From positions 43,802 through 107,801 of the IMG/VR virus record IMGVR_UViG_3300027770_002599: DNA of 64,000 nt, one strand, 5' to 3'. A program made the translations under genes and the position numbers. The notes under the pieces are model-generated. The model saw only the letters and a list, made by a program, of their open reading frames with translations. It had not been told where the DNA came from and did no database searches. Numbering within the stretch: the first letter of the stretch is position 1; each line of letters begins with the position of its first letter. This stretch comes from a virus. Below are positions 1 through 64,000 of this stretch, piece after piece.

Positions 1-314
1 GCCTTAATAATTATATTACCATTTACTGCATTTATAAGTAAAGTATCTTCTGCTTGTGCAGAATCCATTCCACATTTAATTTGAAATCTACCAGGACTTG
101 TGGATGTTGTGGTTCCTTTTCTTTGACCGTTTTTATCCAAAACAATTGAGTGTCTTCCATCAGTTGCCTGAAGTAAAACATCTGCAGTTACAGCTCCATC
201 TTTATGTATATGACCAAAAGATATTGAACCGTGATCATTTCCAAATCTGATTCCAGTATAAGTACTATCTGCAGTTGACCCAGGCGTATTTTTTGTATTG
301 ATAGGTGTTGGCAT
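1..314 (-). CDS. Virion structural protein, partial (3' end beyond window)
   Basis: The first 104 codons of a minus-strand gene that runs off the left edge. The start is an ATG at 314, right after the stop of the large gene upstream. The residues are Thr/Gly/Asp-rich with short beta-prone stretches (YTGIRFGNDHGSIS; DGRHSIVLDKNGQRKG), like the small structural proteins that follow baseplate genes in T4-like cyanophages. No enzymatic motif is visible. The role is inferred only from position and composition. Confidence 0.6.
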   Translation of the reverse strand, partial: MPTPINTKNTPGSTADSTYTGIRFGNDHGSISFGHIHKDGAVTADVLLQATDGRHSIVLDKNGQRKGTTTSTSPGRFQIKCGMDSAQAEDTLLINAVNGNIIIK

Positions 315-316
315 AG

Positions 317-3300
317 TTATTGTAGAGTTCCCGGAATGTTGAGTTTTGGATCATTAGCAGTAACATCAGTACCAACTCTTTGAATTGCACTTGGAGGTGT
401 TGTTACTTGAGCAGTAATACTTTCTTGAAGAGTATCATATACACGAATTGGTTCTCCAATCGTTTTATAATATCCAGCATATTTAGCACCCTGATCATAG
501 AACACTGAACCATAATATGCTCTACCATCAACATATCCAGTTTGTTTCAATCCAACCAAATCAGTAACCTGAAGAAGTTTTTGTCTTTCTCCGGTTAATG
601 CAGGATCTAATGGATCTCTAATCACTTTAAATACCGGAGTGAAGGATGCATTTATTCCTGTTTTAGATGGAAGAGTAATTCTTGGATATACTGAAAAACA
701 AGTTCCTTCACTTACTATCTTCACTTCCTTTATTTTACCAAATGGATCACATATGTAATCCAATACTACTCCATTATCAGGTACTATACTAAGTTTGTCA
801 ACTCCACATTCATAATTAATTCCAGGATCATCTATAATAACACTTTCCAAAATTAAGCATACCGGATATCCCGAAACTTGTGGTCCTGGTGTTGGAGGTG
901 GTGGTGTTGGTGTTGGAGGTGGTGGTGTTGGTGTTGGAGGTGGTGGTGTTGGTGTAGGAGTAGGTGTTGGAAATGGAGTTAATGATCCGCAACGTACAAA
1001 ACTTCCAATAGGAGCACTTGCATTTAATGTCATAATAATATTACCATCAGTATCAAGAATTACCAAATCATTATCCGATAATTTTGTTAATGGTGGTATT
1101 AATTCAGATCCTACATAAACTGTTCCTGATTTAGATGATATTGGACCATATATTCTTCCACCATCCAAATCATATACTTTACTTGCATTTATAGTTATGT
1201 TATTATTGCCATCTTTTACTTCAAATGAATCTGCTGGTGATGATATTTTTATGTCTATTGATTGTTTTCCAGTTTTCTTAGTTAGATCCAAATAAATTCC
1301 TGGACCAGTATATCCTTTAGTTGATGTACTACAGATAGGATTTGGCCCTGGAGGTGGTGGTATTGGAGTAGTTTGTTCACATTTACCAGTAGTTGAATTA
1401 AGAGTATATCCAGGATTACATTCACATTTTTGTGTTACCAAATTATATGTTGCATTTGGATCTTTACAATTTTTAATAGAAGGAGTATTACCTTGAGCAG
1501 CAGGAATTACTTTAGATACAACACCCTTACCACTAATTTTCTTGGGACAGGGTGGAGAAATTAAAACTGCAGAAATCGCAACAGGATTTTGTTGCCAAGA
1601 AAAAGCATCCGCTTCTATGACGGAAGTTTGCTTTGTAATTTCAAGAGCAACACCAGATGGATTTACTGCGAATATATCAGATGCAACTTTAGTATTTGTA
1701 AGAGTTATTACAAGATCATAAGTCCCTTTAGTTATATTTGCAATATCTTCAATAGGATCTCCAACAAAATCCGTTGTTGTTCTTATATCTACTCCATTAA
1801 TTGTAAATGATGCAATATTATCTCCTTGCATTTTTACCTTATAGGAACCGTCCTCTGGAAAAGTTACATTTCTCCACGTAAGAGTGAATGTTCCAGTAAT
1901 TGCTGCATTTGGAGAATTGACATCCCCCAGATATGGAGATACGGAATACTTATTCATATAATCACTCCATCTCTTATCATTCCAATGAACTAATGGAATT
2001 CCCTCATATGTTATTTTATCCTTTTGTGTTATAAAATTACTATTTGTTTGTTGTGGTGAAGTTGGTATAACAGTAGGGGCATAAAAAGCAGTTCCTTCTC
2101 TTTGGAATCCTAATGCAGCCAAAGATGGCATTTCATTCGTATCCAATGTAAGAAAATGTTCTCCTGTTCCGAGACGAAAATACCTAATCACCTCAGATCT
2201 ATCTACTCCTGGAGTATCATATGCTGCTCCAACAACACCCTCAAAGTTATACCCTATAGCAACTGCATTATCTTTTTCAGGTATGCTGGTTGTATATAAG
2301 TGATCTCCAGTAGGTCCATGAAATAAACGATATACGGGTACAGTTCCCGATACTTGATTAATATCTTTAAATAACTTAAAGGCAAGACCTTCTTCATTTA
2401 GATTGTTTTGTTCTATAAATTCTGTTGTTGGATTTGAAGTATAGAAATGTTGACTTTGTGCTGGTCCACCAAAATCAAAGGTAAAAAACCTTCTCATATC
2501 AACAGTTTCTACTGGTTTAGATATTATTGGAATACTAGACTGCCAATCCAAAGTACTAAAAATCTTAAGATCAATAGTAGATTTTTTATCAATTGGTGAA
2601 TTGGTAACTTCAGTTGTAATTTTATGTTTTCCTTTTGTAAGAAATATTTTTGATGAACCTGGATTTTCTACATTAAATCCTTCAGCATTATGAACTTCTT
2701 TTCCATCAATAAGTATTCTTCCACTATTATCTGCAGTTGCCTTAACAGCATAATATCCATCATAAGCAATATCTACTTCCCAGTCATTACTATGAGTTAC
2801 ACCTGCAGAATCACTTGATGGAGTATCTAATGGAGGAACAGGAGACAATGCATACCTGTTCATAAAGTTACTCCAAGGAGAATTTTTAGAGGGGGGCGGA
2901 GTAGAAGAATTAGAACTAGGAGTATTAGTTTGCTGTTTGGAAATAATATCTTTAAGTTTTAGTCCTTCCGCACCGTCTCCACTAATAGTAATAGATCTTC
3001 CGCTTCCAGCACCCGGTCTAGTTACCATTTGTCCAGGAGGAACCGAAAGAGTTGTAAAAAAATCTCCTTGTGCATCTTTTCCATAATATATTTCTGTTGC
3101 CCCACCAAGGATTGGTAATGGTTTATCCAAAACTATTTTTGTATCAGGAACTAATGTTAATGGAGGTATAGGAGCAGGAGTAGTGATAGCAGGAGTAGGT
3201 GGAGTATATCCTACAGGATAATATCTTACAGGATACCAAGATTTTTTTGCAGGAAACCGAGTAGACCAAATTGGATTTGGAGGACATCTACCACTCTGAA

Positions 3301-5398
3301 CTTTTGGTTTTTCTTGAGGAACTGGTGCAGGAGGAGCATCAATAGTTAATGACACACCCATTGGATTTTCATTCCAAGATTTACTTGATATAATAGTTCC
3401 TGAATTAACTTCTGATGAAGAAAATATTCTTTTAAAAGATCCAGAACTAACCTGCAATACCACATTATCCCAACCTTGGTATCCCTCATCAACTATAAAA
3501 CTCTTATTATCTCCAGATGGAGTTTCATCCCCAGTATAAGAAGATATGCTATTATTATAGATTGGAGTAATTACAGAAGCAGTACAAGGACCATAAATTT
3601 TTCCACCACTTATAGTATATGATTTTGTACTTGGTGTGGATATAGCACTGGATAGTTTTGATATATTACTATCAACATTTGGTATAGAAATCATATAATC
3701 TAAACCAGATCTCCCGCTGACGGTTATTGTAACATTTTGATCTCCAGTATATGAACTCAAATCTAAATAAATTCCTGGACCATTAAAACCAGTTACCGCA
3801 CTTGGGGCAGATACTTGAGAAGATGTTGAACCACCAAGTATTGGTATGGTGATTGGTGCATAAAAAGCAGTTAATTCTCTTTGAAATCCTAATGGCGACA
3901 AAAATTGCATTTCATTAGTATCTAATGTAAGAAAATGTTCTCCAGTTCCAGGACGAAAATATCTAACTACTTCAGCTCTATCTACTCCTGGAGTATCATA
4001 TGCTGCTCCAACAATACCTTCAAAGTTATACCCTGCAGCAACTGCATTATCTCTTTCAACTATACTTGCCACATAAAGATGATCTCCAGTAGGTCCATAA
4101 AACAAACGATATACTGGTACAGTTCCAGGAACTTGATTGGTATCTTTAAATAACTTAAAGGCAAGAACTTCTTCATATAGATTGTTTTCTGCTATAAATT
4201 CTGTTGATGGATTTGAAGTATAGAAATGTTGACTTTGTGCTGGTCCACCAAAATCAAAGGTAAAAAACCTTCTCATATCAACAGTTTCTGCATATTTAAC
4301 TACAGGTGGTGGTGTTACAATTGGAGCATAAATTGGAACATTCAATAAATTTATATAAATTTTATGCTTACCTGCTTTATATGTTTTTTTGATTGGAGTT
4401 GGCACATCTAAAAATTGATTTAGATCTGCAATAAATTGATTGTCAATAAAAACTTTTGCAACATTATCACACAATCCACGAATGATATATTCTCCATCAT
4501 AAGGAAAATCAACTTCCCATTCAAACACAAATAACTTTCCAGAATTATCAGTACCGGGAACATTAGATGGTGGAACTGGAGATATTGCATATGTATTGGT
4601 AAATGGATTCCACGCAGGATGTGAAACCAGATATGTTTGATTATATAAAGTAGATCCGTAACTAATCTTTAAAGGTTTTTTCTTTCTTGTAGTCCAAAAT
4701 GGATTAGATGCTGTAGATAATGATTTCTGATATTTGTCAATTTCATATGCAATTGGATCTGCACCAATTCCAGTATATGCCTCTGGTTGCCAAGGCCCTA
4801 AATCTTCTCCATTAGGTCCCCAATTTCTGCCAAATCCAACAGTTGTATCAGGACATATTTCATAATCTTCAAAGTCTGCTTCTTTATCATATGTTTCATA
4901 CGATTCTGTAACTTCACCTAAAACAGCAACTAATACTGCACCATTTGTATTATTGCAAGGATCATTTAAATCAACCAGAGGTGGATATTGATATCCGTGC
5001 CCGCCTCTAATAAGATCTACAGCAAGTACTGCCCCATCAACACCTATAATAGGATTACCTGCTGCACCAATTCCACCACCACCAAAAAATTGAACTTTAG
5101 GCGCACCGCAAGGTTTAACTTGTTGCAATCCACCACAATCAGTCTCAGTAGAAAGAGTATCATTTGGAGTTAATTTATTGACTTCATTAATATTAAGATA
5201 TCTTATATTGTTATCACCATCCTTAAAAATGAATACTGTTCCAGGATTTTTTTGAGCATATGCATTTGCTTCACATATAGTATAATCATATTCATATCCA
5301 GTAGCACCATCAATAAATCCTACTTTAATCGCAGCAGTAGTTACAGGTGCTGTTAAATTAAAAAGATCAACTCCACGTACTTTATTTGAATTTGCCAT
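317..5398 (-). CDS. Giant multidomain virion adhesin-like protein (1693 aa)
   Basis: No full-length homologue is recognised, but the build is modular. Three related modules (about residues 263-336, 840-946, 1136-1236) each begin W..(Y/F)..N.Y..SP and continue as a PA14-like beta segment with DG.Y and an ID/IN turn. Two copies of a DUF5648-type repeat (about 371-513 and 963-1113) carry Y-R-L/F, TGDHLY and GTGEHFLT signatures. Two GPGIYLDL modules (about 540 and 1390) follow the same plan. Near 1310-1342 there is a six-Cys EGF-like patch, then a Pro/Thr linker (about 1478-1503). The C-terminus has a GYVDGRAYYG motif seen in cyanophage structural proteins. A late promoter lies about 50 bp upstream. 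Likely a tail-fibre or baseplate-peripheral adhesin; function is inferred. Confidence 0.75.
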   Translation of the reverse strand: MANSNKVRGVDLFNLTAPVTTAAIKVGFIDGATGYEYDYTICEANAYAQKNPGTVFIFKDGDNNIRYLNINEVNKLTPNDTLSTETDCGGLQQVKPCGAPKVQFFGGGGIGAAGNPIIGVDGAVLAVDLIRGGHGYQYPPLVDLNDPCNNTNGAVLVAVLGEVTESYETYDKEADFEDYEICPDTTVGFGRNWGPNGEDLGPWQPEAYTGIGADPIAYEIDKYQKSLSTASNPFWTTRKKKPLKISYGSTLYNQTYLVSHPAWNPFTNTYAISPVPPSNVPGTDNSGKLFVFEWEVDFPYDGEYIIRGLCDNVAKVFIDNQFIADLNQFLDVPTPIKKTYKAGKHKIYINLLNVPIYAPIVTPPPVVKYAETVDMRRFFTFDFGGPAQSQHFYTSNPSTEFIAENNLYEEVLAFKLFKDTNQVPGTVPVYRLFYGPTGDHLYVASIVERDNAVAAGYNFEGIVGAAYDTPGVDRAEVVRYFRPGTGEHFLTLDTNEMQFLSPLGFQRELTAFYAPITIPILGGSTSSQVSAPSAVTGFNGPGIYLDLSSYTGDQNVTITVSGRSGLDYMISIPNVDSNISKLSSAISTPSTKSYTISGGKIYGPCTASVITPIYNNSISSYTGDETPSGDNKSFIVDEGYQGWDNVVLQVSSGSFKRIFSSSEVNSGTIISSKSWNENPMGVSLTIDAPPAPVPQEKPKVQSGRCPPNPIWSTRFPAKKSWYPVRYYPVGYTPPTPAITTPAPIPPLTLVPDTKIVLDKPLPILGGATEIYYGKDAQGDFFTTLSVPPGQMVTRPGAGSGRSITISGDGAEGLKLKDIISKQQTNTPSSNSSTPPPSKNSPWSNFMNRYALSPVPPLDTPSSDSAGVTHSNDWEVDIAYDGYYAVKATADNSGRILIDGKEVHNAEGFNVENPGSSKIFLTKGKHKITTEVTNSPIDKKSTIDLKIFSTLDWQSSIPIISKPVETVDMRRFFTFDFGGPAQSQHFYTSNPTTEFIEQNNLNEEGLAFKLFKDINQVSGTVPVYRLFHGPTGDHLYTTSIPEKDNAVAIGYNFEGVVGAAYDTPGVDRSEVIRYFRLGTGEHFLTLDTNEMPSLAALGFQREGTAFYAPTVIPTSPQQTNSNFITQKDKITYEGIPLVHWNDKRWSDYMNKYSVSPYLGDVNSPNAAITGTFTLTWRNVTFPEDGSYKVKMQGDNIASFTINGVDIRTTTDFVGDPIEDIANITKGTYDLVITLTNTKVASDIFAVNPSGVALEITKQTSVIEADAFSWQQNPVAISAVLISPPCPKKISGKGVVSKVIPAAQGNTPSIKNCKDPNATYNLVTQKCECNPGYTLNSTTGKCEQTTPIPPPPGPNPICSTSTKGYTGPGIYLDLTKKTGKQSIDIKISSPADSFEVKDGNNNITINASKVYDLDGGRIYGPISSKSGTVYVGSELIPPLTKLSDNDLVILDTDGNIIMTLNASAPIGSFVRCGSLTPFPTPTPTPTPPPPTPTPPPPTPTPPPPTPGPQVSGYPVCLILESVIIDDPGINYECGVDKLSIVPDNGVVLDYICDPFGKIKEVKIVSEGTCFSVYPRITLPSKTGINASFTPVFKVIRDPLDPALTGERQKLLQVTDLVGLKQTGYVDGRAYYGSVFYDQGAKYAGYYKTIGEPIRVYDTLQESITAQVTTPPSAIQRVGTDVTANDPKLNIPGTLQ
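885..970. repeat. Tandem repeat encoding Pro/Thr linker
   Basis: An 18-24 bp GGTGTTGGAGGTGGTGGT-type unit is repeated about three times. On the minus strand it encodes PTPPPPTPTPPPP, a flexible linker in the 1693-residue protein. Such units expand and contract by slippage. Confidence 0.8.
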
Positions 5399-5448
5399 AT
5401 TTTTTTTATACGTCCTTCAATTCTCTTTTCATATGGAATTAATATTCA

Positions 5449-5456
5449 TATTTATG
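5449..5456 (-). promoter_or_regulatory. T4-type late promoter (CATAAATA)
   Basis: CATAAATA lies about 50 bp before the 1693-residue protein start and overlaps the stop of the gp5-like gene. It matches the T4/cyanophage late consensus NATAAATA. Confidence 0.65.
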
Positions 5457-6957
5457 TGAAATCTTTGGATATAAGTTTTTTCAAATTTTGTATTGGAGTT
5501 GCAAATGGTATTTCTAGTTTTAATGGCTTATCAATAAATTCCTGAGTAGACTTATCAACTTCAGATACTCTTGGATCATTTGGTGTAGTTGTTGCACCAC
5601 CTCCTTTTTGTAATGTATAATAATCTGATATTGGACACTCTGGTTTTAAATCACAACCAAAAACATTAAATGTAATATTTTCAAAATTTAAAGCAGAACT
5701 TATACTACCATTAATTCCACTAATTAATGAACTGACTTGGGATATACCACCACTTACCTGAGATAAAGCATTGCCCACTTTATCAATTTCAGATAATGTA
5801 TCAGAAAGAAATGAATTTGCAATATTTACCGCATTACTAACACCGTCTGTCATCTCTTTCATATTCATGGCAATCATTGTTCCGGTTAATGACTCAACAG
5901 AACAAAGTGTAGTAAAAGTATATGTATTAGGTGGTGTTTCCTTCGTAGTATTTAACATAAATGGATTATTTTTATTGTTTATAGTTTTGTCTTCAAAAAA
6001 TCCTTGCAATTGAGCACAAAGATTTTGAGTAAGTTTATTGTAAAGACATACAATCAATTTAGTAATTGTTTTTTTTATATCAATAAATTGATTTCTTTTA
6101 TTTGGTGGAATTTTATTTACAGTTGGTGCCAGTGCTTTATTGATTTTCTTCAAAACGTACTGCATAATCTTATCAAAAATAATCTTAATATATTTTGCAA
6201 TTTCACAAGCAAAGTTAGCAATCAGTGCTCTAATATCAGATAATATTTGTGATGCAGCATCAACATAACTCTTTGCTGCATGGAGTATTTTATTAATCTC
6301 ATCAGTAAGTTCTTGAATTTTGATTTGTATTGCTTTAAGTGCAGACTTCATCATATTGCACGGATTCATCAATACTGTCTTCTTTTGATATAATTCATTA
6401 CGCTTAATATCAGCAGCACTTTGCTGTTGAACAGCATTTACTCCTTCTAGAGTTGGTTCAGGATTTGCTGGTGTTGGTCCAATACTTTTTCCTTCATCAG
6501 GAACTTTAATAGTTTGATCAGTATATGCACTTGTTGGTGCAAAATTACTTTGTGTAGTTCCAACTGTTTTTCCTAATACAGTTTGTGCATTATTACCAAG
6601 CACTCCCATAATAACTGGAACTTGTGCATCAGAATCATCAAGAAAAAATCCAAATACAAAATTACCTTGTCTTATATTTGGAGTTTGAGAACTTGTTCCT
6701 TGCCCACCCCCAGCCGTAATTGGATACATTACCTGTGCCCAAGGTAATTGATCCGAAGGAATTGTTTCTTCTTCTTTATCGTGATATCCTATAATTCTAA
6801 CTTTATACCTATATCCCCATCCAGGAATTTGATCTGGACTTTCAAATTTTCCAGGAAGTATATTATCTTTCCAAGTAGAATCCTGAGCGATTTGTCCAAT
6901 CCACCAATGAAACCCACCTGTTCCCAAAAATCCTGAATTAAATAATGTTCCTTCCAT
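5452..6957 (-). CDS. 5: gp5-like baseplate hub / central spike protein, no lysozyme domain
   Basis: The first 130 residues match the OB-fold of T4 gp5: WWIGQI, YKVRIIGYH, LPWAQVMYPIT, then FVFGFFLDD and VPVIMGVLG. This domain sits on the gp27 hub ring at the tip of the tail tube. T4 gp5 continues with a T4-lysozyme domain and a beta-helix needle. Here neither is visible. Residues about 190-330 are helical and Lys-rich, and the C-terminus is Ser/Gly-rich. A lysozyme-like domain occurs instead in the 1063-residue protein two genes upstream. The ATG overlaps the stop of the preceding gene (TAATG). The domain call is firm; the loss of lysozyme is read directly from the sequence. Confidence 0.82.
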   Translation of the reverse strand: MEGTLFNSGFLGTGGFHWWIGQIAQDSTWKDNILPGKFESPDQIPGWGYRYKVRIIGYHDKEEETIPSDQLPWAQVMYPITAGGGQGTSSQTPNIRQGNFVFGFFLDDSDAQVPVIMGVLGNNAQTVLGKTVGTTQSNFAPTSAYTDQTIKVPDEGKSIGPTPANPEPTLEGVNAVQQQSAADIKRNELYQKKTVLMNPCNMMKSALKAIQIKIQELTDEINKILHAAKSYVDAASQILSDIRALIANFACEIAKYIKIIFDKIMQYVLKKINKALAPTVNKIPPNKRNQFIDIKKTITKLIVCLYNKLTQNLCAQLQGFFEDKTINNKNNPFMLNTTKETPPNTYTFTTLCSVESLTGTMIAMNMKEMTDGVSNAVNIANSFLSDTLSEIDKVGNALSQVSGGISQVSSLISGINGSISSALNFENITFNVFGCDLKPECPISDYYTLQKGGGATTTPNDPRVSEVDKSTQEFIDKPLKLEIPFATPIQNLKKLISKDFT

Positions 6958-7175
6958 TAGTTCTCGTATATTCTACATTCTGGTGAATCTGGATTTTCAT
7001 CACAAAATAATTCTAATGATGATGGAGTTTTAGTTATTTCTGGATTATTTTTTTGATATCTTTCTAAATTATTCAGTTCATCTTCAAGATGACGAAGACG
7101 TTGACTACAAATATCTGAAGTATCAAGTTCTTGTCTAGTATCAAATATATGTTGTTGAAGAGTTTTAGTGTTCAT
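6957..7175 (-). CDS. Small conserved-position protein between hub genes (72 aa)
   Basis: A short acidic, Leu-rich and probably helical protein with a pattern like LRHLEDELNNLE (residues about 26-38). It is locked between the gp27-like and gp5-like genes by ATGA and TAATG overlaps, so it is very likely translated with them. It may be a hub assembly chaperone or small hub component. No family is recognised. Confidence 0.6.
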   Translation of the reverse strand: MNTKTLQQHIFDTRQELDTSDICSQRLRHLEDELNNLERYQKNNPEITKTPSSLELFCDENPDSPECRIYEN

Positions 7176-8503
7176 ACAGTTGGATTTCCTGTTTTTCCAT
7201 AAGAATCTCTAACCAAAATCAATTTAGTAAAAGTCCCTGTTGTAGAAATCATATGACATAAATGTGATATCATATATATGCCACCAAATTGTTCGCTTTT
7301 ACTTTTATCGGTATTTGAGGATAGTTCTGGATTATCAACAAAAATAAGATCTCCTGCGTGTAAACTAAAATCACCAGGAATCGTAATTCTTACTTTAATT
7401 GTAAACAGTTGATTATATCGCATTGCTGCTTGATTTAAGATACCATTCGGATCAAAATTTTGTTCTTGTGATTTGCTAATTTGTTCTTTAGTATTTCCCG
7501 TAGGTAATGTTCCAGTATCAATGAGCATATATGATGTTCTAGTATGCTTATTAGGAAACTCATCATTTAAAACTGGAAGTTCTTTTCCTGCAAGTTTTAA
7601 ATTTTCTTTCGTTAATTCTGCTCTTGGATATTCTACTTTATAATAACAATTGAATGGATCAAACGTTATAATTTTTGTTGAATATGTGCCTATTTCAAAT
7701 TTTGATACAACATCAGCAGTATTATCAATATCATACTCAAGAATCTTTCCACCATATCCAACCGGAATATTTTGACCTCCAGAATCTGGCGAATCATTAT
7801 AAATTAAAGACTTTACTGGTTTAGATAAAAATAATTTATCAATTGATTTATATTGAAATCCCTTTGAGGTTTCAAAGAAAAAATATCCCGCAGTATTTCC
7901 TTTTGCATTTTGAGTATTTGGTACTGATCTTTTTGATAACCAAGTGCAAAGATAAATTGGTTTTTTATTATTTCCTATAAAGTTATAATTATTTAAAGTT
8001 TCTTCAATATCAATATTCTTTTTAGTATTTAAACAATTATTATCAGTAAGAATATATTTAATATGATCAGAAATCTTACCATTAAATCTAGTTTTTACTC
8101 TAATTTGCTCATTTAAAATATATTCTTTTGATACCAAATCTAAAGAAATTAAAGATCTTCTTGAATCTTGATTTAATGGAGATATTTTATTTACATATAG
8201 TGCTAAATCTAATTTATTATCCAAATTATCAGTCATTACCAACTTCATTTTTTCTTGTCCAACCAAAGGTAAACCTTCAATTACACTCATATACTTACCA
8301 TTATTTTCAACAGAATTACCAGTATCAGTATAAACACAAGTTACTTTTATTGTTTGTTGTAAAATACTTTCATAATAATATAACTCAGTTGTTCCATTCG
8401 CAATATCTACATTTTGTTTAGTCTTATTTGAGGTAACACTAAACAGATTTATATTGGAAGGTTCTGCTAATTTTGAAAATAATTGTTGCTGTTCGTCTGC
8501 CAT
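7172..8503 (-). CDS. Probable gp27-like baseplate hub protein
   Basis: 443 residues. The order of alternating beta segments resembles gp27/gpD-type hub proteins: an N-terminal barrel with KVTCVYTDTG, a middle adaptor domain, and a C-terminal barrel with KVRITIPGDF, HAGDLIFVDNPE and GGIYMISHLCH. The reading GDLIFVDN...YMISH matches the part of such hubs that closes the second barrel. Position next to the gp5-like gene, its T4 partner, supports this. Sequence identity to T4 gp27 is too low to be certain. Confidence 0.6.
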   Translation of the reverse strand: MADEQQQLFSKLAEPSNINLFSVTSNKTKQNVDIANGTTELYYYESILQQTIKVTCVYTDTGNSVENNGKYMSVIEGLPLVGQEKMKLVMTDNLDNKLDLALYVNKISPLNQDSRRSLISLDLVSKEYILNEQIRVKTRFNGKISDHIKYILTDNNCLNTKKNIDIEETLNNYNFIGNNKKPIYLCTWLSKRSVPNTQNAKGNTAGYFFFETSKGFQYKSIDKLFLSKPVKSLIYNDSPDSGGQNIPVGYGGKILEYDIDNTADVVSKFEIGTYSTKIITFDPFNCYYKVEYPRAELTKENLKLAGKELPVLNDEFPNKHTRTSYMLIDTGTLPTGNTKEQISKSQEQNFDPNGILNQAAMRYNQLFTIKVRITIPGDFSLHAGDLIFVDNPELSSNTDKSKSEQFGGIYMISHLCHMISTTGTFTKLILVRDSYGKTGNPTV

Positions 8504-8527
8504 ATTATTATTTTACTATTTTATTAT

Positions 8528-11500
8528 TTAACCTATAAGTGCAAGAGATTCATATGGATCACTATTAGAACCACCAATAAAACTACTTGTTCCTCTATTC
8601 ATAGGAACAGGAACAGGAATTAACTCTGGTTCTGGAAGTTCTACAATAATATCCTGCATTCCCATATTTTCATATCCAGCATAAGACTGAAGAACACTCA
8701 TCAATTGAGGTTTAGTTTTTGCTGCGTTGAGATACTCTAAAAGATTTGGTGCAAGAGAATCCAATCCTCTTGTAGTATCGGCATCAAAAACGAATTCTGG
8801 TCTTCCGTTCTCGGCAAGAGTTGCAAGAGTGGGTTTCAAAACTCTTCCGCCTTTTGCAAATGCAGTTTTACCTCCACTTAAAGGTATATTTGGTAATGGT
8901 GTTATTTGTGGTTTAGTAGGTGGTTTCGGGGGTGGTGTTAATTGAAATGCTCGCGGAATTGTATAAGGTGTTGTTAAAGGTACTGGTGGTTTTGGTTTTG
9001 CTCTTGGCGCTGCTGGTGGTGATGATGCTACTGGTGACGAAGGTGCTTGTGGTCTAGATGCTGCATTACTTGGAATTCTATAAAATTTTCCAGAACCTCC
9101 ATAAGTATTTTGATATTGTGATAGTGGAGCAATCCAGCTAAATTTTGCTCCACTAGATGAATTTGATATAATATTACCATCTGGTAGAACAACTCCAATA
9201 TGCTTTTGTCCATTTACAATATACAAATCTCCAGGCATTTGGTTTCCTGAAGCAATTCTTACATATCCAGAATTAATCATTGCAGATTCTGCATCCGGAA
9301 CATTATTAGAATTTCCCCAAGGAGGAGTTAATCCCGCTTTTGAAAACACCTTATTTACTGCCCAAACACATGCATTATTTCCACCATCAGGTCCAGAAGC
9401 AGTAGACATTCCCTTTAACGATTTTGCAGATTCTGCTAAATTAGATGCTACTGGACCAGAACCAGCTGGAGGTCTATAATTTCCATACTTGGCAAATAAT
9501 TTATTTCCAAATGCTGCTCTACGTGGAGATTCTATTGCATAATCTCCAGGTATTTCAAATTTCTTTAACCAAATATCAGATGCTTCTTGAAGACTCTTTG
9601 CGTTTTTAATTTCTTGCCATTGCCCTCTGTCTTGAGCTTCCCATTTTAAACCAACCAATTGTCCCTCTAATGTATTGGGATCCATACCTTTAGAACTAAT
9701 ATATGCAGAAACTTTTGGCCACCTAATCTGTTTATCCCACTGTGCGATACCATGATGTGTTATATTGTCTGCTTTTGGATCAAATCCACCTTCTTGTTGA
9801 AGATTTCCTGCAATACCTGCTGCTTGTTCTCCAGTCAATCCTTGAGATATCAAATAATGCATAGTTTTTTCTTCACCACTTGAACCAGAAAAATCTGCAG
9901 CACCTTCAACTCCAGGTTGTGATGGTGAAGAAGATGGGGTAGTTTTAATATCCTCTGCCCCCTTTAATCTCATTTCTTTCATCAAATCATTAATAATATC
10001 ATCAATTTTAGGAACAACTAAATTTTCAACTGAATTCTGCAACCATTTTGTTATATCTCCACCACCTAACATTGGTGAAACAGTAACTGGACCGCCAGAT
10101 GCAAATGCTGTACCACCTCTTGTAATTTCATTTGAACTTGCAAGACTTATCCAGTTACTTAATCCATTTCCTGCATTCATATAATCAGTTTTATCTGGTT
10201 TTTGTCCAAGAATTGCTTTAATTGGCAATCCAAATAAAGGAGCTAAGTCAGAACCTTCACTCATAGTTTTGAAGGATTTCTCCATATAACCAAGTGGATT
10301 TATTGATTTATTATCGCTATTCTCTGGGAATATTTTTGATATATTCTTTTTACCACCAATACTTGCACCAGGTTTTACTGGTGTTGACTTAACATTTAAG
10401 GTTCTTCTTGGTTTTTTTAATGTTCTTTTTATAGGACCACTTGTAGATTTTCCACCTCTTGTTATTCGTCCTCCCCCTGCCGCTTTTTGTTTTTCTCCAC
10501 CAGTCAATGAATCATAAAGCATTCCACCTGCAATATCACCAAGATATCCACCAAGAATCGTTCCTGCAAATGGAACTGGTATAAGAGTTCCAAGAGCAGC
10601 CCCAGCAGTAGAACCAACTGCTTTTGCTGCTGCTCTACCTATAGGTTCTTCTCCCATTGCAACATTAATTGCAAAATCAATTAATCCACCAATAACAGGA
10701 ACTCTTCCCAAACCTTTTGTTAGAAACTTTGCAGGACCCTTTCCCAAAAACTTTATTGCTGCTCTTTGTGGTGCCTTGGAAAGTCCCCTTTTCATAATAT
10801 TACCTTCTCCAGTTCCACCAAGAAGTCCTCTTTGAGGACCAAATCTTTCTGCAAGAGGTTTGAATTGTGATCTTACCCTGTTAAGAGCACCTTTTTGTGA
10901 TTTTCCATTTTTTAGATCATTTTCAAACATTCTGGCAGCATCATTGCCATAGGTTTTCTCAATTTTTTTTATTCTTTTATTTCTATCAAAATAATCTAAA
11001 TTTGAACCTTTACCGCTATTACCATTAGGTCTTGTGGGTTTAGTTCCTTTAGGACCCTTGCCCTTTCCAGTTGCAAGCATACCAAAAATAAGAGCACCAT
11101 TAATAAATGCAGTAAATGCTCCTTCAAATTTTTTAAACATCTTGAGGGCACCGTCACCCCCAATATCTTTGATAAACTTTTCAGTTTTATCAATTGCTTT
11201 ATATCCCCAATCAATAAAAGTTACTAATCCATCAAGTGCTTTTCCTCCCCAATCAAGAAGAAAATTAAATACTGGAGTTGCAAGTTTTATAAAACCTATA
11301 AGTTTTGGTAAATGCGGTATTAAATTATAAACAAAATACCCAATCAATGTTTTAAAAATAAAATTTTTAAGAAAACCCAAAAATCCAAGTCCTGGTATAG
11401 AAGGAACTTTAAATTTATTATCCTTATCTTTTTGTTTATTTTCTAATTTTTTTTCATTCTTATCACTAGTTTCCTCTTCTTTTTGTATTCTATTTTTTTC

Positions 11501-11719
11501 TGTTTGTTTCTTTTTGAATAATGTAGTACTAGCAAATATATCTCTAATACGTAAAACTTTTTTACCAATTGAATTTAAAATATTATTATCATTATCTTCA
11601 TTTTTATCTTCTACTGGAGATAATACTTTAGATGTATTAATTTTCGTCGTTTTTGGACGAATATTAATACTTACTTTTGGTTTTGATGATGGTAAAAGTT
11701 TATCTTTAGTAATTGCCAT
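8528..11719 (-). CDS. Tail tape-measure-like protein with tail lysozyme and NlpC/CHAP-like domains (1063 aa)
   Basis: The N-terminus is Lys-rich and charged, then has hydrophobic helices (about 110-160) and a Gly-zipper (about 355-400, rich in G/A). Residues about 640-760 form a phage tail-lysozyme domain: YLISQGLTGEQAAGIAGNLQQE, GIAQWD, and ESPRRAAFG near its end. Residues about 795-890 form a cysteine-peptidase-like fold with NNACVWAVN (Cys), PGDLYIVNG and KHIGVVLPDG (His). A tape-measure-type motif, FAKGGRV...LAENGRPEFVFD, is near 975-1010. It probably combines tail-core and cell-wall cutting roles during DNA injection. It is related to the next gene upstream. Exact T4 equivalence (gp29 or lysozyme half of gp5) is uncertain. 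Confidence 0.7.
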   Translation of the reverse strand: MAITKDKLLPSSKPKVSINIRPKTTKINTSKVLSPVEDKNEDNDNNILNSIGKKVLRIRDIFASTTLFKKKQTEKNRIQKEEETSDKNEKKLENKQKDKDNKFKVPSIPGLGFLGFLKNFIFKTLIGYFVYNLIPHLPKLIGFIKLATPVFNFLLDWGGKALDGLVTFIDWGYKAIDKTEKFIKDIGGDGALKMFKKFEGAFTAFINGALIFGMLATGKGKGPKGTKPTRPNGNSGKGSNLDYFDRNKRIKKIEKTYGNDAARMFENDLKNGKSQKGALNRVRSQFKPLAERFGPQRGLLGGTGEGNIMKRGLSKAPQRAAIKFLGKGPAKFLTKGLGRVPVIGGLIDFAINVAMGEEPIGRAAAKAVGSTAGAALGTLIPVPFAGTILGGYLGDIAGGMLYDSLTGGEKQKAAGGGRITRGGKSTSGPIKRTLKKPRRTLNVKSTPVKPGASIGGKKNISKIFPENSDNKSINPLGYMEKSFKTMSEGSDLAPLFGLPIKAILGQKPDKTDYMNAGNGLSNWISLASSNEITRGGTAFASGGPVTVSPMLGGGDITKWLQNSVENLVVPKIDDIINDLMKEMRLKGAEDIKTTPSSSPSQPGVEGAADFSGSSGEEKTMHYLISQGLTGEQAAGIAGNLQQEGGFDPKADNITHHGIAQWDKQIRWPKVSAYISSKGMDPNTLEGQLVGLKWEAQDRGQWQEIKNAKSLQEASDIWLKKFEIPGDYAIESPRRAAFGNKLFAKYGNYRPPAGSGPVASNLAESAKSLKGMSTASGPDGGNNACVWAVNKVFSKAGLTPPWGNSNNVPDAESAMINSGYVRIASGNQMPGDLYIVNGQKHIGVVLPDGNIISNSSSGAKFSWIAPLSQYQNTYGGSGKFYRIPSNAASRPQAPSSPVASSPPAAPRAKPKPPVPLTTPYTIPRAFQLTPPPKPPTKPQITPLPNIPLSGGKTAFAKGGRVLKPTLATLAENGRPEFVFDADTTRGLDSLAPNLLEYLNAAKTKPQLMSVLQSYAGYENMGMQDIIVELPEPELIPVPVPMNRGTSSFIGGSNSDPYESLALIG

Positions 11720-11723
11720 TGTT

Positions 11724-14378
11724 TTAATTTATTCCCAAAGTCTTTGCAGTTCTAGAATTACCATCAGGATGAATAGCACTAAAATTAGGAACAGATTGTG
11801 ATTTTGAACTTCCAGATGACGGTTTTGATTTTTTACTTGCAGGAATAACTATTACTCTTGGTTGTGATGAAATTGGAGGAGTAATTTGATTTACTGATGG
11901 ATTGAGTTTTGTAGGAGCAATTGTAGATTCTTCTGCTCTTACAGGTGGTGTAAATACTGAATTAACTACCGATCCTATTGTAGATTTTAAGGATCCAAAT
12001 AAATCTGGTTGTAATTGTGGTGCCTGTGATACCTGTTCTTTTAAATCAGATTTGGGTTTAGAAGAATATGCTTTTGCAACATCAGGATTTCTAAAATATA
12101 TTAATTGTTTTGTTCCTGGCCATCCTGCTTTAGACATTTCAGGAGTCATCAAATTAGTAAATGTTCCTCGACCCGAAGAATTATTTGCAATTCTACCATC
12201 TGGCATTACTATTCCAATATGCCCATATGGTTCAGGATCTCCAGTCCCACGCGGATCATTCCATATTACAATATCTCCAGGTTTTCTTTTATCTTCAGAA
12301 ACTTTGACAAAAGTTTTGTTCAATGACTTATAAATTTTTGGAACATTCTTTATATTATCAATACCTTTCCAAGGAAGTGTTAATCCTGCTCTATTATATA
12401 CCTCATTAATTGCTGGCGCACATCCATTACCAGGATCTTCACGATATCCCCATTGTTCTTTTTGCATTTGTGCTGCAGCTTTTACAAGAGGATCAACATA
12501 TCTGGAGGGTTTAAACTTGGGAACTGACGGACCATATTTTTCAGGTACTTTATTATCATTTTTATTAGAGAAAATATTTTTTATAACATTTGCACCTTGA
12601 TTAATTGCACTTGAAACTAAATTAATTGGTGTAGTATTTTGATTTGTCAAAGGTGAAAATGGAGGGTCTCCAATCAATCCACCACCAGCAGCATAAGTGT
12701 TTCCTTTAATAATTCTTGGGCGATTCGTTCCTCCACCCATAGCATTCATTGTTTCTAAAGTATTGACACCGAACAGCTGGGTCGCACCAGGAGACATCAC
12801 AAACTCACCATCGGAAAGCATAGCAGGAATTTTATCAATTCCAGATTCTCCAGATACTTTCCCATCATTATCAAAAAATTGCCTTACCTTATGTAATCCA
12901 CCGCCTATCAGACCAGCCATTTGACCGGCACCAAAACTTCCTGCCTCAATTGTTGAGGTTATTATACCTTCTTTAGTTTGTTGTTCTTTTGATTTTTGAG
13001 TTGGTTTTGATTGATCTTCTTTACCAAAAAGTTGTTCTCTTCTATCTTTCTTCTGATTTATTTCATTTATTCCAACACCAGTCATTACTGCAGCACCAGC
13101 AATTATACCAGCGGCAAGTGGATTTGCTGCAGCAAATTGTGCAATACCACGAATTAATATACCACTAATAGTTCTAATAAATCCACCAAGAGTGGTTCCA
13201 AATAAGAAATATGCACTCAAAAGTGCAGGCCAATAATCTTTAAAAAATCTCAAAACAGACTTGAGTTTATCTTGATTTTCTTTTTTTCCAATCCAGTCTA
13301 TTAAATTATAAATTACTTTACCAATAAGCATAGATACAAAGAAATCAATAATCTTATCCAATATTGACTTAACTGGCGAAAGAAGTTTTTGTGCAATCTT
13401 TTGAACTGCACCAAATCTTTTTTCCATTCCTTCTTCAATGCCTTTTCTTTTATTTGCCTCTTTCTTCTTTCTCTCGTTTTCTGCATTCTTTCTATCTTGC
13501 TTATCTTGATCAACAATGCTTTTTAAAATATTATCAAGTGCTTTTTGAATATCCTTAATAGGACCTTTCTTTTCTTCTGATTTTTTTATATCAGGAACTT
13601 CTGATGTTCCTTTTAATAAAAAATTATTTTTTATTAAATTTGATGGTCTTGTAATTCTTACATTATCTACTGTTATTTTTTTCCTTTCTACTTTAAATCT
13701 ACCTACTTTATCTTTAACTCTTTCAAACTCATCTTGAATTAAAATTTGCTCTTCTGGATGAAGGTTAGATTTTCCTGTAGAAATTAAAACAGATTGTTCT
13801 TTTAAAAGACTTTTATACGTTCCATAATCAATATCAACTACATCATCTAATCCAAGAATACGAAGAATTCTTTCATCAATCTTCTCCGTAATCAGATCTG
13901 CTTCATTAACTCCTCCTGTAGGAACTAATGCAGATTTTGAAGGTTCTTTTGTTGCAGTAGCAGTAGCAGTAGCAGTAGATTTTGCTTTTGCTTTTGCTTT
14001 TTGTATTTCCCTTTCTTTTTGTATTTCCTTTAATCTAGACTCTATTGCGACATCTTCAATTTTTTTATCTGCCTGTTTACGAAATGGTTTTTCAAGATAT
14101 TCATCCACCAACCACTTCTGATACTTTTCATATCTTTCAATAAATTCAGCACTATTAGCAGAATAATTAAATATTGGAAAACCTCTTGGATCCTTTTTTA
14201 GATTCTCAATTAATCTATCAGAATCTGCGTCACCAAGATTGACAGTAGAATATTTTCCGGCACCAGTCAGTTGGTCTTTAAGTTGTGACCAAACTTTTTC
14301 AGGATCACGCGGGTTACCCCAAGACATTTCGGGGTTTAATACTCCTTCTGGTGGTTGTGGAAGATTATTCACATCCAT
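11724..14378 (-). CDS. Tail tape-measure-like protein with C-terminal peptidase-like domain (884 aa)
   Basis: The N-terminal third is charged and helical, including an Ala/Lys/Thr microsatellite region (about 128-145). Hydrophobic helices near 330-435 (FFVSMLIGKVIYNLIDW; Ala-rich AAANPLAAG) resemble membrane-crossing parts of tape measures. IDKIPAMLSDGEFVMSPGA near 520 is the classic tape-measure motif. Residues about 650-770 carry a Cys/His peptidase-like fold: NGCAPAINEVYNRAGL, PGDIVIWND, GHIGIVMPDGRIANNSS. The same layout occurs in the 1063-residue neighbour, so the two are probably paralogues. The ATG overlaps the stop of the small chaperone ORF (TAATG). Confidence 0.7.
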   Translation of the reverse strand: MDVNNLPQPPEGVLNPEMSWGNPRDPEKVWSQLKDQLTGAGKYSTVNLGDADSDRLIENLKKDPRGFPIFNYSANSAEFIERYEKYQKWLVDEYLEKPFRKQADKKIEDVAIESRLKEIQKEREIQKAKAKAKSTATATATATKEPSKSALVPTGGVNEADLITEKIDERILRILGLDDVVDIDYGTYKSLLKEQSVLISTGKSNLHPEEQILIQDEFERVKDKVGRFKVERKKITVDNVRITRPSNLIKNNFLLKGTSEVPDIKKSEEKKGPIKDIQKALDNILKSIVDQDKQDRKNAENERKKKEANKRKGIEEGMEKRFGAVQKIAQKLLSPVKSILDKIIDFFVSMLIGKVIYNLIDWIGKKENQDKLKSVLRFFKDYWPALLSAYFLFGTTLGGFIRTISGILIRGIAQFAAANPLAAGIIAGAAVMTGVGINEINQKKDRREQLFGKEDQSKPTQKSKEQQTKEGIITSTIEAGSFGAGQMAGLIGGGLHKVRQFFDNDGKVSGESGIDKIPAMLSDGEFVMSPGATQLFGVNTLETMNAMGGGTNRPRIIKGNTYAAGGGLIGDPPFSPLTNQNTTPINLVSSAINQGANVIKNIFSNKNDNKVPEKYGPSVPKFKPSRYVDPLVKAAAQMQKEQWGYREDPGNGCAPAINEVYNRAGLTLPWKGIDNIKNVPKIYKSLNKTFVKVSEDKRKPGDIVIWNDPRGTGDPEPYGHIGIVMPDGRIANNSSGRGTFTNLMTPEMSKAGWPGTKQLIYFRNPDVAKAYSSKPKSDLKEQVSQAPQLQPDLFGSLKSTIGSVVNSVFTPPVRAEESTIAPTKLNPSVNQITPPISSQPRVIVIPASKKSKPSSGSSKSQSVPNFSAIHPDGNSRTAKTLGIN
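13944..13996. repeat. Microsatellite in tape-measure gene
   Basis: GCAGTA repeated four times, followed by GCTTTT repeats. It encodes Thr-Ala and Lys-Ala alternation in the N-terminal helical part of the 884-residue protein. Replication slippage here would change protein length in frame. Confidence 0.7.
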
Positions 14379-14545
14379 TAATTTTGCCTTTGCTGCTGTT
14401 TAAGTTTTTCTTCTTCTAAATGCTGTTTTAAGAGTTCAACATAAATATCCCTCTCCCATGGCATCATATTTTCAATCTCTGTTAATGAATATTTATGATA
14501 CTGCATCAAGGCAAAATTAAGTCTAAAATAATTTTCCAGATCCAT
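14378..14545 (-). CDS. Tail assembly chaperone C-terminal ORF (gp51-like), reached by -1 frameshift or own ATG
   Basis: 55 codons, MDLENYF... to ...QQQRQN. It contains EIENMMPWERDIYVELL, the Pro-Trp-Glu signature of the short C-terminal parts of myovirus tail assembly chaperones. The reading frame is open upstream of the ATG and joins gp26 in the -1 frame at a T TTT TTC heptamer (14563-14569). A frameshift product would therefore be gp26 residues 1-238, six linker residues, then this ORF (299 residues). The stop overlaps the ATG of the tape-measure gene. Such chaperones usually precede tape-measure genes, as here. Confidence 0.75.
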   Translation of the reverse strand: MDLENYFRLNFALMQYHKYSLTEIENMMPWERDIYVELLKQHLEEEKLKQQQRQN

Positions 14546-14556
14546 ATGGATCAGGG

Positions 14557-15276
14557 CTATGCGAAAAAACTTGATAACCCTTCTAAAGTAACTTCGTTTT
14601 CTACTTCTGTTTTTGGATTGATCACAATCAATTTATGAGAAAGTTTTGGCATAGTCTCAAAAAATTCTTCAATTTTCTTAAATTGTGATGAATTCATTTG
14701 ATCCAAAAATTCAATCATTTCTTTTTTAGTTACGTCAGAAGATGACCAAACTTCTTCCTCCGTATAAATTTTATCCACACAAGATGCAATCAATTCAAAT
14801 GATTGATCCATAGAGTTTTGATTTTTAAAATCAAAATTTGCTTTAATAAACTGATCCAATGATGGATATTTCATTTCCATCATAACACTATCATCTATTT
14901 TTATTTTATTTGTATGTTCTTCATTCTTACAAACTTTAATTGAATCAACATCAATTTTTACTAATACAGTTGTCTCGCCATCATCGGGACAAATCACATT
15001 AACTTCAATTTCTTCTCCAACAGATTTACCACGAATATTTAAAAACAGAAACTCAATATCAAATGTGGGAAGTGTTTCTACTTTAATATTTTTTGTAAAA
15101 ATGCAATTTTTGATAACATTTTTAATTGCATTTGTAATTTGTTTTGTATCTTCACTTTCCAATGCAATCAACAATACCTTTTCCTCTTTAACAAGAAATG
15201 GACGGTATTTAATCAGTTCTCCTGTTGATGGAAGTTCCAACTCATATGTTGGTGTAGAAATTTTTGGTAAAGGCAT
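14557..15276 (-). CDS. 26: gp26 baseplate hub / tail assembly chaperone
   Basis: 239 residues beginning with a short linker and then YELELPSTGELIKYRPFLVKEE (positions about 11-32), the clearest signature of T4 gp26. The rest is a compact alpha/beta protein rich in Glu/Lys, with SLDQFIKANFDF and a C-terminal EGLSSFFA. gp26 acts in hub assembly in T4. Its position before a -1 frame ORF and the tape measure fits a tail assembly chaperone. A late promoter CATAAATA lies at 15303-15310. The stop sits six bases after a slippery heptamer. Confidence 0.88.
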   Translation of the reverse strand: MPLPKISTPTYELELPSTGELIKYRPFLVKEEKVLLIALESEDTKQITNAIKNVIKNCIFTKNIKVETLPTFDIEFLFLNIRGKSVGEEIEVNVICPDDGETTVLVKIDVDSIKVCKNEEHTNKIKIDDSVMMEMKYPSLDQFIKANFDFKNQNSMDQSFELIASCVDKIYTEEEVWSSSDVTKKEMIEFLDQMNSSQFKKIEEFFETMPKLSHKLIVINPKTEVENEVTLEGLSSFFA

Positions 15277-15302
15277 AATGTCCTATAAAATTCAGGTATG
15301 GT

Positions 15303-15310
15303 TATTTATG
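15303..15310 (-). promoter_or_regulatory. Late promoter (CATAAATA) before gp26
   Basis: CATAAATA overlaps the stop of gp54 and is about 27 bp from the gp26 ATG. It fits T4-type late promoter spacing. Confidence 0.7.
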
Positions 15311-16136
15311 CGCGAGCACCAAGATTAAAATTTGGAAAATTATTAGCAGGGTTTACAAATGTTGTTGGTGTTTGTATATCTGAAGTTCCAAAATTATTAC
15401 CAACAGGACCAGAAACATATCCTTTTGGTGTTGGTATATTAGGATCAGTTCCCCAATCAGTTCCAAACTGAGGATCAGTAGAACCTGTTTGATTATTAAT
15501 TTTTTCTTGAGTTATAGTATCACTACCAAGAACATATCTTATATAAGTAAAAGAAACAGTACATTTTAATAAAGATGAACTGTCATATGATACTGGCATA
15601 GATATGATACTAATTGGATATGCATTAATAAATCTATAACTCAAAGATTTTCCGGCATAGTCTTTTTCAAATTTTTTGATATATATTGCCGATGTAATAT
15701 AATCATCTGGATAATGCATTCTATAATAATAATTTCCGGTATCCAATCCTTGAGATATTTGCTCATTCGTAATATATCCCAACCAATTTTCAAAAAAATA
15801 AATGATTGAATAATCGTGATCTACATAAAAAGTAAAATCCGCACGATCATCATATAATCTTCTGTATGCAAATCTTTGAGTTACACCAGTATAATCACTA
15901 TTATTCTCGTGAGTTGCCAATGATGATCCAGGAAGAGATGCCTCACAACAAGATAATGAAATGAGTTCAGAATTATATTCTTTACCTAAACCAGCCTCAG
16001 CACGTTGCTTTACCCACTTTTCTACCTCCTTTGGTGGATTAAACCAACATTGAAACTGTGAAGTAAGTGCAGGATTTAATAGTTTTGATTTAATATCAGA
16101 AACACTAACTCTTTTAGCAGATGGTGTTGAGGGCAT
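15306..16136 (-). CDS. 54: gp54-like baseplate tail-tube initiator
   Basis: 276 residues with NPALTSQFQCWFNPP near 18-32, LSCCEASLPGSSL near 62-75 and YTGVTQRFAYRRLYDD near 83-98. These are features of the tail-tube/tube-initiator fold shared by T4 gp19, gp48 and gp54. The C-terminal 50 residues are Pro/Asn/Gly-rich and probably flexible. In T4, gp54 caps the baseplate hub and starts tube polymerisation. It is divergently placed from gp4 with 48 bp between starts. The gp54 rather than tube call follows from its usual place next to gp26/gp4/gp53 in cyanophages. Confidence 0.75.
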   Translation of the reverse strand: MPSTPSAKRVSVSDIKSKLLNPALTSQFQCWFNPPKEVEKWVKQRAEAGLGKEYNSELISLSCCEASLPGSSLATHENNSDYTGVTQRFAYRRLYDDRADFTFYVDHDYSIIYFFENWLGYITNEQISQGLDTGNYYYRMHYPDDYITSAIYIKKFEKDYAGKSLSYRFINAYPISIISMPVSYDSSSLLKCTVSFTYIRYVLGSDTITQEKINNQTGSTDPQFGTDWGTDPNIPTPKGYVSGPVGNNFGTSDIQTPTTFVNPANNFPNFNLGARA

Positions 16137-16184
16137 CTAAATAAATTTGACATTATATATTATGTATTAGACATAAGATTAAAA

Positions 16185-16637
16185 ATGCCTCGTGATTCAA
16201 AATACAATCAAGGTAGATTTCACCCACAAAATCCACAAAAATATAAGGGAAATGTAAATAACATAATTTACAGAAGTTCTTGGGAATTGAAATTTATGAA
16301 ATGGTGTGATTTAAGTGAAAATATTTTAGAGTATGGTTCTGAAGAATTTTGGATACCATATCTTTCTCCAGTTGATAATCGTGTTCACAGGTATTTTCCA
16401 GATTTTATTATCAAAGTGAAAGAAAATTCTGGGCAAATCAAAACTTATATTGTTGAAGTTAAACCAGAAAAACAAACAGTACCACCAAAACAAAGGTCAA
16501 GAGTGACTAAATCATATCTATATGAAGCACAAACCTATGCAGTAAATCAAGCAAAGTGGGAAGCAGCAAAGGAATGGTGTGCTGACAGAATGTTAAATTT
16601 TATGATTATAACAGAAAAAGAATTAGGTATCAAATGA
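16185..16637 (+). CDS. 4: gp4 head completion protein
   Basis: 150 residues, the same length as T4 gp4. The signatures are unmistakable: YNQGRFHPQNPQKYKG at the N-terminus, NIIYRSSWELKFMKWCD, EEFWIPYLSPVDNRVHRYFPDF and TYIVEVKP. The central E...D...E-K pattern is that of a restriction-endonuclease-like fold. In T4, gp4 (gp50) acts late in head completion before tail joining. It heads the only multi-gene plus-strand block. Its stop overlaps the next start (ATGATGG). Confidence 0.92.
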   Translation: MPRDSKYNQGRFHPQNPQKYKGNVNNIIYRSSWELKFMKWCDLSENILEYGSEEFWIPYLSPVDNRVHRYFPDFIIKVKENSGQIKTYIVEVKPEKQTVPPKQRSRVTKSYLYEAQTYAVNQAKWEAAKEWCADRMLNFMIITEKELGIK

Positions 16638-17017
16638 TGGAAAAAGGTTTCGGTCAACATATTAAAAAAACATCAGAGAGGGTTAAACTTCTAAAAAGAA
16701 ATATTACAAATATTAGAAATCCTGAAGATATTATGATGGAAATTATAAGATTATTTCCAGATACTGAACTTATTCCTCAAGTAGGAAAATATTATACATT
16801 CATTTATAATGCTAAGACACCAAAACTTAGATATGATCAACATCCTTTAATCGCAACGGTTGCAGTTGAAAGATGGGGATTTAAAGGAATTAATTATCAC
16901 TGGGGAACAATTCGTAGTTATACCTGGAATGAAGTAGTTGGTAAATTGCATATTGTTGAACCAGAAGAAGTTAAAGATCTTCGTAAAATACGTTATGCAA
17001 AATTCCTCACTAAATAA
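16634..17017 (+). CDS. Conserved small protein between gp4 and gp48 (127 aa)
   Basis: No function recognised. The core reads YYTFIYNAKTPKLRYDQHPL (about 51-70), then GINYHWGTIRSYTW. This resembles a short family in tailed phages that sits among head or baseplate genes. Codons overlap the gp4 stop, so translation is coupled. It is basic and lacks membrane segments. A structural or assembly role is inferred from place only. Confidence 0.75.
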   Translation: MMEKGFGQHIKKTSERVKLLKRNITNIRNPEDIMMEIIRLFPDTELIPQVGKYYTFIYNAKTPKLRYDQHPLIATVAVERWGFKGINYHWGTIRSYTWNEVVGKLHIVEPEEVKDLRKIRYAKFLTK

Positions 17018-17092
17018 CTAAAAAGTATATTCAATGTTTAGAATAGTAGGAAAATATATTTTAAACATCTTCTCTAATAGAGAGGTAACCTG

Positions 17093-18442
17093 ATGGCATA
17101 TACACCAACATATACAACCGGTGCTGATGGCAAGTCAATGGCAAAGGTTGTAAAAACAGATACTGTTACGTTGGATATTGGTGGAAAAAAAATTCAAGGA
17201 TATCAAACAACATATGCTGATGGAAAATCGAAATGGATAACTACAGGAGATGCCTCAAATAATTCCGGTTATGATTATTCCACTTTCACTTCACAAAAAA
17301 ATTCTTCTGGTAAATGGATATGGACCCCAACCACAACAGATAGTATTTCAAATTTAGCAGATAGCACAGGGATATCTTCGAAACAAATAGAAAAAGATCT
17401 ATATACACAAGCAATTCAAAATTCTTTAGATAATAATAGAGTTACTCAACTTGGTGGTACAGACAATGCAAAAAAAATTGATGATACAATACCAAAAGCA
17501 GGGGCATCTGCATCGCCACCACCAGCAGCAGATGAAAAACAACCAACAGCAGATGCACAAAAAGCAGCAAATGATGATCTTAAATCCCCAGCAGCAAGAG
17601 GTGAATATGGACATTTAAGATATCCAATCACAAAAGTAGATGATAATCAAGATCATATATTATTTTCTATGTGGGAATATTCACCCAAACCAATTAATAC
17701 AAGTAATACTCAAACTCCAGGAATATCTGGAAGCAGAAATAAAGACAGAAACCCTATAGGTAGTGTTATATTACCAATTCCTGCAGGAATATCAGATTCA
17801 AATAGAGTAAGATGGGGAGAAGATTCATTATCTCCAGAACAGAGCTTTCTTGGAGATCTTTTATCTAGAGGTATTACAGGAGAAGATGGCGGAGCTCCAG
17901 GTGCTCTTGGTAAAGGAGCAGGTTATATAAAAGAAAACTCAACAACAGCAAAAGAATATTTTAAAAATAGATATGTACAAGCTGTAACTGGCGTAAATCT
18001 ATTAGCAAGAAATGAAGGTGCAATAGTAAATCCAAATATGGAATTATTATTTAATTCACCATCTTTAAGGTCATTTCTATTTAATTTCAGATTAACTCCA
18101 AGAAGTGAACCTGAAGCAATAGAGGTTAGAAAAATAATCAGATTCTTTAAACAGGGAATGAGCGTTAAAAAAACAAAAGGTGAGTTATTTTTAAAAGCAC
18201 CAAATACATTTCAGATTACATATTATAATGGAACAAAGAAAGACCATCCATATCTAACTAAATTTAAAGAATGTGCATTAACAGATTTCACTGTTAATTA
18301 TACTCCGGATGGAAGTTATATGACTTATGAAGGAAAAGAAGCATCTATGACTGCATATGAAATATCAATACAACTTTCGGAACTTGAACCAATATTTAAT
18401 GATGATTATCCAAAAGATGGCGATGCAACAATAGGATACTAA
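17093..18442 (+). CDS. 48: gp48 baseplate tail-tube cap
   Basis: 449 residues, longer than T4 gp48 (about 360). The C-terminal half carries LLFNSPSLRSFLFNFRLTPRS, EVRKIIRFFKQGM, FLKAPNTFQITYYN, ECALTDFTVNYTPDG and YEISIQLSELEPIFNDDY, the conserved tube-fold motifs of gp48/gp54. The N-terminal 190 residues are Ser/Thr/Ala/Pro-rich and low-complexity, an extension typical of cyanophage versions. AGAGAGG lies about 8 bases before the ATG as a good ribosome site. gp53 starts two bases after the stop. Confidence 0.83.
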   Translation: MAYTPTYTTGADGKSMAKVVKTDTVTLDIGGKKIQGYQTTYADGKSKWITTGDASNNSGYDYSTFTSQKNSSGKWIWTPTTTDSISNLADSTGISSKQIEKDLYTQAIQNSLDNNRVTQLGGTDNAKKIDDTIPKAGASASPPPAADEKQPTADAQKAANDDLKSPAARGEYGHLRYPITKVDDNQDHILFSMWEYSPKPINTSNTQTPGISGSRNKDRNPIGSVILPIPAGISDSNRVRWGEDSLSPEQSFLGDLLSRGITGEDGGAPGALGKGAGYIKENSTTAKEYFKNRYVQAVTGVNLLARNEGAIVNPNMELLFNSPSLRSFLFNFRLTPRSEPEAIEVRKIIRFFKQGMSVKKTKGELFLKAPNTFQITYYNGTKKDHPYLTKFKECALTDFTVNYTPDGSYMTYEGKEASMTAYEISIQLSELEPIFNDDYPKDGDATIGY

Positions 18443-18444
18443 AA

Positions 18445-19116
18445 ATGACAAGACCTTATTTCAGACAACTTCCAAACTTTGATTACGTTAGTAGACTACC
18501 AGATGCTAAAATATCAGATTATATTCAAGTAAAAAATCTTTTTAAGAAAGGAAAACTTCGTGAAGATATTTTTGAAAATATAGCATTTTTTACAAAATAT
18601 AAAATTATTGGAGATGATCGTCCAGATAATGTAGCATATGAAGTTTATAATGATTCAACATTAGATTGGATAGTTCTTCTTTCAAATAATATCATCAATA
18701 TTCAAACAGAGTGGCCATTAACTCAACAGTCTTTTGATTCATATCTTCTAAACAAGTATGGTTCATATGATGCATTGTATTCAAATATTCATCATTACGA
18801 AACTATAGAAGTTAAAAATACAGCAGGTACAATTATTGTTCCAGCAGGTATGCAGGTCTCATCAGATTATAATGTAAGTTATTACGACTATTTCACAAAT
18901 AGTCAAGTAAACAGATCAGATATCATAACACCAATTACAAATTATGAATACGAAGAAAAAATAGAAAATGATAAAAGAAATATCTTTTTACTGAAACCAA
19001 CATACATACATCTAATCTTTGATGATCTCAATGATATTATGCCATACAAAAAAGGGTCCTCACAGTATGTTAGTGAGGACCTAAAGAGAGGAGATAATAT
19101 TAGATTAACAAATTAA
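18445..19116 (+). CDS. 53: gp53 baseplate wedge
   Basis: 223 residues. YFRQLPNFDYVSRLPD and the stretch DRPDNVAYEVYNDSTLDWIVLLSNN (about 52-76) match the LysM-like core of gp53, which ties wedges to the hub in T4. It starts two bases after gp48. Its last 25 codons contain, on the opposite strand, the terminator of gp32. The gene meets gp32 tail to tail with no spacer. Confidence 0.88.
   Translation: MTRPYFRQLPNFDYVSRLPDAKISDYIQVKNLFKKGKLREDIFENIAFFTKYKIIGDDRPDNVAYEVYNDSTLDWIVLLSNNIINIQTEWPLTQQSFDSYLLNKYGSYDALYSNIHHYETIEVKNTAGTIIVPAGMQVSSDYNVSYYDYFTNSQVNRSDIITPITNYEYEEKIENDKRNIFLLKPTYIHLIFDDLNDIMPYKKGSSQYVSEDLKRGDNIRLTN
19048..19081 (-). terminator. Terminator of the gp32 operon inside gp53
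   Basis: A perfect 9-bp stem (19055-19063 with 19073-19081, loop 9) is followed on the minus strand by C and six T. It lies wholly within gp53 codons. Confidence 0.8.
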
Positions 19117-20055
19117 TCACTCGTCAGCAAGACGTTGAAAATAACTCAAGGCATCATCCTCATCTTCATCAGCAACAGGTTGCTTAACTTTAGGTGATGG
19201 TGCTTTACTACGAGAATAAGATTGCTCTAGTTCTTCCACTACACGACTTTCAATCGTTGGAGATTCAACCATAGAATCATATTCAGACTCTTCTTCTGAT
19301 TGAACACGAGAATTACCCTTTTGACCCAAAACATACTTCAGACGCTTTTCAAGATCTTCATATGACTTGAATTGATCTGGAGCAACTACGGCAGCAAGAG
19401 AATACTCTTTCTTCCAGATTGCTTCCATTGCATCATCATCATCAAGAAGAGGTGCCTGACGATCAAACTCAGACTTATCATAGTTCCAGTAACCATCCTT
19501 CTTCACAATCTTCAGTTTGAAGTTTGCACCTTGCCAGAAGTCAAAAGGATTGATAGGAGTTTCATCCTCAAACTCAGGTTGCATTGCTTCCATAATCTTA
19601 TCAAAGATCTTCTTACCATACTTGAATAAGAACACCTTACCTTCATTTGAAGGATTGGTAGGATCCTTTACAACATAAATGTTGGAGTAATATGACAACT
19701 TACGCTTTTGCTTACGAACAGTTTCCTTATTTGCTTCAGTACCAGTATTCCATAGTTCACGATTATGCTCACCGAGAGGATCCTTACCACCAATGGTAGT
19801 CAGTGAGTTCTCAATGTACCATCCACCAGGACCTTGAAATGCGTGTGAGTACATCTTTGCCCAAGGAAGTTCTTCTCCTTCAGGAGCGGGCAGGAAACGA
19901 ATGATTGCGAATCCATTACCAGTCTTATCCATCTCTGGCTTCCACAGACGCTCATCAGCACCACCAGAAGTAGTGCTCATCTTCTCAACTTCTTTCACCA
20001 GTTTTGCGGTGAGAGAACCAATACTAGATTGCTTTTTTAGATTTTCAAAAGACAT
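19117..20055 (-). CDS. 32: gp32 single-stranded DNA-binding protein
   Basis: 312 residues. The N-terminus MSFENLKKQSSIGSL with basic LAST-like region leads into an OB core with GFAIIRFLPAPEGEELPWAKMYSHAF, LSYYSNIYVVKDP and PFDFWQGANFKLKI. A very acidic Ser-rich tail ends in DEDEDDAL, as in T4 gp32 where it binds partners. No cysteine occurs anywhere, so the His/Cys zinc site of T4 gp32 is absent. SD TGAGG precedes the ATG by eight bases. It covers replication and recombination ssDNA. Confidence 0.93.
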   Translation of the reverse strand: MSFENLKKQSSIGSLTAKLVKEVEKMSTTSGGADERLWKPEMDKTGNGFAIIRFLPAPEGEELPWAKMYSHAFQGPGGWYIENSLTTIGGKDPLGEHNRELWNTGTEANKETVRKQKRKLSYYSNIYVVKDPTNPSNEGKVFLFKYGKKIFDKIMEAMQPEFEDETPINPFDFWQGANFKLKIVKKDGYWNYDKSEFDRQAPLLDDDDAMEAIWKKEYSLAAVVAPDQFKSYEDLEKRLKYVLGQKGNSRVQSEEESEYDSMVESPTIESRVVEELEQSYSRSKAPSPKVKQPVADEDEDDALSYFQRLADE

Positions 20056-20102
20056 TTTTTTACCTCAGATTTGTACGGATTTGGCTTTTGTACTTCGTTA
20101 TT

Positions 20103-20447
20103 CTACAGGGAATCGTCAGTTTTGTCAATCTGATTCTTCATCAACTCTATTAAATCTTTCATATTATTAAAAATAACACTCATATCTACTCCAGGAGGAA
20201 GTCCCATCATTGTTGCAGATTGAATAATTTTTTCTTTCATATTTTGAGCTTCAGGATCATCAGACAAACTCAATCTTGTATAAAGAACTTGTTGTTTTTC
20301 TAAAAGTTGCTGCAATAATTCAATATGGTAAATTTTTTCATCCTTTACCATATTGGGATAATCAAAAAGATTTCCATAAATTTCATTTTGAAGATCGTGA
20401 ATTTCTTCTAATTCTTCACGAACAACTTCAGATTCAAAAAAACTCAT
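20103..20447 (-). CDS. DUF1825-family protein
   Basis: 114 residues. MSFFESEVVREELEEI, LEKQQVLYTRLSLSDDPEA and MMGLPPGVDMSVIFNNM follow the cyanobacterial DUF1825 pattern, a family of unknown role found in cyanobacteria and their phages. It lies between gp59 (ATGA overlap) and gp32 in the replication operon. A helical fold is likely. A link to DNA replication or host takeover is inferred from context. Confidence 0.75.
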   Translation of the reverse strand: MSFFESEVVREELEEIHDLQNEIYGNLFDYPNMVKDEKIYHIELLQQLLEKQQVLYTRLSLSDDPEAQNMKEKIIQSATMMGLPPGVDMSVIFNNMKDLIELMKNQIDKTDDSL

Positions 20448-21043
20448 TGTTCTCCTAAGATAATTTCTTTCAAAATTTTTTTATAACGAAATACATCGGT
20501 ATTTAGAAATGGACTATACTTAACAAGTTTTGTTGATGTCAATTTCCACACCGGATCATCTAATTTTATATCAAAAATTGGTTTATATCCTAGAATTCTA
20601 TTTAAAATTAACATTGATTCTATTGATATATTTCCTTGAAGATGTTCTTTAAAAATTAGTGGATGTTTTTTTCCACTAATTAAAAACATTTTATCAAAAT
20701 TCTTTGCCTCAAAAACCTTCTCAATTTCTTCTTTAAAAATATAAGAAAGGGATTGAACTTTTCTTTGCCATTGTTTATATTGAGTTTCTCCATTTTTAAT
20801 AATCTCACCAATCCAAAGTGATTGTGGATCATCACAAGAAACAAAACTTGCAACAAAAAACTCTTCTACTTCTTTATTTGTTTTTTGCCTGGATACTTTT
20901 TCAAACCAAAAACGATCTTTACGTTTATAGAAAGAATTCAGTGATGCTCTACTTTTTCCACAATATTTGTGATAATCGTAGTTATCTTTTGTAAAATGAT
21001 TTTTAAGTGCAAGATAGGTTTTATAACAATCAAATGGTATCAT
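20444..21043 (-). CDS. 59: gp59 helicase loader
   Basis: 199 residues, near the 217 of T4 gp59. KNHFTKDNYDYHKYCGK, SFYKRKDRFWFEKVSR and VASFVSCDDPQSLWIGEI align in order with gp59 motifs. The C-terminal half has the IL..I.L basic helices. In T4, gp59 binds forked DNA and gp32 and loads the gp41 helicase. Neighbours gp33 and gp32 match the T4 order 33-59-32. Confidence 0.9.
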   Translation of the reverse strand: MIPFDCYKTYLALKNHFTKDNYDYHKYCGKSRASLNSFYKRKDRFWFEKVSRQKTNKEVEEFFVASFVSCDDPQSLWIGEIIKNGETQYKQWQRKVQSLSYIFKEEIEKVFEAKNFDKMFLISGKKHPLIFKEHLQGNISIESMLILNRILGYKPIFDIKLDDPVWKLTSTKLVKYSPFLNTDVFRYKKILKEIILGEQ

Positions 21044-21103
21044 TTTTCAAAAAAAAGTAATATAGAGATTTTTTTCTGGAAAATTTTTCCTCCAAAAATG
21101 GAA

Positions 21104-21361
21104 TTAAATAGGCAATTTCGCACGAGAACTCTTTTTTAAGAAATTAAGTTCTGTTGCTTCATACTTAAGTTTTTCTTTTAATTGTTTTGAAAGAAGTTTT
21201 GGTACAGATTCAAGATCTATATTATTATTGTCGCAGAAATGTATAATAGCATCAATATAATTCATATCAAGATTTTTCTTGACAAGACTTTCAACTTCTT
21301 GAGTAAAGCGAGTGGAACAAAAGAATTTATTTTCTAATGCTTTTTCTAATTCATTCTCCAT
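21104..21361 (-). CDS. 33: gp33 late transcription accessory protein
   Basis: 85 residues from the ATG at 21361, which overlaps the exonuclease stop by 11 bases; an in-frame ATG at 21385 is less likely. The core is NYIDAIIHFCDNNNIDLESVPKLLS then KLKYEATELNFLK and AKLPI, the pattern of cyanophage gp33-type proteins. In T4, gp33 bridges RNA polymerase and the gp45 clamp for late promoters. The many NATAAATA boxes in this window would be its targets. Confidence 0.75.
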   Translation of the reverse strand: MENELEKALENKFFCSTRFTQEVESLVKKNLDMNYIDAIIHFCDNNNIDLESVPKLLSKQLKEKLKYEATELNFLKKSSRAKLPI

Positions 21362-22031
21362 TTGACCCAATATTGTGATGTACAAATTCTTTGATGTAAC
21401 GAACTAACAATTTAATATACTCGTTTTTGTTTCTTTTGTCAAACACTTTAACCTCACCACCGGGAGTTACCATAATGGTAATCAACTTTTTTACAGGTAT
21501 TTCTGTAAGCTCATAATATGCTGATGCATAAAACATTTCTTGCACAAAATAATTTTCTAACCATTTTTCTGGTTTGATTTTTTCAGAAGTCTTAAAGTCA
21601 ATTACTGCAAGCTCACCTTCATATTCTGCAATACAATCAACTCTTCCAGCAAGACCAAGATACTTTGAATATAAAGTTCTTTCAATTGCGTGAATATTAC
21701 CTATCTTATCAAGAGATTCTTTTGCATGATGAAACATAAACTTAGAGAGGGGTTGGTAGTCATCCCAGTTTAATTCCTTGTTTTCCAAATAATCCTGACA
21801 GACTTGGTGAAAATCAGTACCTCTTGCAGTTGCCTTGCGAGTAATATTATTTGCCTTTTCTACACCCACACGCTTACGCCATTCTACAAAGATTTGACGA
21901 TTATAGAAACTTGTCACAGAAGTAATAGAAGGCACCCACTGACCATCAGGAAGATGGTATAGGCGGATGCCATTCTGTTCTTTCTTTTCTAATTCAAGAT
22001 CACCTAAAAAATTATGATGAATAAATGTCAT
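21351..22031 (-). CDS. PD-(D/E)XK exonuclease
   Basis: 226 residues. The nuclease core is visible: GRVDCIAEYEGELAVIDFKTSEK (about 127-149), with D, D and K placed as in Cas4/RecB-like and MGME1-like exonucleases, plus an upstream ATARGTDFHQVCQDYL helix with H. A QEMFYASAYYEL helix follows. It is a common cyanophage gene between phoH and gp33. It probably processes DNA ends in recombination or recycles host DNA. The ATG overlaps the phoH stop (ATGA). Confidence 0.83.
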   Translation of the reverse strand: MTFIHHNFLGDLELEKKEQNGIRLYHLPDGQWVPSITSVTSFYNRQIFVEWRKRVGVEKANNITRKATARGTDFHQVCQDYLENKELNWDDYQPLSKFMFHHAKESLDKIGNIHAIERTLYSKYLGLAGRVDCIAEYEGELAVIDFKTSEKIKPEKWLENYFVQEMFYASAYYELTEIPVKKLITIMVTPGGEVKVFDKRNKNEYIKLLVRYIKEFVHHNIGSNGE

Positions 22032-22789
22032 AAATTAAGTTCCATTTTTGCAATCAGATATTCTTTAATTAAACCTGAACGAATAACATCATTGACACCA
22101 AACTCAATAGTCTCAAAAGAAGGCATCGCACCAATAATTCTCATAAAATCAATCACACCATTCTTTTCATTTTGTCTAACCAAATCACTTTGAGTAGCAT
22201 CCCCACAAAAAAGAATTTTTGTATTCTCACCAACACGAGTAATGATTGAATCTAATTCATGAAAATTTAGATTCTCAAGTTCATCTACAATAATAACACA
22301 ATTATCTAAAGTTGTTCCACGAATAAATGATGTGCTCCAAAAACTAATCGTTTCTTGTGCCTTTAGATTTGCATAAAGCATTTCAAATTCTGCATCATTC
22401 GGCATTTGAAACATATACTTTACCATATTCTTATAAGGAATTTGATAAAGAGATGCCTTGTCTTCGTGAGAACCAGGAAGAAAACCAATTTCTCTGGTAG
22501 GAACAAGAGACCTTACGATGTAAATCTTCTCATATGGAGTATAATCATTCAAAACATCTTGAAGTGCTTTGAAGAGGCATAGAAAGGTCTTTCCACTACC
22601 AGCAACACCATGAGCAACTAAATGCTTACCTTCGTCATATGCTTCAAATAACTTTCTTTGATTTTCTGTAAGTGGTTCAATATCCAAAAGCAATTCTGAA
22701 CCAATTGGTTTTCTTTTTTTTGTTTGCTTTGAATTAAAACTAATCTCGTTAGATTGGTTTTGAATACTCTTTCTTCTACTTCTTGACAT
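22028..22789 (-). CDS. phoH: PhoH-like P-loop ATPase
   Basis: 253 residues. Walker A is GVAGSGKT (about 60-67), Walker B VIIVDELEN, and there is a late GDATQSD motif, all typical of PhoH. The N-terminal 35 residues are basic and disordered. phoH is widespread in marine phages. The name comes from the phosphate regulon, but the role in phages is not settled (RNA helicase/nuclease-linked ATPase suggested). Confidence 0.93.
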   Translation of the reverse strand: MSRSRRKSIQNQSNEISFNSKQTKKRKPIGSELLLDIEPLTENQRKLFEAYDEGKHLVAHGVAGSGKTFLCLFKALQDVLNDYTPYEKIYIVRSLVPTREIGFLPGSHEDKASLYQIPYKNMVKYMFQMPNDAEFEMLYANLKAQETISFWSTSFIRGTTLDNCVIIVDELENLNFHELDSIITRVGENTKILFCGDATQSDLVRQNEKNGVIDFMRIIGAMPSFETIEFGVNDVIRSGLIKEYLIAKMELNL

Positions 22790-22795
22790 ATGAGT

Positions 22796-23038
22796 TTAGT
22801 AAGGTTTTACTTGCGATTTTGGTGCTTTTGATACCCTATGAAGAACATCATTCCATCCGGGATATTTTGAAATTAATTTATCTCTCCACTCACCCAACTC
22901 TCCACCAGATGCACATCCTTGTGACCAATCTCTTTGCCATTCTGGATTGTCATTATACCACTGAGTAATCTCATGAACACTCATTTCAACTACTAGTTTT
23001 TCACCAGTTTCTTTATTAACTATAGGATAAATTGCCAT
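22796..23038 (-). CDS. Conserved cyanophage protein (80 aa)
   Basis: Unknown function. YPIVNKETGEKLVVEMSVHEI, NPEWQRDWSQGCASGG and GWNDVLHR are strongly patterned. Trp-rich and single Cys. It recurs before phoH in cyanophages, in my recollection. A late-type box at 23061-23068 lies 23 bp upstream. Confidence 0.72.
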   Translation of the reverse strand: MAIYPIVNKETGEKLVVEMSVHEITQWYNDNPEWQRDWSQGCASGGELGEWRDKLISKYPGWNDVLHRVSKAPKSQVKPY

Positions 23039-23060
23039 TTATAAAAATAATATACAAAAA

Positions 23061-23068
23061 TATTTATT
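23061..23068 (-). promoter_or_regulatory. Late-type promoter (AATAAATA)
   Basis: AATAAATA spans the thyX stop, 23 bp before the 80-residue gene. This could give late expression of phoH-gp32. Confidence 0.5.
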
Positions 23069-23753
23069 CTATCATAATAGAGCGTTGATATTCACAAGGC
23101 TCACATTCCTCACGAGTCCATTCAAGAGCAGCAGAGATTGCAGGAAACTGACAAGTAAAAATACAACGAATTGCTTCTGCAACTTCCATGTGCTCTCTCT
23201 GCGTCCCGTGAGCACTTCTAAGAGTGATGTAATGAATCCAGGAGCGAACACTTCCACTCATATAAAGTCGCGTCTGAGTCGCTTGTGGAAGCACAAAACG
23301 AGCACATTCTTTTGCAACACCCTGAGCAAGAAGAAGATTGTAAATATTCAAACTCTCTTCAAAATGCTTTTTAATCAACAAACTCATAGTTTCTTTTAAA
23401 TCACTTCCAAGATCATCTGTACTATTTTGTCTATTTTTTGTATCTTGTCTCCGCAAATCAGGTACAGGAATTTCAAGTTGAAGTTCTGTACTATCTGCAT
23501 ACCTCTGACTGAATTGCTGAAAAGTAAAACTCCGATGACGGAGGATTTGCGTAGCAATCGCAAGCGAGGTATTAATCTCAACTGTAAGGAATGCATGTTC
23601 AAAGATGCTCCAGTGTTGATTCTTGATACAATATTTAAGCAATCCTTCAAAAGAATCATTCTCTTGATTTTTTGGATTACTCACCCGAGCACAATAAGCA
23701 ATATGCCTTTCTGCATCAGGAGTAACAGAGATTAATTTTGCTAACTGAGTCAT
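23064..23753 (-). CDS. thyX: Flavin-dependent thymidylate synthase ThyX
   Basis: 229 residues from an ATG at 23753 whose ATGA overlaps the upstream stop. The ThyX motif RHRSFTFQQFSQRY (R-H-R-x3-x4-S-x-R) is intact, and the C-terminal RSAHGTQREHMEVAEAIR carries the substrate-binding arginines. It makes dTMP from dUMP using methylene-THF, FAD and NADPH, feeding phage DNA synthesis together with nrdA/B and glutaredoxin. Confidence 0.95.
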   Translation of the reverse strand: MTQLAKLISVTPDAERHIAYCARVSNPKNQENDSFEGLLKYCIKNQHWSIFEHAFLTVEINTSLAIATQILRHRSFTFQQFSQRYADSTELQLEIPVPDLRRQDTKNRQNSTDDLGSDLKETMSLLIKKHFEESLNIYNLLLAQGVAKECARFVLPQATQTRLYMSGSVRSWIHYITLRSAHGTQREHMEVAEAIRCIFTCQFPAISAALEWTREECEPCEYQRSIMIE

Positions 23754-24013
23754 GAAAACCAACTTCCCTTTAATGTTTTATAAGATTGACGTAGTGATTT
23801 AGTGAGTTTTTTGATTTGCTGATATGCTTCTTCGGTTGATATTTTTCCACTGCTTGCAAGTGCAGAAATATACCCGACGTGAGTAGCATAGACACTAAGA
23901 TTATTCTGTGCCGCAATATCAAGAAAGTCTCCGTCTCCACTTGGTACAGCAAAAATAAATTTTTCAGTTTCTTTTTCCATAGTAGTTTTAATAGTAGTTT
24001 TAGTCGTCGTCAT
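23750..24013 (-). CDS. Small protein upstream of thyX (87 aa)
   Basis: The start chosen is the ATG at 24013, with GAGG nine bases upstream inside the preceding gene. The N-terminal MTTTKTTIKTTMEKE is Thr/Lys-rich because it reads the acidic GAC codons of the upstream gene in another frame. The body FAVPSGDGDFLDIAAQNN...YATHVGYISALASSG looks folded. Function is unknown. An alternative start is the Met of MEKETEK. Confidence 0.65.
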   Translation of the reverse strand: MTTTKTTIKTTMEKETEKFIFAVPSGDGDFLDIAAQNNLSVYATHVGYISALASSGKISTEEAYQQIKKLTKSLRQSYKTLKGSWFS

Positions 24014-24167
24014 CTTCAAAAACCTCATCATAATCTTTTATGTCTCCAATATATGGAGCATTCTTTTCATACATATAAGATTCTGGACTTGAATACACTT
24101 CTGCTTTTATAGAATCAACCAGAAGTTCCAGATTCTTAATTAGTATTTTAAGCTTGTCTTGATTCAT
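24000..24167 (-). CDS. Small acidic protein, first gene after the fused terminator-promoter (55 aa)
   Basis: MNQDKLKILIKNLELLVDSI forms an amphipathic helix, and the tail is DYDEVFEDDDD. It is the first ORF downstream of the promoter at 24191-24219 and overlaps the next start. Function is unknown; I recall similar acidic proteins in this place in cyanophages. Confidence 0.7.
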   Translation of the reverse strand: MNQDKLKILIKNLELLVDSIKAEVYSSPESYMYEKNAPYIGDIKDYDEVFEDDDD

Positions 24168-24190
24168 TTCTTTTCATCCTTAACAAAGAT

Positions 24191-24219
24191 ATTATACACA
24201 AAAAAAGAGAGGGTGTCAA
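24191..24219 (-). promoter_or_regulatory. Early sigma70-type promoter, -35 in terminator loop
   Basis: TTGACA (24214-24219), 17 bp, TATAAT (24191-24196): a full consensus match. The -35 hexamer is exactly the six-base loop of the terminator hairpin at 24204-24229. It should drive the operon from the 55-residue gene through thyX, phoH and gp32. Confidence 0.88.
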
Positions 24220-24229
24220 CCCTCTCTTT
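24199..24229 (-). terminator. Terminator overlapping a promoter
   Basis: A perfect 10-bp stem (AAAGAGAGGG with CCCTCTCTTT), six-base loop, then a T-run on the minus strand. It ends the phosphoesterase/speD operon. Confidence 0.88.
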
Positions 24230-24938
24230 AAAATTTTATAATTTTAAATATTCCATCTTTCTCTACAATCGCAGAACAGGTATCCGTCCAGTCTCCACAA
24301 CACATATAGATTGTACCATTCTGTTCACGAATATTTGCGTGATGAATATGCCCCACAATCACTCCGTCATAAGAAGCAAACTTTCTTACATAACGAATTA
24401 AATCCATTTCATAATTATCAATAAATCTCTTTCCTCTTGGAAGATCTTTCAGAAAGTTTACCAAAGAAAATCCAATAGTTTTATTCAGAAAGTTATTCAA
24501 TGGAGTGATTGTCTCATATCCTTTATTCATAAAATATTGCTTCCAAGAACCAGAAGAGAACTCAGAATACATATCACCGTGAATACATAGAAACTTTTTA
24601 TTTTTCTTACTGGTATGAATATACTCATCACAGATGACAAGATTATCAAACTTAAAAGATTTATTATTCACATATTTTCTTGCCACTGCATCGTGATTAC
24701 CAAGAACATAAATCACTTCGGTTCCCTTTCTACAAATATCAAGTATTTTTTCTACTGCCTTTGTATGCCTTGCTCTCCAATGCGTATTGTACTTTTCCAT
24801 ACAATGCACATCAAGAATATCGCCAACCATTACAAGTTTCTTGGTATCAAGTTCATTTAGAAACTTGAGAAACTTTTCAATATTACATCTGTCTGTCCCC
24901 AAATGAACATCAGAAATAAAGACTGTATCGTAAGTCAT
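24228..24938 (-). CDS. Calcineurin-like metallophosphoesterase (LpxH-like)
   Basis: 236 residues. Metal ligands follow the family order: ISDVHLG (D, H), MVGDILD (D), LGNHDA (N, H), CIHGD (H) and VGHIHHA (H-x-H). The set resembles UDP-2,3-diacylglucosamine pyrophosphatase LpxH, but substrate cannot be told. It is coupled to speD by an ATGA overlap. It may act on nucleotides or lipid A precursors. Confidence 0.85.
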   Translation of the reverse strand: MTYDTVFISDVHLGTDRCNIEKFLKFLNELDTKKLVMVGDILDVHCMEKYNTHWRARHTKAVEKILDICRKGTEVIYVLGNHDAVARKYVNNKSFKFDNLVICDEYIHTSKKNKKFLCIHGDMYSEFSSGSWKQYFMNKGYETITPLNNFLNKTIGFSLVNFLKDLPRGKRFIDNYEMDLIRYVRKFASYDGVIVGHIHHANIREQNGTIYMCCGDWTDTCSAIVEKDGIFKIIKF

Positions 24939-25270
24939 CGTTCTATGTAAGAGAGTGTATGATTTGTTGAGTATAACTGACGAATAATCATATCACAACC
25001 CAGTTTTGGATTGGAGTTTCCACAGGTATAGACATCTACTGCTGCCTTACATTCTTCAGGCCAAGTATGAATACTAATATGACTTTCTGCGAGCAAACAG
25101 ATTACAGTCACTCCTTGCGGATCAAATTTTTTATAAATTGTTTGAAGTACTGTAGCACCACTCAAAATTGCTGCTTCCTCTAATAATTGAAGAAGATAAT
25201 GCTCGTCGTTCAAAAGAACAAACGAGCATCCATATAAATTTAATAAGTAGTGCTTACCCATCTTCGGCAT
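24935..25270 (-). CDS. speD: S-adenosylmethionine decarboxylase proenzyme
   Basis: 111 residues, the size of prokaryotic class 1B enzymes. The self-cleavage motif LAESHISIHTWPE places the pyruvoyl-forming serine at residue 63 after Glu62. The His of SIH and the Cys of the conserved VDVYTCG segment near the C-terminus are present. It makes decarboxylated AdoMet for spermidine. It is a known cyanophage auxiliary gene. A second ATG at 25261 (MGKHYLL) could be the true start. Confidence 0.92.
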   Translation of the reverse strand: MPKMGKHYLLNLYGCSFVLLNDEHYLLQLLEEAAILSGATVLQTIYKKFDPQGVTVICLLAESHISIHTWPEECKAAVDVYTCGNSNPKLGCDMIIRQLYSTNHTLSYIER

Positions 25271-25436
25271 TATTTGACAATAGACTATTTACGATATTTT
25301 CATTTCCATCCATAGTCTTAATTGCAAATAATGGAGATTTCATATATTTTTTAATTTTTTTGTAATTCTTCAAAATTTTTTCAACTTCATCTTTATACAC
25401 TGTTACTTTCGCAACATTATCAAATCCTTCTTTCAT
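25254..25436 (-). CDS. Small hypothetical protein (60 aa)
   Basis: Lys-rich helical N-terminal half (DEVEKILKNYKKIKKYMKS). It is joined to the gene upstream by ATGA and overlaps speD by 17 bases, so it is probably translated. No family recognised. Confidence 0.6.
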   Translation of the reverse strand: MKEGFDNVAKVTVYKDEVEKILKNYKKIKKYMKSPLFAIKTMDGNENIVNSLLSNNAEDG

Positions 25437-25744
25437 TTTCTTTTCTTTTTTCCTTCTGGTGCTTTATATCCCCACATTTTAGGGCTTAACTTTCCATATC
25501 CAAAATCAATCTTTTGAATTGATCCTGGACCATAATTATCATAATACATATCAAAAAGATTTGATTTCTTTTGTGTACGACAAAGATCAATATATTCTAT
25601 TTCATCAACAATATACCAAATTAAATAAGCATCTGTAGGAAAACCTAAATCTGCTGATCTTTCTAGAGTCGTTTTTTCCAATAAAATTTCACACCCATAC
25701 TTAGAGGGAACAATAGATTTTTCTTCTTGTGTAGATTCTTCCAT
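25433..25744 (-). CDS. Conserved hypothetical protein (103 aa)
   Basis: Start at 25744, where GGAG sits seven bases before ATG. The protein reads EILLEKTTLERSADLGFPTDAYLIWY and EIEYIDLCRTQKKSNLFDMYYD, a compact alpha/beta pattern, with a basic tail GKKKRK. No enzymatic signature. Part of the polyamine/DNA operon by position. Confidence 0.7.
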   Translation of the reverse strand: MEESTQEEKSIVPSKYGCEILLEKTTLERSADLGFPTDAYLIWYIVDEIEYIDLCRTQKKSNLFDMYYDNYGPGSIQKIDFGYGKLSPKMWGYKAPEGKKKRK

Positions 25745-25773
25745 TTGTTTCTCCGAAGTATTTAAGACTAATC

Positions 25774-26352
25774 TCAAGAACGTCCTCCCCAAACAATGTC
25801 TGGATAAGATTCTGAAACAAGTTCTTTCGTAATATTATACTTGGTAGTAAGTTTTTTATCCTTTACGAGACAAAGAACTTCTGCTTCCTTTGGATGTAAT
25901 CCCTGAAGAATATTGATAAACATTGTTTCTCTACGAATCGTAGAGAGTGTATCATTTCCACCTTTCACAAAATGGTATAGGTTTTGATACTCTCTTCTTA
26001 AAGAAGTTTTTCCTCTACCTTCAAGATCTTGCTGTGTTGCAGATTCACCACCACTTGCTTCCCGAATTAAATTATCTGAAAGATTTCCAGAATAAATGTT
26101 CTGATCCTTCAAATCACTATAAGGAACATCACCTTCTGGAAGAAGTGAAATAATAGAGTCATCAAAATTCCAAATCAAAATAGATTTTAAAGAATCGTGT
26201 TCATAAGTTTTGAGAACTTCAATCTTCTTTTCATTTGTATTTTGACTTGATACTAAGTCAAGAATTTCAAATACAAATGGATTTGAAGGAAGTTTTATAA
26301 TTGTTTCAGTTACTTTTCTAACTGTCCTCTTCGTCTTCGTCGTCTGAGTCAT
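25774..26352 (-). CDS. DUF6433-like cyanophage protein (192 aa)
   Basis: LPSNPFVFEILDLVSSQNT, KKIEVLKTYEHDSLKSILIWNFDDSIISLLPEGDVPY and LYHFVKGGNDTLSTIRRETMFINILQGLHPKEAEVLC are typical of a protein conserved in T4-like cyanophages (DUF6433, from memory). The start lies inside the acidic end of the preceding gene; 26358 is an alternative ATG. Function is unknown. Confidence 0.78.
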   Translation of the reverse strand: MTQTTKTKRTVRKVTETIIKLPSNPFVFEILDLVSSQNTNEKKIEVLKTYEHDSLKSILIWNFDDSIISLLPEGDVPYSDLKDQNIYSGNLSDNLIREASGGESATQQDLEGRGKTSLRREYQNLYHFVKGGNDTLSTIRRETMFINILQGLHPKEAEVLCLVKDKKLTTKYNITKELVSESYPDIVWGGRS

Positions 26353-26545
26353 AGTCATTTTCAAATCGTACTGCTAAAATTTCGTCAGGAAAAATATTCC
26401 CATTTTCATCATACATTTCAGGATGGAGATTATTGATATAATTTAATTCATAAAAATGTTGTTTCAATAACCAACCTAACATACCACCAACAAAAAAGAA
26501 CATAATTGAAACTAAGGTTCCTATCGTGAGTGTTACTGCCAACAT
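26318..26545 (-). CDS. Small membrane protein with acidic tail (75 aa)
   Basis: AGGAG precedes the ATG at 26545. One strong membrane helix (LTIGTLVSIMFFFVGGMLGWLL), then HPEMYDENGNIFPDEILAVRFEND and an Asp/Glu tail. It would sit in the cytoplasmic membrane with the tail inside or outside unknown. It is a conserved small cyanophage gene in my memory. Role unknown. Confidence 0.75.
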   Translation of the reverse strand: MLAVTLTIGTLVSIMFFFVGGMLGWLLKQHFYELNYINNLHPEMYDENGNIFPDEILAVRFENDYDSDDEDEEDS

Positions 26546-26561
26546 TTTTTTCTCCTGAGAG

Positions 26562-26756
26562 TTACTTTTTTTTAATATCCAAATGAAAATCAAAGTGGAT
26601 GTATATCTCTCGTTGAAAGAGAGAAACCATTTTCCCAAACATTAATTGAAATGTTTTTGGTTTTTCAGGTTTCCTCCTCCTATTCCTAAGTAACAATTCA
26701 AAACCCTTGTTAATTTGGGGGCTATCTTTATTTAGATTATTTTTATCATAGTCCAT
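26562..26756 (-). CDS. Small basic protein after glutaredoxin (64 aa)
   Basis: The ATG shares a base with the glutaredoxin stop (TAATG). It is basic, with FELLLRNRRRKPEKPKTFQLMFGKM. Probably real because of coupling and the tight fit; function unknown. Confidence 0.6.
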   Translation of the reverse strand: MDYDKNNLNKDSPQINKGFELLLRNRRRKPEKPKTFQLMFGKMVSLFQREIYIHFDFHLDIKKK

Positions 26757-26995
26757 TAGACCAAATTTTGTTCTTGTAGATATCTTACGGTATCTGAACA
26801 ACCACCAAGATGCTGATTATCATTCAAAACAACCTGAGGAAACGTAGAACCTTGTCCAAACTGAGCATAAAACCCGTCACGCTCAAAGTGTTCTCCGAGA
26901 TTATAAACAATATGTTCAAGATTTGCTAATTGTAGCACCTGTTTGATTTTACTGCAATATGGGCAGCCATCTTTTGAATAAACTGTGAATTTCAT
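26756..26995 (-). CDS. grx: Glutaredoxin
   Basis: 79 residues. The active site is CPYC at 11-14, followed by TFPQVVLND (cis-Pro) and LGGCSDT (GSH-binding turn). It likely reduces the phage ribonucleotide reductase and other disulfides. Its ATG overlaps the stop of a 31-codon ORF upstream. Confidence 0.93.
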   Translation of the reverse strand: MKFTVYSKDGCPYCSKIKQVLQLANLEHIVYNLGEHFERDGFYAQFGQGSTFPQVVLNDNQHLGGCSDTVRYLQEQNLV

Positions 26996-27087
26996 ATAAT
27001 TAAAATTATTGGTATAAGTAAAGTTAAAATTCCTATCACAAATCCCCCTACTTGATAAAATAGGGGGTCTATACTGTCAGGATCCAT
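26992..27087 (-). CDS. Candidate 31-aa single-span membrane peptide
   Basis: MDPDSIDPLFYQVGGF then an unbroken hydrophobic run VIGILTLLIPIILII. The stop overlaps the grx ATG (ATGA). A perfect late promoter TATAAATA (27108-27115) sits 21 bp upstream. Size and shape recall small photosystem or toxin-type membrane peptides, but no family is assigned. Confidence 0.6.
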   Translation of the reverse strand: MDPDSIDPLFYQVGGFVIGILTLLIPIILII

Positions 27088-27107
27088 AAATTTCTGTTAT
27101 TGAATTT

Positions 27108-27115
27108 TATTTATA
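27108..27115 (-). promoter_or_regulatory. Late promoter (TATAAATA)
   Basis: A perfect TATAAATA 21 bp upstream of the 31-codon membrane ORF, overlapping nothing but the end of the 39-codon ORF region. Confidence 0.7.
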
Positions 27116-27119
27116 GGTT

Positions 27120-27239
27120 CTAACGAATCACTATAATTGAATTATGTTTTTCTGGCGTATTCGCACACATTTGTGCAAGCGAAACTCCAATACACATAAA
27201 GATAATAAAACTAATGGGAAGAGAAATCCATTCTTTCAT
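27120..27239 (-). CDS. Candidate 39-aa secreted or membrane-anchored peptide
   Basis: MKEWISLPISFIIFMCIGVSLAQMC resembles a signal/lipobox-like leader, then a short polar tail. Its ATGA overlaps the stop of the upstream 84-residue gene, which favours coupled translation. Function unknown. Confidence 0.5.
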   Translation of the reverse strand: MKEWISLPISFIIFMCIGVSLAQMCANTPEKHNSIIVIR

Positions 27240-27490
27240 TGAGTACAATCCCCAGTACGAGTTCTCCAGGAAATCAAAAATAAATCAATTACATTTTCTC
27301 TACAAGATTTTTTGGAAGAACCTTGCTCACCAGCCATAATGACAGTTGGAGGAACGACTATAGGAGAACCGCCGCCACCAGGAGAGTAGAATGATGGGGG
27401 ATTATATTGAGAGGTTTGATACTGAGCATTAGCAATGGTTGGAGTAAAAAGAACCAACGCACTCACGACAAAAAAAGAACGCGAAATCAT
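27236..27490 (-). CDS. Small exported protein (84 aa)
   Basis: A clear signal peptide, MISRSFFVVSALVLFTPTIANA, with cleavage after Ala22. The mature part is Pro/Gly/Tyr-rich (SPGGGGSPIVVPP) with two C-terminal Cys. It is the first gene after the promoter at 27515-27543. Likely periplasmic or envelope; role unknown. Confidence 0.7.
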   Translation of the reverse strand: MISRSFFVVSALVLFTPTIANAQYQTSQYNPPSFYSPGGGGSPIVVPPTVIMAGEQGSSKKSCRENVIDLFLISWRTRTGDCTQ

Positions 27491-27514
27491 GATAAAGTCT
27501 AGTTGGACAAACTC

Positions 27515-27543
27515 ATCCTATCACGAATACCTTAGTATGTCAA
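27515..27543 (-). promoter_or_regulatory. Early sigma70-type promoter
   Basis: TTGACA (27538-27543), 17 bp, TAGGAT (27515-27520). It lies 25 bp before the exported-protein start and should drive the block down to the terminator at 24.2 kb. Confidence 0.8.
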
Positions 27544-27561
27544 CCAAGAATCATAAAAAAT

Positions 27562-27945
27562 TCAAGATGCATTATTTCTTCTTGGTCTATACTTATATAA
27601 ATTTTCATTAGTTTTAGGTTTCATCCAATTCAGTATAGCAGTCATTCGCTCTTCTGAAAAAAAGTATTGATTATAATACCAAGTTTCCCAATCAGTATGC
27701 GCCTTAGAGCGATTACATTCTTCACAGCAACATAATACATTTGTAAGAAAATCACTACCACCTTTACATTGTGGAACTATATGGTCAATTGTAAGTTTGT
27801 TTGTGCATCCACAATAAGCACATTTATTATTCCATTTTTCTCGAATTGACTTTCTCCACATTCGTTTTGCTTCTGATGATGAACTTGTATGTAACTGATA
27901 CAAATAATCTGAAGAAGAATTGTAGAGTTCCATGTAGGAAAGCAT
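27562..27945 (-). CDS. HNH endonuclease next to psbA
   Basis: 127 residues. CAYCGC...LTIDHIVPQCKGGSDFLTNVLCCCEECNRSK shows a zinc-framed HNH nuclease core with D-H, N and late C-x2-C. Free-standing HNH enzymes beside psbA (F-CphI type) are known in cyanophages; they cut intronless psbA at the intron-insertion site and promote its spread. The psbA here is intact. The start may be 27945 or the Met at 27933. No ribosome site is clear. Confidence 0.83.
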   Translation of the reverse strand: MLSYMELYNSSSDYLYQLHTSSSSEAKRMWRKSIREKWNNKCAYCGCTNKLTIDHIVPQCKGGSDFLTNVLCCCEECNRSKAHTDWETWYYNQYFFSEERMTAILNWMKPKTNENLYKYRPRRNNAS

Positions 27946-27952
27946 CTATGAG

Positions 27953-27960
27953 TATTTATT
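27953..27960 (-). promoter_or_regulatory. Late-type promoter (AATAAATA) behind the psbA terminator
   Basis: AATAAATA lies between the psbA terminator and the HNH start. Initiation would fall at or next to the first ATG, so the message would be nearly leaderless. Confidence 0.5.
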
Positions 27961-27963
27961 TGT

Positions 27964-27993
27964 ATAAAAAAACTACCCCGAGTGGGGGTAGTT
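27964..27993 (-). terminator. psbA terminator
   Basis: Stem AACTACCCC/GGGGTAGTT with a five-base loop, followed on the minus strand by seven T. Lies 22 bp after the psbA stop. Confidence 0.88.
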
Positions 27994-28015
27994 AAACTCA
28001 TGTTATGAGTAGTTA

Positions 28016-29095
28016 TTAACCGATAGAAGGTGCAGTAAGAGCAACTTGAGTTGTCTCAGCAGCAGCAAGATCCAAGGGGAAATTGTGTGCGTTCCTTTCG
28101 TGCATAACTTCCATTCCAAGTCCTGCTTTGTTAAGAATATCAGCCCAAGTAGGAATTACTCGGTTTTGACTATCAAGCAGGGACTGATTGAAGTTGAAAC
28201 CATTCAGGTTGAACGCCATAGTAGATACACCAAGAGCGGTAAACCAAATACCCACGACGGGCCAAGCAGCAAGGAAGAAATGCAGACTACGAGAATTGTT
28301 AAACGAAGCATATTGGAAGATGAGACGACCAAAGTACCCGTGTGCCGCAACAATGTTGTAGGTTTCTTCTTCTTGACCGAACTTGTATCCATAGTTTTGT
28401 GATTCATTTTCAGTAGTTTCACGAACCAGTGATGAGGTTACCAAACTTCCGTGCATCGCAGAGAACAATGAACCACCGAAGACACCAGCAACTCCCATCA
28501 TATGAAAAGGGTGCATCAGAATGTTATGTTCTGCTTGGAAGACAAGCATATAATTGAATGTGCCAGAAATACCAAGAGGCATAGCATCAGAGAATGAACC
28601 TTGACCGAAAGGATACACCAGGAATACAGCAGTCGCAGCAGCAACAGGTGCCGAGTATGCAACGCAAATCCAAGGACGCATACCTAAACGGTAAGAGAGT
28701 TCCCATTCACGTCCCATATAGCAGAAGATACCAATGAGAAAGTGAAATACAACAAGTTGAAACGGACCCCCATTGTAGAGCCATTCGTCTAAACTTGCAG
28801 CTTCCCAGATAGGATACAAGTGAAGTCCAATAGCATTAGAGGAAGGAACAACAGCACCAGAGATGATGTTATTTCCGTACATAAGTGAACCAGATACAGG
28901 TTCACGAATGCCATCAATGTCCACAGGGGGAGCACCGATGAATGCGATGATAAAGCAAGTGGTTGCAGCAAGCAACGTTGGAATCATCAGAACACCGAAC
29001 CAACCGACATAAAGACGGTTATCGGTAGAAGTCACCCAGGAGCAGAATTCGTCCCAGGCATTAAAAGTTTTGCGTGTAGCAATTGTAGCAGTCAT
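28016..29095 (-). CDS. psbA: Photosystem II D1 protein
   Basis: 359 residues, colinear with host D1 without gaps at the key sites: Tyr161, Asp170, His190, His198, His215, His332, Glu333, His337, Asp342 and the Ala344 processing site are all in place. Residue 130 is Glu, as in the D1:2 (high-light) form. It keeps photosynthesis running during infection by replacing damaged D1. No intron interrupts it. It has its own promoter, long leader and terminator. Confidence 0.98.
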
Positions 29096-29099
29096 TTTT

Positions 29100-29238
29100 C
29101 TTAAAAGGGTAAGTAGTAGTTCAGGAGGTGCTGAACGGTAAAAGTATTCCTATGCAACCCTCCTGCATAGGTATGAGGACGGATTTTACTTGCCTAGTCC
29201 TGGTGCGGCAAGGTGAAGAAAAGTTACATTCCTTAACA
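29100..29238 (-). promoter_or_regulatory. Structured psbA leader
   Basis: About 140 nt separate the predicted start site from the ATG. Three hairpins are visible: 29149-29171 (perfect 8-bp stem), 29119-29136 (6-bp), 29189-29212 (6-bp ends). The leader may set RNA stability or translation of psbA. No known riboswitch recognised. Confidence 0.6.
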
Positions 29239-29240
29239 CC

Positions 29241-29274
29241 TATTTATCATAGCATTGTCAGGAAATCCTGTCAA
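29241..29274 (-). promoter_or_regulatory. psbA promoter: early box overlapping a late box
   Basis: TTGACA (29269-29274), 17 bp, TATGAT (29246-29251). The late-type GATAAATA (29241-29248) overlaps the -10. psbA could thus be transcribed both early and late. Confidence 0.85.
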
Positions 29275-29278
29275 GACA

Positions 29279-29304
29279 TAAAAAAGGACCCCTTTCGGAG
29301 TCCT
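29279..29304 (-). terminator. Terminator before the psbA promoter
   Basis: Stem of eight pairs (29297-29304 with 29285-29292) closing a GAAA loop, with six T after it on the minus strand. It insulates psbA from the upstream virion gene. Confidence 0.82.
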
Positions 29305-29363
29305 CTTGAAAGTTTTAGTTGGTAATCAAATTTCAGAAAACAGTGCAACTCTATTTCCAATAG

Positions 29364-29879
29364 TCAAATTGTTTTGTATCCATAAAACACAGTTTGACCT
29401 ATACCGCTATTATTAGTAATACCAAACGAAAAAGTATTAGTATTACTGACAGCGGGACTAGATGTACTTATAGATCCAGATGTGCCGATTATTTGACTTG
29501 GTATTGATGTTAATACTAATTGATTTCCAGCAATATAATACCAACCATATTGATTACCTATTACTGGAACATTTGAATTTGAAATGGAAACAGTAGCATT
29601 CCAAATACAAATACCATTTGATATATTACCTCTCATCCACATCACATAATTTGCATTTGCTGGTACAGTAAAACTATAAGTACCAATACCAGTAGATACA
29701 GTCCAACTACCTTGATTTCCACCACATATCGCCAACCCTCCCATAGTTGATCCATCGGATAAACTTAAAGATGTAATATTAGGATCATAAAATATTTCTC
29801 CTTCATTTCCAACAAATTGGGTTGGTTGTGAATCTCCGAGTTTTTCAACAAGAATTCTATAGGTAGTGTTAGTAATCAT
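29364..29879 (-). CDS. Small virion/adhesin-like protein (171 aa)
   Basis: VEKLGDSQPTQFVGNEGEIFYD...SLSLSDGSTMGG matches the N-terminal attachment segment common in phage fibre and head-decoration proteins. The rest is Ser/Thr/Asn/Gly-rich beta structure ending in GQTVFYGYK. Two late-type boxes lie upstream (29901, 29964) and a terminator follows. Probably a late structural or receptor-binding protein. Confidence 0.7.
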   Translation of the reverse strand: MITNTTYRILVEKLGDSQPTQFVGNEGEIFYDPNITSLSLSDGSTMGGLAICGGNQGSWTVSTGIGTYSFTVPANANYVMWMRGNISNGICIWNATVSISNSNVPVIGNQYGWYYIAGNQLVLTSIPSQIIGTSGSISTSSPAVSNTNTFSFGITNNSGIGQTVFYGYKTI

Positions 29880-29900
29880 TTTTTTAGGATATTTTATTTT

Positions 29901-29908
29901 TATTTATT
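29901..29908 (-). promoter_or_regulatory. Late promoter (AATAAATA)
   Basis: AATAAATA 22 bp before the 171-residue virion gene. Confidence 0.65.
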
Positions 29909-29963
29909 AAATCCTACATAACATTATTAATACAATAATTATTGTTGCACTATAATTCGTGGA

Positions 29964-29971
29964 TATTTATA
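29964..29971 (-). promoter_or_regulatory. Second late promoter (TATAAATA)
   Basis: A perfect TATAAATA 85 bp before the same gene, in the intergenic region shared with the divergent plus-strand gene. Confidence 0.5.
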
Positions 29972-30013
29972 TTATAATACAAATTTCCTAAATATTTCAA
30001 GAACCTTCCAATA

Positions 30014-30202
30014 ATGTCTAGGGACTTCAACACTCCGATTAGAGAACCGTGGAATGGTCCTATTCATAGGATATTGAAGGCAATAGATAATCATACAGAC
30101 ATTTATATAAAAACCGGAGATACCTGGCATGAAGAACAAGCCAAATATCTCCGTCAATATGTTTATAATTTAAAAGACTGGATAATCAGTCAAGAAAATT
30201 AG
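30014..30202 (+). CDS. Isolated plus-strand small protein (62 aa)
   Basis: [28 protein letters not shown] then [23 protein letters not shown]: conserved-looking, amphipathic and Trp-rich. I recall similar short proteins in cyanophages. It faces the GH19 gene tail to tail with a four-base overlap. A TATAAT-like box lies about 37 bp upstream. Function unknown. Confidence 0.7.
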
Positions 30203-30873
30203 ATTACATTACAACATCTTTTGTAATACATCTTACGATCATCCAATCCATTATAACCACCATTTACTCTGAGAGTAACCTGATCTACGGTTGGATTTGT
30301 ATCACATAGAGAATTCATTTGATTATTCATCCACCAGAAACCAGCACTGGTAAATGGATAGCGAGTAGCAACATATGATACACCACTCATCACTTCTGGA
30401 TCTTTAATATAGTTAGCAAATGCCTGATAGTTTGCTCTACCAGTCAGTTGAATATACCCAGCACCCTTATACTTCTTACCATCACCAGATTGAGTATTAC
30501 CAAGATCATCACGACCCTCATAAGCATCACCGGATGCCAGTTCCATTTTATATCTTCCACCACCAGACTCATGAGAAATCTGTGAAAGAAAATGACGAAT
30601 ACGAGAAGGAGTAGTAATATCAAAAGTCTTCAGGCACTTATTCAGTTCAACAATTTCTGTATCTTGAATGAGTTTAGTAGTACAGCCCCAGATGAATGCA
30701 AGTTGTTCTTTTGAAACAAGTTGCATACCATAAACTGGTGGTTTTGTTCTATAGAGTTTTGCAAACTCTTCAAGAATATCAGGTGCTACGTGCTGTTGAA
30801 GATACTCCCATGCTTTCAGTTGCTCTGGAGTATTCTTATTATACTTAATCGCATCTAAAAAGTTAATAGTCAT
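30199..30873 (-). CDS. GH19 chitinase-like endolysin
   Basis: 224 residues; start at 30873, where AAGGA lies upstream and ATGA overlaps the C39 gene. The fold core is [14 protein letters not shown] (catalytic Glu), [11 protein letters not shown] (second Glu), [18 protein letters not shown] and [12 protein letters not shown]. Phage GH19 enzymes cut peptidoglycan rather than chitin. With the C39 peptidase it probably lyses the host; a holin is not evident next to it. Confidence 0.87.
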
Positions 30874-31562
30874 GTGAAAATCCTTCCCCATCCATCGTTC
30901 CCATTTGGGCACCAACGAGCAACTAATTCAGACTTCTTATAGATAGCACCCTTACCATTATAAACATCCCCAGTATAACCATCATTAAGTGAACCATAAG
31001 GATCATTTACAACATAATCACCACCTTCTGTCTTACCAACTACAACGACCATGTGGCCCCCAGTAGGATTAGACAAAGAACCTCTATGAAGAATGCCAAT
31101 AACCACAGGTCGTCCAGCAGACAACTCACAATCAAGATCTGCGAAAGACAGATTGTAACTAAACTCAGAACGGATACCGTAGTCAGATAATGCCTTTGTT
31201 TGAACTTCGTGATCTGTTGTATCACCGATTGAAAAGACTTTGCGAACATACGCATCATCTCCTTTTACTCCTATTAAAGTGCCTGGTTTAAAATACTGAA
31301 GACACATCGCACAACTAGAACTATTACAAGTGCGCGATGCATCTGTATAATTATCAGTTTGTGGATAATAAGGAACATCTAAACGAATAGATGATTTTGG
31401 CCTTTCAATTTTTGTTCTGTAAATGCGAACCCAATTTGCACTATCTTCAAGAAGTGCTGCAGCATACTTTTCAATATTTGATTCAAGTTCAGCTACTGCA
31501 GCAACGTGTTTTGGATTTTTTGCATCATAATTCTTAAAAAAGTTATGCAAATCTATTTTCAT
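30870..31562 (-). CDS. C39-like cysteine peptidase (lysis or cell-wall)
   Basis: 230 residues. Residues about 60 on read [12 protein letters not shown]...[14 protein letters not shown] (nucleophile Cys), [11 protein letters not shown] (His) and YVVNDPYGS (Asp), the C39 triad order. The N-terminal 55 residues are helical. Overlap with the GH19 gene suggests a paired lysis cassette. A late box (31584-31591) lies 22 bp upstream. It could cut peptidoglycan cross-links or a leader peptide; the first is likelier. Confidence 0.8.
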
Positions 31563-31583
31563 ACAAATCTCGCGTATGCCTTT

Positions 31584-31591
31584 TATTTATT
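31584..31591 (-). promoter_or_regulatory. Late promoter (AATAAATA) before the lysis pair
   Basis: AATAAATA ends right at the hli stop, 22 bp from the C39 ATG. It lets lysis genes be expressed late while hli uses the early promoter upstream. Confidence 0.65.
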
Positions 31592-31801
31592 TCACCATAA
31601 CCCAGGAATAATCTGCCCGGTCACAGCATAAGCACCAAGAGCAGCAATTACTCCCAGCATCGCAAAACGACCATTCAGTTTTTCTGCACGTTCGCTATAA
31701 GTTTCTTGTTCGTGTTTCATTTGATCTTCCTCTGTGATATACATTTTGGGTTCTCTGGCGAACATATTTTGGCGTCCACCGTCTTCAGTCGTAACAGTCA
31801 T
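31592..31801 (-). CDS. hli: High-light-inducible protein (Hli)
   Basis: 69 residues. AEKLNGRFAMLGVIAALGAYAVTGQ is the single-helix ExxNGRxAMxG chlorophyll-binding motif. An acidic N-terminal region precedes it. It sits in the thylakoid and protects photosystems, working with phage D1. It is the first gene after the promoter in the terminator loop at 31829-31857. Confidence 0.96.
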   Translation of the reverse strand: MTVTTEDGGRQNMFAREPKMYITEEDQMKHEQETYSERAEKLNGRFAMLGVIAALGAYAVTGQIIPGLW

Positions 31802-31828
31802 TATTGTTTTATGAAGTTTTACAACAAT

Positions 31829-31857
31829 ATTATATAGAAAAAAAGAGAGGGTGTCAA
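31829..31857 (-). promoter_or_regulatory. Early promoter, -35 in terminator loop
   Basis: TTGACA (31852-31857), 17 bp, TATAAT (31829-31834). The -35 is the exact loop of the hairpin at 31843-31866, as at 24.2 kb. It drives hli. Confidence 0.88.
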
Positions 31858-31866
31858 CCCTCTCTT
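31836..31866 (-). terminator. Terminator of the porin-like gene, overlapping the hli promoter
   Basis: A 9-bp stem AAGAGAGGG/CCCTCTCTT, six-base loop and a run of seven T on the minus strand. Just after the stop of the porin-like gene. Confidence 0.88.
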
Positions 31867-31875
31867 GAAATTAGA

Positions 31876-32760
31876 TCAGAACTTGAAACCAAGTCCGACA
31901 GTGCCGGTTACATTGTAACCTTGACCACTGCCGTAGTTGTAGGTAGCCCTACCAGCCCTGACAGATCCAAAGGTTTCGGCACCAGTGTTGCTGAAAGGAA
32001 TCTTGGCATCGGCAAACAGAACAATGTTCTTTGCTACTGATACTTCAGCACCTGCGACACCGATACCAGCACCCTGATTGCCACCAACCTGTCCACCAGC
32101 ACCAAGATAGATGTTAGCAGTAGATACCTTACTACCATCAGCAAGAGTACGACGGGCAATAGGAATATCCAGAGTAGCAAGTCCACCACCGAATACACCG
32201 CCACTCACATAGTTAGGAGTAGAAGTGAATGTTACATAAGGACGAGCAGACACTGCATACTGACTACCAAGATCAAATGCCTTTACACGACCTTGAAGAG
32301 TGATACCTGACTCATAAGCACGGGAAGCAAGAGGAGTAATACCAGGATAGTTAGCAGCATTGCCAGAAAAAGCAATACCACCATAGTTACCAACACCGAG
32401 TTCACGACGTTGAGTGGCAGTCACGGCAGCAACTTCCAACTTGGTTACACGGTTGCTCACAGCACCGATTTGAGCACGAAGAGCAGCACCCAACTTAGCA
32501 TCTGCTTCAGTGTAGAATGCAGTGATGTTGTCAAGGCAATGATTTGTCAGAGCAAAAACTTCATCACGAGTTGCATCAGCAGCAGGCTTAAGAGTGCCGT
32601 TAGGATAACCAGCAAGACATCCATAGCGTGAGTTAAGATTTTGAATTGCCTGATATGCCCAGTCGGTAGGTTGCAGATCCGAATAGGTAGCAGGAGCAGC
32701 AAGTACAGGAGCAGAAGTTGCGATAACAGCAACACCAGCAAGAATTGAACGAGTAATCAT
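31876..32760 (-). CDS. SLH-domain porin-like outer-membrane protein
   Basis: 294 residues. Signal peptide to about Ala21 (MITRSILAGVAVIATSAPVLA). Residues about 26-75 form one S-layer-homology domain (YSDLQPTDWAYQAIQNLNSRYGCLAGYPNGTLKP...TRDEVF). A short coiled coil follows (IGAVSNRVTKLE), then about 170 residues of alternating beta strands ending in GLGFKF, a typical outer-membrane C-terminus. Cyanobacterial porins have this SLH-coil-barrel order but are much longer, so this is a mini version. It could change surface permeability or mask receptors. Confidence 0.8.
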   Translation of the reverse strand: MITRSILAGVAVIATSAPVLAAPATYSDLQPTDWAYQAIQNLNSRYGCLAGYPNGTLKPAADATRDEVFALTNHCLDNITAFYTEADAKLGAALRAQIGAVSNRVTKLEVAAVTATQRRELGVGNYGGIAFSGNAANYPGITPLASRAYESGITLQGRVKAFDLGSQYAVSARPYVTFTSTPNYVSGGVFGGGLATLDIPIARRTLADGSKVSTANIYLGAGGQVGGNQGAGIGVAGAEVSVAKNIVLFADAKIPFSNTGAETFGSVRAGRATYNYGSGQGYNVTGTVGLGFKF

Positions 32761-32816
32761 AAGTTTTATTAAAGTGAAATGTTAAAAGACTTTTTAGGAG
32801 TCTCAAGAACCTATTT

Positions 32817-32845
32817 AGTGTAACATATTGAAATGTGAATGTCAA
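32817..32845 (-). promoter_or_regulatory. Early promoter of the porin-like gene
   Basis: TTGACA (32840-32845), 17 bp, TACACT (32817-32822). The -35 overlaps the stop of the GT25 gene. Confidence 0.78.
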
Positions 32846-33645
32846 CCCTCTTGTTGGGATTGTGCGGCAGAATTTTCGGTTATCCGCCCAAGATAAGGAT
32901 CATAATCCATATAATCTTTGATGTCAATATTCGCACCATTCTGTGCCCAAAAATTTGATAGCGCATCATGTGGGGCTTTATGAAATATTGAAACGTGCTC
33001 TGGATGAATAGTAGATTCCATATTCAAATTATAAAGAAACAAGGGAATGGTATAAGTTTTTCCAGATTCTAAAACAACATCTTCAGAAACTGCTCTTGGT
33101 TTTACACCATTATCAAGTTTATATTTTTCTCCTCGCATATGATTTTTTACAATTTTAGAAGCATGATGACGAGTAATCAAATAAATTGCCGCAGAAAAAT
33201 CATTTATAAACCGAATGTGAAGTTTAACGTGAATATCTCCGGTACAAATTGTAGTCAATTGTAAACAATCCCAATCATGAGGAGTATGAGAAAAGAAATC
33301 ATCCCAAGTAAAATTCCAATATTTTACAAGATCAAAACTTACATCATCCTCAACAATTAAGCAATATTCATCTTCAGTATTTTCATAAAAATGTTTAATT
33401 GCTTTGAGATGTGACATACAACATCCAAGTTCATTTTGAGTTACATTGTCAGGTATCCTCCCCTTAAGATATGATGAGACATCATCAATTCTTCCATCAT
33501 AACCAGAAATTCTGGTATGATTTTTAATATCCCAATACTCAAATTGCTGCTCCATATACTGGCGCCTATCAGTATCAGAATCAAGATTCAACCAGTAAAT
33601 ATGAGGGATATTTACTAACTTATAGATGGATTTATTCTTGTCCAT
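32842..33645 (-). CDS. GT25-family glycosyltransferase
   Basis: 267 residues from the ATG at 33645. IPHIYWLNLDSDTDRRQYM, NELGCCMSHLKAIKHFYE and YCLIVEDDVSF are the GT25 (LPS galactosyl/glucosyltransferase) signatures; EDD binds the metal-nucleotide sugar. It is the last gene of the glycan cluster and overlaps the GT11 gene. The sugar transferred is unknown. Confidence 0.85.
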   Translation of the reverse strand: MDKNKSIYKLVNIPHIYWLNLDSDTDRRQYMEQQFEYWDIKNHTRISGYDGRIDDVSSYLKGRIPDNVTQNELGCCMSHLKAIKHFYENTEDEYCLIVEDDVSFDLVKYWNFTWDDFFSHTPHDWDCLQLTTICTGDIHVKLHIRFINDFSAAIYLITRHHASKIVKNHMRGEKYKLDNGVKPRAVSEDVVLESGKTYTIPLFLYNLNMESTIHPEHVSIFHKAPHDALSNFWAQNGANIDIKDYMDYDPYLGRITENSAAQSQQEG

Positions 33646-34456
33646 CACCAATTCTTGTCCATTCATTGGGAATTAAATCTTTAGTATCGTGATTTTTAGT
33701 ATAACCAATATTGCCAAACCATTGATTTGGTGATATTACTTTTTTATTTTGATTTGAAGATAACCATGCTCCCCACCAAGAAAATGTAGAGTTTGCAATA
33801 ATAAAATCATTGCAAAGAGACATTAAGCAAAGATCAACTCTATTATCAATATTTTCTGAAATCATAAAGCGATCATCGGAAAATAATGTTTGATCATTAC
33901 ACCATTTGGGATCGTCTGAAAAAACAATCACATTACGATCATCATCAAAATATTTTAGAGCATCCTCATAATATTTAAGAGATAAGTTAAAATGATTTTC
34001 ACTATTGGTAAGATAATCTGTGCGGCGAATATGAAGTGCAATTGGATTTTCAACTGAAGAAATCATCTCCTTACATGGATTTAAAATTTCATCTTTGAAG
34101 ATAAAATCTTCACGAATCTCTGTCTCAATATGTTTGAAGTATTTTTCAGATTGAAAAAATCCATGAAGAGATACGTGATCTGGACAGAGTTTGAAAAGTT
34201 CTTCATCAAAATGAAAAAATCTTTCTTGAACTACTGGTGCATTTCCATTGTTGAGTAATCCAATATTTGCCCTAAGATTAAAACTGTCAAATAGTTCTGA
34301 ACGAAGTTTATTGCCAATTCCATCATCTACTGCATCCTTATAATAAGGAACAATAATATCTGCTCCTACATTTCTAGCAATACCTTTGAGAGATGCATAC
34401 TGAAACATCTGATTTGCCAGACGACCCATCCTACCAAGAGCATTAAATCCTATCAT
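33632..34456 (-). CDS. GT11 alpha-1,2-fucosyltransferase-like enzyme
   Basis: 274 residues. GRLANQMFQYASLKGIA at the N-terminus, ALHIRRTDY (donor-binding H-x-R-R-x-D) and IANSTFSWWGAWLS are classic GT11 motifs. Donors are GDP-L-fucose or similar GDP-sugars such as GDP-L-galactose. Coupled to both neighbours by ATGA overlaps. Likely acts on host LPS or phage glycans. Confidence 0.9.
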   Translation of the reverse strand: MIGFNALGRMGRLANQMFQYASLKGIARNVGADIIVPYYKDAVDDGIGNKLRSELFDSFNLRANIGLLNNGNAPVVQERFFHFDEELFKLCPDHVSLHGFFQSEKYFKHIETEIREDFIFKDEILNPCKEMISSVENPIALHIRRTDYLTNSENHFNLSLKYYEDALKYFDDDRNVIVFSDDPKWCNDQTLFSDDRFMISENIDNRVDLCLMSLCNDFIIANSTFSWWGAWLSSNQNKKVISPNQWFGNIGYTKNHDTKDLIPNEWTRIGDGQE

Positions 34457-35259
34457 ACCAATTCTTGTCTGCGTTTTTTTAGATAGTCCAGATTCTCATA
34501 ATACTGTATCAATTGATTTTTGTCAAATGTCTTGATTTGATTCCACAACTGATAATTATTATTAAAATTTGGATTATTAAACCAAGAGTTTGGGGTTCTT
34601 GAATGCTCTAAATGATATGCATAATTATCAATTCTTGCAATACGATTACCAAGGACACTCATACGATAATAAAATTCATCATCCTCACATCCCCATGAAA
34701 TAAAGTTTTCATTCATCATAAAGGAGTCAATATAAACTTGACGGTTTATAAATTGACTCCATCCAATTGTGGAATTATAAAGTGTTTTATTTTTATCTAA
34801 TATTCTTGTATCCAGATTTAAAATAAATTCATCATAGATGTCAAAATTATATTCTGCTTTCCATTGATAAACACCACACTGATATGGATAAACCACATCT
34901 GCATGATTTTCATTAATCAATTGATAAGCATCAAAATATGATTGAACGGGTAAAATTGCATCAGCATCATAATTTGCTACGACTTTTGTGTTTGATGCAA
35001 CAATTAGATCATTCAATACTTTACTTTTACAGAACCAAGGTTCAAAACTTTCTTCATAAAAATAAGTCAGATTAGATGTATCAACATACTTTCTAATTTC
35101 TGGAATTGCTCTAAATTGAAAAGTAGGATGATTTGATACTTCCTTTACAATTACCTTTGCAGGAATATGTTTAAGAAGATAAGAAACGGAAGAAATAATA
35201 TTCCTTAAACGATCTTCGGTTTCAATTTTAGTGGGAATTAAAAAAGTTAAATCCATCAT
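34453..35259 (-). CDS. GT2/GT7-like glycosyltransferase
   Basis: 268 residues. FLIPTKIETEDRL (GT-A start), VANYDADAILP (DxD), then SWGCEDDEFYYRMSVLGNRIARI and YHLEHSRTPNS, the C-terminal motif of galactosyltransferase/chondroitin-synthase-like GT7 enzymes. The substrate is unknown; a galactose or GalNAc-type donor is typical. Confidence 0.83.
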   Translation of the reverse strand: MMDLTFLIPTKIETEDRLRNIISSVSYLLKHIPAKVIVKEVSNHPTFQFRAIPEIRKYVDTSNLTYFYEESFEPWFCKSKVLNDLIVASNTKVVANYDADAILPVQSYFDAYQLINENHADVVYPYQCGVYQWKAEYNFDIYDEFILNLDTRILDKNKTLYNSTIGWSQFINRQVYIDSFMMNENFISWGCEDDEFYYRMSVLGNRIARIDNYAYHLEHSRTPNSWFNNPNFNNNYQLWNQIKTFDKNQLIQYYENLDYLKKRRQELV

Positions 35260-36110
35260 ACCTCAACAATTTTTCTTTCAATTTCTGTAAAATAATTTGG
35301 ATGCATATCACTGGTATCCAAATGTAAAAGTGCCTTTCCAAACCATGGAGTAGGTACATAAACTTTTTTATTTTTATTAGAACTCAACCAAGCAATCCAC
35401 CAAGAAAATGTGCTATTTGAAATAATAAAATCAGAACACAAAGATGATACACACATATCAAAATATCCTTTACGAATATTTTCTGGCGTTTCTTCTACAA
35501 AAATAAAATTAGTACCATTAAATATTTCCTTACACCATGAAATATCATCAGACGTAATTAGATATTGTCTATCTTTTCCCAAAAGATTAATGCATTCATA
35601 ATAATAAGATTCTGTACAGGGAGCATGATAATTTTGAAACTTTATAAAATCACCACGTCTTGCATTAATACAAACAGCATCTTGTATATTATTTTTACTA
35701 TGAAACTTTTGAGATTCTTCTAATATATTAGACTTAAATGTAAAATCAGATCTAATTTCTTCTTCAACATTTTGATAATACTTATGACTTTCAAAGTGGC
35801 CATGAAGAGTTACATTATCAGGACATTCATCAAATAGTTCTTGACAAAAATGATGCTGCTCTAATTCAACAATATCACCCTCAACTTCACCGAATCTATT
35901 GCCCAGATGAGTCATTTCAAAGCAATGTTGAAGTTGATGATATACAGTAACAATCCCATCACCCTGAGGACGATCAAACCAAGTTGCTTGAGAATGATCT
36001 GGAATACAGAAATCAAATCCTCTATTTTTTGCTATACCGACTAAAGCAGAATATTGGAACATTTGATTTCCAAGTCTGCCATTAGCTCCCAAAGAATTCA
36101 TACCAATCAT
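35256..36110 (-). CDS. Second GT11-like transferase, variant donor motif
   Basis: 284 residues, paralogous to the gene at 33.6 kb (GRLGNQMFQYSALVGIA; ISNSTFSWWIAWLS). The donor motif is CINARRGDF where the usual H is N, so donor or linkage may differ. Two GT11 genes in one cluster suggest two successive additions. Confidence 0.87.
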   Translation of the reverse strand: MIGMNSLGANGRLGNQMFQYSALVGIAKNRGFDFCIPDHSQATWFDRPQGDGIVTVYHQLQHCFEMTHLGNRFGEVEGDIVELEQHHFCQELFDECPDNVTLHGHFESHKYYQNVEEEIRSDFTFKSNILEESQKFHSKNNIQDAVCINARRGDFIKFQNYHAPCTESYYYECINLLGKDRQYLITSDDISWCKEIFNGTNFIFVEETPENIRKGYFDMCVSSLCSDFIISNSTFSWWIAWLSSNKNKKVYVPTPWFGKALLHLDTSDMHPNYFTEIERKIVEV

Positions 36111-36113
36111 AAA

Positions 36114-36470
36114 TTAGTCTCCTTTTGAAAGTCTATAACTATCTTCATCAAAATGCTGTGTAGAAAATTCAAATAATTCTGTATCTTCTAAAGCAAACAT
36201 CTGATGCCGAAGTCCTCTGTAAATATGAAATTTATCTCCCATATTCAATACGATTTCATCAGCATATGCCATCTCATCGCCATCAGAATATTTGAGAAGT
36301 ATCTTCCCACTTTGAATGTAAAAAGTTTCATCTTTCAACTTATGGTAATGCCAAGAGCATTTCTTACCCTTTACAAAATAAAGAAGTTTGCCGCAGTATT
36401 CTTCTGTATTAACAATCCACTTTTCAAATCCCCATCCTTTTGGAACAAAATTAATCTGCAAAGAATTCAT
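36114..36470 (-). CDS. Cupin-fold sugar-related protein
   Basis: 118 residues from the ATG at 36470. KGWGFEKWIVN, KKCSWHYHKLKDETFYIQSGK (H-x-H, E) and GDKFHIYRGLRHQM give the two cupin metal motifs, as in mannose-6-phosphate isomerase C-terminal domains. It may isomerise or bind a sugar phosphate. It overlaps the HAD gene by 20 bases. Confidence 0.78.
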   Translation of the reverse strand: MNSLQINFVPKGWGFEKWIVNTEEYCGKLLYFVKGKKCSWHYHKLKDETFYIQSGKILLKYSDGDEMAYADEIVLNMGDKFHIYRGLRHQMFALEDTELFEFSTQHFDEDSYRLSKGD

Positions 36471-36777
36471 CTGAATTAATCCCTTTGTCATCAATGTAAA
36501 AATTACCAGAAGGTTTTCCTAAAAATAATTCATGATATTTACATTCCCACAATCTCAATTGAAGTTCTGTAATGTCATAAAATCTTGATTTTGCCAGATC
36601 AGCATTATTATTGTACCGACCCATTCCTCTGGCAGTTAGATATACAATGTAGTTTCCTTCATCATATAACTTATTTATTTTGTCTATTCTATCATAAATT
36701 GGAAGAGCACTTGAATAATCACCATTAGTTACTGATGTACAAATAGTTCCGTCAATATCAACAACATATTTTTTCAT
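36451..36777 (-). CDS. Small HAD-family phosphatase-like protein
   Basis: 108 residues. VVDIDGTIC (motif I, D-x-D-G-T), IVYLTARG (motif II) and FYIDDKGI (motif IV) are present. Such short capsule-cluster HADs act on sugar phosphates. In this cluster it could replace GmhB (heptose-1,7-bisphosphatase), but it is much smaller than GmhB. Confidence 0.78.
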   Translation of the reverse strand: MKKYVVDIDGTICTSVTNGDYSSALPIYDRIDKINKLYDEGNYIVYLTARGMGRYNNNADLAKSRFYDITELQLRLWECKYHELFLGKPSGNFYIDDKGINSDEFFAD

Positions 36778-37175
36778 GATTGATTTTGTAATTGCTCTAA
36801 AAACTTGGTAGTAGAATATTCACCGTACCTATCAAAGAATCTTACCTCATGTGCAAATTTGCCTCCCACTATTTCACCATTTCTCCAGTCACCACCCTTG
36901 ACCAAAATATCTGGCCTATACAATTCTATCAAACGCTCAAGTTCAAGATTGGTATTAAAAGTCAAAACAGTATCAATATATTTGATTGATTCTAACATCA
37001 ACTTTCTGTGAGATAATGTATTGATAGGCCTACAGTTTCCTTTATCAATTTTAATTTTTTCATCAGTATCTGTAGCAACAATCAAACGGTCACCAAGAGA
37101 CTTTGCAATTTTAAACAATTCAATATGTCCAGGATGAAGAATATCAAAACACCCATTCACAAAAATAGTTTTCAT
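36774..37175 (-). CDS. HldE C-terminal-like nucleotidyltransferase (ADP-heptose type)
   Basis: 133 residues. NGCFDILHPGHIELF (HxGH), ATDTDEKI and RPINTLSHRKLML are the RfaE-domain-2 pattern; KGGDW follows. It would attach AMP (or CMP) to heptose-1-phosphate. The kinase and epimerase of the same pathway are the next two genes upstream, which supports ADP-heptose. Confidence 0.83.
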   Translation of the reverse strand: MKTIFVNGCFDILHPGHIELFKIAKSLGDRLIVATDTDEKIKIDKGNCRPINTLSHRKLMLESIKYIDTVLTFNTNLELERLIELYRPDILVKGGDWRNGEIVGGKFAHEVRFFDRYGEYSTTKFLEQLQNQS

Positions 37176-37948
37176 GATAAAAATTCTTTTACAGTTTTAA
37201 ACTCATAATCCAACCATTCAGATTTGGCACAAGTATAGTCCTGATACTTTCCTACCAAGTGCTGTGGGAATGGAACATAATTAATACTTCCATTATACTT
37301 GGAAGCAACGCATTCTGCAACATGCTGAAAACTTACAGGATTACCAGTGCCCAGATCATAAATTCCAGATGGTCTGTTATTATTAAGCACAATCTCAACC
37401 AAGTCACCAACCCAAATAAAATCTCTCAAAAACTTATCAGACCCTTCAAACAAATTTAACAATCCAGTTTCTTTGATTTGTTTGGCGAATTTACTTACAG
37501 GACTTGCCTGATCTCCTTTGTTTTGCTCACCATCTCCATAAACATTGAAATATCTAAATCCTTGAATATGAGAAAATTTATCAATATTATCAGTAACCCA
37601 ATAATCTATTTGAAGTTTAGAAATTGCATAGTAATTCAGAGGATTAAAAATACCTTGCTGATTGCCATAAACAGAAGCTGATGATGCATACTTTACAGGT
37701 ATGCCATACTTAATTGCAAATTCAAATAACAATAAGGTATAATCAACATTCCATTTATGAATTTTATTAACATCAGTTTCAATGGTAGATGAAATTGCTC
37801 CCTGATGAAGAATTAGAGAGACATCATCCCATTCTTTAAACTCTCTAAAAAACTGCCAACAATTATGTTGATCCAATTCAACAACATTATCTAATTTGGA
37901 TTTAAAGTTTTTTCCAATAAATCCACTGGCACCAGTAAGTATAATCAT
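37172..37948 (-). CDS. hldD: ADP-L-glycero-D-manno-heptose-6-epimerase-like
   Basis: 258 residues; start at 37948 via ATGA overlap. TGASGFIGKNF is the NAD(P) fold. HQGAISSTIETD and YASSASVYG ... NYYAISK (Y-x3-K) are HldD hallmarks, with a FRYFNVYGDGEQNKG segment. It inverts C6 of ADP-heptose. Sits between kinase and adenylyltransferase. Confidence 0.83.
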   Translation of the reverse strand: MIILTGASGFIGKNFKSKLDNVVELDQHNCWQFFREFKEWDDVSLILHQGAISSTIETDVNKIHKWNVDYTLLLFEFAIKYGIPVKYASSASVYGNQQGIFNPLNYYAISKLQIDYWVTDNIDKFSHIQGFRYFNVYGDGEQNKGDQASPVSKFAKQIKETGLLNLFEGSDKFLRDFIWVGDLVEIVLNNNRPSGIYDLGTGNPVSFQHVAECVASKYNGSINYVPFPQHLVGKYQDYTCAKSEWLDYEFKTVKEFLS

Positions 37949-38673
37949 ATTGTAGTCACTCCCCTTTGAGATACAACTTTTGAGGCACACTGATTTGCAT
38001 ACTTAATACTATCCCCAACATCATCAGTCTCTAAAAATTTAACTACAAATGCAGATATGAAGGTATCTCCTGCACCAGATAAATCCCGTACTTCTACTTT
38101 CTTTGTTGGGTATCTTTTCCCCCGATACTCACAACCCAATCCTCCCATTGTATGAATAATTTTTTCCGATAACTCTTTAGTCAAAAACTGTTTTGAATTT
38201 TCATATTCAACATCATTAATTTTAATGAATCTTGCTTTGCTCGCCCAATCACCAAGAATTTTTTTAGTATCAATAAAAACATTAGGATGATTTTCACAAA
38301 TATAACTAATATCTTCTGAGGTTAAAAATCCTTTATTATAGTCAGATATTACAATAGCATCATAATCTAGATCTATTTTTTTAACATTTGTTCTTTTTAT
38401 TTCTTGAGTGGTATCAACTCTAAAAAACATATGATTAGTTTCTTGATGAACATATCTGGTTTTGGTTAGTTGATACCAATCCTTATTTGTATGAATATCA
38501 ACCTTTCCATATATACTTTCAATATTTCTACGAACGTTTCCAGCCATTCCCGGATTTTCTCTTTGATCTATAATGTTTAATACTGGAACAGGTGCTTCTG
38601 GACATAATCTATTAGAATTACAATATACAAAAATGTCTCTGCAACTTTCACCAATTACAAGAATTTTCTTCAT
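37945..38673 (-). CDS. HldE N-terminal-like heptose-phosphate kinase (PfkB family)
   Basis: 242 residues. VIGESCRDIFVY, PVPVLNI, NPGMAGNVRRNI and VRDLSGAGDTFISAFV give the PfkB family; GAGD holds the catalytic Asp. The match to RfaE domain 1 is best. Separate kinase and transferase genes here replace the single HldE of enterobacteria. Confidence 0.82.
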   Translation of the reverse strand: MKKILVIGESCRDIFVYCNSNRLCPEAPVPVLNIIDQRENPGMAGNVRRNIESIYGKVDIHTNKDWYQLTKTRYVHQETNHMFFRVDTTQEIKRTNVKKIDLDYDAIVISDYNKGFLTSEDISYICENHPNVFIDTKKILGDWASKARFIKINDVEYENSKQFLTKELSEKIIHTMGGLGCEYRGKRYPTKKVEVRDLSGAGDTFISAFVVKFLETDDVGDSIKYANQCASKVVSQRGVTTI

Positions 38674-39521
38674 GCATCACCAAGATAAGATTTGTAAAAA
38701 TAAGCAATATCTTGTGGAGAGTGTGGATTAAAGTAGGAATACATAAATCCACAGTTTCCACTCAATAAATTAGAAGTGATATTTGCATCATGAGTTTTCA
38801 CATACAATTTTTCTTTTGGAAGTCTTTTTGACGACAAGATAGAACAGAAAGAATCACATCCGGCATAATATTCACAGTGTGCGACAAGATCTACAACTAA
38901 TTGAATATTTGGATTAACCAAAAGATCATAGTTAGACAAAGGAATATTAATCTCATGATCAGAAATTACAATGACTTTCAAATTTGTTTTCTGAGATAAT
39001 TCTTCAACAAAGTTCCAATCTCTATCATCAATTTGACATATATCTTGCTTTGGTCTTGTAGAGGTTGGATAATGAAATAATATGTAATTTTTGTGTGGAG
39101 GAAGTTTTGCGTACTTCAAAAAAGTGGACTCATAAAAAAGTTGCTCTTTAGGTAATCCTCTTTTTACTCCATCACAAACTTCAGCAAAAGTTCCTGCAAC
39201 ATCGATTGCTTGAACTTCATCTGAATTTAATCCAAATAGAGATAATCCGATTTGAAAACTTCTAGCAAAGTCAGGTCTGAAATGCCAAAAAGGAACAGCA
39301 ATAGGATGAAGTTGATGCATTGCATTTTTTCCAATTTCATCATCAATAAAATATTGATTTTTTAAATTTGGATATCCTGGATTGTTTTCCATCAAAGGAG
39401 CAAGAACTTTTCCAAATCTACATGCCCAATAGATTTCTGCTATACTCTCTCGCTCCTCTTCAACCAAAAGGGAATCTAGACACAGCATGTCCCCAATTCC
39501 CACAGAAAGATACGTCTTCAT
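38670..39521 (-). CDS. Probable GT-B glycosyltransferase (GT9/heptosyltransferase-like)
   Basis: 283 residues. The start GIGDMLCLDSL resembles GT-B enzymes beginning with a G-x-GD loop. ILFHYPTSTRPKQDICQIDDRDW and ADLVAHCEYYAGCDSFCSILSSKR resemble the nucleotide-sugar side of GT9 (S-x-S-D/G region). With ADP-heptose genes beside it, a heptosyltransferase is attractive but not proved. Confidence 0.55.
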   Translation of the reverse strand: MKTYLSVGIGDMLCLDSLLVEEERESIAEIYWACRFGKVLAPLMENNPGYPNLKNQYFIDDEIGKNAMHQLHPIAVPFWHFRPDFARSFQIGLSLFGLNSDEVQAIDVAGTFAEVCDGVKRGLPKEQLFYESTFLKYAKLPPHKNYILFHYPTSTRPKQDICQIDDRDWNFVEELSQKTNLKVIVISDHEINIPLSNYDLLVNPNIQLVVDLVAHCEYYAGCDSFCSILSSKRLPKEKLYVKTHDANITSNLLSGNCGFMYSYFNPHSPQDIAYFYKSYLGDA

Positions 39522-40723
39522 CAGAAAAACTTTTTATGCTCAACAACCATTACTGGCCTATCACTCTTTTGTGCATATCGATATGCTGCAAGAACTTCAT
39601 CTGGACTTTGAGGATCTAACACAGGGAAATCTACCATTTCGCGGAATAGATTAGTGAAATCTTGTTCGTGTGTTGGACCAGAGTAGAAGAGAGTGCTATC
39701 GTCAACAACTGTTTTGAGAATAACAGGGCACTTAAATTCACCATGAGAAATTCTTTCAATTTTATCTACATGATTACCAATTGCATCAGCAGCAACAAGC
39801 ATAAAATCATGCCTCTCAAAATACACTACAGGTCTGAATCCCTCAAAAGACATACCAATTGCGAGACCAACCATAAGATTTTCTGCGACTGGAGTTTCAA
39901 TCTTTTGATCAAGACTTACATTTTTGAGGGTTTCCATTGCATCACCGGGAACAATACTATACCCAATAAAAATATTCCCATCGTCTCCCATTTCAGTCAT
40001 TGCTAGAGTCACAGACTCTTTGAATGAAAGATCAGTTTTTTGAATATCAAAATTTACAGGACGTTCCTCAAGACGCGGGAAATATTCTTCATCTGTTTTC
40101 ATTACAGATTTCATAACACTCAAAGGAGCAAAGTTTCCTGTGCGAATGTGTGGTCTACTTTTATTATAGTGATACCTAAGAACGCAAGGGGGCCATTGAA
40201 TATCATCATCTTTCCCCCACCGCGACTTCTTGGATGCATTAACTGCCATTCCATCATCTTCGATAACAAAAGTTACTGGGAGATCCCAACCATCTACATA
40301 ACGAACTGCTTCAGCAAAATGTCCTGTATCCTCAATTCCATCCCCAATAAAGCACCAAACTCTTTGATTTGATTTTTTTCTTTTCAGAGCGTATCCAATT
40401 CCAACGGCAATGCCAGGGGTTCCGCCAATGATAGCAGAAACATAAAAGTTTCGTTTACGGTCAAACATAAACATGCTTCTACCTTTGCGAATTTTATCCT
40501 CTACCTCCTCGGGTGGAATTCCGTGAAGAAGTGCATGATAGGAATTTCTATGAGTGGAAAGAACATAATCTCCCTCATTAATATTTGCAAAAATGTCAAT
40601 TAATTGTTGTTCATTTCCACCACACAGATGAACGGTAAATGGCAGATATCCAGCATCATGAACTTCTGCGATGTGATCAGAAAACTCAATTAGTTTTTCT
40701 GGTGTCCAATCAGTTCCTCGCAT
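39521..40723 (-). CDS. TPP-dependent E1 alpha-beta fusion (2-oxoacid dehydrogenase type)
   Basis: 400 residues, much shorter than alpha plus beta E1 subunits (about 650-700). Residues 50-170: THRNSYHALLHGIPPEEV, MFDRKRNFYVSA, CFIGDGIEDTGHFAEAV, the E1-alpha TPP site (G-D-G; the usual terminal NN is DD). From about 255: ETPVAENLMVGLAIGMSFEGFRPVVYFERHDFM, the E1-beta start with catalytic Glu. No E2/E3 genes are nearby. In a glycan cluster it may transfer an acyl carbanion to a keto-sugar or reshape a short sugar. Confidence 0.8.
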   Translation of the reverse strand: MRGTDWTPEKLIEFSDHIAEVHDAGYLPFTVHLCGGNEQQLIDIFANINEGDYVLSTHRNSYHALLHGIPPEEVEDKIRKGRSMFMFDRKRNFYVSAIIGGTPGIAVGIGYALKRKKSNQRVWCFIGDGIEDTGHFAEAVRYVDGWDLPVTFVIEDDGMAVNASKKSRWGKDDDIQWPPCVLRYHYNKSRPHIRTGNFAPLSVMKSVMKTDEEYFPRLEERPVNFDIQKTDLSFKESVTLAMTEMGDDGNIFIGYSIVPGDAMETLKNVSLDQKIETPVAENLMVGLAIGMSFEGFRPVVYFERHDFMLVAADAIGNHVDKIERISHGEFKCPVILKTVVDDSTLFYSGPTHEQDFTNLFREMVDFPVLDPQSPDEVLAAYRYAQKSDRPVMVVEHKKFF

Positions 40724-40728
40724 GTTTT

Positions 40729-41739
40729 TTATTCTCCTATTTTAATCATAATTCTACCAGCATTTCCAGTTTTTAGCAAGTCAAATGCTTCGTTAATTTG
40801 GTCTAATGTAAATGTATGTGTTATTAGTTTACTTACATCCAATAGTCCTTCCTTATGTAGTCTAATATACCGAGGGATGTCTTCCTGAGGATTTGTTCTA
40901 CCACCTTGAGTTGCTTTAATACTTTGTCCTATTCCATTAAAAAGATTGACGGCATTCATTACTTCAAGAAACTTTCCTGGAGCAGGTTGTCCTACAAGAA
41001 TCATTCTACCAGTATTTGATAGAATAGAAATACCTTGACTAATAACTTCTGGAATTCCCGTAGTATCAATTACAATATCCACCTTTCCTTCAATTTGATC
41101 GATAGAAGTATAGAACTTACTTGCACCAATATCAAGACACATCTGTTCTTTACTGATATTATTATCCACTGCAATAATAGGGCAAGCACTCTTCATTGCT
41201 GCTGCCTGAATCAAATTCAGACCAACACCACCAGTTCCAATAACTGCAACACTCTCACCAAATTTCAAATCAACTTCATTATCAATAATTCCCATAGCAG
41301 TCGTAAGAGCACAACCAAGAATGGCACAAAGTTCGGGGGGAGTATCTTGTGGAACTGATGTCAATCTATTTTCAGAAACAATAGAGTATTCATTGAGAGT
41401 AGTGACCTTACCACTGCTCATAGATTTTCCATCAAGAACATAACTTGGGAATGGTGCCTCAATGCCAGTTCCAGGACGCCAGTGCATTACAACCTTATCA
41501 CCCACTTTAACAGTTGTTACACCGTCTCCGACTGCCTCAACAACTCCACAACCTTCATGTCCCATCAAATGTGGAAGGAACTTAGCATTTCCTTTATGCC
41601 CCCTAATCTCATGAAGTTGGGCACCACATAGTCCACTTACAAGAACTTTAACAAGAACTTGACCAACTTTGAGTTCGGTCAATTCAACATCCTTTACTGC
41701 AAGAGGTGCATCAATTTTTACCAATACTGCTGCTTTCAT
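40729..41739 (-). CDS. Zinc-type alcohol/sugar dehydrogenase (MDR family)
   Basis: 336 residues. VSGLCGAQLHEIRGH and MGHEGCGVV give the catalytic zinc ligands (Cys38, His, Glu). VAVIGTGGVGLNLIQAA is the NAD(P) Rossmann motif, with Asp near 190 favouring NAD. The four-Cys structural zinc lobe is absent. Six bases from the TPP enzyme, so likely sequential in one pathway. Confidence 0.88.
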   Translation of the reverse strand: MKAAVLVKIDAPLAVKDVELTELKVGQVLVKVLVSGLCGAQLHEIRGHKGNAKFLPHLMGHEGCGVVEAVGDGVTTVKVGDKVVMHWRPGTGIEAPFPSYVLDGKSMSSGKVTTLNEYSIVSENRLTSVPQDTPPELCAILGCALTTAMGIIDNEVDLKFGESVAVIGTGGVGLNLIQAAAMKSACPIIAVDNNISKEQMCLDIGASKFYTSIDQIEGKVDIVIDTTGIPEVISQGISILSNTGRMILVGQPAPGKFLEVMNAVNLFNGIGQSIKATQGGRTNPQEDIPRYIRLHKEGLLDVSKLITHTFTLDQINEAFDLLKTGNAGRIMIKIGE

Positions 41740-41744
41740 AATCT

Positions 41745-42500
41745 TTAATTAATATACTTCCATTTTTTACTACAATGGTCTTTCATATAAGAAAAATCAT
41801 TTGCTCTATTTTGTGGTGTTGGTTTTGCGTAAATGTAAACATTTTCCAAATTAAGTTTTTCTAAAATGTAGTATACAGATGTTTCTACGGTGTGAATTTC
41901 TTTGGCGTTTTCAAATACTTTAATCCAATCAAATAAATTTACATCATCATAAAATTCCATGTAAATATTTTGATAATCATTACTTGGAATTAAATCATCT
42001 CTGGTTCCATAATTAGGATATGTTCCAGAATTTTTATTAATAAGATTATATGGTTTTGTTATATCCAAACCAATTCTTTGAATTAAATTATTTTCTCTTT
42101 CTTCATTTCGGTTGAAATTCAAATAATTTTTCCAATCTAAGTAATCAACATTGCAAAAATCGTACTTCATGTGTCCATGTGCTAAGTTGTTATTATGACA
42201 CTTACATACTTTTTGAACATAGTCAGATGTTTGGAGTGGGACAAACAAATATTCATCAGTCTGCACCATGTATAAACTGTCTGAATTATAAATTTCTTTA
42301 TAAGGAAATTCTTGATTTTCATCAACAAACTCAACACCATCTGCAATCATATAATTTTTCAAATAAGAATATGTTGAAGTGACTGGCCAGATAACTTTTT
42401 TATATTCGGTTTCTGTTCTGACAGATTGTGCTATTTTTTGGCAGAAAAATATATCTCCAATTCCTGCAGGTTGTTTAATTATACAAACTTTATGATTCAT
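41745..42500 (-). CDS. Glycan-cluster protein, possible GT-B transferase (251 aa)
   Basis: The start IIKQPAGIGDIFFCQKIA recalls GT9-like enzymes; later parts (KEIHTVETSVYYILEKL) resemble the segment that holds the donor in such folds. It overlaps the FkbM methyltransferase by 11 bases. No firm family. Probably a glycosyltransferase; low certainty. Confidence 0.5.
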   Translation of the reverse strand: MNHKVCIIKQPAGIGDIFFCQKIAQSVRTETEYKKVIWPVTSTYSYLKNYMIADGVEFVDENQEFPYKEIYNSDSLYMVQTDEYLFVPLQTSDYVQKVCKCHNNNLAHGHMKYDFCNVDYLDWKNYLNFNRNEERENNLIQRIGLDITKPYNLINKNSGTYPNYGTRDDLIPSNDYQNIYMEFYDDVNLFDWIKVFENAKEIHTVETSVYYILEKLNLENVYIYAKPTPQNRANDFSYMKDHCSKKWKYIN

Positions 42501-43125
42501 CTAATTTAACCTTCCAATAACTATCCCATTCTCTTTCATCAGATGGAATATCTTTTTCTTTAACTATTGTTCCATTTAATCTACCCAAAGAAGCATGAAT
42601 AAATTCATAATTTTCAGATAAAATTTGTTTGAATTCATCAAATTGATTATCTAATCCATCATACAGTTCAAAACCATTTCCATGAGTTTCTAAAAAAAGT
42701 TCTCCAATTTTTTTAGAATCAATAAAATCTTTAACAGTTTTTAATACATTTAAATCACTACCTTGAATATCTGATAGATAATAATCAATATATTCTACAT
42801 TATTATCTTTTAAATATTTTCCCAGGTTGATTGTTTTTACTGTTATTTTTTTAAGCATTTCTGGGCATCCCAATTCCTTTTCACGTAAAGAAACATCTGC
42901 CAAACTACTTGAAACTCTATTGGGAGTGACATAAAAATCTTGTTCTCCATCAGATTCGGAACAAGCAGCATTAACTAAAGTAACCCATTCAAATTGTTTA
43001 AATCTTTTATTTAATTCGATAAACATTTCTGGGTCTGCTTCAAATGCATATACAGAATCATACTTATCAAACATTCCCCACAGAGAATTTCCAACATTAG
43101 TGCCAACGTAAACTAAAGTACTCAT
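42490..43125 (-). CDS. FkbM-family methyltransferase
   Basis: 211 residues. VYVGTNVGNSL (SAM loop), VYAFEADPEMFIELN, VNAACSES and DYYLSDIQGSDLNVLK match FkbM. It usually O-methylates sugars in LPS or polyketide glycans. Part of the same co-transcribed run. Confidence 0.85.
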   Translation of the reverse strand: MSTLVYVGTNVGNSLWGMFDKYDSVYAFEADPEMFIELNKRFKQFEWVTLVNAACSESDGEQDFYVTPNRVSSSLADVSLREKELGCPEMLKKITVKTINLGKYLKDNNVEYIDYYLSDIQGSDLNVLKTVKDFIDSKKIGELFLETHGNGFELYDGLDNQFDEFKQILSENYEFIHASLGRLNGTIVKEKDIPSDEREWDSYWKVKLDES

Positions 43126-43129
43126 AAAA

Positions 43130-43717
43130 TTATCCTTTTTTAGTAATTAAAATTGACATACAATCATATCCAATATATGTTTTATATTTAACTTCATAAT
43201 TTTTAAAGCATGAAACAATATTTTCTATAGAGATATCATCCCAACCAATCCAACCTCCACCAAATAAACGATAATCATCAATTACTATGATTCCAGAATC
43301 TGGTTGATAAAAATTATCAATAGAAGCACATTCTTTAAATAAGGGACACGATTCGATGCCAAGAGCAGTATCTCCACCAGACCAATGACCATCAAGCCAA
43401 AAAACTGATTTATCTTTAGATTCAATACATTTTTGTAGAATCAAAGGCAAAATATCTATAGTATCTCCAAAGTGATTGATAATTTTTTTATAGTTTTTTT
43501 CTTCAATAATTTTATCAAATCGTTCGTAATATTTTTGATCCAATTCAATTGTATGAAGAGTTTCAAATTCATTATATAATTTTTCTGGAGTTTCACCAGA
43601 ATTAGTACCAGACTCCACAAACATCGTATATTCAGTTTTATCTTCACCAAAATCAGAAATTATTTGCTGCAACATTTCTGGATATAATCCACCCTCGGTC
43701 CTTTTTTCAGTTGTCAT
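43130..43717 (-). CDS. Class I methyltransferase-like protein
   Basis: 195 residues. FVESGTNSGETPEKL, HTIELDQKYYERF and NHFGDTIDILP follow the SAM-fold order, then VFWLDGHWSGGDTALGIESCPL with an acidic IIVIDDYRLF, as in macrocin/TylF-like sugar O-methyltransferases. The target is unknown. Confidence 0.7.
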   Translation of the reverse strand: MTTEKRTEGGLYPEMLQQIISDFGEDKTEYTMFVESGTNSGETPEKLYNEFETLHTIELDQKYYERFDKIIEEKNYKKIINHFGDTIDILPLILQKCIESKDKSVFWLDGHWSGGDTALGIESCPLFKECASIDNFYQPDSGIIVIDDYRLFGGGWIGWDDISIENIVSCFKNYEVKYKTYIGYDCMSILITKKG

Positions 43718-44513
43718 TGAAATAATTTCTCCAAATAAAATCTTCTAAAATTTCCATTTTTTTAACCCTTTCCAAGTTATCTTTGATAGCATCCATCTTA
43801 CTATAATACAATTCATCAGAAACGTCAAACTCTTCACTTAGGTCAATAATACCATCTTTATTAAAATAATCTCCAATATTAGGAGCACCAAGATAGACAG
43901 GAATAGTTCCTGTAGCAAAACAATCCAAAAGTTTTTCTGTAAAATATGTTTCATATTCGGCATTCTCAATCGCAATAGAAAACATATAATCACAAAGACC
44001 TTCTTCTTTAGTTGAAATTTCATTGAAACCACGTCCAAAGAAATCAACTTGATCTTTAAGTCTCTCAACCCATTCAAGACGCTTACGATGGCCCTCACAC
44101 ATATTTTTGTTGGATGCAATCATAGAAATGATTTTTGTCTTATCATATACTTTCAGATCTTTAATCCAAGTTCCTTGTGCAGGAACCCATTTAAATTTAT
44201 CTGGATCAATCTCAATGAGTTCTTGATTGTGAGTAAAAATGATATCAAATGTATTCATTACTAAATTTGAATTCAACTTAACCCAATCAGTAATTTGAGG
44301 AAGAATTGCAGCAGATTCAAGAATCCAAGCATATTTGGGTCCAGATCGTGAATCATCAAATGATAGTCCAATAGCAGAATCAATGTAAAAAGTTCCATCA
44401 CCACCATCATCAACCCATTCAGTAAATTTAGAACTTTTTCCTGCTACTGAACATTTAGGAGCATCAATATAATTGAAAGTATTTCCAACAAGATTAAATT
44501 TATGCTTTTGCAT
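43707..44513 (-). CDS. GT10 alpha-1,3/4-fucosyltransferase-like enzyme
   Basis: 268 residues. The C-terminal FSIAIENAEYETYFTEKLLDC then FATGTIPVYLGAPNIGDYF is the GT10 signature. The donor is GDP-L-fucose or GDP-L-galactose. The next gene upstream makes GDP-L-galactose, so the pair may form a make-and-transfer unit. Confidence 0.87.
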   Translation of the reverse strand: MQKHKFNLVGNTFNYIDAPKCSVAGKSSKFTEWVDDGGDGTFYIDSAIGLSFDDSRSGPKYAWILESAAILPQITDWVKLNSNLVMNTFDIIFTHNQELIEIDPDKFKWVPAQGTWIKDLKVYDKTKIISMIASNKNMCEGHRKRLEWVERLKDQVDFFGRGFNEISTKEEGLCDYMFSIAIENAEYETYFTEKLLDCFATGTIPVYLGAPNIGDYFNKDGIIDLSEEFDVSDELYYSKMDAIKDNLERVKKMEILEDFIWRNYFNDN

Positions 44514-45552
44514 TTATTTGCTCCACAATCCAATCATAAGTTTTTGAAATTCCTTCCTCTAAACTTTGAGAATAATCCCAACCAAGTTCTCTACGAACTA
44601 CGTCATTATTAGAATTGCGACCACGAACACCAAGAGGTGCATCCAACTTGTGCATTTTTTGCACATCTTTACCTGCAACTTTTGCAGCAGTTTCCACAAG
44701 TTGATTGATAGTTACCATTTCTTCTGAACCAATATTGACTGGTCCAATGAAATCAGATTCCATCATACGACGAGTTGCTTCAATACATTCATCAATATAA
44801 AGGAATGAGCGAGTCTGTTTACCGTCTCCCCATACTTCAATACTTCCACCTTCTTCAGGAAGGTATGCTACTTTACGACAGATTGCTGCTGGTGCTTTCT
44901 CACGTCCACCTTCCCATGTTCCTTCGGGTCCAAAGATATTATGATAACGAGATACCCTAACAGGTATGCCATGATTCCTATGATAGGCAAAGTAAAGTCT
45001 TTCTGAAAAAAGTTTTTCCCAACCATATTCAGAGTCTGGTGCAGCAGGATAAGCAGATTCTTCACGGCAGTCGGGATTATCAGGATCAAGTTGATTATGC
45101 TCTGGATACATACATGCAGAACCAGAATAGAAGATCTTGGTCTTATTGACACCAATCCGTTCATTCATTTTATGTTGCATCTCAAGAACATTGAGATTAA
45201 TTGTAACTGAATTATGCATAATGCCTGCATCATTTTCTCCAGTGAAAACAAATCCAGCTCCACCCATATCAGCAGCAAACTGATAGATCTCATCAAATGA
45301 TTGAATATAACGATAAGGAACCGAATGATAGAAGTTGCCCCTATCGCCCTTATATTCAAGAACACGACGAACAAAATCTACATCACGAAGATCTCCCTGA
45401 ACAAATTCATTTGCTTCAGTAAGAGAATACTCAGGCCTCTTGAGATCTACGCCTCGGACCCAGTATCCTTCGGAACGTAGTCTTTTAACCATATGACTTC
45501 CAATAAATCCACCAGCACCAAGAACAAGTGCCTTTTTAGTACAATTTGCCAT
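44500..45552 (-). CDS. GDP-mannose 3,5-epimerase-like enzyme
   Basis: 350 residues from the ATG GCA at 45552. Motifs: LGAGGFIGSHMVKRLRSEG; FAADMGGAGFV; SGSACMYPEH (Cys); YGWEKLFSERL (Y-x3-K); YHNIFGPEGTWEGGREKAPAA (catalytic Lys). These match plant GDP-mannose 3,5-epimerase closely, including both catalytic Cys and Lys. It turns GDP-D-mannose into GDP-L-galactose. Confidence 0.88.
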   Translation of the reverse strand: MANCTKKALVLGAGGFIGSHMVKRLRSEGYWVRGVDLKRPEYSLTEANEFVQGDLRDVDFVRRVLEYKGDRGNFYHSVPYRYIQSFDEIYQFAADMGGAGFVFTGENDAGIMHNSVTINLNVLEMQHKMNERIGVNKTKIFYSGSACMYPEHNQLDPDNPDCREESAYPAAPDSEYGWEKLFSERLYFAYHRNHGIPVRVSRYHNIFGPEGTWEGGREKAPAAICRKVAYLPEEGGSIEVWGDGKQTRSFLYIDECIEATRRMMESDFIGPVNIGSEEMVTINQLVETAAKVAGKDVQKMHKLDAPLGVRGRNSNNDVVRRELGWDYSQSLEEGISKTYDWIVEQINAKA

Positions 45553-45568
45553 TATCAAATAAATAAGT

Positions 45569-46867
45569 TTAAAGAATTGTCTGGATGTATTTTACCACAA
45601 CATCTTCTATGTAGTCAATCATTTCTTCAGTAATTACCGGGGAACATCCTACAAAAAATACATTATCAAGAACTTTCATCGCATTTGGGTAGTTAAATGC
45701 AGATTCAAGATGACGATATGCTGGGTGAATAAGAAGATTTCCAGCAAAGTAATTACGAGTTTGAATTTTATTATCTTCTAAGAATTTAACAAGTTCAGTT
45801 TTATCCCCATTACAAATAATGGGAACACCAAACCAACTTGTCTCTGCATCGGGAAGTTCACCAACAACACGAACTCCAGGAATTGTTTCAAAAATTTTAT
45901 GAAGTCTTATTTTGTTGGATCTACGTTTTTGATGAACCTCATCAAATTTTTTAAGTTGAATAGATCCAATAGATCCAAGCATATCAATTGGTTTTAGATT
46001 ATATCCAATTTGACCAAAAACATACTTATGGTCAACTACTTTATCATATCCTATCAACCAATTATCAAATCTTTTACCACAGGTTCCACAACTTAACAAA
46101 TTCTGTGATCCTACACAGTAACAATCTCTACCCCACCAAGCAAAACTACGAGCAAGATCTACAACCTCTTTAATATTTGAAGATACCATACCACCTTCAA
46201 TTGTAGTAATATGGTGGGCAGGATAGAAAGAGCAAGAAGAAGCAACTGCATGATCTGTAAGATACTTACCTTTCCACTTACTACCTAAACTATCACAATT
46301 ATCTGCAATTAGGTGAATATTATATTCATTACATATGCTAATAATTTCATCATAGTTGTATGCATTTGCAAGAACTGGGGAAGAAAATAATGCTTTTGTG
46401 TTTGGTGTAATTTTTTTACGAATCTGTTCAATGTCCCAATTTAGATCGGAGTAGTCAATATCAACAAAAACTGGTTTTAGATTATTCTGGATAATAGGGT
46501 TAACAGTTGTGGGGAATCCGCAAACAGATACAATTATCTCACCACCATCATTCCAACCAAAATATTTCTTAAGTGCTGCAATCATAACAAGATTTGCAGA
46601 ACTTCCAGAGTTAACCATCACAGAATAATCAAAGTTAAATTTCTTTGAAAACTCCTTCTCAAACTTATTTACATTTTCACCTGAAGAAAGCCACTTACCA
46701 GTTAAAAGGGTTTTTAAAGCTGCTTCAATTTCTTGGTTGTCCCAATATGGGCCAGAATAAAAGATATTGCTTTCTCCCTTTACATAATCATTGTTATAAA
46801 GATACGGAAAGAAGTTATCTTCAGTATCAAATAAATTGTCAATAAATTGTTTTACTTGTTCTTTCAT
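45569..46867 (-). CDS. rfbH: RfbH-type (E1) sugar 3-dehydrase
   Basis: 432 residues from 46867. PLP fold with the Lys-to-His change (SFYPAHHITTIEGG) that marks ColD/RfbH dehydrases. Cysteines in DNC and, 57 residues later, RDCYC, then CGKRF, fit the [2Fe-2S] site of RfbH/E1. It removes the 3-OH of a 4-keto-6-deoxy sugar, a step to abequose/ascarylose-type sugars. No CDP-glucose synthesis genes are visible in this window. Confidence 0.86.
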   Translation of the reverse strand: MKEQVKQFIDNLFDTEDNFFPYLYNNDYVKGESNIFYSGPYWDNQEIEAALKTLLTGKWLSSGENVNKFEKEFSKKFNFDYSVMVNSGSSANLVMIAALKKYFGWNDGGEIIVSVCGFPTTVNPIIQNNLKPVFVDIDYSDLNWDIEQIRKKITPNTKALFSSPVLANAYNYDEIISICNEYNIHLIADNCDSLGSKWKGKYLTDHAVASSCSFYPAHHITTIEGGMVSSNIKEVVDLARSFAWWGRDCYCVGSQNLLSCGTCGKRFDNWLIGYDKVVDHKYVFGQIGYNLKPIDMLGSIGSIQLKKFDEVHQKRRSNKIRLHKIFETIPGVRVVGELPDAETSWFGVPIICNGDKTELVKFLEDNKIQTRNYFAGNLLIHPAYRHLESAFNYPNAMKVLDNVFFVGCSPVITEEMIDYIEDVVVKYIQTIL

Positions 46868-46869
46868 GT

Positions 46870-47598
46870 TTATTCTACAATATAAGAGAAATTTTCTTTT
46901 AGGCAACCCTGCCATGCCATTTGCAAAATTCTTTCAAACCAATGCGATTCTATTGGATTATTATTATAATCAGTATAGTGCATCATTTTTTTATAAAAAT
47001 TTTTGCTGTATTTTAAAATACAATTTTTAGGAACTGCATAATTTGCACCAGGAGCAAAACTTAAAAATTTAGGAGTATTATCCATAACAAAAAGATCTTT
47101 AATAAATTCTTTAAGATTAGAAATTCTGGGATAGACTTTCATATTCCTGATTTCTTCAAATTTTTTGCTTTCAATTTTTTCTTCCCATTCCATTGGTTGT
47201 GCAAACCAATTGTCATTGACAAATTGGGGAAAATAAGAATCGCATAATGTTCCACCATCAATAGGAACAAACCAATTAGATTCTAAAGCATAAATGAATC
47301 TTTCTTCGGTTGTATATTTTTTTTGAAGAAGATTGCCTTTAATATGTATCATCATATCTGGTAGATTATCATAATGATCAAAAATATATCTACCAATATC
47401 ATAAGGATTTGATCCTACATTTGGAGATTTTATTACTTTTCCAAGATGATCTATTTTTGATTTTTGAGGAAAATCATCAGCAGTTCTATCATAGATGATA
47501 GTGTTTTCTGGGGAAAAACCATATTCGTAAGTTAGTCTCAACCATTCCAAATCATGATTTGCATGATTACTCACCACTAAAGTTTTAGATAGGCTCAT
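46870..47598 (-). CDS. DUF3431-like glycan-cluster protein
   Basis: 242 residues from the ATG at 47598. SPNVGSNPYDIGRYIFDHYDNLPDMMIHIKG resembles DUF3431, a GT-A-like family of unknown role. ANYAVPKNCILKYSKNFYKKM follows as in that family. It may be a glycosyltransferase. Confidence 0.6.
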   Translation of the reverse strand: MSLSKTLVVSNHANHDLEWLRLTYEYGFSPENTIIYDRTADDFPQKSKIDHLGKVIKSPNVGSNPYDIGRYIFDHYDNLPDMMIHIKGNLLQKKYTTEERFIYALESNWFVPIDGGTLCDSYFPQFVNDNWFAQPMEWEEKIESKKFEEIRNMKVYPRISNLKEFIKDLFVMDNTPKFLSFAPGANYAVPKNCILKYSKNFYKKMMHYTDYNNNPIESHWFERILQMAWQGCLKENFSYIVE

Positions 47599-47626
47599 CA
47601 ACAAATAATTATTTTTTTCATTTTTA

Positions 47627-48451
47627 TTATATCATATCACAAAGAATTTGTAAACCATTATGAAAATTGGTATCACAAGAAAATCCAAGTGATTTCAATT
47701 TATCATTATTCAATGTCATATTTTTGACTTGTATGAATTCTTGATCTGGCGGTATGAGTACATCTATAATTTCACTTGAACTATTAACAATTGATTTTGC
47801 ATTTTCTATAATTTTTCTAAAAGATAAAGATTCTCCAGAAGATATATTATAAACTTCATTAATATTTCCAGAGTCTATAATCAATTTTATAGATTTACAT
47901 ATGTCTTCTACAAACATATAGTCTTTCAAAAAATTTCCACCATCATAAAGTTTGATTTGTTTATCTTCCTTTAAGAGTCTTACCATATAAGCAAGAACAT
48001 TCTTTCCTGGGGAAATTGTTTTATCCAAACCATAAACATTACCAATTCTAAAAATTCTATATTTAATTTTAAAAGTTTCACAAAAAGAAATTAAAAGTTG
48101 CTCTGCACACCTTTTAGTAATTGAATAGAATCCAGTTGGATTGCAACAATCAGTTTCCTTTGCATCTATTATATCATTTCCATAAACAAAACCAGAACTT
48201 ATAAAATTTATTGTTACATCTCTATTTTTACAATTAGAAAGAAAGTCAACAAATAATTTTAAATTAGTATCAATATCCACATGAACATCTTTAAAAACAT
48301 TTTGATTTGTTGTGGTACTTATAAAATAAAGAACTTCATTCGTATGAAAGTTTTTACTATCTCTTGGAATAAGAGTAACATTTTCTTTGTACATTCTTGA
48401 AAATGTTCCACCAATAAATCCAGTACCACCAAAGACAGATATTTTATTCAT
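47627..48451 (-). CDS. NAD-dependent nucleotide-sugar epimerase/reductase
   Basis: 274 residues from the ATG at 48451 (48460 also possible). KISVFGGTGFIGGTF is the NAD(P) loop; ISSGFVYG and GFYSITKRCAEQL give S-x-Y-x3-K; FRIGNVYGL and EVYNISSGES follow. It is the first gene of the cluster and resembles the 4-keto-reductases/epimerases (RfbJ, WcaG type) that usually accompany RfbH. Exact substrate is unknown. Confidence 0.8.
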   Translation of the reverse strand: MNKISVFGGTGFIGGTFSRMYKENVTLIPRDSKNFHTNEVLYFISTTTNQNVFKDVHVDIDTNLKLFVDFLSNCKNRDVTINFISSGFVYGNDIIDAKETDCCNPTGFYSITKRCAEQLLISFCETFKIKYRIFRIGNVYGLDKTISPGKNVLAYMVRLLKEDKQIKLYDGGNFLKDYMFVEDICKSIKLIIDSGNINEVYNISSGESLSFRKIIENAKSIVNSSSEIIDVLIPPDQEFIQVKNMTLNNDKLKSLGFSCDTNFHNGLQILCDMI

Positions 48452-48527
48452 ATTTTTCATATTCAACAAAAAATTTTTTTACTTTATCCTTTAATTTAGT
48501 TTCAATTACATTCGTATCATTGATTTT

Positions 48528-48556
48528 ATTATAGCAAAAAAGGAGAGTTTATGCAA
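48528..48556 (-). promoter_or_regulatory. Promoter of the glycan cluster, -35 region in a terminator hairpin
   Basis: TATAAT (48528-48533), 17-bp spacer, TTGCAT (48551-48556; only TTG matches). The geometry is that of the two perfect cases at 24.2 and 31.8 kb. Weak -35, perfect -10. Confidence 0.6.
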
Positions 48557-48563
48557 CTCTCCC
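48534..48563 (-). terminator. Attenuator-like terminator before the glycan cluster
   Basis: Stem GGAGAGTT/AACTCTCC, five-base loop, then six T on the minus strand. The 5' arm can pair instead with 48618-48624. Confidence 0.8.
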
Positions 48564-48650
48564 ATTAGGTCTTTCAGGCTCGCCACTTGCTCTTTGACTA
48601 GAAGCAAGAAACTAGGCGGGAGAGAGTCCCATCCGCACCAACAATTCTTT
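48564..48650 (-). ncRNA. Structured leader RNA candidate upstream of the glycan cluster
   Basis: No good ORF here. A stem of CGCC/GGCG plus CTTGCT/AGCAAG (48581-48618) closes an 11-base loop, with GGGA/TCCC nearby. CTCTCCC at 48618-48624 can pair with GGGAGAG of the terminator (48557-48563). Context (epimerase and exopolysaccharide genes in a cyanophage) recalls the wcaG RNA motif. Unverified. Confidence 0.45.
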
Positions 48651-48665
48651 AAGGAAATTGTAAAC

Positions 48666-48866
48666 CTATTTACAACTCACAAAAGAATTAATTTTCTCCG
48701 CAAGTTTTTCAATATTCTCATAAGAAGGATATTGAGGATACTCCGTAGTATCATCCGGATTTAGATCTTTCAATCTATCCACTGTAGCAAAACTAGTATG
48801 AAATTCTTGATCAGCAAGAGTTTGTGCTTGCCTAAAGATTTCAAAACGAAGTTCGTAAGGTGTCAT
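48666..48866 (-). CDS. Small conserved-looking protein (66 aa)
   Basis: AAAGGAG precedes the ATG, a strong ribosome site. PYELRFEIFRQAQTLADQEF and YPSYENIEKLAEKINSFVS look like a compact helical protein. Unknown function; I recall similar short proteins in cyanophages. Confidence 0.72.
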   Translation of the reverse strand: MTPYELRFEIFRQAQTLADQEFHTSFATVDRLKDLNPDDTTEYPQYPSYENIEKLAEKINSFVSCK

Positions 48867-48923
48867 TTGTTTTCTCCTTTAATGTGTGTGTTTGTGTGTA
48901 ACCATAGGGTCATAATTGACTCC

Positions 48924-48995
48924 ACCAGTACTTTTAAAGTCTCTCCGTGACTTGCAGGGGTCCCCGACCAGTACTTTTTAAGTCTCTCCGTGACT
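48924..48995. repeat. Paired 29-bp direct repeats around a palindrome
   Basis: Two copies (48924-48952, 48967-48995) match at 28 of 29 positions, spaced 43 bp apart. Each holds the near-palindrome ACTTTTAAAGT. Between them is GGGGTCCCC (48957-48965). The 212-bp gap 48867-49078 holds no other convincing gene. Confidence 0.8.
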
Positions 48996-49078
48996 ATTGG
49001 TCCCAATCAAGAATATCATTAGGATCCATATAACAAGGATCATCGCTCAACCATTTCGGATTGCTAAAGGAGCCAGAC

Positions 49079-49225
49079 TTACTTATTATTCCACATTTTT
49101 TCCATTGGGTCAACACCAGTTCTCATTACTTCACAAGCTCTCTTGTAGAACATATTTTTAGTGTTTCCTGATGCCTCCATAGTATCCTTAATCTTTTGCC
49201 AGTTTTCCCGAGTTCTGTCGTCCAT
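49079..49225 (-). CDS. Small protein (48 aa)
   Basis: MDDRTRENWQKIKDTMEASG then FYKRACEVMRTGVDPME, a patterned helical sequence. Its ATG shares a base with the upstream stop (TAATG). Probably real; function unknown. Confidence 0.68.
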   Translation of the reverse strand: MDDRTRENWQKIKDTMEASGNTKNMFYKRACEVMRTGVDPMEKMWNNK

Positions 49226-49476
49226 TAACGTACCTCAAAATCTAACTTACGAATTTTACGATTTGCTCTTGCGTGTTGCCAAGCAAGTTCTTCTTCAGTA
49301 AAATAAGATTTTTTTTCTTGTGGACGCATTGAATTTAGCATCACAACACTCTTCAAATCAACTGCTGTTATTTTTTCACCAACAACAGTAGTCATATTTG
49401 TACATCCACAAGAACGTGTTTGTGTAGGATGACTGGATAATTCTGTATTACAGAGTTTACAACGTACTTCAACCAT
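49225..49476 (-). CDS. Zinc-ribbon-like small protein (83 aa)
   Basis: The N-terminus has CKLCNTELSSHPTQTRSCGC, two Cys pairs (C-x2-C, C-x-C) fit for one zinc. The C-terminal FTEEELAWQHARANRKIRKL is helical and basic. May bind nucleic acid; unproved. Confidence 0.7.
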   Translation of the reverse strand: MVEVRCKLCNTELSSHPTQTRSCGCTNMTTVVGEKITAVDLKSVVMLNSMRPQEKKSYFTEEELAWQHARANRKIRKLDFEVR

Positions 49477-49483
49477 TTTATTT

Positions 49484-49918
49484 CTATTGTAAATGTGATC
49501 TTAATTGCCAAACAAATTTTCCGTGAGATTCCATCAAATCTTGAACCAAATTAGCAGTTGCGTATTGATTTTGTGTTTCAGATTCTTTGGAAATTTCAAC
49601 AAATATCTCACATATCTTTTTATTATCTTCTAAAAGTTCTGAAAGCATTTTATCTGCTGTAGTTGAACTTGATGCTTCTTGAACTTGAGTCACTTCAAGC
49701 ATTCTTGAAAGAGAACTTAAAGGTTTAATATTTAAGTATCTCATATGCTCAGATAATCTGTCAATCTCTTCAAACATAGTTTCATATTGACCACCAAAAA
49801 GTTGATGAAGTTGAGTAAAATTTTCACCAACAACATTCCAATGAAATGCCCAAGTTTTATGAAAGATGACAAAAAGTGAAGATTGAGCATCACTTAAAAG
49901 TTTGAAAAGTTTTTCCAT
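49484..49918 (-). CDS. dps: Dps-like ferritin-family protein
   Basis: 144 residues from the ATG at 49918. FHWNVVGENFTQLHQLF and YETMFEEIDRLSEHMRYL match the Dps ferroxidase pattern (H, H, D, E). Four-helix bundle expected. It may bind iron, detoxify peroxide or protect DNA. A perfect late promoter (49933-49940) lies 15 bp upstream. Confidence 0.85.
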   Translation of the reverse strand: MEKLFKLLSDAQSSLFVIFHKTWAFHWNVVGENFTQLHQLFGGQYETMFEEIDRLSEHMRYLNIKPLSSLSRMLEVTQVQEASSSTTADKMLSELLEDNKKICEIFVEISKESETQNQYATANLVQDLMESHGKFVWQLRSHLQ

Positions 49919-49932
49919 CAAAGTTTTTTATG

Positions 49933-49940
49933 TATTTATA
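49933..49940 (-). promoter_or_regulatory. Late promoter (TATAAATA) before dps
   Basis: Perfect TATAAATA between the Gly tRNA and dps, 15 bp from the ATG. Confidence 0.72.
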
Positions 49941-49951
49941 TGAAAGAAAGA

Positions 49952-50022
49952 GCGGATGATCGGACTTGAACCGACGACATCTAACTTGGAAGGATAGCGT
50001 TCTACCACTGAACTACATCCGC
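49952..50022 (-). tRNA. tRNA-Gly(TCC)
   Basis: 71 nt. Acceptor GCGGATG/CATCCGC is perfect; D-arm GTTC/GAAC; anticodon loop CTTCCAA (anticodon TCC); T-arm GTCGG/CCGAT around TTCAAGT. One T-T mismatch in the anticodon stem. No encoded CCA. The discriminator is T, usual for Gly. Overlaps the end of the gene upstream. Confidence 0.95.
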
Positions 50023-50427
50023 ACGATTTTCTTTTGGACAATCAGGAACCCAAGAACCACATATTCTCATTTCACCACCTAATAGTTTTTGAGCATTGCT
50101 CTTATCAGGTGCTTTCTCTGAAAAATATGATGGACTTATTCTAACACTCCTATCGTCCCCTGTCAAGTCCTCATAATCTTTGATTGCCTTGTCTACATCT
50201 CTATGAACTCTGCGGTCCAAAAGTTGTGGAGTATTTATGAGTATATCATTCAAATCAGTTTGTGGAAAGTATTTTCTCTGAACCTCATCAATAAAATCGT
50301 AAATGTTTTCTTCTGGAATATAAGTACATTGTGATACTCCCGTCACCAAAGAAGTGAATACAACTCCTATTACGGCATATCTAAAAATAGTCTTTGGTTT
50401 CTTTCCAAATTGAAAATTAAATTCCAT
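50002..50427 (-). CDS. Membrane-anchored protein whose 3' end lies in the tRNA (141 aa)
   Basis: One N-terminal membrane helix (FRYAVIGVVFTSLVTGVSQC), possibly an anchor, then a polar domain with a Cys pair near the end (MRICGSWVPDCPKE). The last seven codons and stop are the first 21 bases of tRNA-Gly. The ATG abuts a terminator T-run with no ribosome site; an internal start is possible. Function unknown. Confidence 0.65.
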   Translation of the reverse strand: MEFNFQFGKKPKTIFRYAVIGVVFTSLVTGVSQCTYIPEENIYDFIDEVQRKYFPQTDLNDILINTPQLLDRRVHRDVDKAIKDYEDLTGDDRSVRISPSYFSEKAPDKSNAQKLLGGEMRICGSWVPDCPKENRADVVQW

Positions 50428-50451
50428 AAAAAGGGAGGCAATTAACCTCCC
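50428..50451 (-). terminator. Terminator between rlpA-like gene and next ORF
   Basis: Stem GGGAGG/CCTCCC, seven-base loop, then five T that run straight into an ATG. Confidence 0.65.
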
Positions 50452-50452
50452 A

Positions 50453-50460
50453 TATTTATC
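50453..50460 (-). promoter_or_regulatory. Late-type promoter (GATAAATA) just before a terminator
   Basis: GATAAATA ends two bases before the hairpin. Start of transcription would fall in the 5' arm of the stem. Confidence 0.55.
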
Positions 50461-50462
50461 TG

Positions 50463-50831
50463 TTAGGCAGGAGCATAACAGACGTTAGCAACTCCTTGTC
50501 CTGGAGGCGCAATTGCCACAAACGCCCCGTAGGACAAGTCAAGGTCTCTTCCTCCAACAAAAGGACCTCTATCATTTACACGCACAACAACTGACTTACC
50601 ATTTGCCTGATTTGTCACTCTAAGTTTGGTTCCAAATGGCAGCCAACGATGTGCTACCGAATAACCGTATGCATTGAACCTTTCGCCATTGGCAGTTGTC
50701 TGCCCATTATATCCATCCCCCACACCATAGTTAGAAGCAAGACTGCATGAACTTGCCGGGGATGCTGCTTTTGCTGTTACGGGTGCTACACCGACAAAAC
50801 CAAAAGCAAGAAGTAAACTGAATAAACGCAT
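50463..50831 (-). CDS. RlpA-like exported double-psi beta-barrel protein
   Basis: 122 residues. Signal peptide to about Ala22. QTTANGERFNAYGYSVAHRWLPFGTKLRVTNQANGKSV, then VRVNDRGPFVGGRDLDLSYGA are the RlpA motifs with catalytic Glu and Asp in place. RlpA enzymes cut bare glycan strands of peptidoglycan. It could aid lysis or wall remodelling. It has a long leader and dual promoter. Confidence 0.87.
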   Translation of the reverse strand: MRLFSLLLAFGFVGVAPVTAKAASPASSCSLASNYGVGDGYNGQTTANGERFNAYGYSVAHRWLPFGTKLRVTNQANGKSVVVRVNDRGPFVGGRDLDLSYGAFVAIAPPGQGVANVCYAPA

Positions 50832-50952
50832 TTAAAAAAATAGAACTCTACATCCGTATAGGTAAAGGAGAAGTTCCCATCCTCTCGGAGGGCATTACCC
50901 ACGGCTCTAATTGCACTCAAAATCTCATAATAAAAAAGACACTTTAATTGTG
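50832..50952 (-). promoter_or_regulatory. Leader of the rlpA-like gene
   Basis: About 120 nt of untranslated leader with small hairpins (GGGTAATGCCC; CCTC/GAGG) and a possible GAACT/AGTTC stem. No match to a known riboswitch that I can defend. Confidence 0.45.
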
Positions 50953-50959
50953 CCTTAAT

Positions 50960-50988
50960 AGTATAAGTGATTATTTATGAATTGTCAA
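50960..50988 (-). promoter_or_regulatory. Early promoter with a late box in its spacer
   Basis: TTGACA (50983-50988), 17 bp, TATACT (50960-50965). The spacer contains CATAAATA (50972-50979), a late-type promoter. Confidence 0.82.
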
Positions 50989-50995
50989 GGAATCA

Positions 50996-51196
50996 TCACT
51001 TTACGTCAATTTCCTGATCCCCATACTCTTCTTTTGTTTCCAAAGAAAAATACTCCAATTCTTCCTCATCTTCTGGGTCTAACCATTCTAGAAATTCTTC
51101 TGTAATAGCAACAGCAATATCATAATTTTCGGTAGATTGAATTCTTTCAATTGCCCAATTACGTGCTTGAATAACAGGTTCAATCTTTGTTGCCAT
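50996..51196 (-). CDS. Small acidic protein (66 aa)
   Basis: Start at 51196 (MATKIEPVIQARNWAIERI), overlapping the endonuclease stop by 17 bases. Very acidic C-terminal half (EWLDPEDEEELEYFSLETKEE). Unknown function; could be a nucleic-acid mimic, speculative. Confidence 0.6.
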   Translation of the reverse strand: MATKIEPVIQARNWAIERIQSTENYDIAVAITEEFLEWLDPEDEEELEYFSLETKEEYGDQEIDVK

Positions 51197-51611
51197 AATA
51201 ATCTTTTCGGAAATACCTGGAGAGGATGTTGCTATTGTAGTATGCGGGCATTCCGTCGTCAAGTGCTTCCGTGAGGACATTGTTTGTGAAGAGTTGTCGT
51301 GTCTCCTCAAAATTTGTTTTGCCCTTTGTTTTGTGTAGTGAAATAATAGTTCTTGAAAAATTTTCTTTACCGTATTTTTCAATATCTTCTTTAAGTTCCG
51401 GACAAGATCCATAATAATTCTTCCAATCCGATTCTGATTTTACTTTTCTATTTTTTCCTTTCGGCGTTCTAAATTGCCATAAGTACTTTCTACCAATATA
51501 ACAGCGGTGATTAATATTATTTCGTATATGATATACAAACCCATAGTAATCTTGGATTTGATCTGAGTCAAAAATTTTTCCTTCATAGATCCAAGGATTA
51601 TCGTAACTCAT
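51180..51611 (-). CDS. GIY-YIG-like endonuclease
   Basis: 143 residues from the ATG at 51611. YGFVYHIRNNINHRCYIGRKYLW carries the G-(I/F)-Y...Y-I-G signature with the following Arg; SESDWKNYYGSCPELKEDIEKYGKENFSRTII has the conserved Glu region. Free-standing enzymes of this type in T4-like phages act as homing endonucleases. It lies beside nrdB. Confidence 0.72.
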   Translation of the reverse strand: MSYDNPWIYEGKIFDSDQIQDYYGFVYHIRNNINHRCYIGRKYLWQFRTPKGKNRKVKSESDWKNYYGSCPELKEDIEKYGKENFSRTIISLHKTKGKTNFEETRQLFTNNVLTEALDDGMPAYYNSNILSRYFRKDYYGNKD

Positions 51612-51747
51612 CAATATAATCCAACACTCTATTCAGATATTTATTGACTACTAATTTATCATTTGAAAAAACAATTTCTTCGTTAACTTTATGCTTAAGT
51701 TTATAAATTTTTGCCTTTAAAGCGTAAATATCTGTGATATGAATCAT
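51598..51747 (-). CDS. Small protein after nrdB (49 aa)
   Basis: MIHITDIYALKAKIYKLKHKV then VVNKYLNRVLDYIDEL, a helical pair. The ATG directly follows the T-run of the nrdB terminator, so there is no normal ribosome site. Overlaps the endonuclease gene start. I recall similar short proteins in cyanophages. Confidence 0.6.
   Translation of the reverse strand: MIHITDIYALKAKIYKLKHKVNEEIVFSNDKLVVNKYLNRVLDYIDELR
51638..51645 (-). promoter_or_regulatory. Late-type promoter (AATAAATA)
   Basis: AATAAATA inside the 49-codon ORF, 27 bp before the GIY-YIG start. Confidence 0.45.
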
Positions 51748-51775
51748 AAAAATAGGGGAGATTTCTCTCCCCTAT
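51748..51775 (-). terminator. nrdB terminator
   Basis: Perfect 10-bp stem ATAGGGGAGA/TCTCCCCTAT with a four-base loop, then five T on the minus strand, ending at the next ATG. Confidence 0.87.
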
Positions 51776-51786
51776 CTATAACGGAT

Positions 51787-52974
51787 TCAGAGTTTGAACC
51801 CACTAAATGTGTCCTTTTTCACATCTTGTTTTATTCCACCGACTACATAACTTTCAACTTCAGTTTCCTGTGGTGCTACTTGAAGTCCTTTAGAAGAAAT
51901 CCAGTGCTGAGTCCAAGGAAGAGGATTGTTATTTGCGGAAATATCATATTGTGGTTTTAAACCAATCCCTTTCATTCTTCGGTTTGCAATCCATTCAATA
52001 TATTGTTGAAGAAGTTTATCATTAAGTCCAATCATGCTGCCATCTTTAAAGAGATAGTCAGCCCATCTCTTTTCTTCCATTACTGCACGATCAAACATCA
52101 TAGTAACCCATTCTTCTTCTTCTTTCGCAATTTGTTTCATTTCAGGATCATCACCTTCTCTCCACTTATTCATAATATTTTGAGTGATTGCTAAATGTTG
52201 ATTTTCATCTCTTGCTATGAGAGAGATGATTTTAGCTGATCCTTCCATAAGCTTAAGTTCACCAAAGGCGAAACTGCAAGCAAAACTAACGTAAAACCGA
52301 ATACCTTCAAGAATGTTAACGTTTGCAACTGCTCTGTATAATTTTCGTTTGACATCATTGAGTGTTTCTTTTGCTAATGGAACTCCTTCAAGTTGATGCA
52401 CCCATTGGTTGGATGATCCATAATTTTGTGCTGCTTGAATAAAGTCATTATATGACCCTGTAACGCTTTCAGCACGTTCCAGAATACGTTCGTCGGAAAT
52501 AATAGTATCAAACACTTCTGATGGGTCAGAATAAATGTTCTTGATGATATAAGTATAAGAGCGACTATGAATCATCTCCATAAACTCCCACACTGTCATA
52601 CACGCTTCAAGTTCAGGAAGTGAACAGTATGGCAAAAATGCCAATCCTGGACCTCTCCCTTGAACACTATCTAACATAATTTGATATTTCAAATTTGAAG
52701 TGTAAATATGCTTTTGCTCAGGACGAAGGGTTTGATAATCTCCACGATCTTTCTGAAGTGAAACCTCTTCAGGTCTCCAGAAATATCCTAGCTGTTGAGT
52801 TGTTAATTTTTCAAAGATTGGATATTTGTATGAATCATACCTTTGGATTCCCAAAGGTTTGCCGAAGAACATTGGTTGTTTTTTAGTATTGACCTGATCC
52901 GTGTTGAAAACAGTCATGCCTTTTACTTGCGTATGTTCCTCTTCATTAAGAATTTTAAACTGCACAGGATTCAC
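51787..52974 (-). CDS. nrdB: Ribonucleotide reductase class Ia, beta subunit
   Basis: 395 residues. PYCSLPELEACMTVWEFMEMIHSRSYTYIIKN carries metal ligands (E, E, H). FACSFAFGELKLMEGSAKIISLIARDENQHLAITQNIM carries E and E-x2-H. It holds the diferric-tyrosyl radical cofactor. The start is a GTG within the last codons of nrdA, with GGGGAG just ahead. Makes dNTPs with NrdA. Confidence 0.95.
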   Translation of the reverse strand: MNPVQFKILNEEEHTQVKGMTVFNTDQVNTKKQPMFFGKPLGIQRYDSYKYPIFEKLTTQQLGYFWRPEEVSLQKDRGDYQTLRPEQKHIYTSNLKYQIMLDSVQGRGPGLAFLPYCSLPELEACMTVWEFMEMIHSRSYTYIIKNIYSDPSEVFDTIISDERILERAESVTGSYNDFIQAAQNYGSSNQWVHQLEGVPLAKETLNDVKRKLYRAVANVNILEGIRFYVSFACSFAFGELKLMEGSAKIISLIARDENQHLAITQNIMNKWREGDDPEMKQIAKEEEEWVTMMFDRAVMEEKRWADYLFKDGSMIGLNDKLLQQYIEWIANRRMKGIGLKPQYDISANNNPLPWTQHWISSKGLQVAPQETEVESYVVGGIKQDVKKDTFSGFKL

Positions 52975-55252
52975 ACTCCCCTTCCTCTACTTTACTTAAC
53001 TCGTCAACCAATTCAGACAAAGTAGGTTTTGACTCCTCAACTTCATCAGTTTTAATATCGTATGTATTCTGATAATATGAAGTCTTCCACCCATACTTAT
53101 ATGTAGTCAGAAAATCATTTGCCATCACAGAAACTGGAACCTCATTGTCGGAATAGTTCTCCGGATTATAACTCCAATTTCCAGAAATTGCCTGGTCAAA
53201 GAACTTTTGCATCATTGCAACAATTTTAATATATCCATCATTACTCTTCATATCCCACAACAGAGTATAATTATGTTTCAGTGTTGTATATTGTGGAACA
53301 ATTTGCTTCAGAGGTCCTTTCTTTGACTTTTTAATTGAAAGGAATCCTCTAGGTGGTTCAATACCATTTGTCGCATTAGAGACGACAGAACTACTCTCTG
53401 AGGGCATTTGAGCGGAGAGGGTGGAGTGCCTAAGTCCATACTCTAAAATAGATGCTCGGAGTGCCTCCCAATTATGTTGCAGTGAAACAGAAGAAATCTC
53501 ATCAATATCTTTCTTATAAGTATCAATAGGAAGAAGACCATCGGAATACTTAGTTCTTCCAAAATATTCACAATGTCCCTTTTCCTTAGCAATTTGATTT
53601 GATGCCTTTAGCAAATAATATTGAAAAGATTCTGAAAGTCCATGAACCGCATCCCATGCCTCTTGAGAATCATATTTAAATCCTAATTTGGCAAGATAAT
53701 GAGCCAGACCAATAAACCCTATTCCAAGAGAACGACGTGCCTTTGTAGCAACTTCTGCAGCAAGTACGGGATATTTTTGATAGTCAATCAATTCTTCTAA
53801 ACCACGAACAGAAAGTTCACATAGTTCTTCCAGTTCTTCATCAGACTTTACTTTACCAACATTAATAGCAGAAAGAATACAGAGAGCAATTTCACCTGTT
53901 GTTTCATCAATATGTTGAATTGGATATGTTGGAAGGGTTATTTCTTGACAGAGATTACTCATCTCAACTTTATCCTTAAAAGATGAGTGAGTATTGCAAT
54001 GATCAATATTCATGATGTAAATACGACCAGTTTCTGCACGTTCCTTAAGAAGACTAAGAATTAATTCTTGTGCCTTAACAGTTTTCTTTTGAATGGACGG
54101 ATTATTTTCATACCCAATGTAGAGAGAGTCAAACTCAATTGTTCCGAAAGAATCATAAAGTCTAGGTACGTCATGTGGGGAGAAAAGTGTAATCTCACCA
54201 TCTTGAATAAACCTTTCATAGAATAACTTTGAAATTTGAATGGAGTAATCCAACTTACGAACACGATTATCTTCGGTTCCCTTGTTGTTTTTAAGAACTA
54301 GGATGTCTTGGATTTCTTGGTGCCAGATAGGAAAATGAACTGTAGCAGAACCACCTCTGATGCCGTTCTGTGTGCAGCATCTGACAGTTGCCTCAAACTT
54401 TTTAAGGAAGGGAATAACACCTGTGTGCTGTACCTCTCCACCTCTAATTTTAGCGTTGATGCCACGGATTCTACCTGCGTTGATGCCGATACCAGCCCTT
54501 TGTGAGACATACCTGCCAATAGCCATATCACTGCTAAAGATACTATCCAGGGTGTCATCAACATCAACGAGAACACAAGATGCAAATTGACGAAGGGGTG
54601 TTCTGACCCCTGCCATGATTGGTGTTGGAATGTTGATTCTGTGCCTTGAGATTGCGTCATAATACCTCTTGACGTATGAAAGACGGGTTTCCTTAGGATA
54701 CTCTGCAAAGATAGTCAGAGCAATCATCATATACATGAACTGTGGAGTCTCATATACTCCACCGGTACTCCGATCTTGTACAAGATACTTATCAACAACC
54801 TGCCTAAGTCCAGCATAGGTAAACAAATAGTCCCTATCGTGCCGAATAAAAGCGTTTGCAGACTCAATTTCTTCCTTAGAATACTTGGTATAAATGTCTC
54901 TATCATAGACTTCTGCAGAAACACAGTCCATGATATGAGTTTCAAGATGAGGAAGTTCTTGCATCTTCCCATAAAGTTGCTTACGAATGGAAAAAAGAAG
55001 CAAACGTGCAGCAACAAACTGATAATTCGGATGCTCCAAATCAATCAAATCTGATGCAGAGCGAATTAAAATTTCTTGAATTTCTGCTGTAGTAATTCCA
55101 TCATAAAATTGAATGCCAGATTGTATTTCAACTTGTGATGCAGAAACTCCAGCAAGATTCTTACATGCCTCATCAACCATGATGTGCATTTTATCAAGAT
55201 CTATTTGTTCAACTATTCCGTTTCTTTTTTTGACTTTAAGTTCGTTACTCAT
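52955..55252 (-). CDS. nrdA: Ribonucleotide reductase class Ia, alpha subunit
   Basis: 765 residues. An N-terminal ATP-cone is visible (KVKKRNGIVEQIDLDKMH). RQFASCVLVDVDDTLDSI has the redox Cys; ...LCQEITLP and NLCQEITLPTYP have the radical-site Cys; ALCILSAINVG follows; the C-terminus ends in EECESCAV-like C-x2-C. The ATG overlaps the gp61 stop (ATGA). Confidence 0.96.
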   Translation of the reverse strand: MSNELKVKKRNGIVEQIDLDKMHIMVDEACKNLAGVSASQVEIQSGIQFYDGITTAEIQEILIRSASDLIDLEHPNYQFVAARLLLFSIRKQLYGKMQELPHLETHIMDCVSAEVYDRDIYTKYSKEEIESANAFIRHDRDYLFTYAGLRQVVDKYLVQDRSTGGVYETPQFMYMMIALTIFAEYPKETRLSYVKRYYDAISRHRINIPTPIMAGVRTPLRQFASCVLVDVDDTLDSIFSSDMAIGRYVSQRAGIGINAGRIRGINAKIRGGEVQHTGVIPFLKKFEATVRCCTQNGIRGGSATVHFPIWHQEIQDILVLKNNKGTEDNRVRKLDYSIQISKLFYERFIQDGEITLFSPHDVPRLYDSFGTIEFDSLYIGYENNPSIQKKTVKAQELILSLLKERAETGRIYIMNIDHCNTHSSFKDKVEMSNLCQEITLPTYPIQHIDETTGEIALCILSAINVGKVKSDEELEELCELSVRGLEELIDYQKYPVLAAEVATKARRSLGIGFIGLAHYLAKLGFKYDSQEAWDAVHGLSESFQYYLLKASNQIAKEKGHCEYFGRTKYSDGLLPIDTYKKDIDEISSVSLQHNWEALRASILEYGLRHSTLSAQMPSESSSVVSNATNGIEPPRGFLSIKKSKKGPLKQIVPQYTTLKHNYTLLWDMKSNDGYIKIVAMMQKFFDQAISGNWSYNPENYSDNEVPVSVMANDFLTTYKYGWKTSYYQNTYDIKTDEVEESKPTLSELVDELSKVEEGECESCAV

Positions 55253-56217
55253 ATTTTTTTCCAGGTTGTAAATTTAAGTTTTGCTTCTAATCCACTGTAT
55301 GTATTTAATTCTATCACTTCCTGAACATTGTGTCCAGTGAGTACCATATCATTTATATCCTTTTCCTTTATTGATGAAGGCCAGATGACAACTTTTTGTC
55401 CCATTTCAATAACACGGGAAATTCTTGATAGGATTTCTGAATTACGTGGTTCGTTATCATATATCCACACAGGATTGTCAATCCCCCACTTACCAACATC
55501 ACCATCAGCTCCACAAAGAGCAATCGCGTTTGAAATAAATGTTGAATCAAAGGGACCTTCGGTGATGTAAACAGTTTGATCCTTTTGCACTTCATCAAGA
55601 CCGTATATTTTTGGGGCATTGTCACATAGCATCACAGTAATGTATTTAACCTTGCTTGGACCCAATGCTCTTCCCTGAAATCCTATGAGAGCATTTTGAT
55701 AAAACATTGGAATGATAATCCTTGATTCATCATACTTTGTATTCTCAAAGGTTTGTTTAAGAGAATTAGTCCACTCCTTAAATTTTTCCGCATAATAAAA
55801 TTTATCTGGATTTAATTTTCTACCTTGCAAATATCCAGATGCACTTAGATTTTCAGATGCTTTGGGTAAATCAAGTTTTGGTTTAAACTCAGGAACTTTA
55901 AACTCAAATTTAGGTTCTTCTACTGTAAAATTCTTACCAGTATGCCCTTCTTTAAATTTATCAAAAATATATTGCTTATGAATCTCTATATCAAGTTGTT
56001 TTAAAAAATTATTAAATGATATGTTAATACCACAATTATGACACTTATAATTTGTATTATTTTTAACCTGATAAAGATATCCTCTCAACTTATTCTTATT
56101 CTTTTGGGAATCCCCACAAATAGGACAACGAAAGTTATAGAGATTGTTCTTTACCTTTTTAAATTTTTGAAGGCGAGAAGATATCAAATTGATGTACTTA
56201 ACATCAATAAAGTCCAT
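55249..56217 (-). CDS. 61: gp61 DNA primase
   Basis: 322 residues (T4 342). Zinc-binding CPICGD and CHNCG at about 35-65, then TOPRIM-like YITEGPFDSTFISNAIALCGADG and PVWIYDNEPRN. It makes RNA primers on the lagging strand with gp41 helicase. First gene of the gp61-nrdA-nrdB operon. Confidence 0.93.
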   Translation of the reverse strand: MDFIDVKYINLISSRLQKFKKVKNNLYNFRCPICGDSQKNKNKLRGYLYQVKNNTNYKCHNCGINISFNNFLKQLDIEIHKQYIFDKFKEGHTGKNFTVEEPKFEFKVPEFKPKLDLPKASENLSASGYLQGRKLNPDKFYYAEKFKEWTNSLKQTFENTKYDESRIIIPMFYQNALIGFQGRALGPSKVKYITVMLCDNAPKIYGLDEVQKDQTVYITEGPFDSTFISNAIALCGADGDVGKWGIDNPVWIYDNEPRNSEILSRISRVIEMGQKVVIWPSSIKEKDINDMVLTGHNVQEVIELNTYSGLEAKLKFTTWKKI

Positions 56218-56240
56218 AAAATCACATAATCATTGATACA

Positions 56241-56268
56241 AGTTTAGCAGATTATCTTATTTTGTCAA
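56241..56268 (-). promoter_or_regulatory. Early promoter of gp61-nrdAB
   Basis: TTGACA (56263-56268), 16 bp, TAAACT (56241-56246), 24 bp before the ATG. Confidence 0.65.
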
Positions 56269-56276
56269 GACATATA

Positions 56277-56696
56277 TTAGTTAGTTTTATGTTGATGATT
56301 TATACGTGCAGAATCTTCCATTCCGGCAGGTGTCCACCAACCAGATGCAAGAGTTGACATAGATGTGGCAAGAATAGCAAGAAGAACTCCACAACCAATA
56401 GTCATCCATTTGATTTTGGAAACATCACCTAATTCTTTTTCCAAAATAGTAATTCTGTCCCCAGATTTTCTATGTTCTTTCTCATTATCTTCTTTTAAAT
56501 TATCAATCATTTTAAGAAGTAAGTCATCAGTTCTTTGCTGATACTCAATTTTTTCATCGTGTACAGCAAGCATCTTAATTACATTCGTATTAACTTCACT
56601 TAATTTTTGAATGGCATCATCAAGTTTGTTGACTATATTTGCAAAGTCAGCAAACTTTTGCTCTAGCACAGCTACTTTTACAATTTCTTCTGACAT
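56277..56696 (-). CDS. Coiled-coil membrane protein (139 aa)
   Basis: VLEQKFADFANIVNKLDDAIQKLSEVNTNVIKMLAVHDEKIEY is a heptad coil; one membrane helix near 95-115 (MTIGCGVLLAILATSM). The order coil then helix resembles XhlA-type holin-associated proteins. Function inferred. Confidence 0.65.
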   Translation of the reverse strand: MSEEIVKVAVLEQKFADFANIVNKLDDAIQKLSEVNTNVIKMLAVHDEKIEYQQRTDDLLLKMIDNLKEDNEKEHRKSGDRITILEKELGDVSKIKWMTIGCGVLLAILATSMSTLASGWWTPAGMEDSARINHQHKTN

Positions 56697-56761
56697 TGTT
56701 CTAAAGCAAAGTATAGTTTTAAATAAAGAGCACTTTGCTAATATAATTCGTTAGATACAAT

Positions 56762-56769
56762 TATTTATT
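56762..56769 (-). promoter_or_regulatory. Late-type promoter (AATAAATA)
   Basis: AATAAATA across the stop of the 71-residue gene, 66 bp before the coiled-coil membrane gene. Confidence 0.5.
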
Positions 56770-56980
56770 CTTTTGGTTTCATCCATTTTTTACGAGAACC
56801 TAATCCCAAGTATATACTCTTTTTCTTATTTTTGAAAACTGGAGGATTACCTGGATCTGCTTGAGGAGTACCTGCAATTTTCCCCCCACCAACAGAATTG
56901 GTTGGTCCTCCAACAACCATACCATCCTCTTTCAATTGCCTAAATGCATTAATTATTTTTTCCAGTTTATTATTTTTCAT
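56765..56980 (-). CDS. Small Gly/Pro-rich protein (71 aa)
   Basis: Start at 56980 (MKNNKLEKIINAFRQLKEDG), 11-base overlap with the gene upstream. GGPTNSVGGGKIAGTPQADPGNPPV is a turn-rich middle seen in cyanophage proteins of this region; basic tail. Probably virion-linked; not proved. Confidence 0.68.
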   Translation of the reverse strand: MKNNKLEKIINAFRQLKEDGMVVGGPTNSVGGGKIAGTPQADPGNPPVFKNKKKSIYLGLGSRKKWMKPKE

Positions 56981-57353
56981 TGTAAATTTTGTAAAGTTCT
57001 GAAAGGCAATGAATATCAACTTGAATATCGTGAATTGAAGATTTTGGATATTCAGGAAATTTTCCCAAAAATATAATAAAAGTCTTCATTGCAGACCATA
57101 ATTCCTTTTCAATTTTAAAAAATAACATTGGAGTTGTTGCTTCACCAAATATATTATAAAGAATAATAAAATGGTTAATAAGAAGGTGAGTTTTTAGGTC
57201 ACCAGTATTCTTATATCGTTTCAAAAGTCTTTTGATATATTTAAAATGATTCAAATCCTTATCAAAATCTTCTCTGGTTACTGCCTGAGGATTTTCATAA
57301 TGTTTAATTGCAAACAAGAGGAAATTGTCCTCATTCAATTCATTGAAAATCAT
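56970..57353 (-). CDS. Helical protein in virion block (127 aa)
   Basis: Helical and aromatic: NFLLFAIKHYENPQAVTREDF, HFKYIKRLLKRYKN, LINHFIILYNIFGEATTPMLFFKIEKELW. This pattern recurs in T4-like phages near structural genes. Function unknown. Confidence 0.7.
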   Translation of the reverse strand: MIFNELNEDNFLLFAIKHYENPQAVTREDFDKDLNHFKYIKRLLKRYKNTGDLKTHLLINHFIILYNIFGEATTPMLFFKIEKELWSAMKTFIIFLGKFPEYPKSSIHDIQVDIHCLSELYKIYNEK

Positions 57354-57359
57354 TTATTA

Positions 57360-58394
57360 TCAAGCAACAGTAAGTGTAGTTGTTCCAATACCAACATCAG
57401 AAGTTGTTCCTGAACCACCAATATTGCGAAGAAGAACATCACCAAACTGTGAGGTGAATGAACTAATTACACCAACAGCACTTGAACCATCAGTAATAAC
57501 GCCAACAAATCCACTTGGAAGATCAATTTTCAGTTTTGTTGCATTCGTGCGAGTACTAAATGTAACTAAAAGTCCTTGAGTAATTGTTGATCCAATTGTG
57601 CTACCAGTTCCAATTTGAACAGAAGTAGTCCCAACAGCAACAACAGGAACATTTGTAAGTTTACCTGCTACTGTAAGAGAACTTCCAATAGCAACACCTG
57701 CTACTGAATCAACAAAGATATTAGTTCCACCAATCGCAACAGTTTGTCCCGATGTGGTTAATGTTGTTGAGATTGCAACGTTTGCAGAAAGGACTGTACT
57801 TGGTGCAGTAAATGCAAATGATACTCTGTTTGTAACTTGACCATTAAAGTTTGTAAACACATCTGGAGATCCGTGCAGAGCAGCCGTTGATGACCAGGCA
57901 TATTGAGTGGATCCTGATGATGATGCAGTTGCAACGATTGCTGTGGATTCGTTTGCATTATTTGCATCAAAGGTACGAATTCTCATCGTTGCACCAGCAC
58001 TTGCAAAAACAAGCTCATTGAATACAACGTGAATATACCCAGTAGTGTTGGTAGCAATACCAGTAGTTGCTCCACCACCGATGGCAATTCTTGAGGATCT
58101 ATTTGGATCTTCAAAGAAGACCGCAACAGGACCAGCAGTACCGATACCAGTAGCACCAGCATCTCCAAGTGTTGAAGTACTGTTCAATCCAACAACTGGA
58201 ACTAAAACTTCATCATAATAAGATGATGAAAGACCAGAATGTTCGCTAGTGCCATATCTTCTGTAAACCCATCCACGTACATCTGCAAAGCAATTCCAAG
58301 GAGTATTATTTCTATCATTCTCAGACAGATGTTTGGGAATAGCATAATTGTTTGCTGCGGTTTCAGTTGTTGTGGAAATGCCCCAGAGTGCCAT
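57360..58394 (-). CDS. Virion structural protein (344 aa)
   Basis: MALWGISTTTETAANNYAIPKHL and NCFADVRGWVYRRYG are the N-terminal marks of a family of cyanophage structural proteins; the rest is Gly/Ser/Thr-rich beta repeats (TTLTTSGQTVAIGGTNIFV; VGTTSVQIGTGST). A late promoter TATAAATA (58427-58434) lies 33 bp before the ATG. Confidence 0.78.
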   Translation of the reverse strand: MALWGISTTTETAANNYAIPKHLSENDRNNTPWNCFADVRGWVYRRYGTSEHSGLSSSYYDEVLVPVVGLNSTSTLGDAGATGIGTAGPVAVFFEDPNRSSRIAIGGGATTGIATNTTGYIHVVFNELVFASAGATMRIRTFDANNANESTAIVATASSSGSTQYAWSSTAALHGSPDVFTNFNGQVTNRVSFAFTAPSTVLSANVAISTTLTTSGQTVAIGGTNIFVDSVAGVAIGSSLTVAGKLTNVPVVAVGTTSVQIGTGSTIGSTITQGLLVTFSTRTNATKLKIDLPSGFVGVITDGSSAVGVISSFTSQFGDVLLRNIGGSGTTSDVGIGTTTLTVA

Positions 58395-58426
58395 TCTTTT
58401 TACCTATAATTCGTTAATCTAAGAAG

Positions 58427-58434
58427 TATTTATA
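58427..58434 (-). promoter_or_regulatory. Late promoter (TATAAATA) right after a terminator
   Basis: Perfect box directly after the T-run of the hairpin at 58440-58467. Confidence 0.78.
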
Positions 58435-58467
58435 AAAAAATGAGACCTCGTTAATTAGAGGTCTCAT
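58435..58467 (-). terminator. Terminator before the virion gene
   Basis: 10-bp stem ATGAGACCTC/GAGGTCTCAT, eight-base loop, T-run on the minus strand (and a weaker one on plus). Confidence 0.88.
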
Positions 58468-58618
58468 TATTTTTTGAGAGAACTATTAAAATATTTCGTA
58501 TAAACTGATATACAGTATTTGCCTTTATTTTTTTATTTTGTCCAAGATATTCAGAAAAGGAAAACAACAATCCAAGGATTACTGTTATTCCCCAATTTGC
58601 TACTAAACAACTAATCAC
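58451..58618 (-). CDS. Small membrane protein, GTG start, holin-like size (55 aa)
   Basis: GTG at 58618 overlaps the upstream stop (GTGA). One hydrophobic helix (LVANWGITVILGLLFSF), then SEYLGQNKKIKANTVYQFIRN and a second hydrophobic patch. The stop is in the loop of the terminator. Pattern SEYLG.N..IKAN.VYQ recurs in small phage membrane proteins. Holin role is only a guess. Confidence 0.6.
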   Translation of the reverse strand: MISCLVANWGITVILGLLFSFSEYLGQNKKIKANTVYQFIRNILIVLSKNNETSN

Positions 58619-58788
58619 TTGCAGTTCTTCAGAAGAGCTACTCTTACTGTTGAGGCAATTACATTATCAATATCGTTATCGGTTGTTGCGACATAACGAT
58701 CAATCAAATCCACAACCAGTTTCTTTACCTGGCATGAATTCATAAACTGAATCAAGATTGGTTTTAAAAGATTTACTACATTAGCCAT
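58615..58788 (-). CDS. Small helical protein (57 aa)
   Basis: MANVVNLLKPILIQFMNSCQVKKLVVDLIDRYVATTDND, then VIASTVRVALLKNCK. Compact, two Cys, no membrane run. Coupled with the membrane ORF downstream. Function unknown. Confidence 0.65.
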   Translation of the reverse strand: MANVVNLLKPILIQFMNSCQVKKLVVDLIDRYVATTDNDIDNVIASTVRVALLKNCK

Positions 58789-58846
58789 TTTGAGAATCCT
58801 ATTACAACAATATTATTTAGGGATTTTACCTAATTTTAATCATTTA

Positions 58847-60178
58847 TCAACCACCTGTAGTTGTTCTTGTACTTCTCCTCATCTGATCAAGATAATATTG
58901 AGTATGAGGTCTTGCTTTACTAGTATCCCCTGCTTTTAATGCCTTGGCTGCTGGACCACTATCATTTCCCATCATAGCATCAGCAGCAGCAGCAGAGTAC
59001 TCTCTAGACATTCCTCCCGTTTGCCCTCTGTGCTTAGGAGATCCAGCTTCTGCTGCTTGCGCTTCAAGTCTTTTTCTTAGATCAGTACTAGAAGGTGGTT
59101 TTTCCCCTTTTTTGTGAGTAAATCTTGCCCTATTTAAAGTGTCTCCAGTTTTAATACTACCAAGACCCTTTCCACCACTCATTTGATTGATAGCACCTTT
59201 GCTAATTGGTCTCCATCCTTCAATAATAGATTCTAACCAAGCATCACTCATATGCTCTACAATATTTTCTGCTGAATCAAAATTTTCAGCAAAACAATTA
59301 TCAACCAAAGTTTCAATTACATAATCATAAATGTTTTCAGTTTCTTCCCTCATTGCTTGCTTTCTTTTCCAAGCATAATAAATTTTTTCACCTTTTTCTG
59401 CTCCATACTCTTTCATCATTGCCTTTTTTGCTGAAGAAGTTTTCTTTCCAAGTGCTTCTTCCTTTCTTCTTTCCACAGAAGTCATATGTCTTTCATCAAG
59501 TTCATATTCTTCAGTATTAAGTGGAAGTTTTCCTTGCTTTAATGCATTGATTTTAAATTGCTGTTGCTTTCTTACAAGATTTATTAATTCTTGTGGAGTT
59601 GGTTCTTGTTGAGTTGGTTCTTGTTGAGTTGGTTTTTTTGATTGGGAATCAATTTCTTCCTTTCTTAAACTTTTAAGTATTTCATCAGGAGATTTTGTAA
59701 TAGTATCAGATTTTTCACGGGGAATTTGTTTTCTTTTTGCTTGCAATTTCAAAAGTTTCTGTCTTCTTCTTCTGAGTTTTTCTTCTCTTTCATAATCTGT
59801 TTCTTCACCAATTTCAACCATTTCAATCAATTCACCACCCAATTCAGAGGCAATCTGAATCATCTCAGTATTCATCGTTGGATTGATTTCAACTATATTA
59901 TTTACCTCTTTTTCTTTAATTTGTTTTTTATTTTGCTCATTATCAACTAAATCAGCAATTTCAAATAAATCATCTCTCCAATTTGATAATGATTCTTTAC
60001 GAGTTTTAATTACAGAACCTATTTTTCTACGACGATTTAAAAGATACTTATCGGTCTTTGTATTTTTTTTACGATCATTATCAATGTCAGAATCTTCTTG
60101 TCCTACTGGATCAAGTTTTTCAGATACAATTTTTCCAAAATAAACCTTTGAAATATCGTTAAGAATATTATTAGACAT
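58847..60178 (-). CDS. Charged repeat-containing protein with DEGYAE-type module (443 aa)
   Basis: Highly charged, low complexity: ISELGGELIEMVEIGEE..., then LRRRRQKLLKLQAKRKQ, and QEPTQQEPTPQE. Near 265 KAMMKEYGAEKGEKIYYAWKRKQA is a motif of cyanophage capsid-block proteins. About 280-320 IYDYVIETLVDNCFAENFDSAENIVEHMSDAWLESII matches a module in the 188-residue gene at 63 kb. Late promoter 34 bp upstream. Possibly a prohead core or scaffold-type protein. Confidence 0.65.
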   Translation of the reverse strand: MSNNILNDISKVYFGKIVSEKLDPVGQEDSDIDNDRKKNTKTDKYLLNRRRKIGSVIKTRKESLSNWRDDLFEIADLVDNEQNKKQIKEKEVNNIVEINPTMNTEMIQIASELGGELIEMVEIGEETDYEREEKLRRRRQKLLKLQAKRKQIPREKSDTITKSPDEILKSLRKEEIDSQSKKPTQQEPTQQEPTPQELINLVRKQQQFKINALKQGKLPLNTEEYELDERHMTSVERRKEEALGKKTSSAKKAMMKEYGAEKGEKIYYAWKRKQAMREETENIYDYVIETLVDNCFAENFDSAENIVEHMSDAWLESIIEGWRPISKGAINQMSGGKGLGSIKTGDTLNRARFTHKKGEKPPSSTDLRKRLEAQAAEAGSPKHRGQTGGMSREYSAAAADAMMGNDSGPAAKALKAGDTSKARPHTQYYLDQMRRSTRTTTGG

Positions 60179-61466
60179 TAGAATAAATGCTTTTTTTTAT
60201 TTTTCTATACTTATTTATAAATTCTTTGATAGCATAATATTTTGCACCAGATTGTAAATTTTCTTTTCCAGTTTTAATTGCTCCTGGAGTTTGTTTTGCT
60301 GCGTATTTAGCTGCCCCAAGAGTTCCCGTTAAAGTATTTGGTTTACCAGGCTCTCTATACATACGGTTCATATTTTTTTCAGTATATTCATTCAAATCTT
60401 TAATCCAAGACTTAAACATAATATCATCTTCGGTAACACAAATTAAATAATTAGTTCCTCTACGAATTACTTTTCCAGTCAATCCAGTATTCATATTTTC
60501 TACAATATCACCAATTTTAAAAATTTTATTTTGAACATAATTTTCTCTCAAATTTTCATTATCCAATTTTGGAGCAATTTGCCACAAATTAAAATTTTCT
60601 TTTATTGAAATTTCCATTCCTTTACGAACATCATTAAATAATTTTTTCGTTTCTTTATCATCAAGTTTTTTAGGAACTCCTCTTCGGAAAGTTTCAAAAT
60701 CATTTTCTGCTGCTGCCTTTCTCATTTTAGATGCCGACATTCCTGATGCATTTTTATCAGAATCTGCTGTTCCTGCTGCAACTACATTGATTTGTGAAAA
60801 ATTATATTCAGAACCATTATACTTATTTGCAAGATTTTTAATCTCTGCTTGACGATCTGAACCAACAACAATATTTACATTTCCATACCCATCCTCAGAA
60901 GTTGCCCTCAATACATCAAAGATATTTTGCATATCCGGATTATTAATTATATTTTCACCAAATTTAGGAAACATTTTTCTCATATATGAGATTTTTGTAT
61001 TGGGATCCAATGGATTCTTTTTTGGATCTTGAATCCTAGATGGATAAATTTTCAATTCTCCACCAATAGAAATACGATCTGCAGTCTTAAAAAGTTTTTC
61101 GTGTCCTATTGTCGGTGGATTAAATCTTCCAAAAATAATTGTAGAGAATTCATCATTTTGTTGTTGTTCTAGAGATTGCTGTTGTTGCTGTGGCAATTCA
61201 GATTGTATTTGTTGTGTTGGTAAATTAACTTGAGTTCCTGCGACTTGTTGATTTGCTTTTGTTTTTGGACCATCTGGAATATCTCTTTTACCTACTCTTT
61301 CACCACGATTAAAAAATTCAAGTTCACCCCCAACAGTTTTAGCAACAAATTCTCCACGAGAATCATACCAATCCCCGTGCCCATCACCTTGCAATCCAAG
61401 TTTTTTGGCTTGTTCTGATGCTTTAGTTTTCTTTGCTTCTATTAAGAACTGAGAAAATCTCTTCAT
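60171..61466 (-). CDS. Nucleotidyltransferase-fold protein (431 aa)
   Basis: N-terminus MKRFSQFLIEAKK is a leader-like peptide seen in several cyanophage virion-block proteins. Residues about 105-250: FSTIIFGRFNPPTIGHEKLF (HxGH-type motif), GSDRQAEIKNL, ASGMSASKMRKAAAENDFETFRRGVP (ISxTxxR-like). The C-terminal part has an SH3-like strand set (KIFKIGDIVENMNTGLTGKVIRRGTNYLICV). May adenylylate or cytidylylate a small molecule; substrate unknown. Overlaps the next ATG by eight bases. Confidence 0.72.
   Translation of the reverse strand: MKRFSQFLIEAKKTKASEQAKKLGLQGDGHGDWYDSRGEFVAKTVGGELEFFNRGERVGKRDIPDGPKTKANQQVAGTQVNLPTQQIQSELPQQQQQSLEQQQNDEFSTIIFGRFNPPTIGHEKLFKTADRISIGGELKIYPSRIQDPKKNPLDPNTKISYMRKMFPKFGENIINNPDMQNIFDVLRATSEDGYGNVNIVVGSDRQAEIKNLANKYNGSEYNFSQINVVAAGTADSDKNASGMSASKMRKAAAENDFETFRRGVPKKLDDKETKKLFNDVRKGMEISIKENFNLWQIAPKLDNENLRENYVQNKIFKIGDIVENMNTGLTGKVIRRGTNYLICVTEDDIMFKSWIKDLNEYTEKNMNRMYREPGKPNTLTGTLGAAKYAAKQTPGAIKTGKENLQSGAKYYAIKEFINKYRKIKKSIYSNV
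60212..60219 (-). promoter_or_regulatory. Late promoter (TATAAATA)
   Basis: Perfect box inside the 3' end of the nucleotidyltransferase gene, 34 bp before the 443-residue gene. Confidence 0.6.
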
Positions 61467-61484
61467 ACTATATTATTTTTTAAA

Positions 61485-61492
61485 TATTTATC
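61485..61492 (-). promoter_or_regulatory. Late-type promoter (GATAAATA)
   Basis: GATAAATA at the stop of the upstream gene, 19 bp before the nucleotidyltransferase ATG. Confidence 0.6.
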
Positions 61493-62969
61493 AATATAGT
61501 TTTAAATGAAATGATGCACTAATCTTATTTGGTGCAATTTGGTTTGCCATAAGAATAGATCTTGCCTTATCATCTGCCTGATCTTGAGTTAAATTCTTTT
61601 GTCCAATTTTTTTAGATTTATTGTATATATTTTTTCCTATTCTTTCAATAATTTTTTCAGAATCCTTTCTATTCAAAATCCCTTTACTTACAATTCCAGA
61701 CCATAAATCCAAAATAATTTCATCTTGTTTTTTTTGATTTCCTGAATTTTGAATTGCAAAAGCAATTTCTAATTTATTTTGTGCATTTCTATAACTTCCA
61801 ATATATGATGATAGTGTTTTATTTTTAACTGATGGATCTATATTTTTTGCCAACACATCCATATACTTTTCTGAATTTTTCTTTTTATCATCATAACTTT
61901 TACCAATCATTTCACCATTACTAACAATATCAGGTGATAATGATTTGTTAAATACTTGACCACGAATAGATTGCATCTTTCTAATAGCACCAGAATTATA
62001 CAAAATAATATTTGCACCACTCATACCCATTGATCCCCCAGCGGCAGTCTTAAATTGTGCTTCTTTTTCAACTTTAAGAGATGAACTAGCATTATTATAT
62101 CTAATACTATCAGTTTCTCTCTTATAACTAATTTTTCCATTTTTTTCCAATGTTAGTTGATCTACTTCAACAACATATTTGAGAGTTTCATCAACTTTAT
62201 AATATGTTGATTCATTTTTTATAGAATTAGTTCTAGATTTAACTGATGGAGGATTTGGTAGAGGTATTTCTTTTGATGGAAAATTTACAAATCCAATTCG
62301 TGAAGAATATACACCTTTAGTTGATGTCGCTTTCTTAAGAGAAATTGGTGCTAATTTTTTTTGTTCATATAATTTATAAATTAATCTATTCAAACCTACA
62401 ATATCATCTATAGCATATTTTTTTTGAACATCATTTGGCATATTTTGAAATGCATTTCCCATAACAACAGATAATTTGATATATTCTTTTATTTTATCTA
62501 CTGCAGACTGATCAAAGAACCAAACATCAGCAGGATTCCATCTATCAGATTTTACATTAATTTTAAATGTACCCATATACACTTTATTTAAAAAAATACC
62601 AATATTACTAATTTTATAAAAGTAATCTTGTCTACATATTTCTAATTTTTTAGTAAATGAAACTTTTGGATTTTTTAAAAAATTTTCATTTTGTGATTTT
62701 AATGCTCCGTGCCAATCATCAGTTACAAAAAATGTTTTAGCATTACCCAATTTCCTATTAACTGTAATAACATCCGATTTTAAATTTGAAAATTCATCTA
62801 ATATTCCAAGTTTTTCAAGAGATCCAGTCAATTTATCTTTACCAGAAAAGGCATCAATCCAAAAATCTGGAGTTACTTCAATACCTCTTAATGTAAAATT
62901 TTGAGATTTTTTTTGAATGACATAATATACAGTCCACATTGTCTCTAAAACAGTTGCAGTTGCAGCCAT
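61491..62969 (-). CDS. Large hypothetical protein (492 aa)
   Basis: The ATG at 62969 (MAATATVLETMW) is chosen because a longer reading would translate the terminator stem. Mixed alpha/beta with long basic regions, e.g. DIVGLNRLIYKLYEQKKLAPISLKKA, and a Gly/Met stretch AGGSMGMSGAN. I recognise no family with confidence; the length and pattern recall the large proteins of this block in cyanophages. Confidence 0.68.
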   Translation of the reverse strand: MAATATVLETMWTVYYVIQKKSQNFTLRGIEVTPDFWIDAFSGKDKLTGSLEKLGILDEFSNLKSDVITVNRKLGNAKTFFVTDDWHGALKSQNENFLKNPKVSFTKKLEICRQDYFYKISNIGIFLNKVYMGTFKINVKSDRWNPADVWFFDQSAVDKIKEYIKLSVVMGNAFQNMPNDVQKKYAIDDIVGLNRLIYKLYEQKKLAPISLKKATSTKGVYSSRIGFVNFPSKEIPLPNPPSVKSRTNSIKNESTYYKVDETLKYVVEVDQLTLEKNGKISYKRETDSIRYNNASSSLKVEKEAQFKTAAGGSMGMSGANIILYNSGAIRKMQSIRGQVFNKSLSPDIVSNGEMIGKSYDDKKKNSEKYMDVLAKNIDPSVKNKTLSSYIGSYRNAQNKLEIAFAIQNSGNQKKQDEIILDLWSGIVSKGILNRKDSEKIIERIGKNIYNKSKKIGQKNLTQDQADDKARSILMANQIAPNKISASFHLKLY

Positions 62970-62988
62970 ATTCTTTGCATCTTTCTTA

Positions 62989-62996
62989 TATTTAGA
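62989..62996 (-). promoter_or_regulatory. Late-like box (TCTAAATA)
   Basis: One mismatch from TATAAATA, directly after the T-run of the terminator, 20 bp before the 492-residue gene. Confidence 0.4.
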
Positions 62997-63027
62997 AAAA
63001 AAAAGACCCCCCTTGTGAGGGGGGTCT
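62996..63027 (-). terminator. Strong terminator
   Basis: 9-bp stem AGACCCCCC/GGGGGGTCT, six-base loop, nine T on the minus strand. Ends the 188-residue gene transcript. Confidence 0.92.
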
Positions 63028-63050
63028 CTGTACAAATTTGTAAATAGTTT

Positions 63051-63617
63051 TCAACCTAGAATAGAATTTCTCCAATTTTCACTCATATTCACCATAATTC
63101 TTTCTGCTGCTTCTACAGTTTCAGCATATCCTTCATCTAAAAGATGTGAAAGAATGAGGTCATAGAGGTCATAAGAGTTGTTTAGATTTTTTCTATTATT
63201 ATAAACTGCTTTTACCGCATTAAATGAAACTCTATCCTTTTTCTTTTCATCATCAGAGAGATTGGAATATGGAGTATTAGCAAGTACTGATCTTCTTTCT
63301 TTTTGTTCTGGAGTTTGATCGGCACTTGTTTTTGCTGTTCTTGCCCATCCTTGGTGAACTGCATCGGAACCTGCTTCGGTTGAAGTTCCACTACCACTTC
63401 TTTCACCTCTTCTGAGAGCACGAAGAGCAGCAGCAGCAGAAGAACGATTTGCTGCTCTACCAAAAGAATGTTTATCTCCAGTTGCTCTACCATATCCATA
63501 TCTAGAATCTAATGCAGCATCAGATGCTTTTTCATAAGGACTATCTTCCTTTTCCATAATATTATTATAAACATCTAAATATGCTTCTTGAAGATTGCGT
63601 AATTCTTGTGAGTTCAT
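63051..63617 (-). CDS. Protein with shared DEGYAE-type C-terminal module (188 aa)
   Basis: ELRNLQEAYLDVY at the N-terminus is typical of this cyanophage block. The middle is Ala/Arg/Gly-rich (RRGERSGSGTSTEAGSD) and likely disordered. The end, YDLILSHLLDEGYAETVEAAERIMVNMSENWRNSIL, is the module shared with the 443-residue protein. A terminator follows and a late promoter precedes it. Confidence 0.7.
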   Translation of the reverse strand: MNSQELRNLQEAYLDVYNNIMEKEDSPYEKASDAALDSRYGYGRATGDKHSFGRAANRSSAAAALRALRRGERSGSGTSTEAGSDAVHQGWARTAKTSADQTPEQKERRSVLANTPYSNLSDDEKKKDRVSFNAVKAVYNNRKNLNNSYDLYDLILSHLLDEGYAETVEAAERIMVNMSENWRNSILG

Positions 63618-63637
63618 CTGTATGATTACTTTTTAGA

Positions 63638-63645
63638 TATTTATA
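63638..63645 (-). promoter_or_regulatory. Late promoter (TATAAATA) right after a terminator
   Basis: Perfect box after the T-run, 21 bp before the 188-residue gene. Confidence 0.75.
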
Positions 63646-63670
63646 AAAAAAGACCCCTTGGAGAAGTCTT
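63646..63670 (-). terminator. Terminator of the repeat gene
   Basis: AAGAC/GTCTT with an imperfect upper stem and seven T on the minus strand. Weaker hairpin than the others. Confidence 0.6.
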
Positions 63671-63706
63671 GGAAAAGTTTGGAAAGTGGTTTTACTAATA
63701 AGTTGA

Positions 63707-64000
63707 CTATGGTTTTGAAAGAATTGGATCAACTTTAACATTTGAACCTGTTCTGTCATTTCTTCTTGCCGCTGCCTGATGGGCGTTACGTCTTTGAAAA
63801 AATTCTTTTGTAGGCGCTCCAGTATCTATGTCTCGTCTATCTCTTGCTCTTAATAATCCTGCTACTTTTTTATCAGAAATTTCATTAAGTTTTGAAAGAA
63901 TTGGATCAACTTTAACATTTGAACCTGTTCTGTCATTTCTTCTTGCCGCTGCCTGATGGGCGTTACGTCTTTGAAAAAATTCTTTTGTAGGCGCTCCAGT
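63707..64000 (-). CDS. Partial CDS with 59-codon tandem repeat (5' end beyond window)
   Basis: Reads TGAPTKEFFQRRNAHQAAARR...VDPILSKLNEISDKKVAGLLRARDRRDID, then the same TGAPTKEFF...VDPILSK again, ending P-stop. Unit of 59 residues, basic and helical. Runs off the right edge, so more units may exist. Function unknown; a virion or DNA-binding role is possible. Confidence 0.75.
   Translation of the reverse strand, partial: TGAPTKEFFQRRNAHQAAARRNDRTGSNVKVDPILSKLNEISDKKVAGLLRARDRRDIDTGAPTKEFFQRRNAHQAAARRNDRTGSNVKVDPILSKP
63712..64000. repeat. Perfect direct repeat, period 177 bp
   Basis: 63712-63823 and 63889-64000 are identical over 112 bp and lie in the same reading frame. The second copy reaches the window edge. 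Confidence 0.95.

Follow-up and report, generated by a model that had tools for sequence, protein, structure and literature searches.

A putative composite terminator-promoter with the -35 box in the terminator loop recurs at operon boundaries of T4-like cyanophages

The stretch of DNA analyzed here (hereafter the window) comprises 64,000 nt of the IMG/VR record IMGVR_UViG_3300027770_002599 (record positions 43,802-107,801). On the basis of its gene content (psbA, hli genes, and gp32) and of its best relatives, which are found among Kyanoviridae, the window is assigned to a T4-like cyanophage of this family. Two near-identical elements lie in it between tandem genes, copy 1 downstream of a metallophosphoesterase gene and copy 2 directly upstream of hli (Table 1). 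The genes flanking both copies are all encoded on the minus strand, and therefore both a terminator for the first gene and a promoter for the second are called for at each junction. A bidirectional role of the elements was set aside in view of this gene orientation and of the plus strand, which is without a good T-run. The SLH-domain protein encoded upstream of copy 2 in this phage genome (31876-32760, 294 residues) is without a PHROG match. An exact 112-bp direct repeat (63712-63823 and 63889-64000, 177 bp apart), possibly an assembly or terminal feature, closes the window at the point where the 107.8-kb record ends as well.

Table 1. Positions of the composite elements, their parts, and the adjacent genes (window coordinates, unless a relative's locus is named).
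Feature	Position	Strand	Remarks
Composite terminator-promoter (putative), copy 1	24191-24229	-	Sequence anatomy and RNA folding
Copy 1, 5' stem arm AAAGAGAGGG	24220-24229	-	Outermost bases shared with the TAA stop codon ending the upstream ORF
Copy 1, loop = -35 hexamer TTGACA	24214-24219	-	T1-A6 able to close a TGAC tetraloop
Copy 1, 3' stem arm CCCTCTCTTT	24204-24213	-	
Copy 1, T-run, 7 T, within the -35/-10 spacer	24200-24206	-	Initial three T paired to AAA in the 5' arm
Copy 1, -10 hexamer TATAAT, 17 nt from -35	24191-24196	-	
Gene upstream of copy 1: calcineurin-like metallophosphoesterase	24228-24938	-	Stop codon and stem base overlap
Gene downstream of copy 1: phrog_878, 55 aa	24000-24167	-	Promoter upstream kept in relatives
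Composite terminator-promoter (putative), copy 2	31829-31866	-	Sequence anatomy and RNA folding
Copy 2, 5' arm	31858-31866	-	
Copy 2, -35/loop TTGACA	31852-31857	-	
Copy 2, 3' arm	31843-31851	-	
Copy 2, T-run, 7 T	31838-31844	-	
Copy 2, -10	31829-31834	-	
Gene upstream of copy 2: SLH-domain protein, 294 aa	31876-32760	-	
Gene downstream of copy 2: high light inducible protein (hli)	31592-31801	-	
Weaker third composite: ggagagtt-GCATA-aactctcc, T6, TATAAT	48528-48562	-	Absent from the sequence-only reading
Conserved element GGGAGTGACTGAA(T/C)AA	L694 480-492; L695 467-484; L696 459-475; L698 461-477		

On the minus strand (24229-24191), copy 1 reads AAAGAGAGGG TTGACA CCCTCTCTTT TTTT GTG TATAAT. 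A sequence-only reading of this DNA had described a perfect 10-bp stem with TTGACA as its loop, TATAAT seventeen bases further on, and a T-run between the two boxes. All of this was borne out: the 10-bp stem encloses TTGACA without a mismatch, exactly 17 nt separate the hexamers, and the T-run (24206-24200) falls inside the spacer, the sequence 3' of TTGACA being CCCTCTC TTTTTTT GTG TATAAT. The near-identical copy that had been placed at 31829-31866 was likewise confirmed, with a 9-bp stem around TTGACA and the geometry of copy 1. RNA folding yielded -16.2 kcal/mol (z -3.6) for copy 1 and -15.4 kcal/mol (z -4.2) for copy 2, and in both cases 0/200 shuffles were as stable. In the predicted fold of copy 1 the T1 and A6 of the hexamer form an eleventh pair, reducing the loop to a TGAC tetraloop, which is predicted also for copy 2. 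The ATG of the phrog_878 gene (24167) is located 24 nt past the -10 box of copy 1.

Both copies match the sigma-70 hexamers at 12/12 positions with a spacing of 17 bp, within the 16-18 bp range of such promoters. TTGACA-17-TATAAT occurs twice in the 64-kb window and twice in the 107.8-kb record, and both occurrences are copies 1 and 2. If the spacer is left loose, the promoter pattern by itself has a chance expectation of 0.54 per window, and the promoter boxes alone therefore prove little; weaker promoter-like sites numbered 101 in the window vs. 92 expected. What carries the case is conservation, together with the hairpin and the location between tandem genes. With regard to intrinsic termination, both copies have a stable GC-rich hairpin with a T-run directly after the stem, and at orthologous junctions base pairing is conserved by compensatory change, as described below. 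In an Rfam search of the region neither copy scored above the gathering score, and only PhotoRC-II (29136-29226) passed. This RNA lies upstream of psbA. A promoter (29274-29246) precedes it, and immediately ahead of that promoter stands a separate terminator (29307-29282), a non-overlapping form of the same arrangement. At 58439-58468 we also observed a near-perfect palindromic hairpin, AATGAGACCTC-GTTAATTA-GAGGTCTCATT, which has T-rich tails on both strands and looks like a two-way terminator.

The third composite (48562-48528) has GCATA as its loop, and the -35 box at 17 nt is TTGCAT, with 3/6 matches. Single weak cases such as this one may be due to chance, as several control spacings in AT-rich flanks also score promoter-like when the -35 is perfect. 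The gene-poor stretch upstream of it contains two 29-bp copies of ACCAGTACTTTT(A/T)AAGTCTCTCCGTGACT, 43 bp apart (48924-48995).

For the junction at copy 1, 80 relatives were fetched via the downstream phrog_878 gene. Of 79 relatives, most have a promoter at nearly the same distance from the phrog_878 start codon, also where the hairpin is absent. Close relatives have a stem identical to that of the window, while other relatives, with unrelated upstream genes, have AGAGACC/GGTCTCT, GGAGGG/CCCTCC, GCGTGTC/GACACGC, GGGGC/GCCCC, and more. More than a dozen unrelated stems substitute for each other at this junction, with complementarity kept. Some freshwater relatives carry the promoter alone, without a hairpin, and their -35 box sometimes shares bases with the stop codon of the gene upstream. 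When 47 distinct junctions were compared, positions 1-4 and 6 on either side of the hexamer showed more Watson-Crick pairing than in any of 2000 arm swaps, and GC, CG, AT, and TA pairs were all seen. A gapless alignment of 23 representatives gave a covariation score of 0.665 vs. 0.309 +/- 0.040 for shuffled data (0/500), above all slid controls, with 48 cells changed on both sides vs. 18.8. These representatives were hand-picked to span the stems and include three without a hairpin; the pairing test on the 47 junctions is thus the less selected of the two.

Both tests support the earlier expectation that the stems co-vary. The loop, which had been expected to stay fixed, was found to drift, but only among -35-like words (TTGACA, TTGACT, TTGACG, TTTACA, TTGATC, TTGCGA); its register can also move by 1-2 bases, giving the loops CTTGAC and CTTGA. 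As the promoter position is kept while stems and upstream genes change, the promoter appears to be the constant part, around which the terminator would have been built, lost, and rebuilt. Since the promoter persists in some relatives that lack the hairpin, it does not require the composite.

In a survey of cyanophage loci fetched by protein similarity, with the motif disregarded, we collected a non-redundant set of 160 terminators. In 46 of them the distance from the loop centre to the start of TANNAT is 20-21 nt, a count of not fully independent events as some terminators share orthologous junctions, while other distances are represented mostly by 0-5 cases per position (about 1-2 on average). 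A distance of 20-21 nt places the -35 box within the loop, where TTGACA, TTGACT, TTGACG, TTTACA, TTGCAA, and similar words were found. We also searched fetched cyanophage loci for TTGACA-16/18-TANNNT, with swapped arms as controls. A hairpin around the -35 box was present at 6/144 TTGACA promoters in gp32 loci (vs. 0.04 arm-swapped), 10/98 in phrog_878 loci (vs. 0.48), and 4/72 in hli loci (vs. 0.2). For TTGACA without a -10 box, the corresponding values were 1/343, 0/165, and 1/299 (2/807 overall). A control with shifted -35/-10 spacing proved poor, since a perfect -35 with AT-rich flanks passes a loose score; the distance histogram and the arm swaps were used instead.

Scanning of IMG/VR with TTGACA-N7-T6-N4-TATAAT, a pattern that leaves the 5' arm unspecified, revealed a hairpin at 39 of 109 distinct sites vs. 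2.4 arm-swapped, among the matches listed; with the same pattern, bacterial genomes gave 2/121. A second IMG/VR scan with TTTG added returned many more cases and was excluded as a rate because it is pattern-biased. Over the two viral scans at least 23 different arm pairs were seen, and at 40 of the 44 hairpin loci among the matches listed, at least two proteins were similar to cyanomyoviral ones. None of 16 terminators of T4 showed the arrangement. Judging by these sequence counts, the arrangement is a recurrent architecture rather than a coincidence. The purine fraction of the 5' arm was 0.82 for composite terminators vs. 0.66 for other terminators in the same loci; the promoter spacer is therefore pyrimidine-rich.

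Among named isolates, S-SM2 has three composites in its seven terminators, with three different stems; one of these composites (167143-167179) is located between SSM2_222 and hli03. Two composite terminators with two different stems were found in ACG-2014f and one in S-CREM1; weaker composites are present in P-SSM2, S-PM2, and S-IOM18, and none was found among the terminators of Syn9. In S-SSM5 (about 116339-116390) and P-RSM4, the gene for the major head protein, gp23, is immediately followed by a composite. As about 11 of the 83 terminators pooled from seven isolates qualify, and none in Syn9, the arrangement is common but not universal. A near-identical GGGAGTGACTGAA(T/C)AA was observed downstream of the composite in P-TIM40, S-SSM5, P-RSM4, and a marine virus, at most about 25-40 nt away from the -10 region (Table 1).

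T4-like cyanophages are assumed to rely on the RNA polymerase of the host. We propose that the element very probably constitutes a composite terminator-promoter joint, read by this enzyme at operon boundaries. Transcription of the upstream operon would produce the GC-rich hairpin and U7 and stop around 24200. The same stretch, as double-stranded DNA, would bind sigma-70 holoenzyme: the loop segment would supply the -35, the -10 would follow beyond the T-run, and the new transcript for the next gene would be expected to begin near 24184. The 3' stem arm and the T-run would thereby double as the 17-bp promoter spacer. As the new RNA would begin downstream of the hairpin, the promoter's own transcript would never contain it, and therefore the terminator would act only on polymerase arriving from upstream. 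Such tight interlocking is possible because the spacer sequence is little constrained and the terminator leaves the loop unconstrained. The claim of the sequence-only reading that the element ends one operon and starts the next is thus supported by its anatomy and evolution, and the mechanism proposed follows from this anatomy and from established rules; actual termination, actual initiation, and timing we infer. A polymerase terminated in the T-run would already be placed over the next -35/-10 and could re-initiate after a slide of about 12 bp, a hand-over that is conceivable but rather unlikely. If it took place, the activity of one phage operon would feed the next in order along the genome.

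The same features could be read as a promoter only, in which a regulator of the phage or the host would use the inverted repeat around the -35 as its operator and the hairpin would be incidental. The centre of the repeat does coincide with the -35, where repressors classically bind, and the two copies in the window have the same stem. Yet, the stems differ widely among relatives and even within genomes (three in S-SM2, two in ACG-2014f), with complementarity and the T-run kept, whereas a protein-binding site would keep its sequence and leave the T-run unexplained, which makes this explanation very improbable. We give still less credence to a terminator whose promoter boxes arose by chance in an AT-rich genome. 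The chance expectation of the loose-spacer pattern and the abundance of weaker sites given above are in line with it, but the -10 lies at a fixed distance from the loop, -35 words are retained in loops, orthologs without a hairpin have the promoter at the same place, and the pattern is rare in T4 and bacterial loci. Both explanations were rejected on the grounds given.

The composite joint itself may reflect genome compaction only, the overlap of stop and start saving space while the two activities are uncoupled. This is a sub-case of the preferred explanation and not exclusive with it, and we regard it as somewhat probable. Intergenic gaps are short (about 50-100 bp), the overlap of the -35 with the upstream stop codon in hairpin-free freshwater relatives shows length pressure, and nothing speaks directly against it. 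The overlap is not forced, however, as the same phages use separate back-to-back forms, such as the terminator at 29307-29282 with a promoter at 29274.

The composite joint would offer a simple sequence rule for locating cyanophage operon borders and start sites; the timing of cyanophage expression, including that of photosynthesis genes such as hli, has so far been mostly inferred. It would also place one stretch of DNA under two constraints, one acting on RNA (stem pairing) and one on DNA (hexamers and spacing), and, being very short, could be used as a part in cyanobacterial synthetic circuits.

A -35 box serving as a terminator loop was not found in Rfam or in searchable papers, which is weak evidence of novelty as the subscription literature lies mostly outside. 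Both parts are of known kinds; no description was found of their fixed interlocking and its recurrence within a single phage family. The elements resemble intrinsic (Rho-independent) terminators in their GC-rich perfect stem of 9-11 bp, small loop, and run of 7 T, and appear to differ from them in that the loop is a -35 hexamer and the T-run a promoter spacer. With the sigma-70 and T4-like early promoters of cyanophages they share TTGACA-17-TATAAT, but here the -35 is enclosed by the terminator stem of the preceding gene. Motifs of the TTGACA-17-TATAAT type were described upstream of cyanomyoviral psbA (PMC5931967), in passages that mention no terminators. Engineered terminator-promoter bifunctional elements of yeast unite two functions in one element (PMC10298055); as described there, they are synthetic, eukaryotic, and fused, without a hairpin loop as promoter box. 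After intrinsic termination, the polymerase of E. coli can remain on DNA and re-initiate at a nearby promoter (PMC6978380, PMC11347151). In these recycling systems a terminator likewise adjoins a promoter, as separate elements up to about 1000 bp apart, whereas here both lie in the same 40 bp and re-initiation is hypothetical. The composite would lend itself to testing, in a natural setting and at minimal distance, whether polymerase is recycled from a terminator to the promoter that follows.
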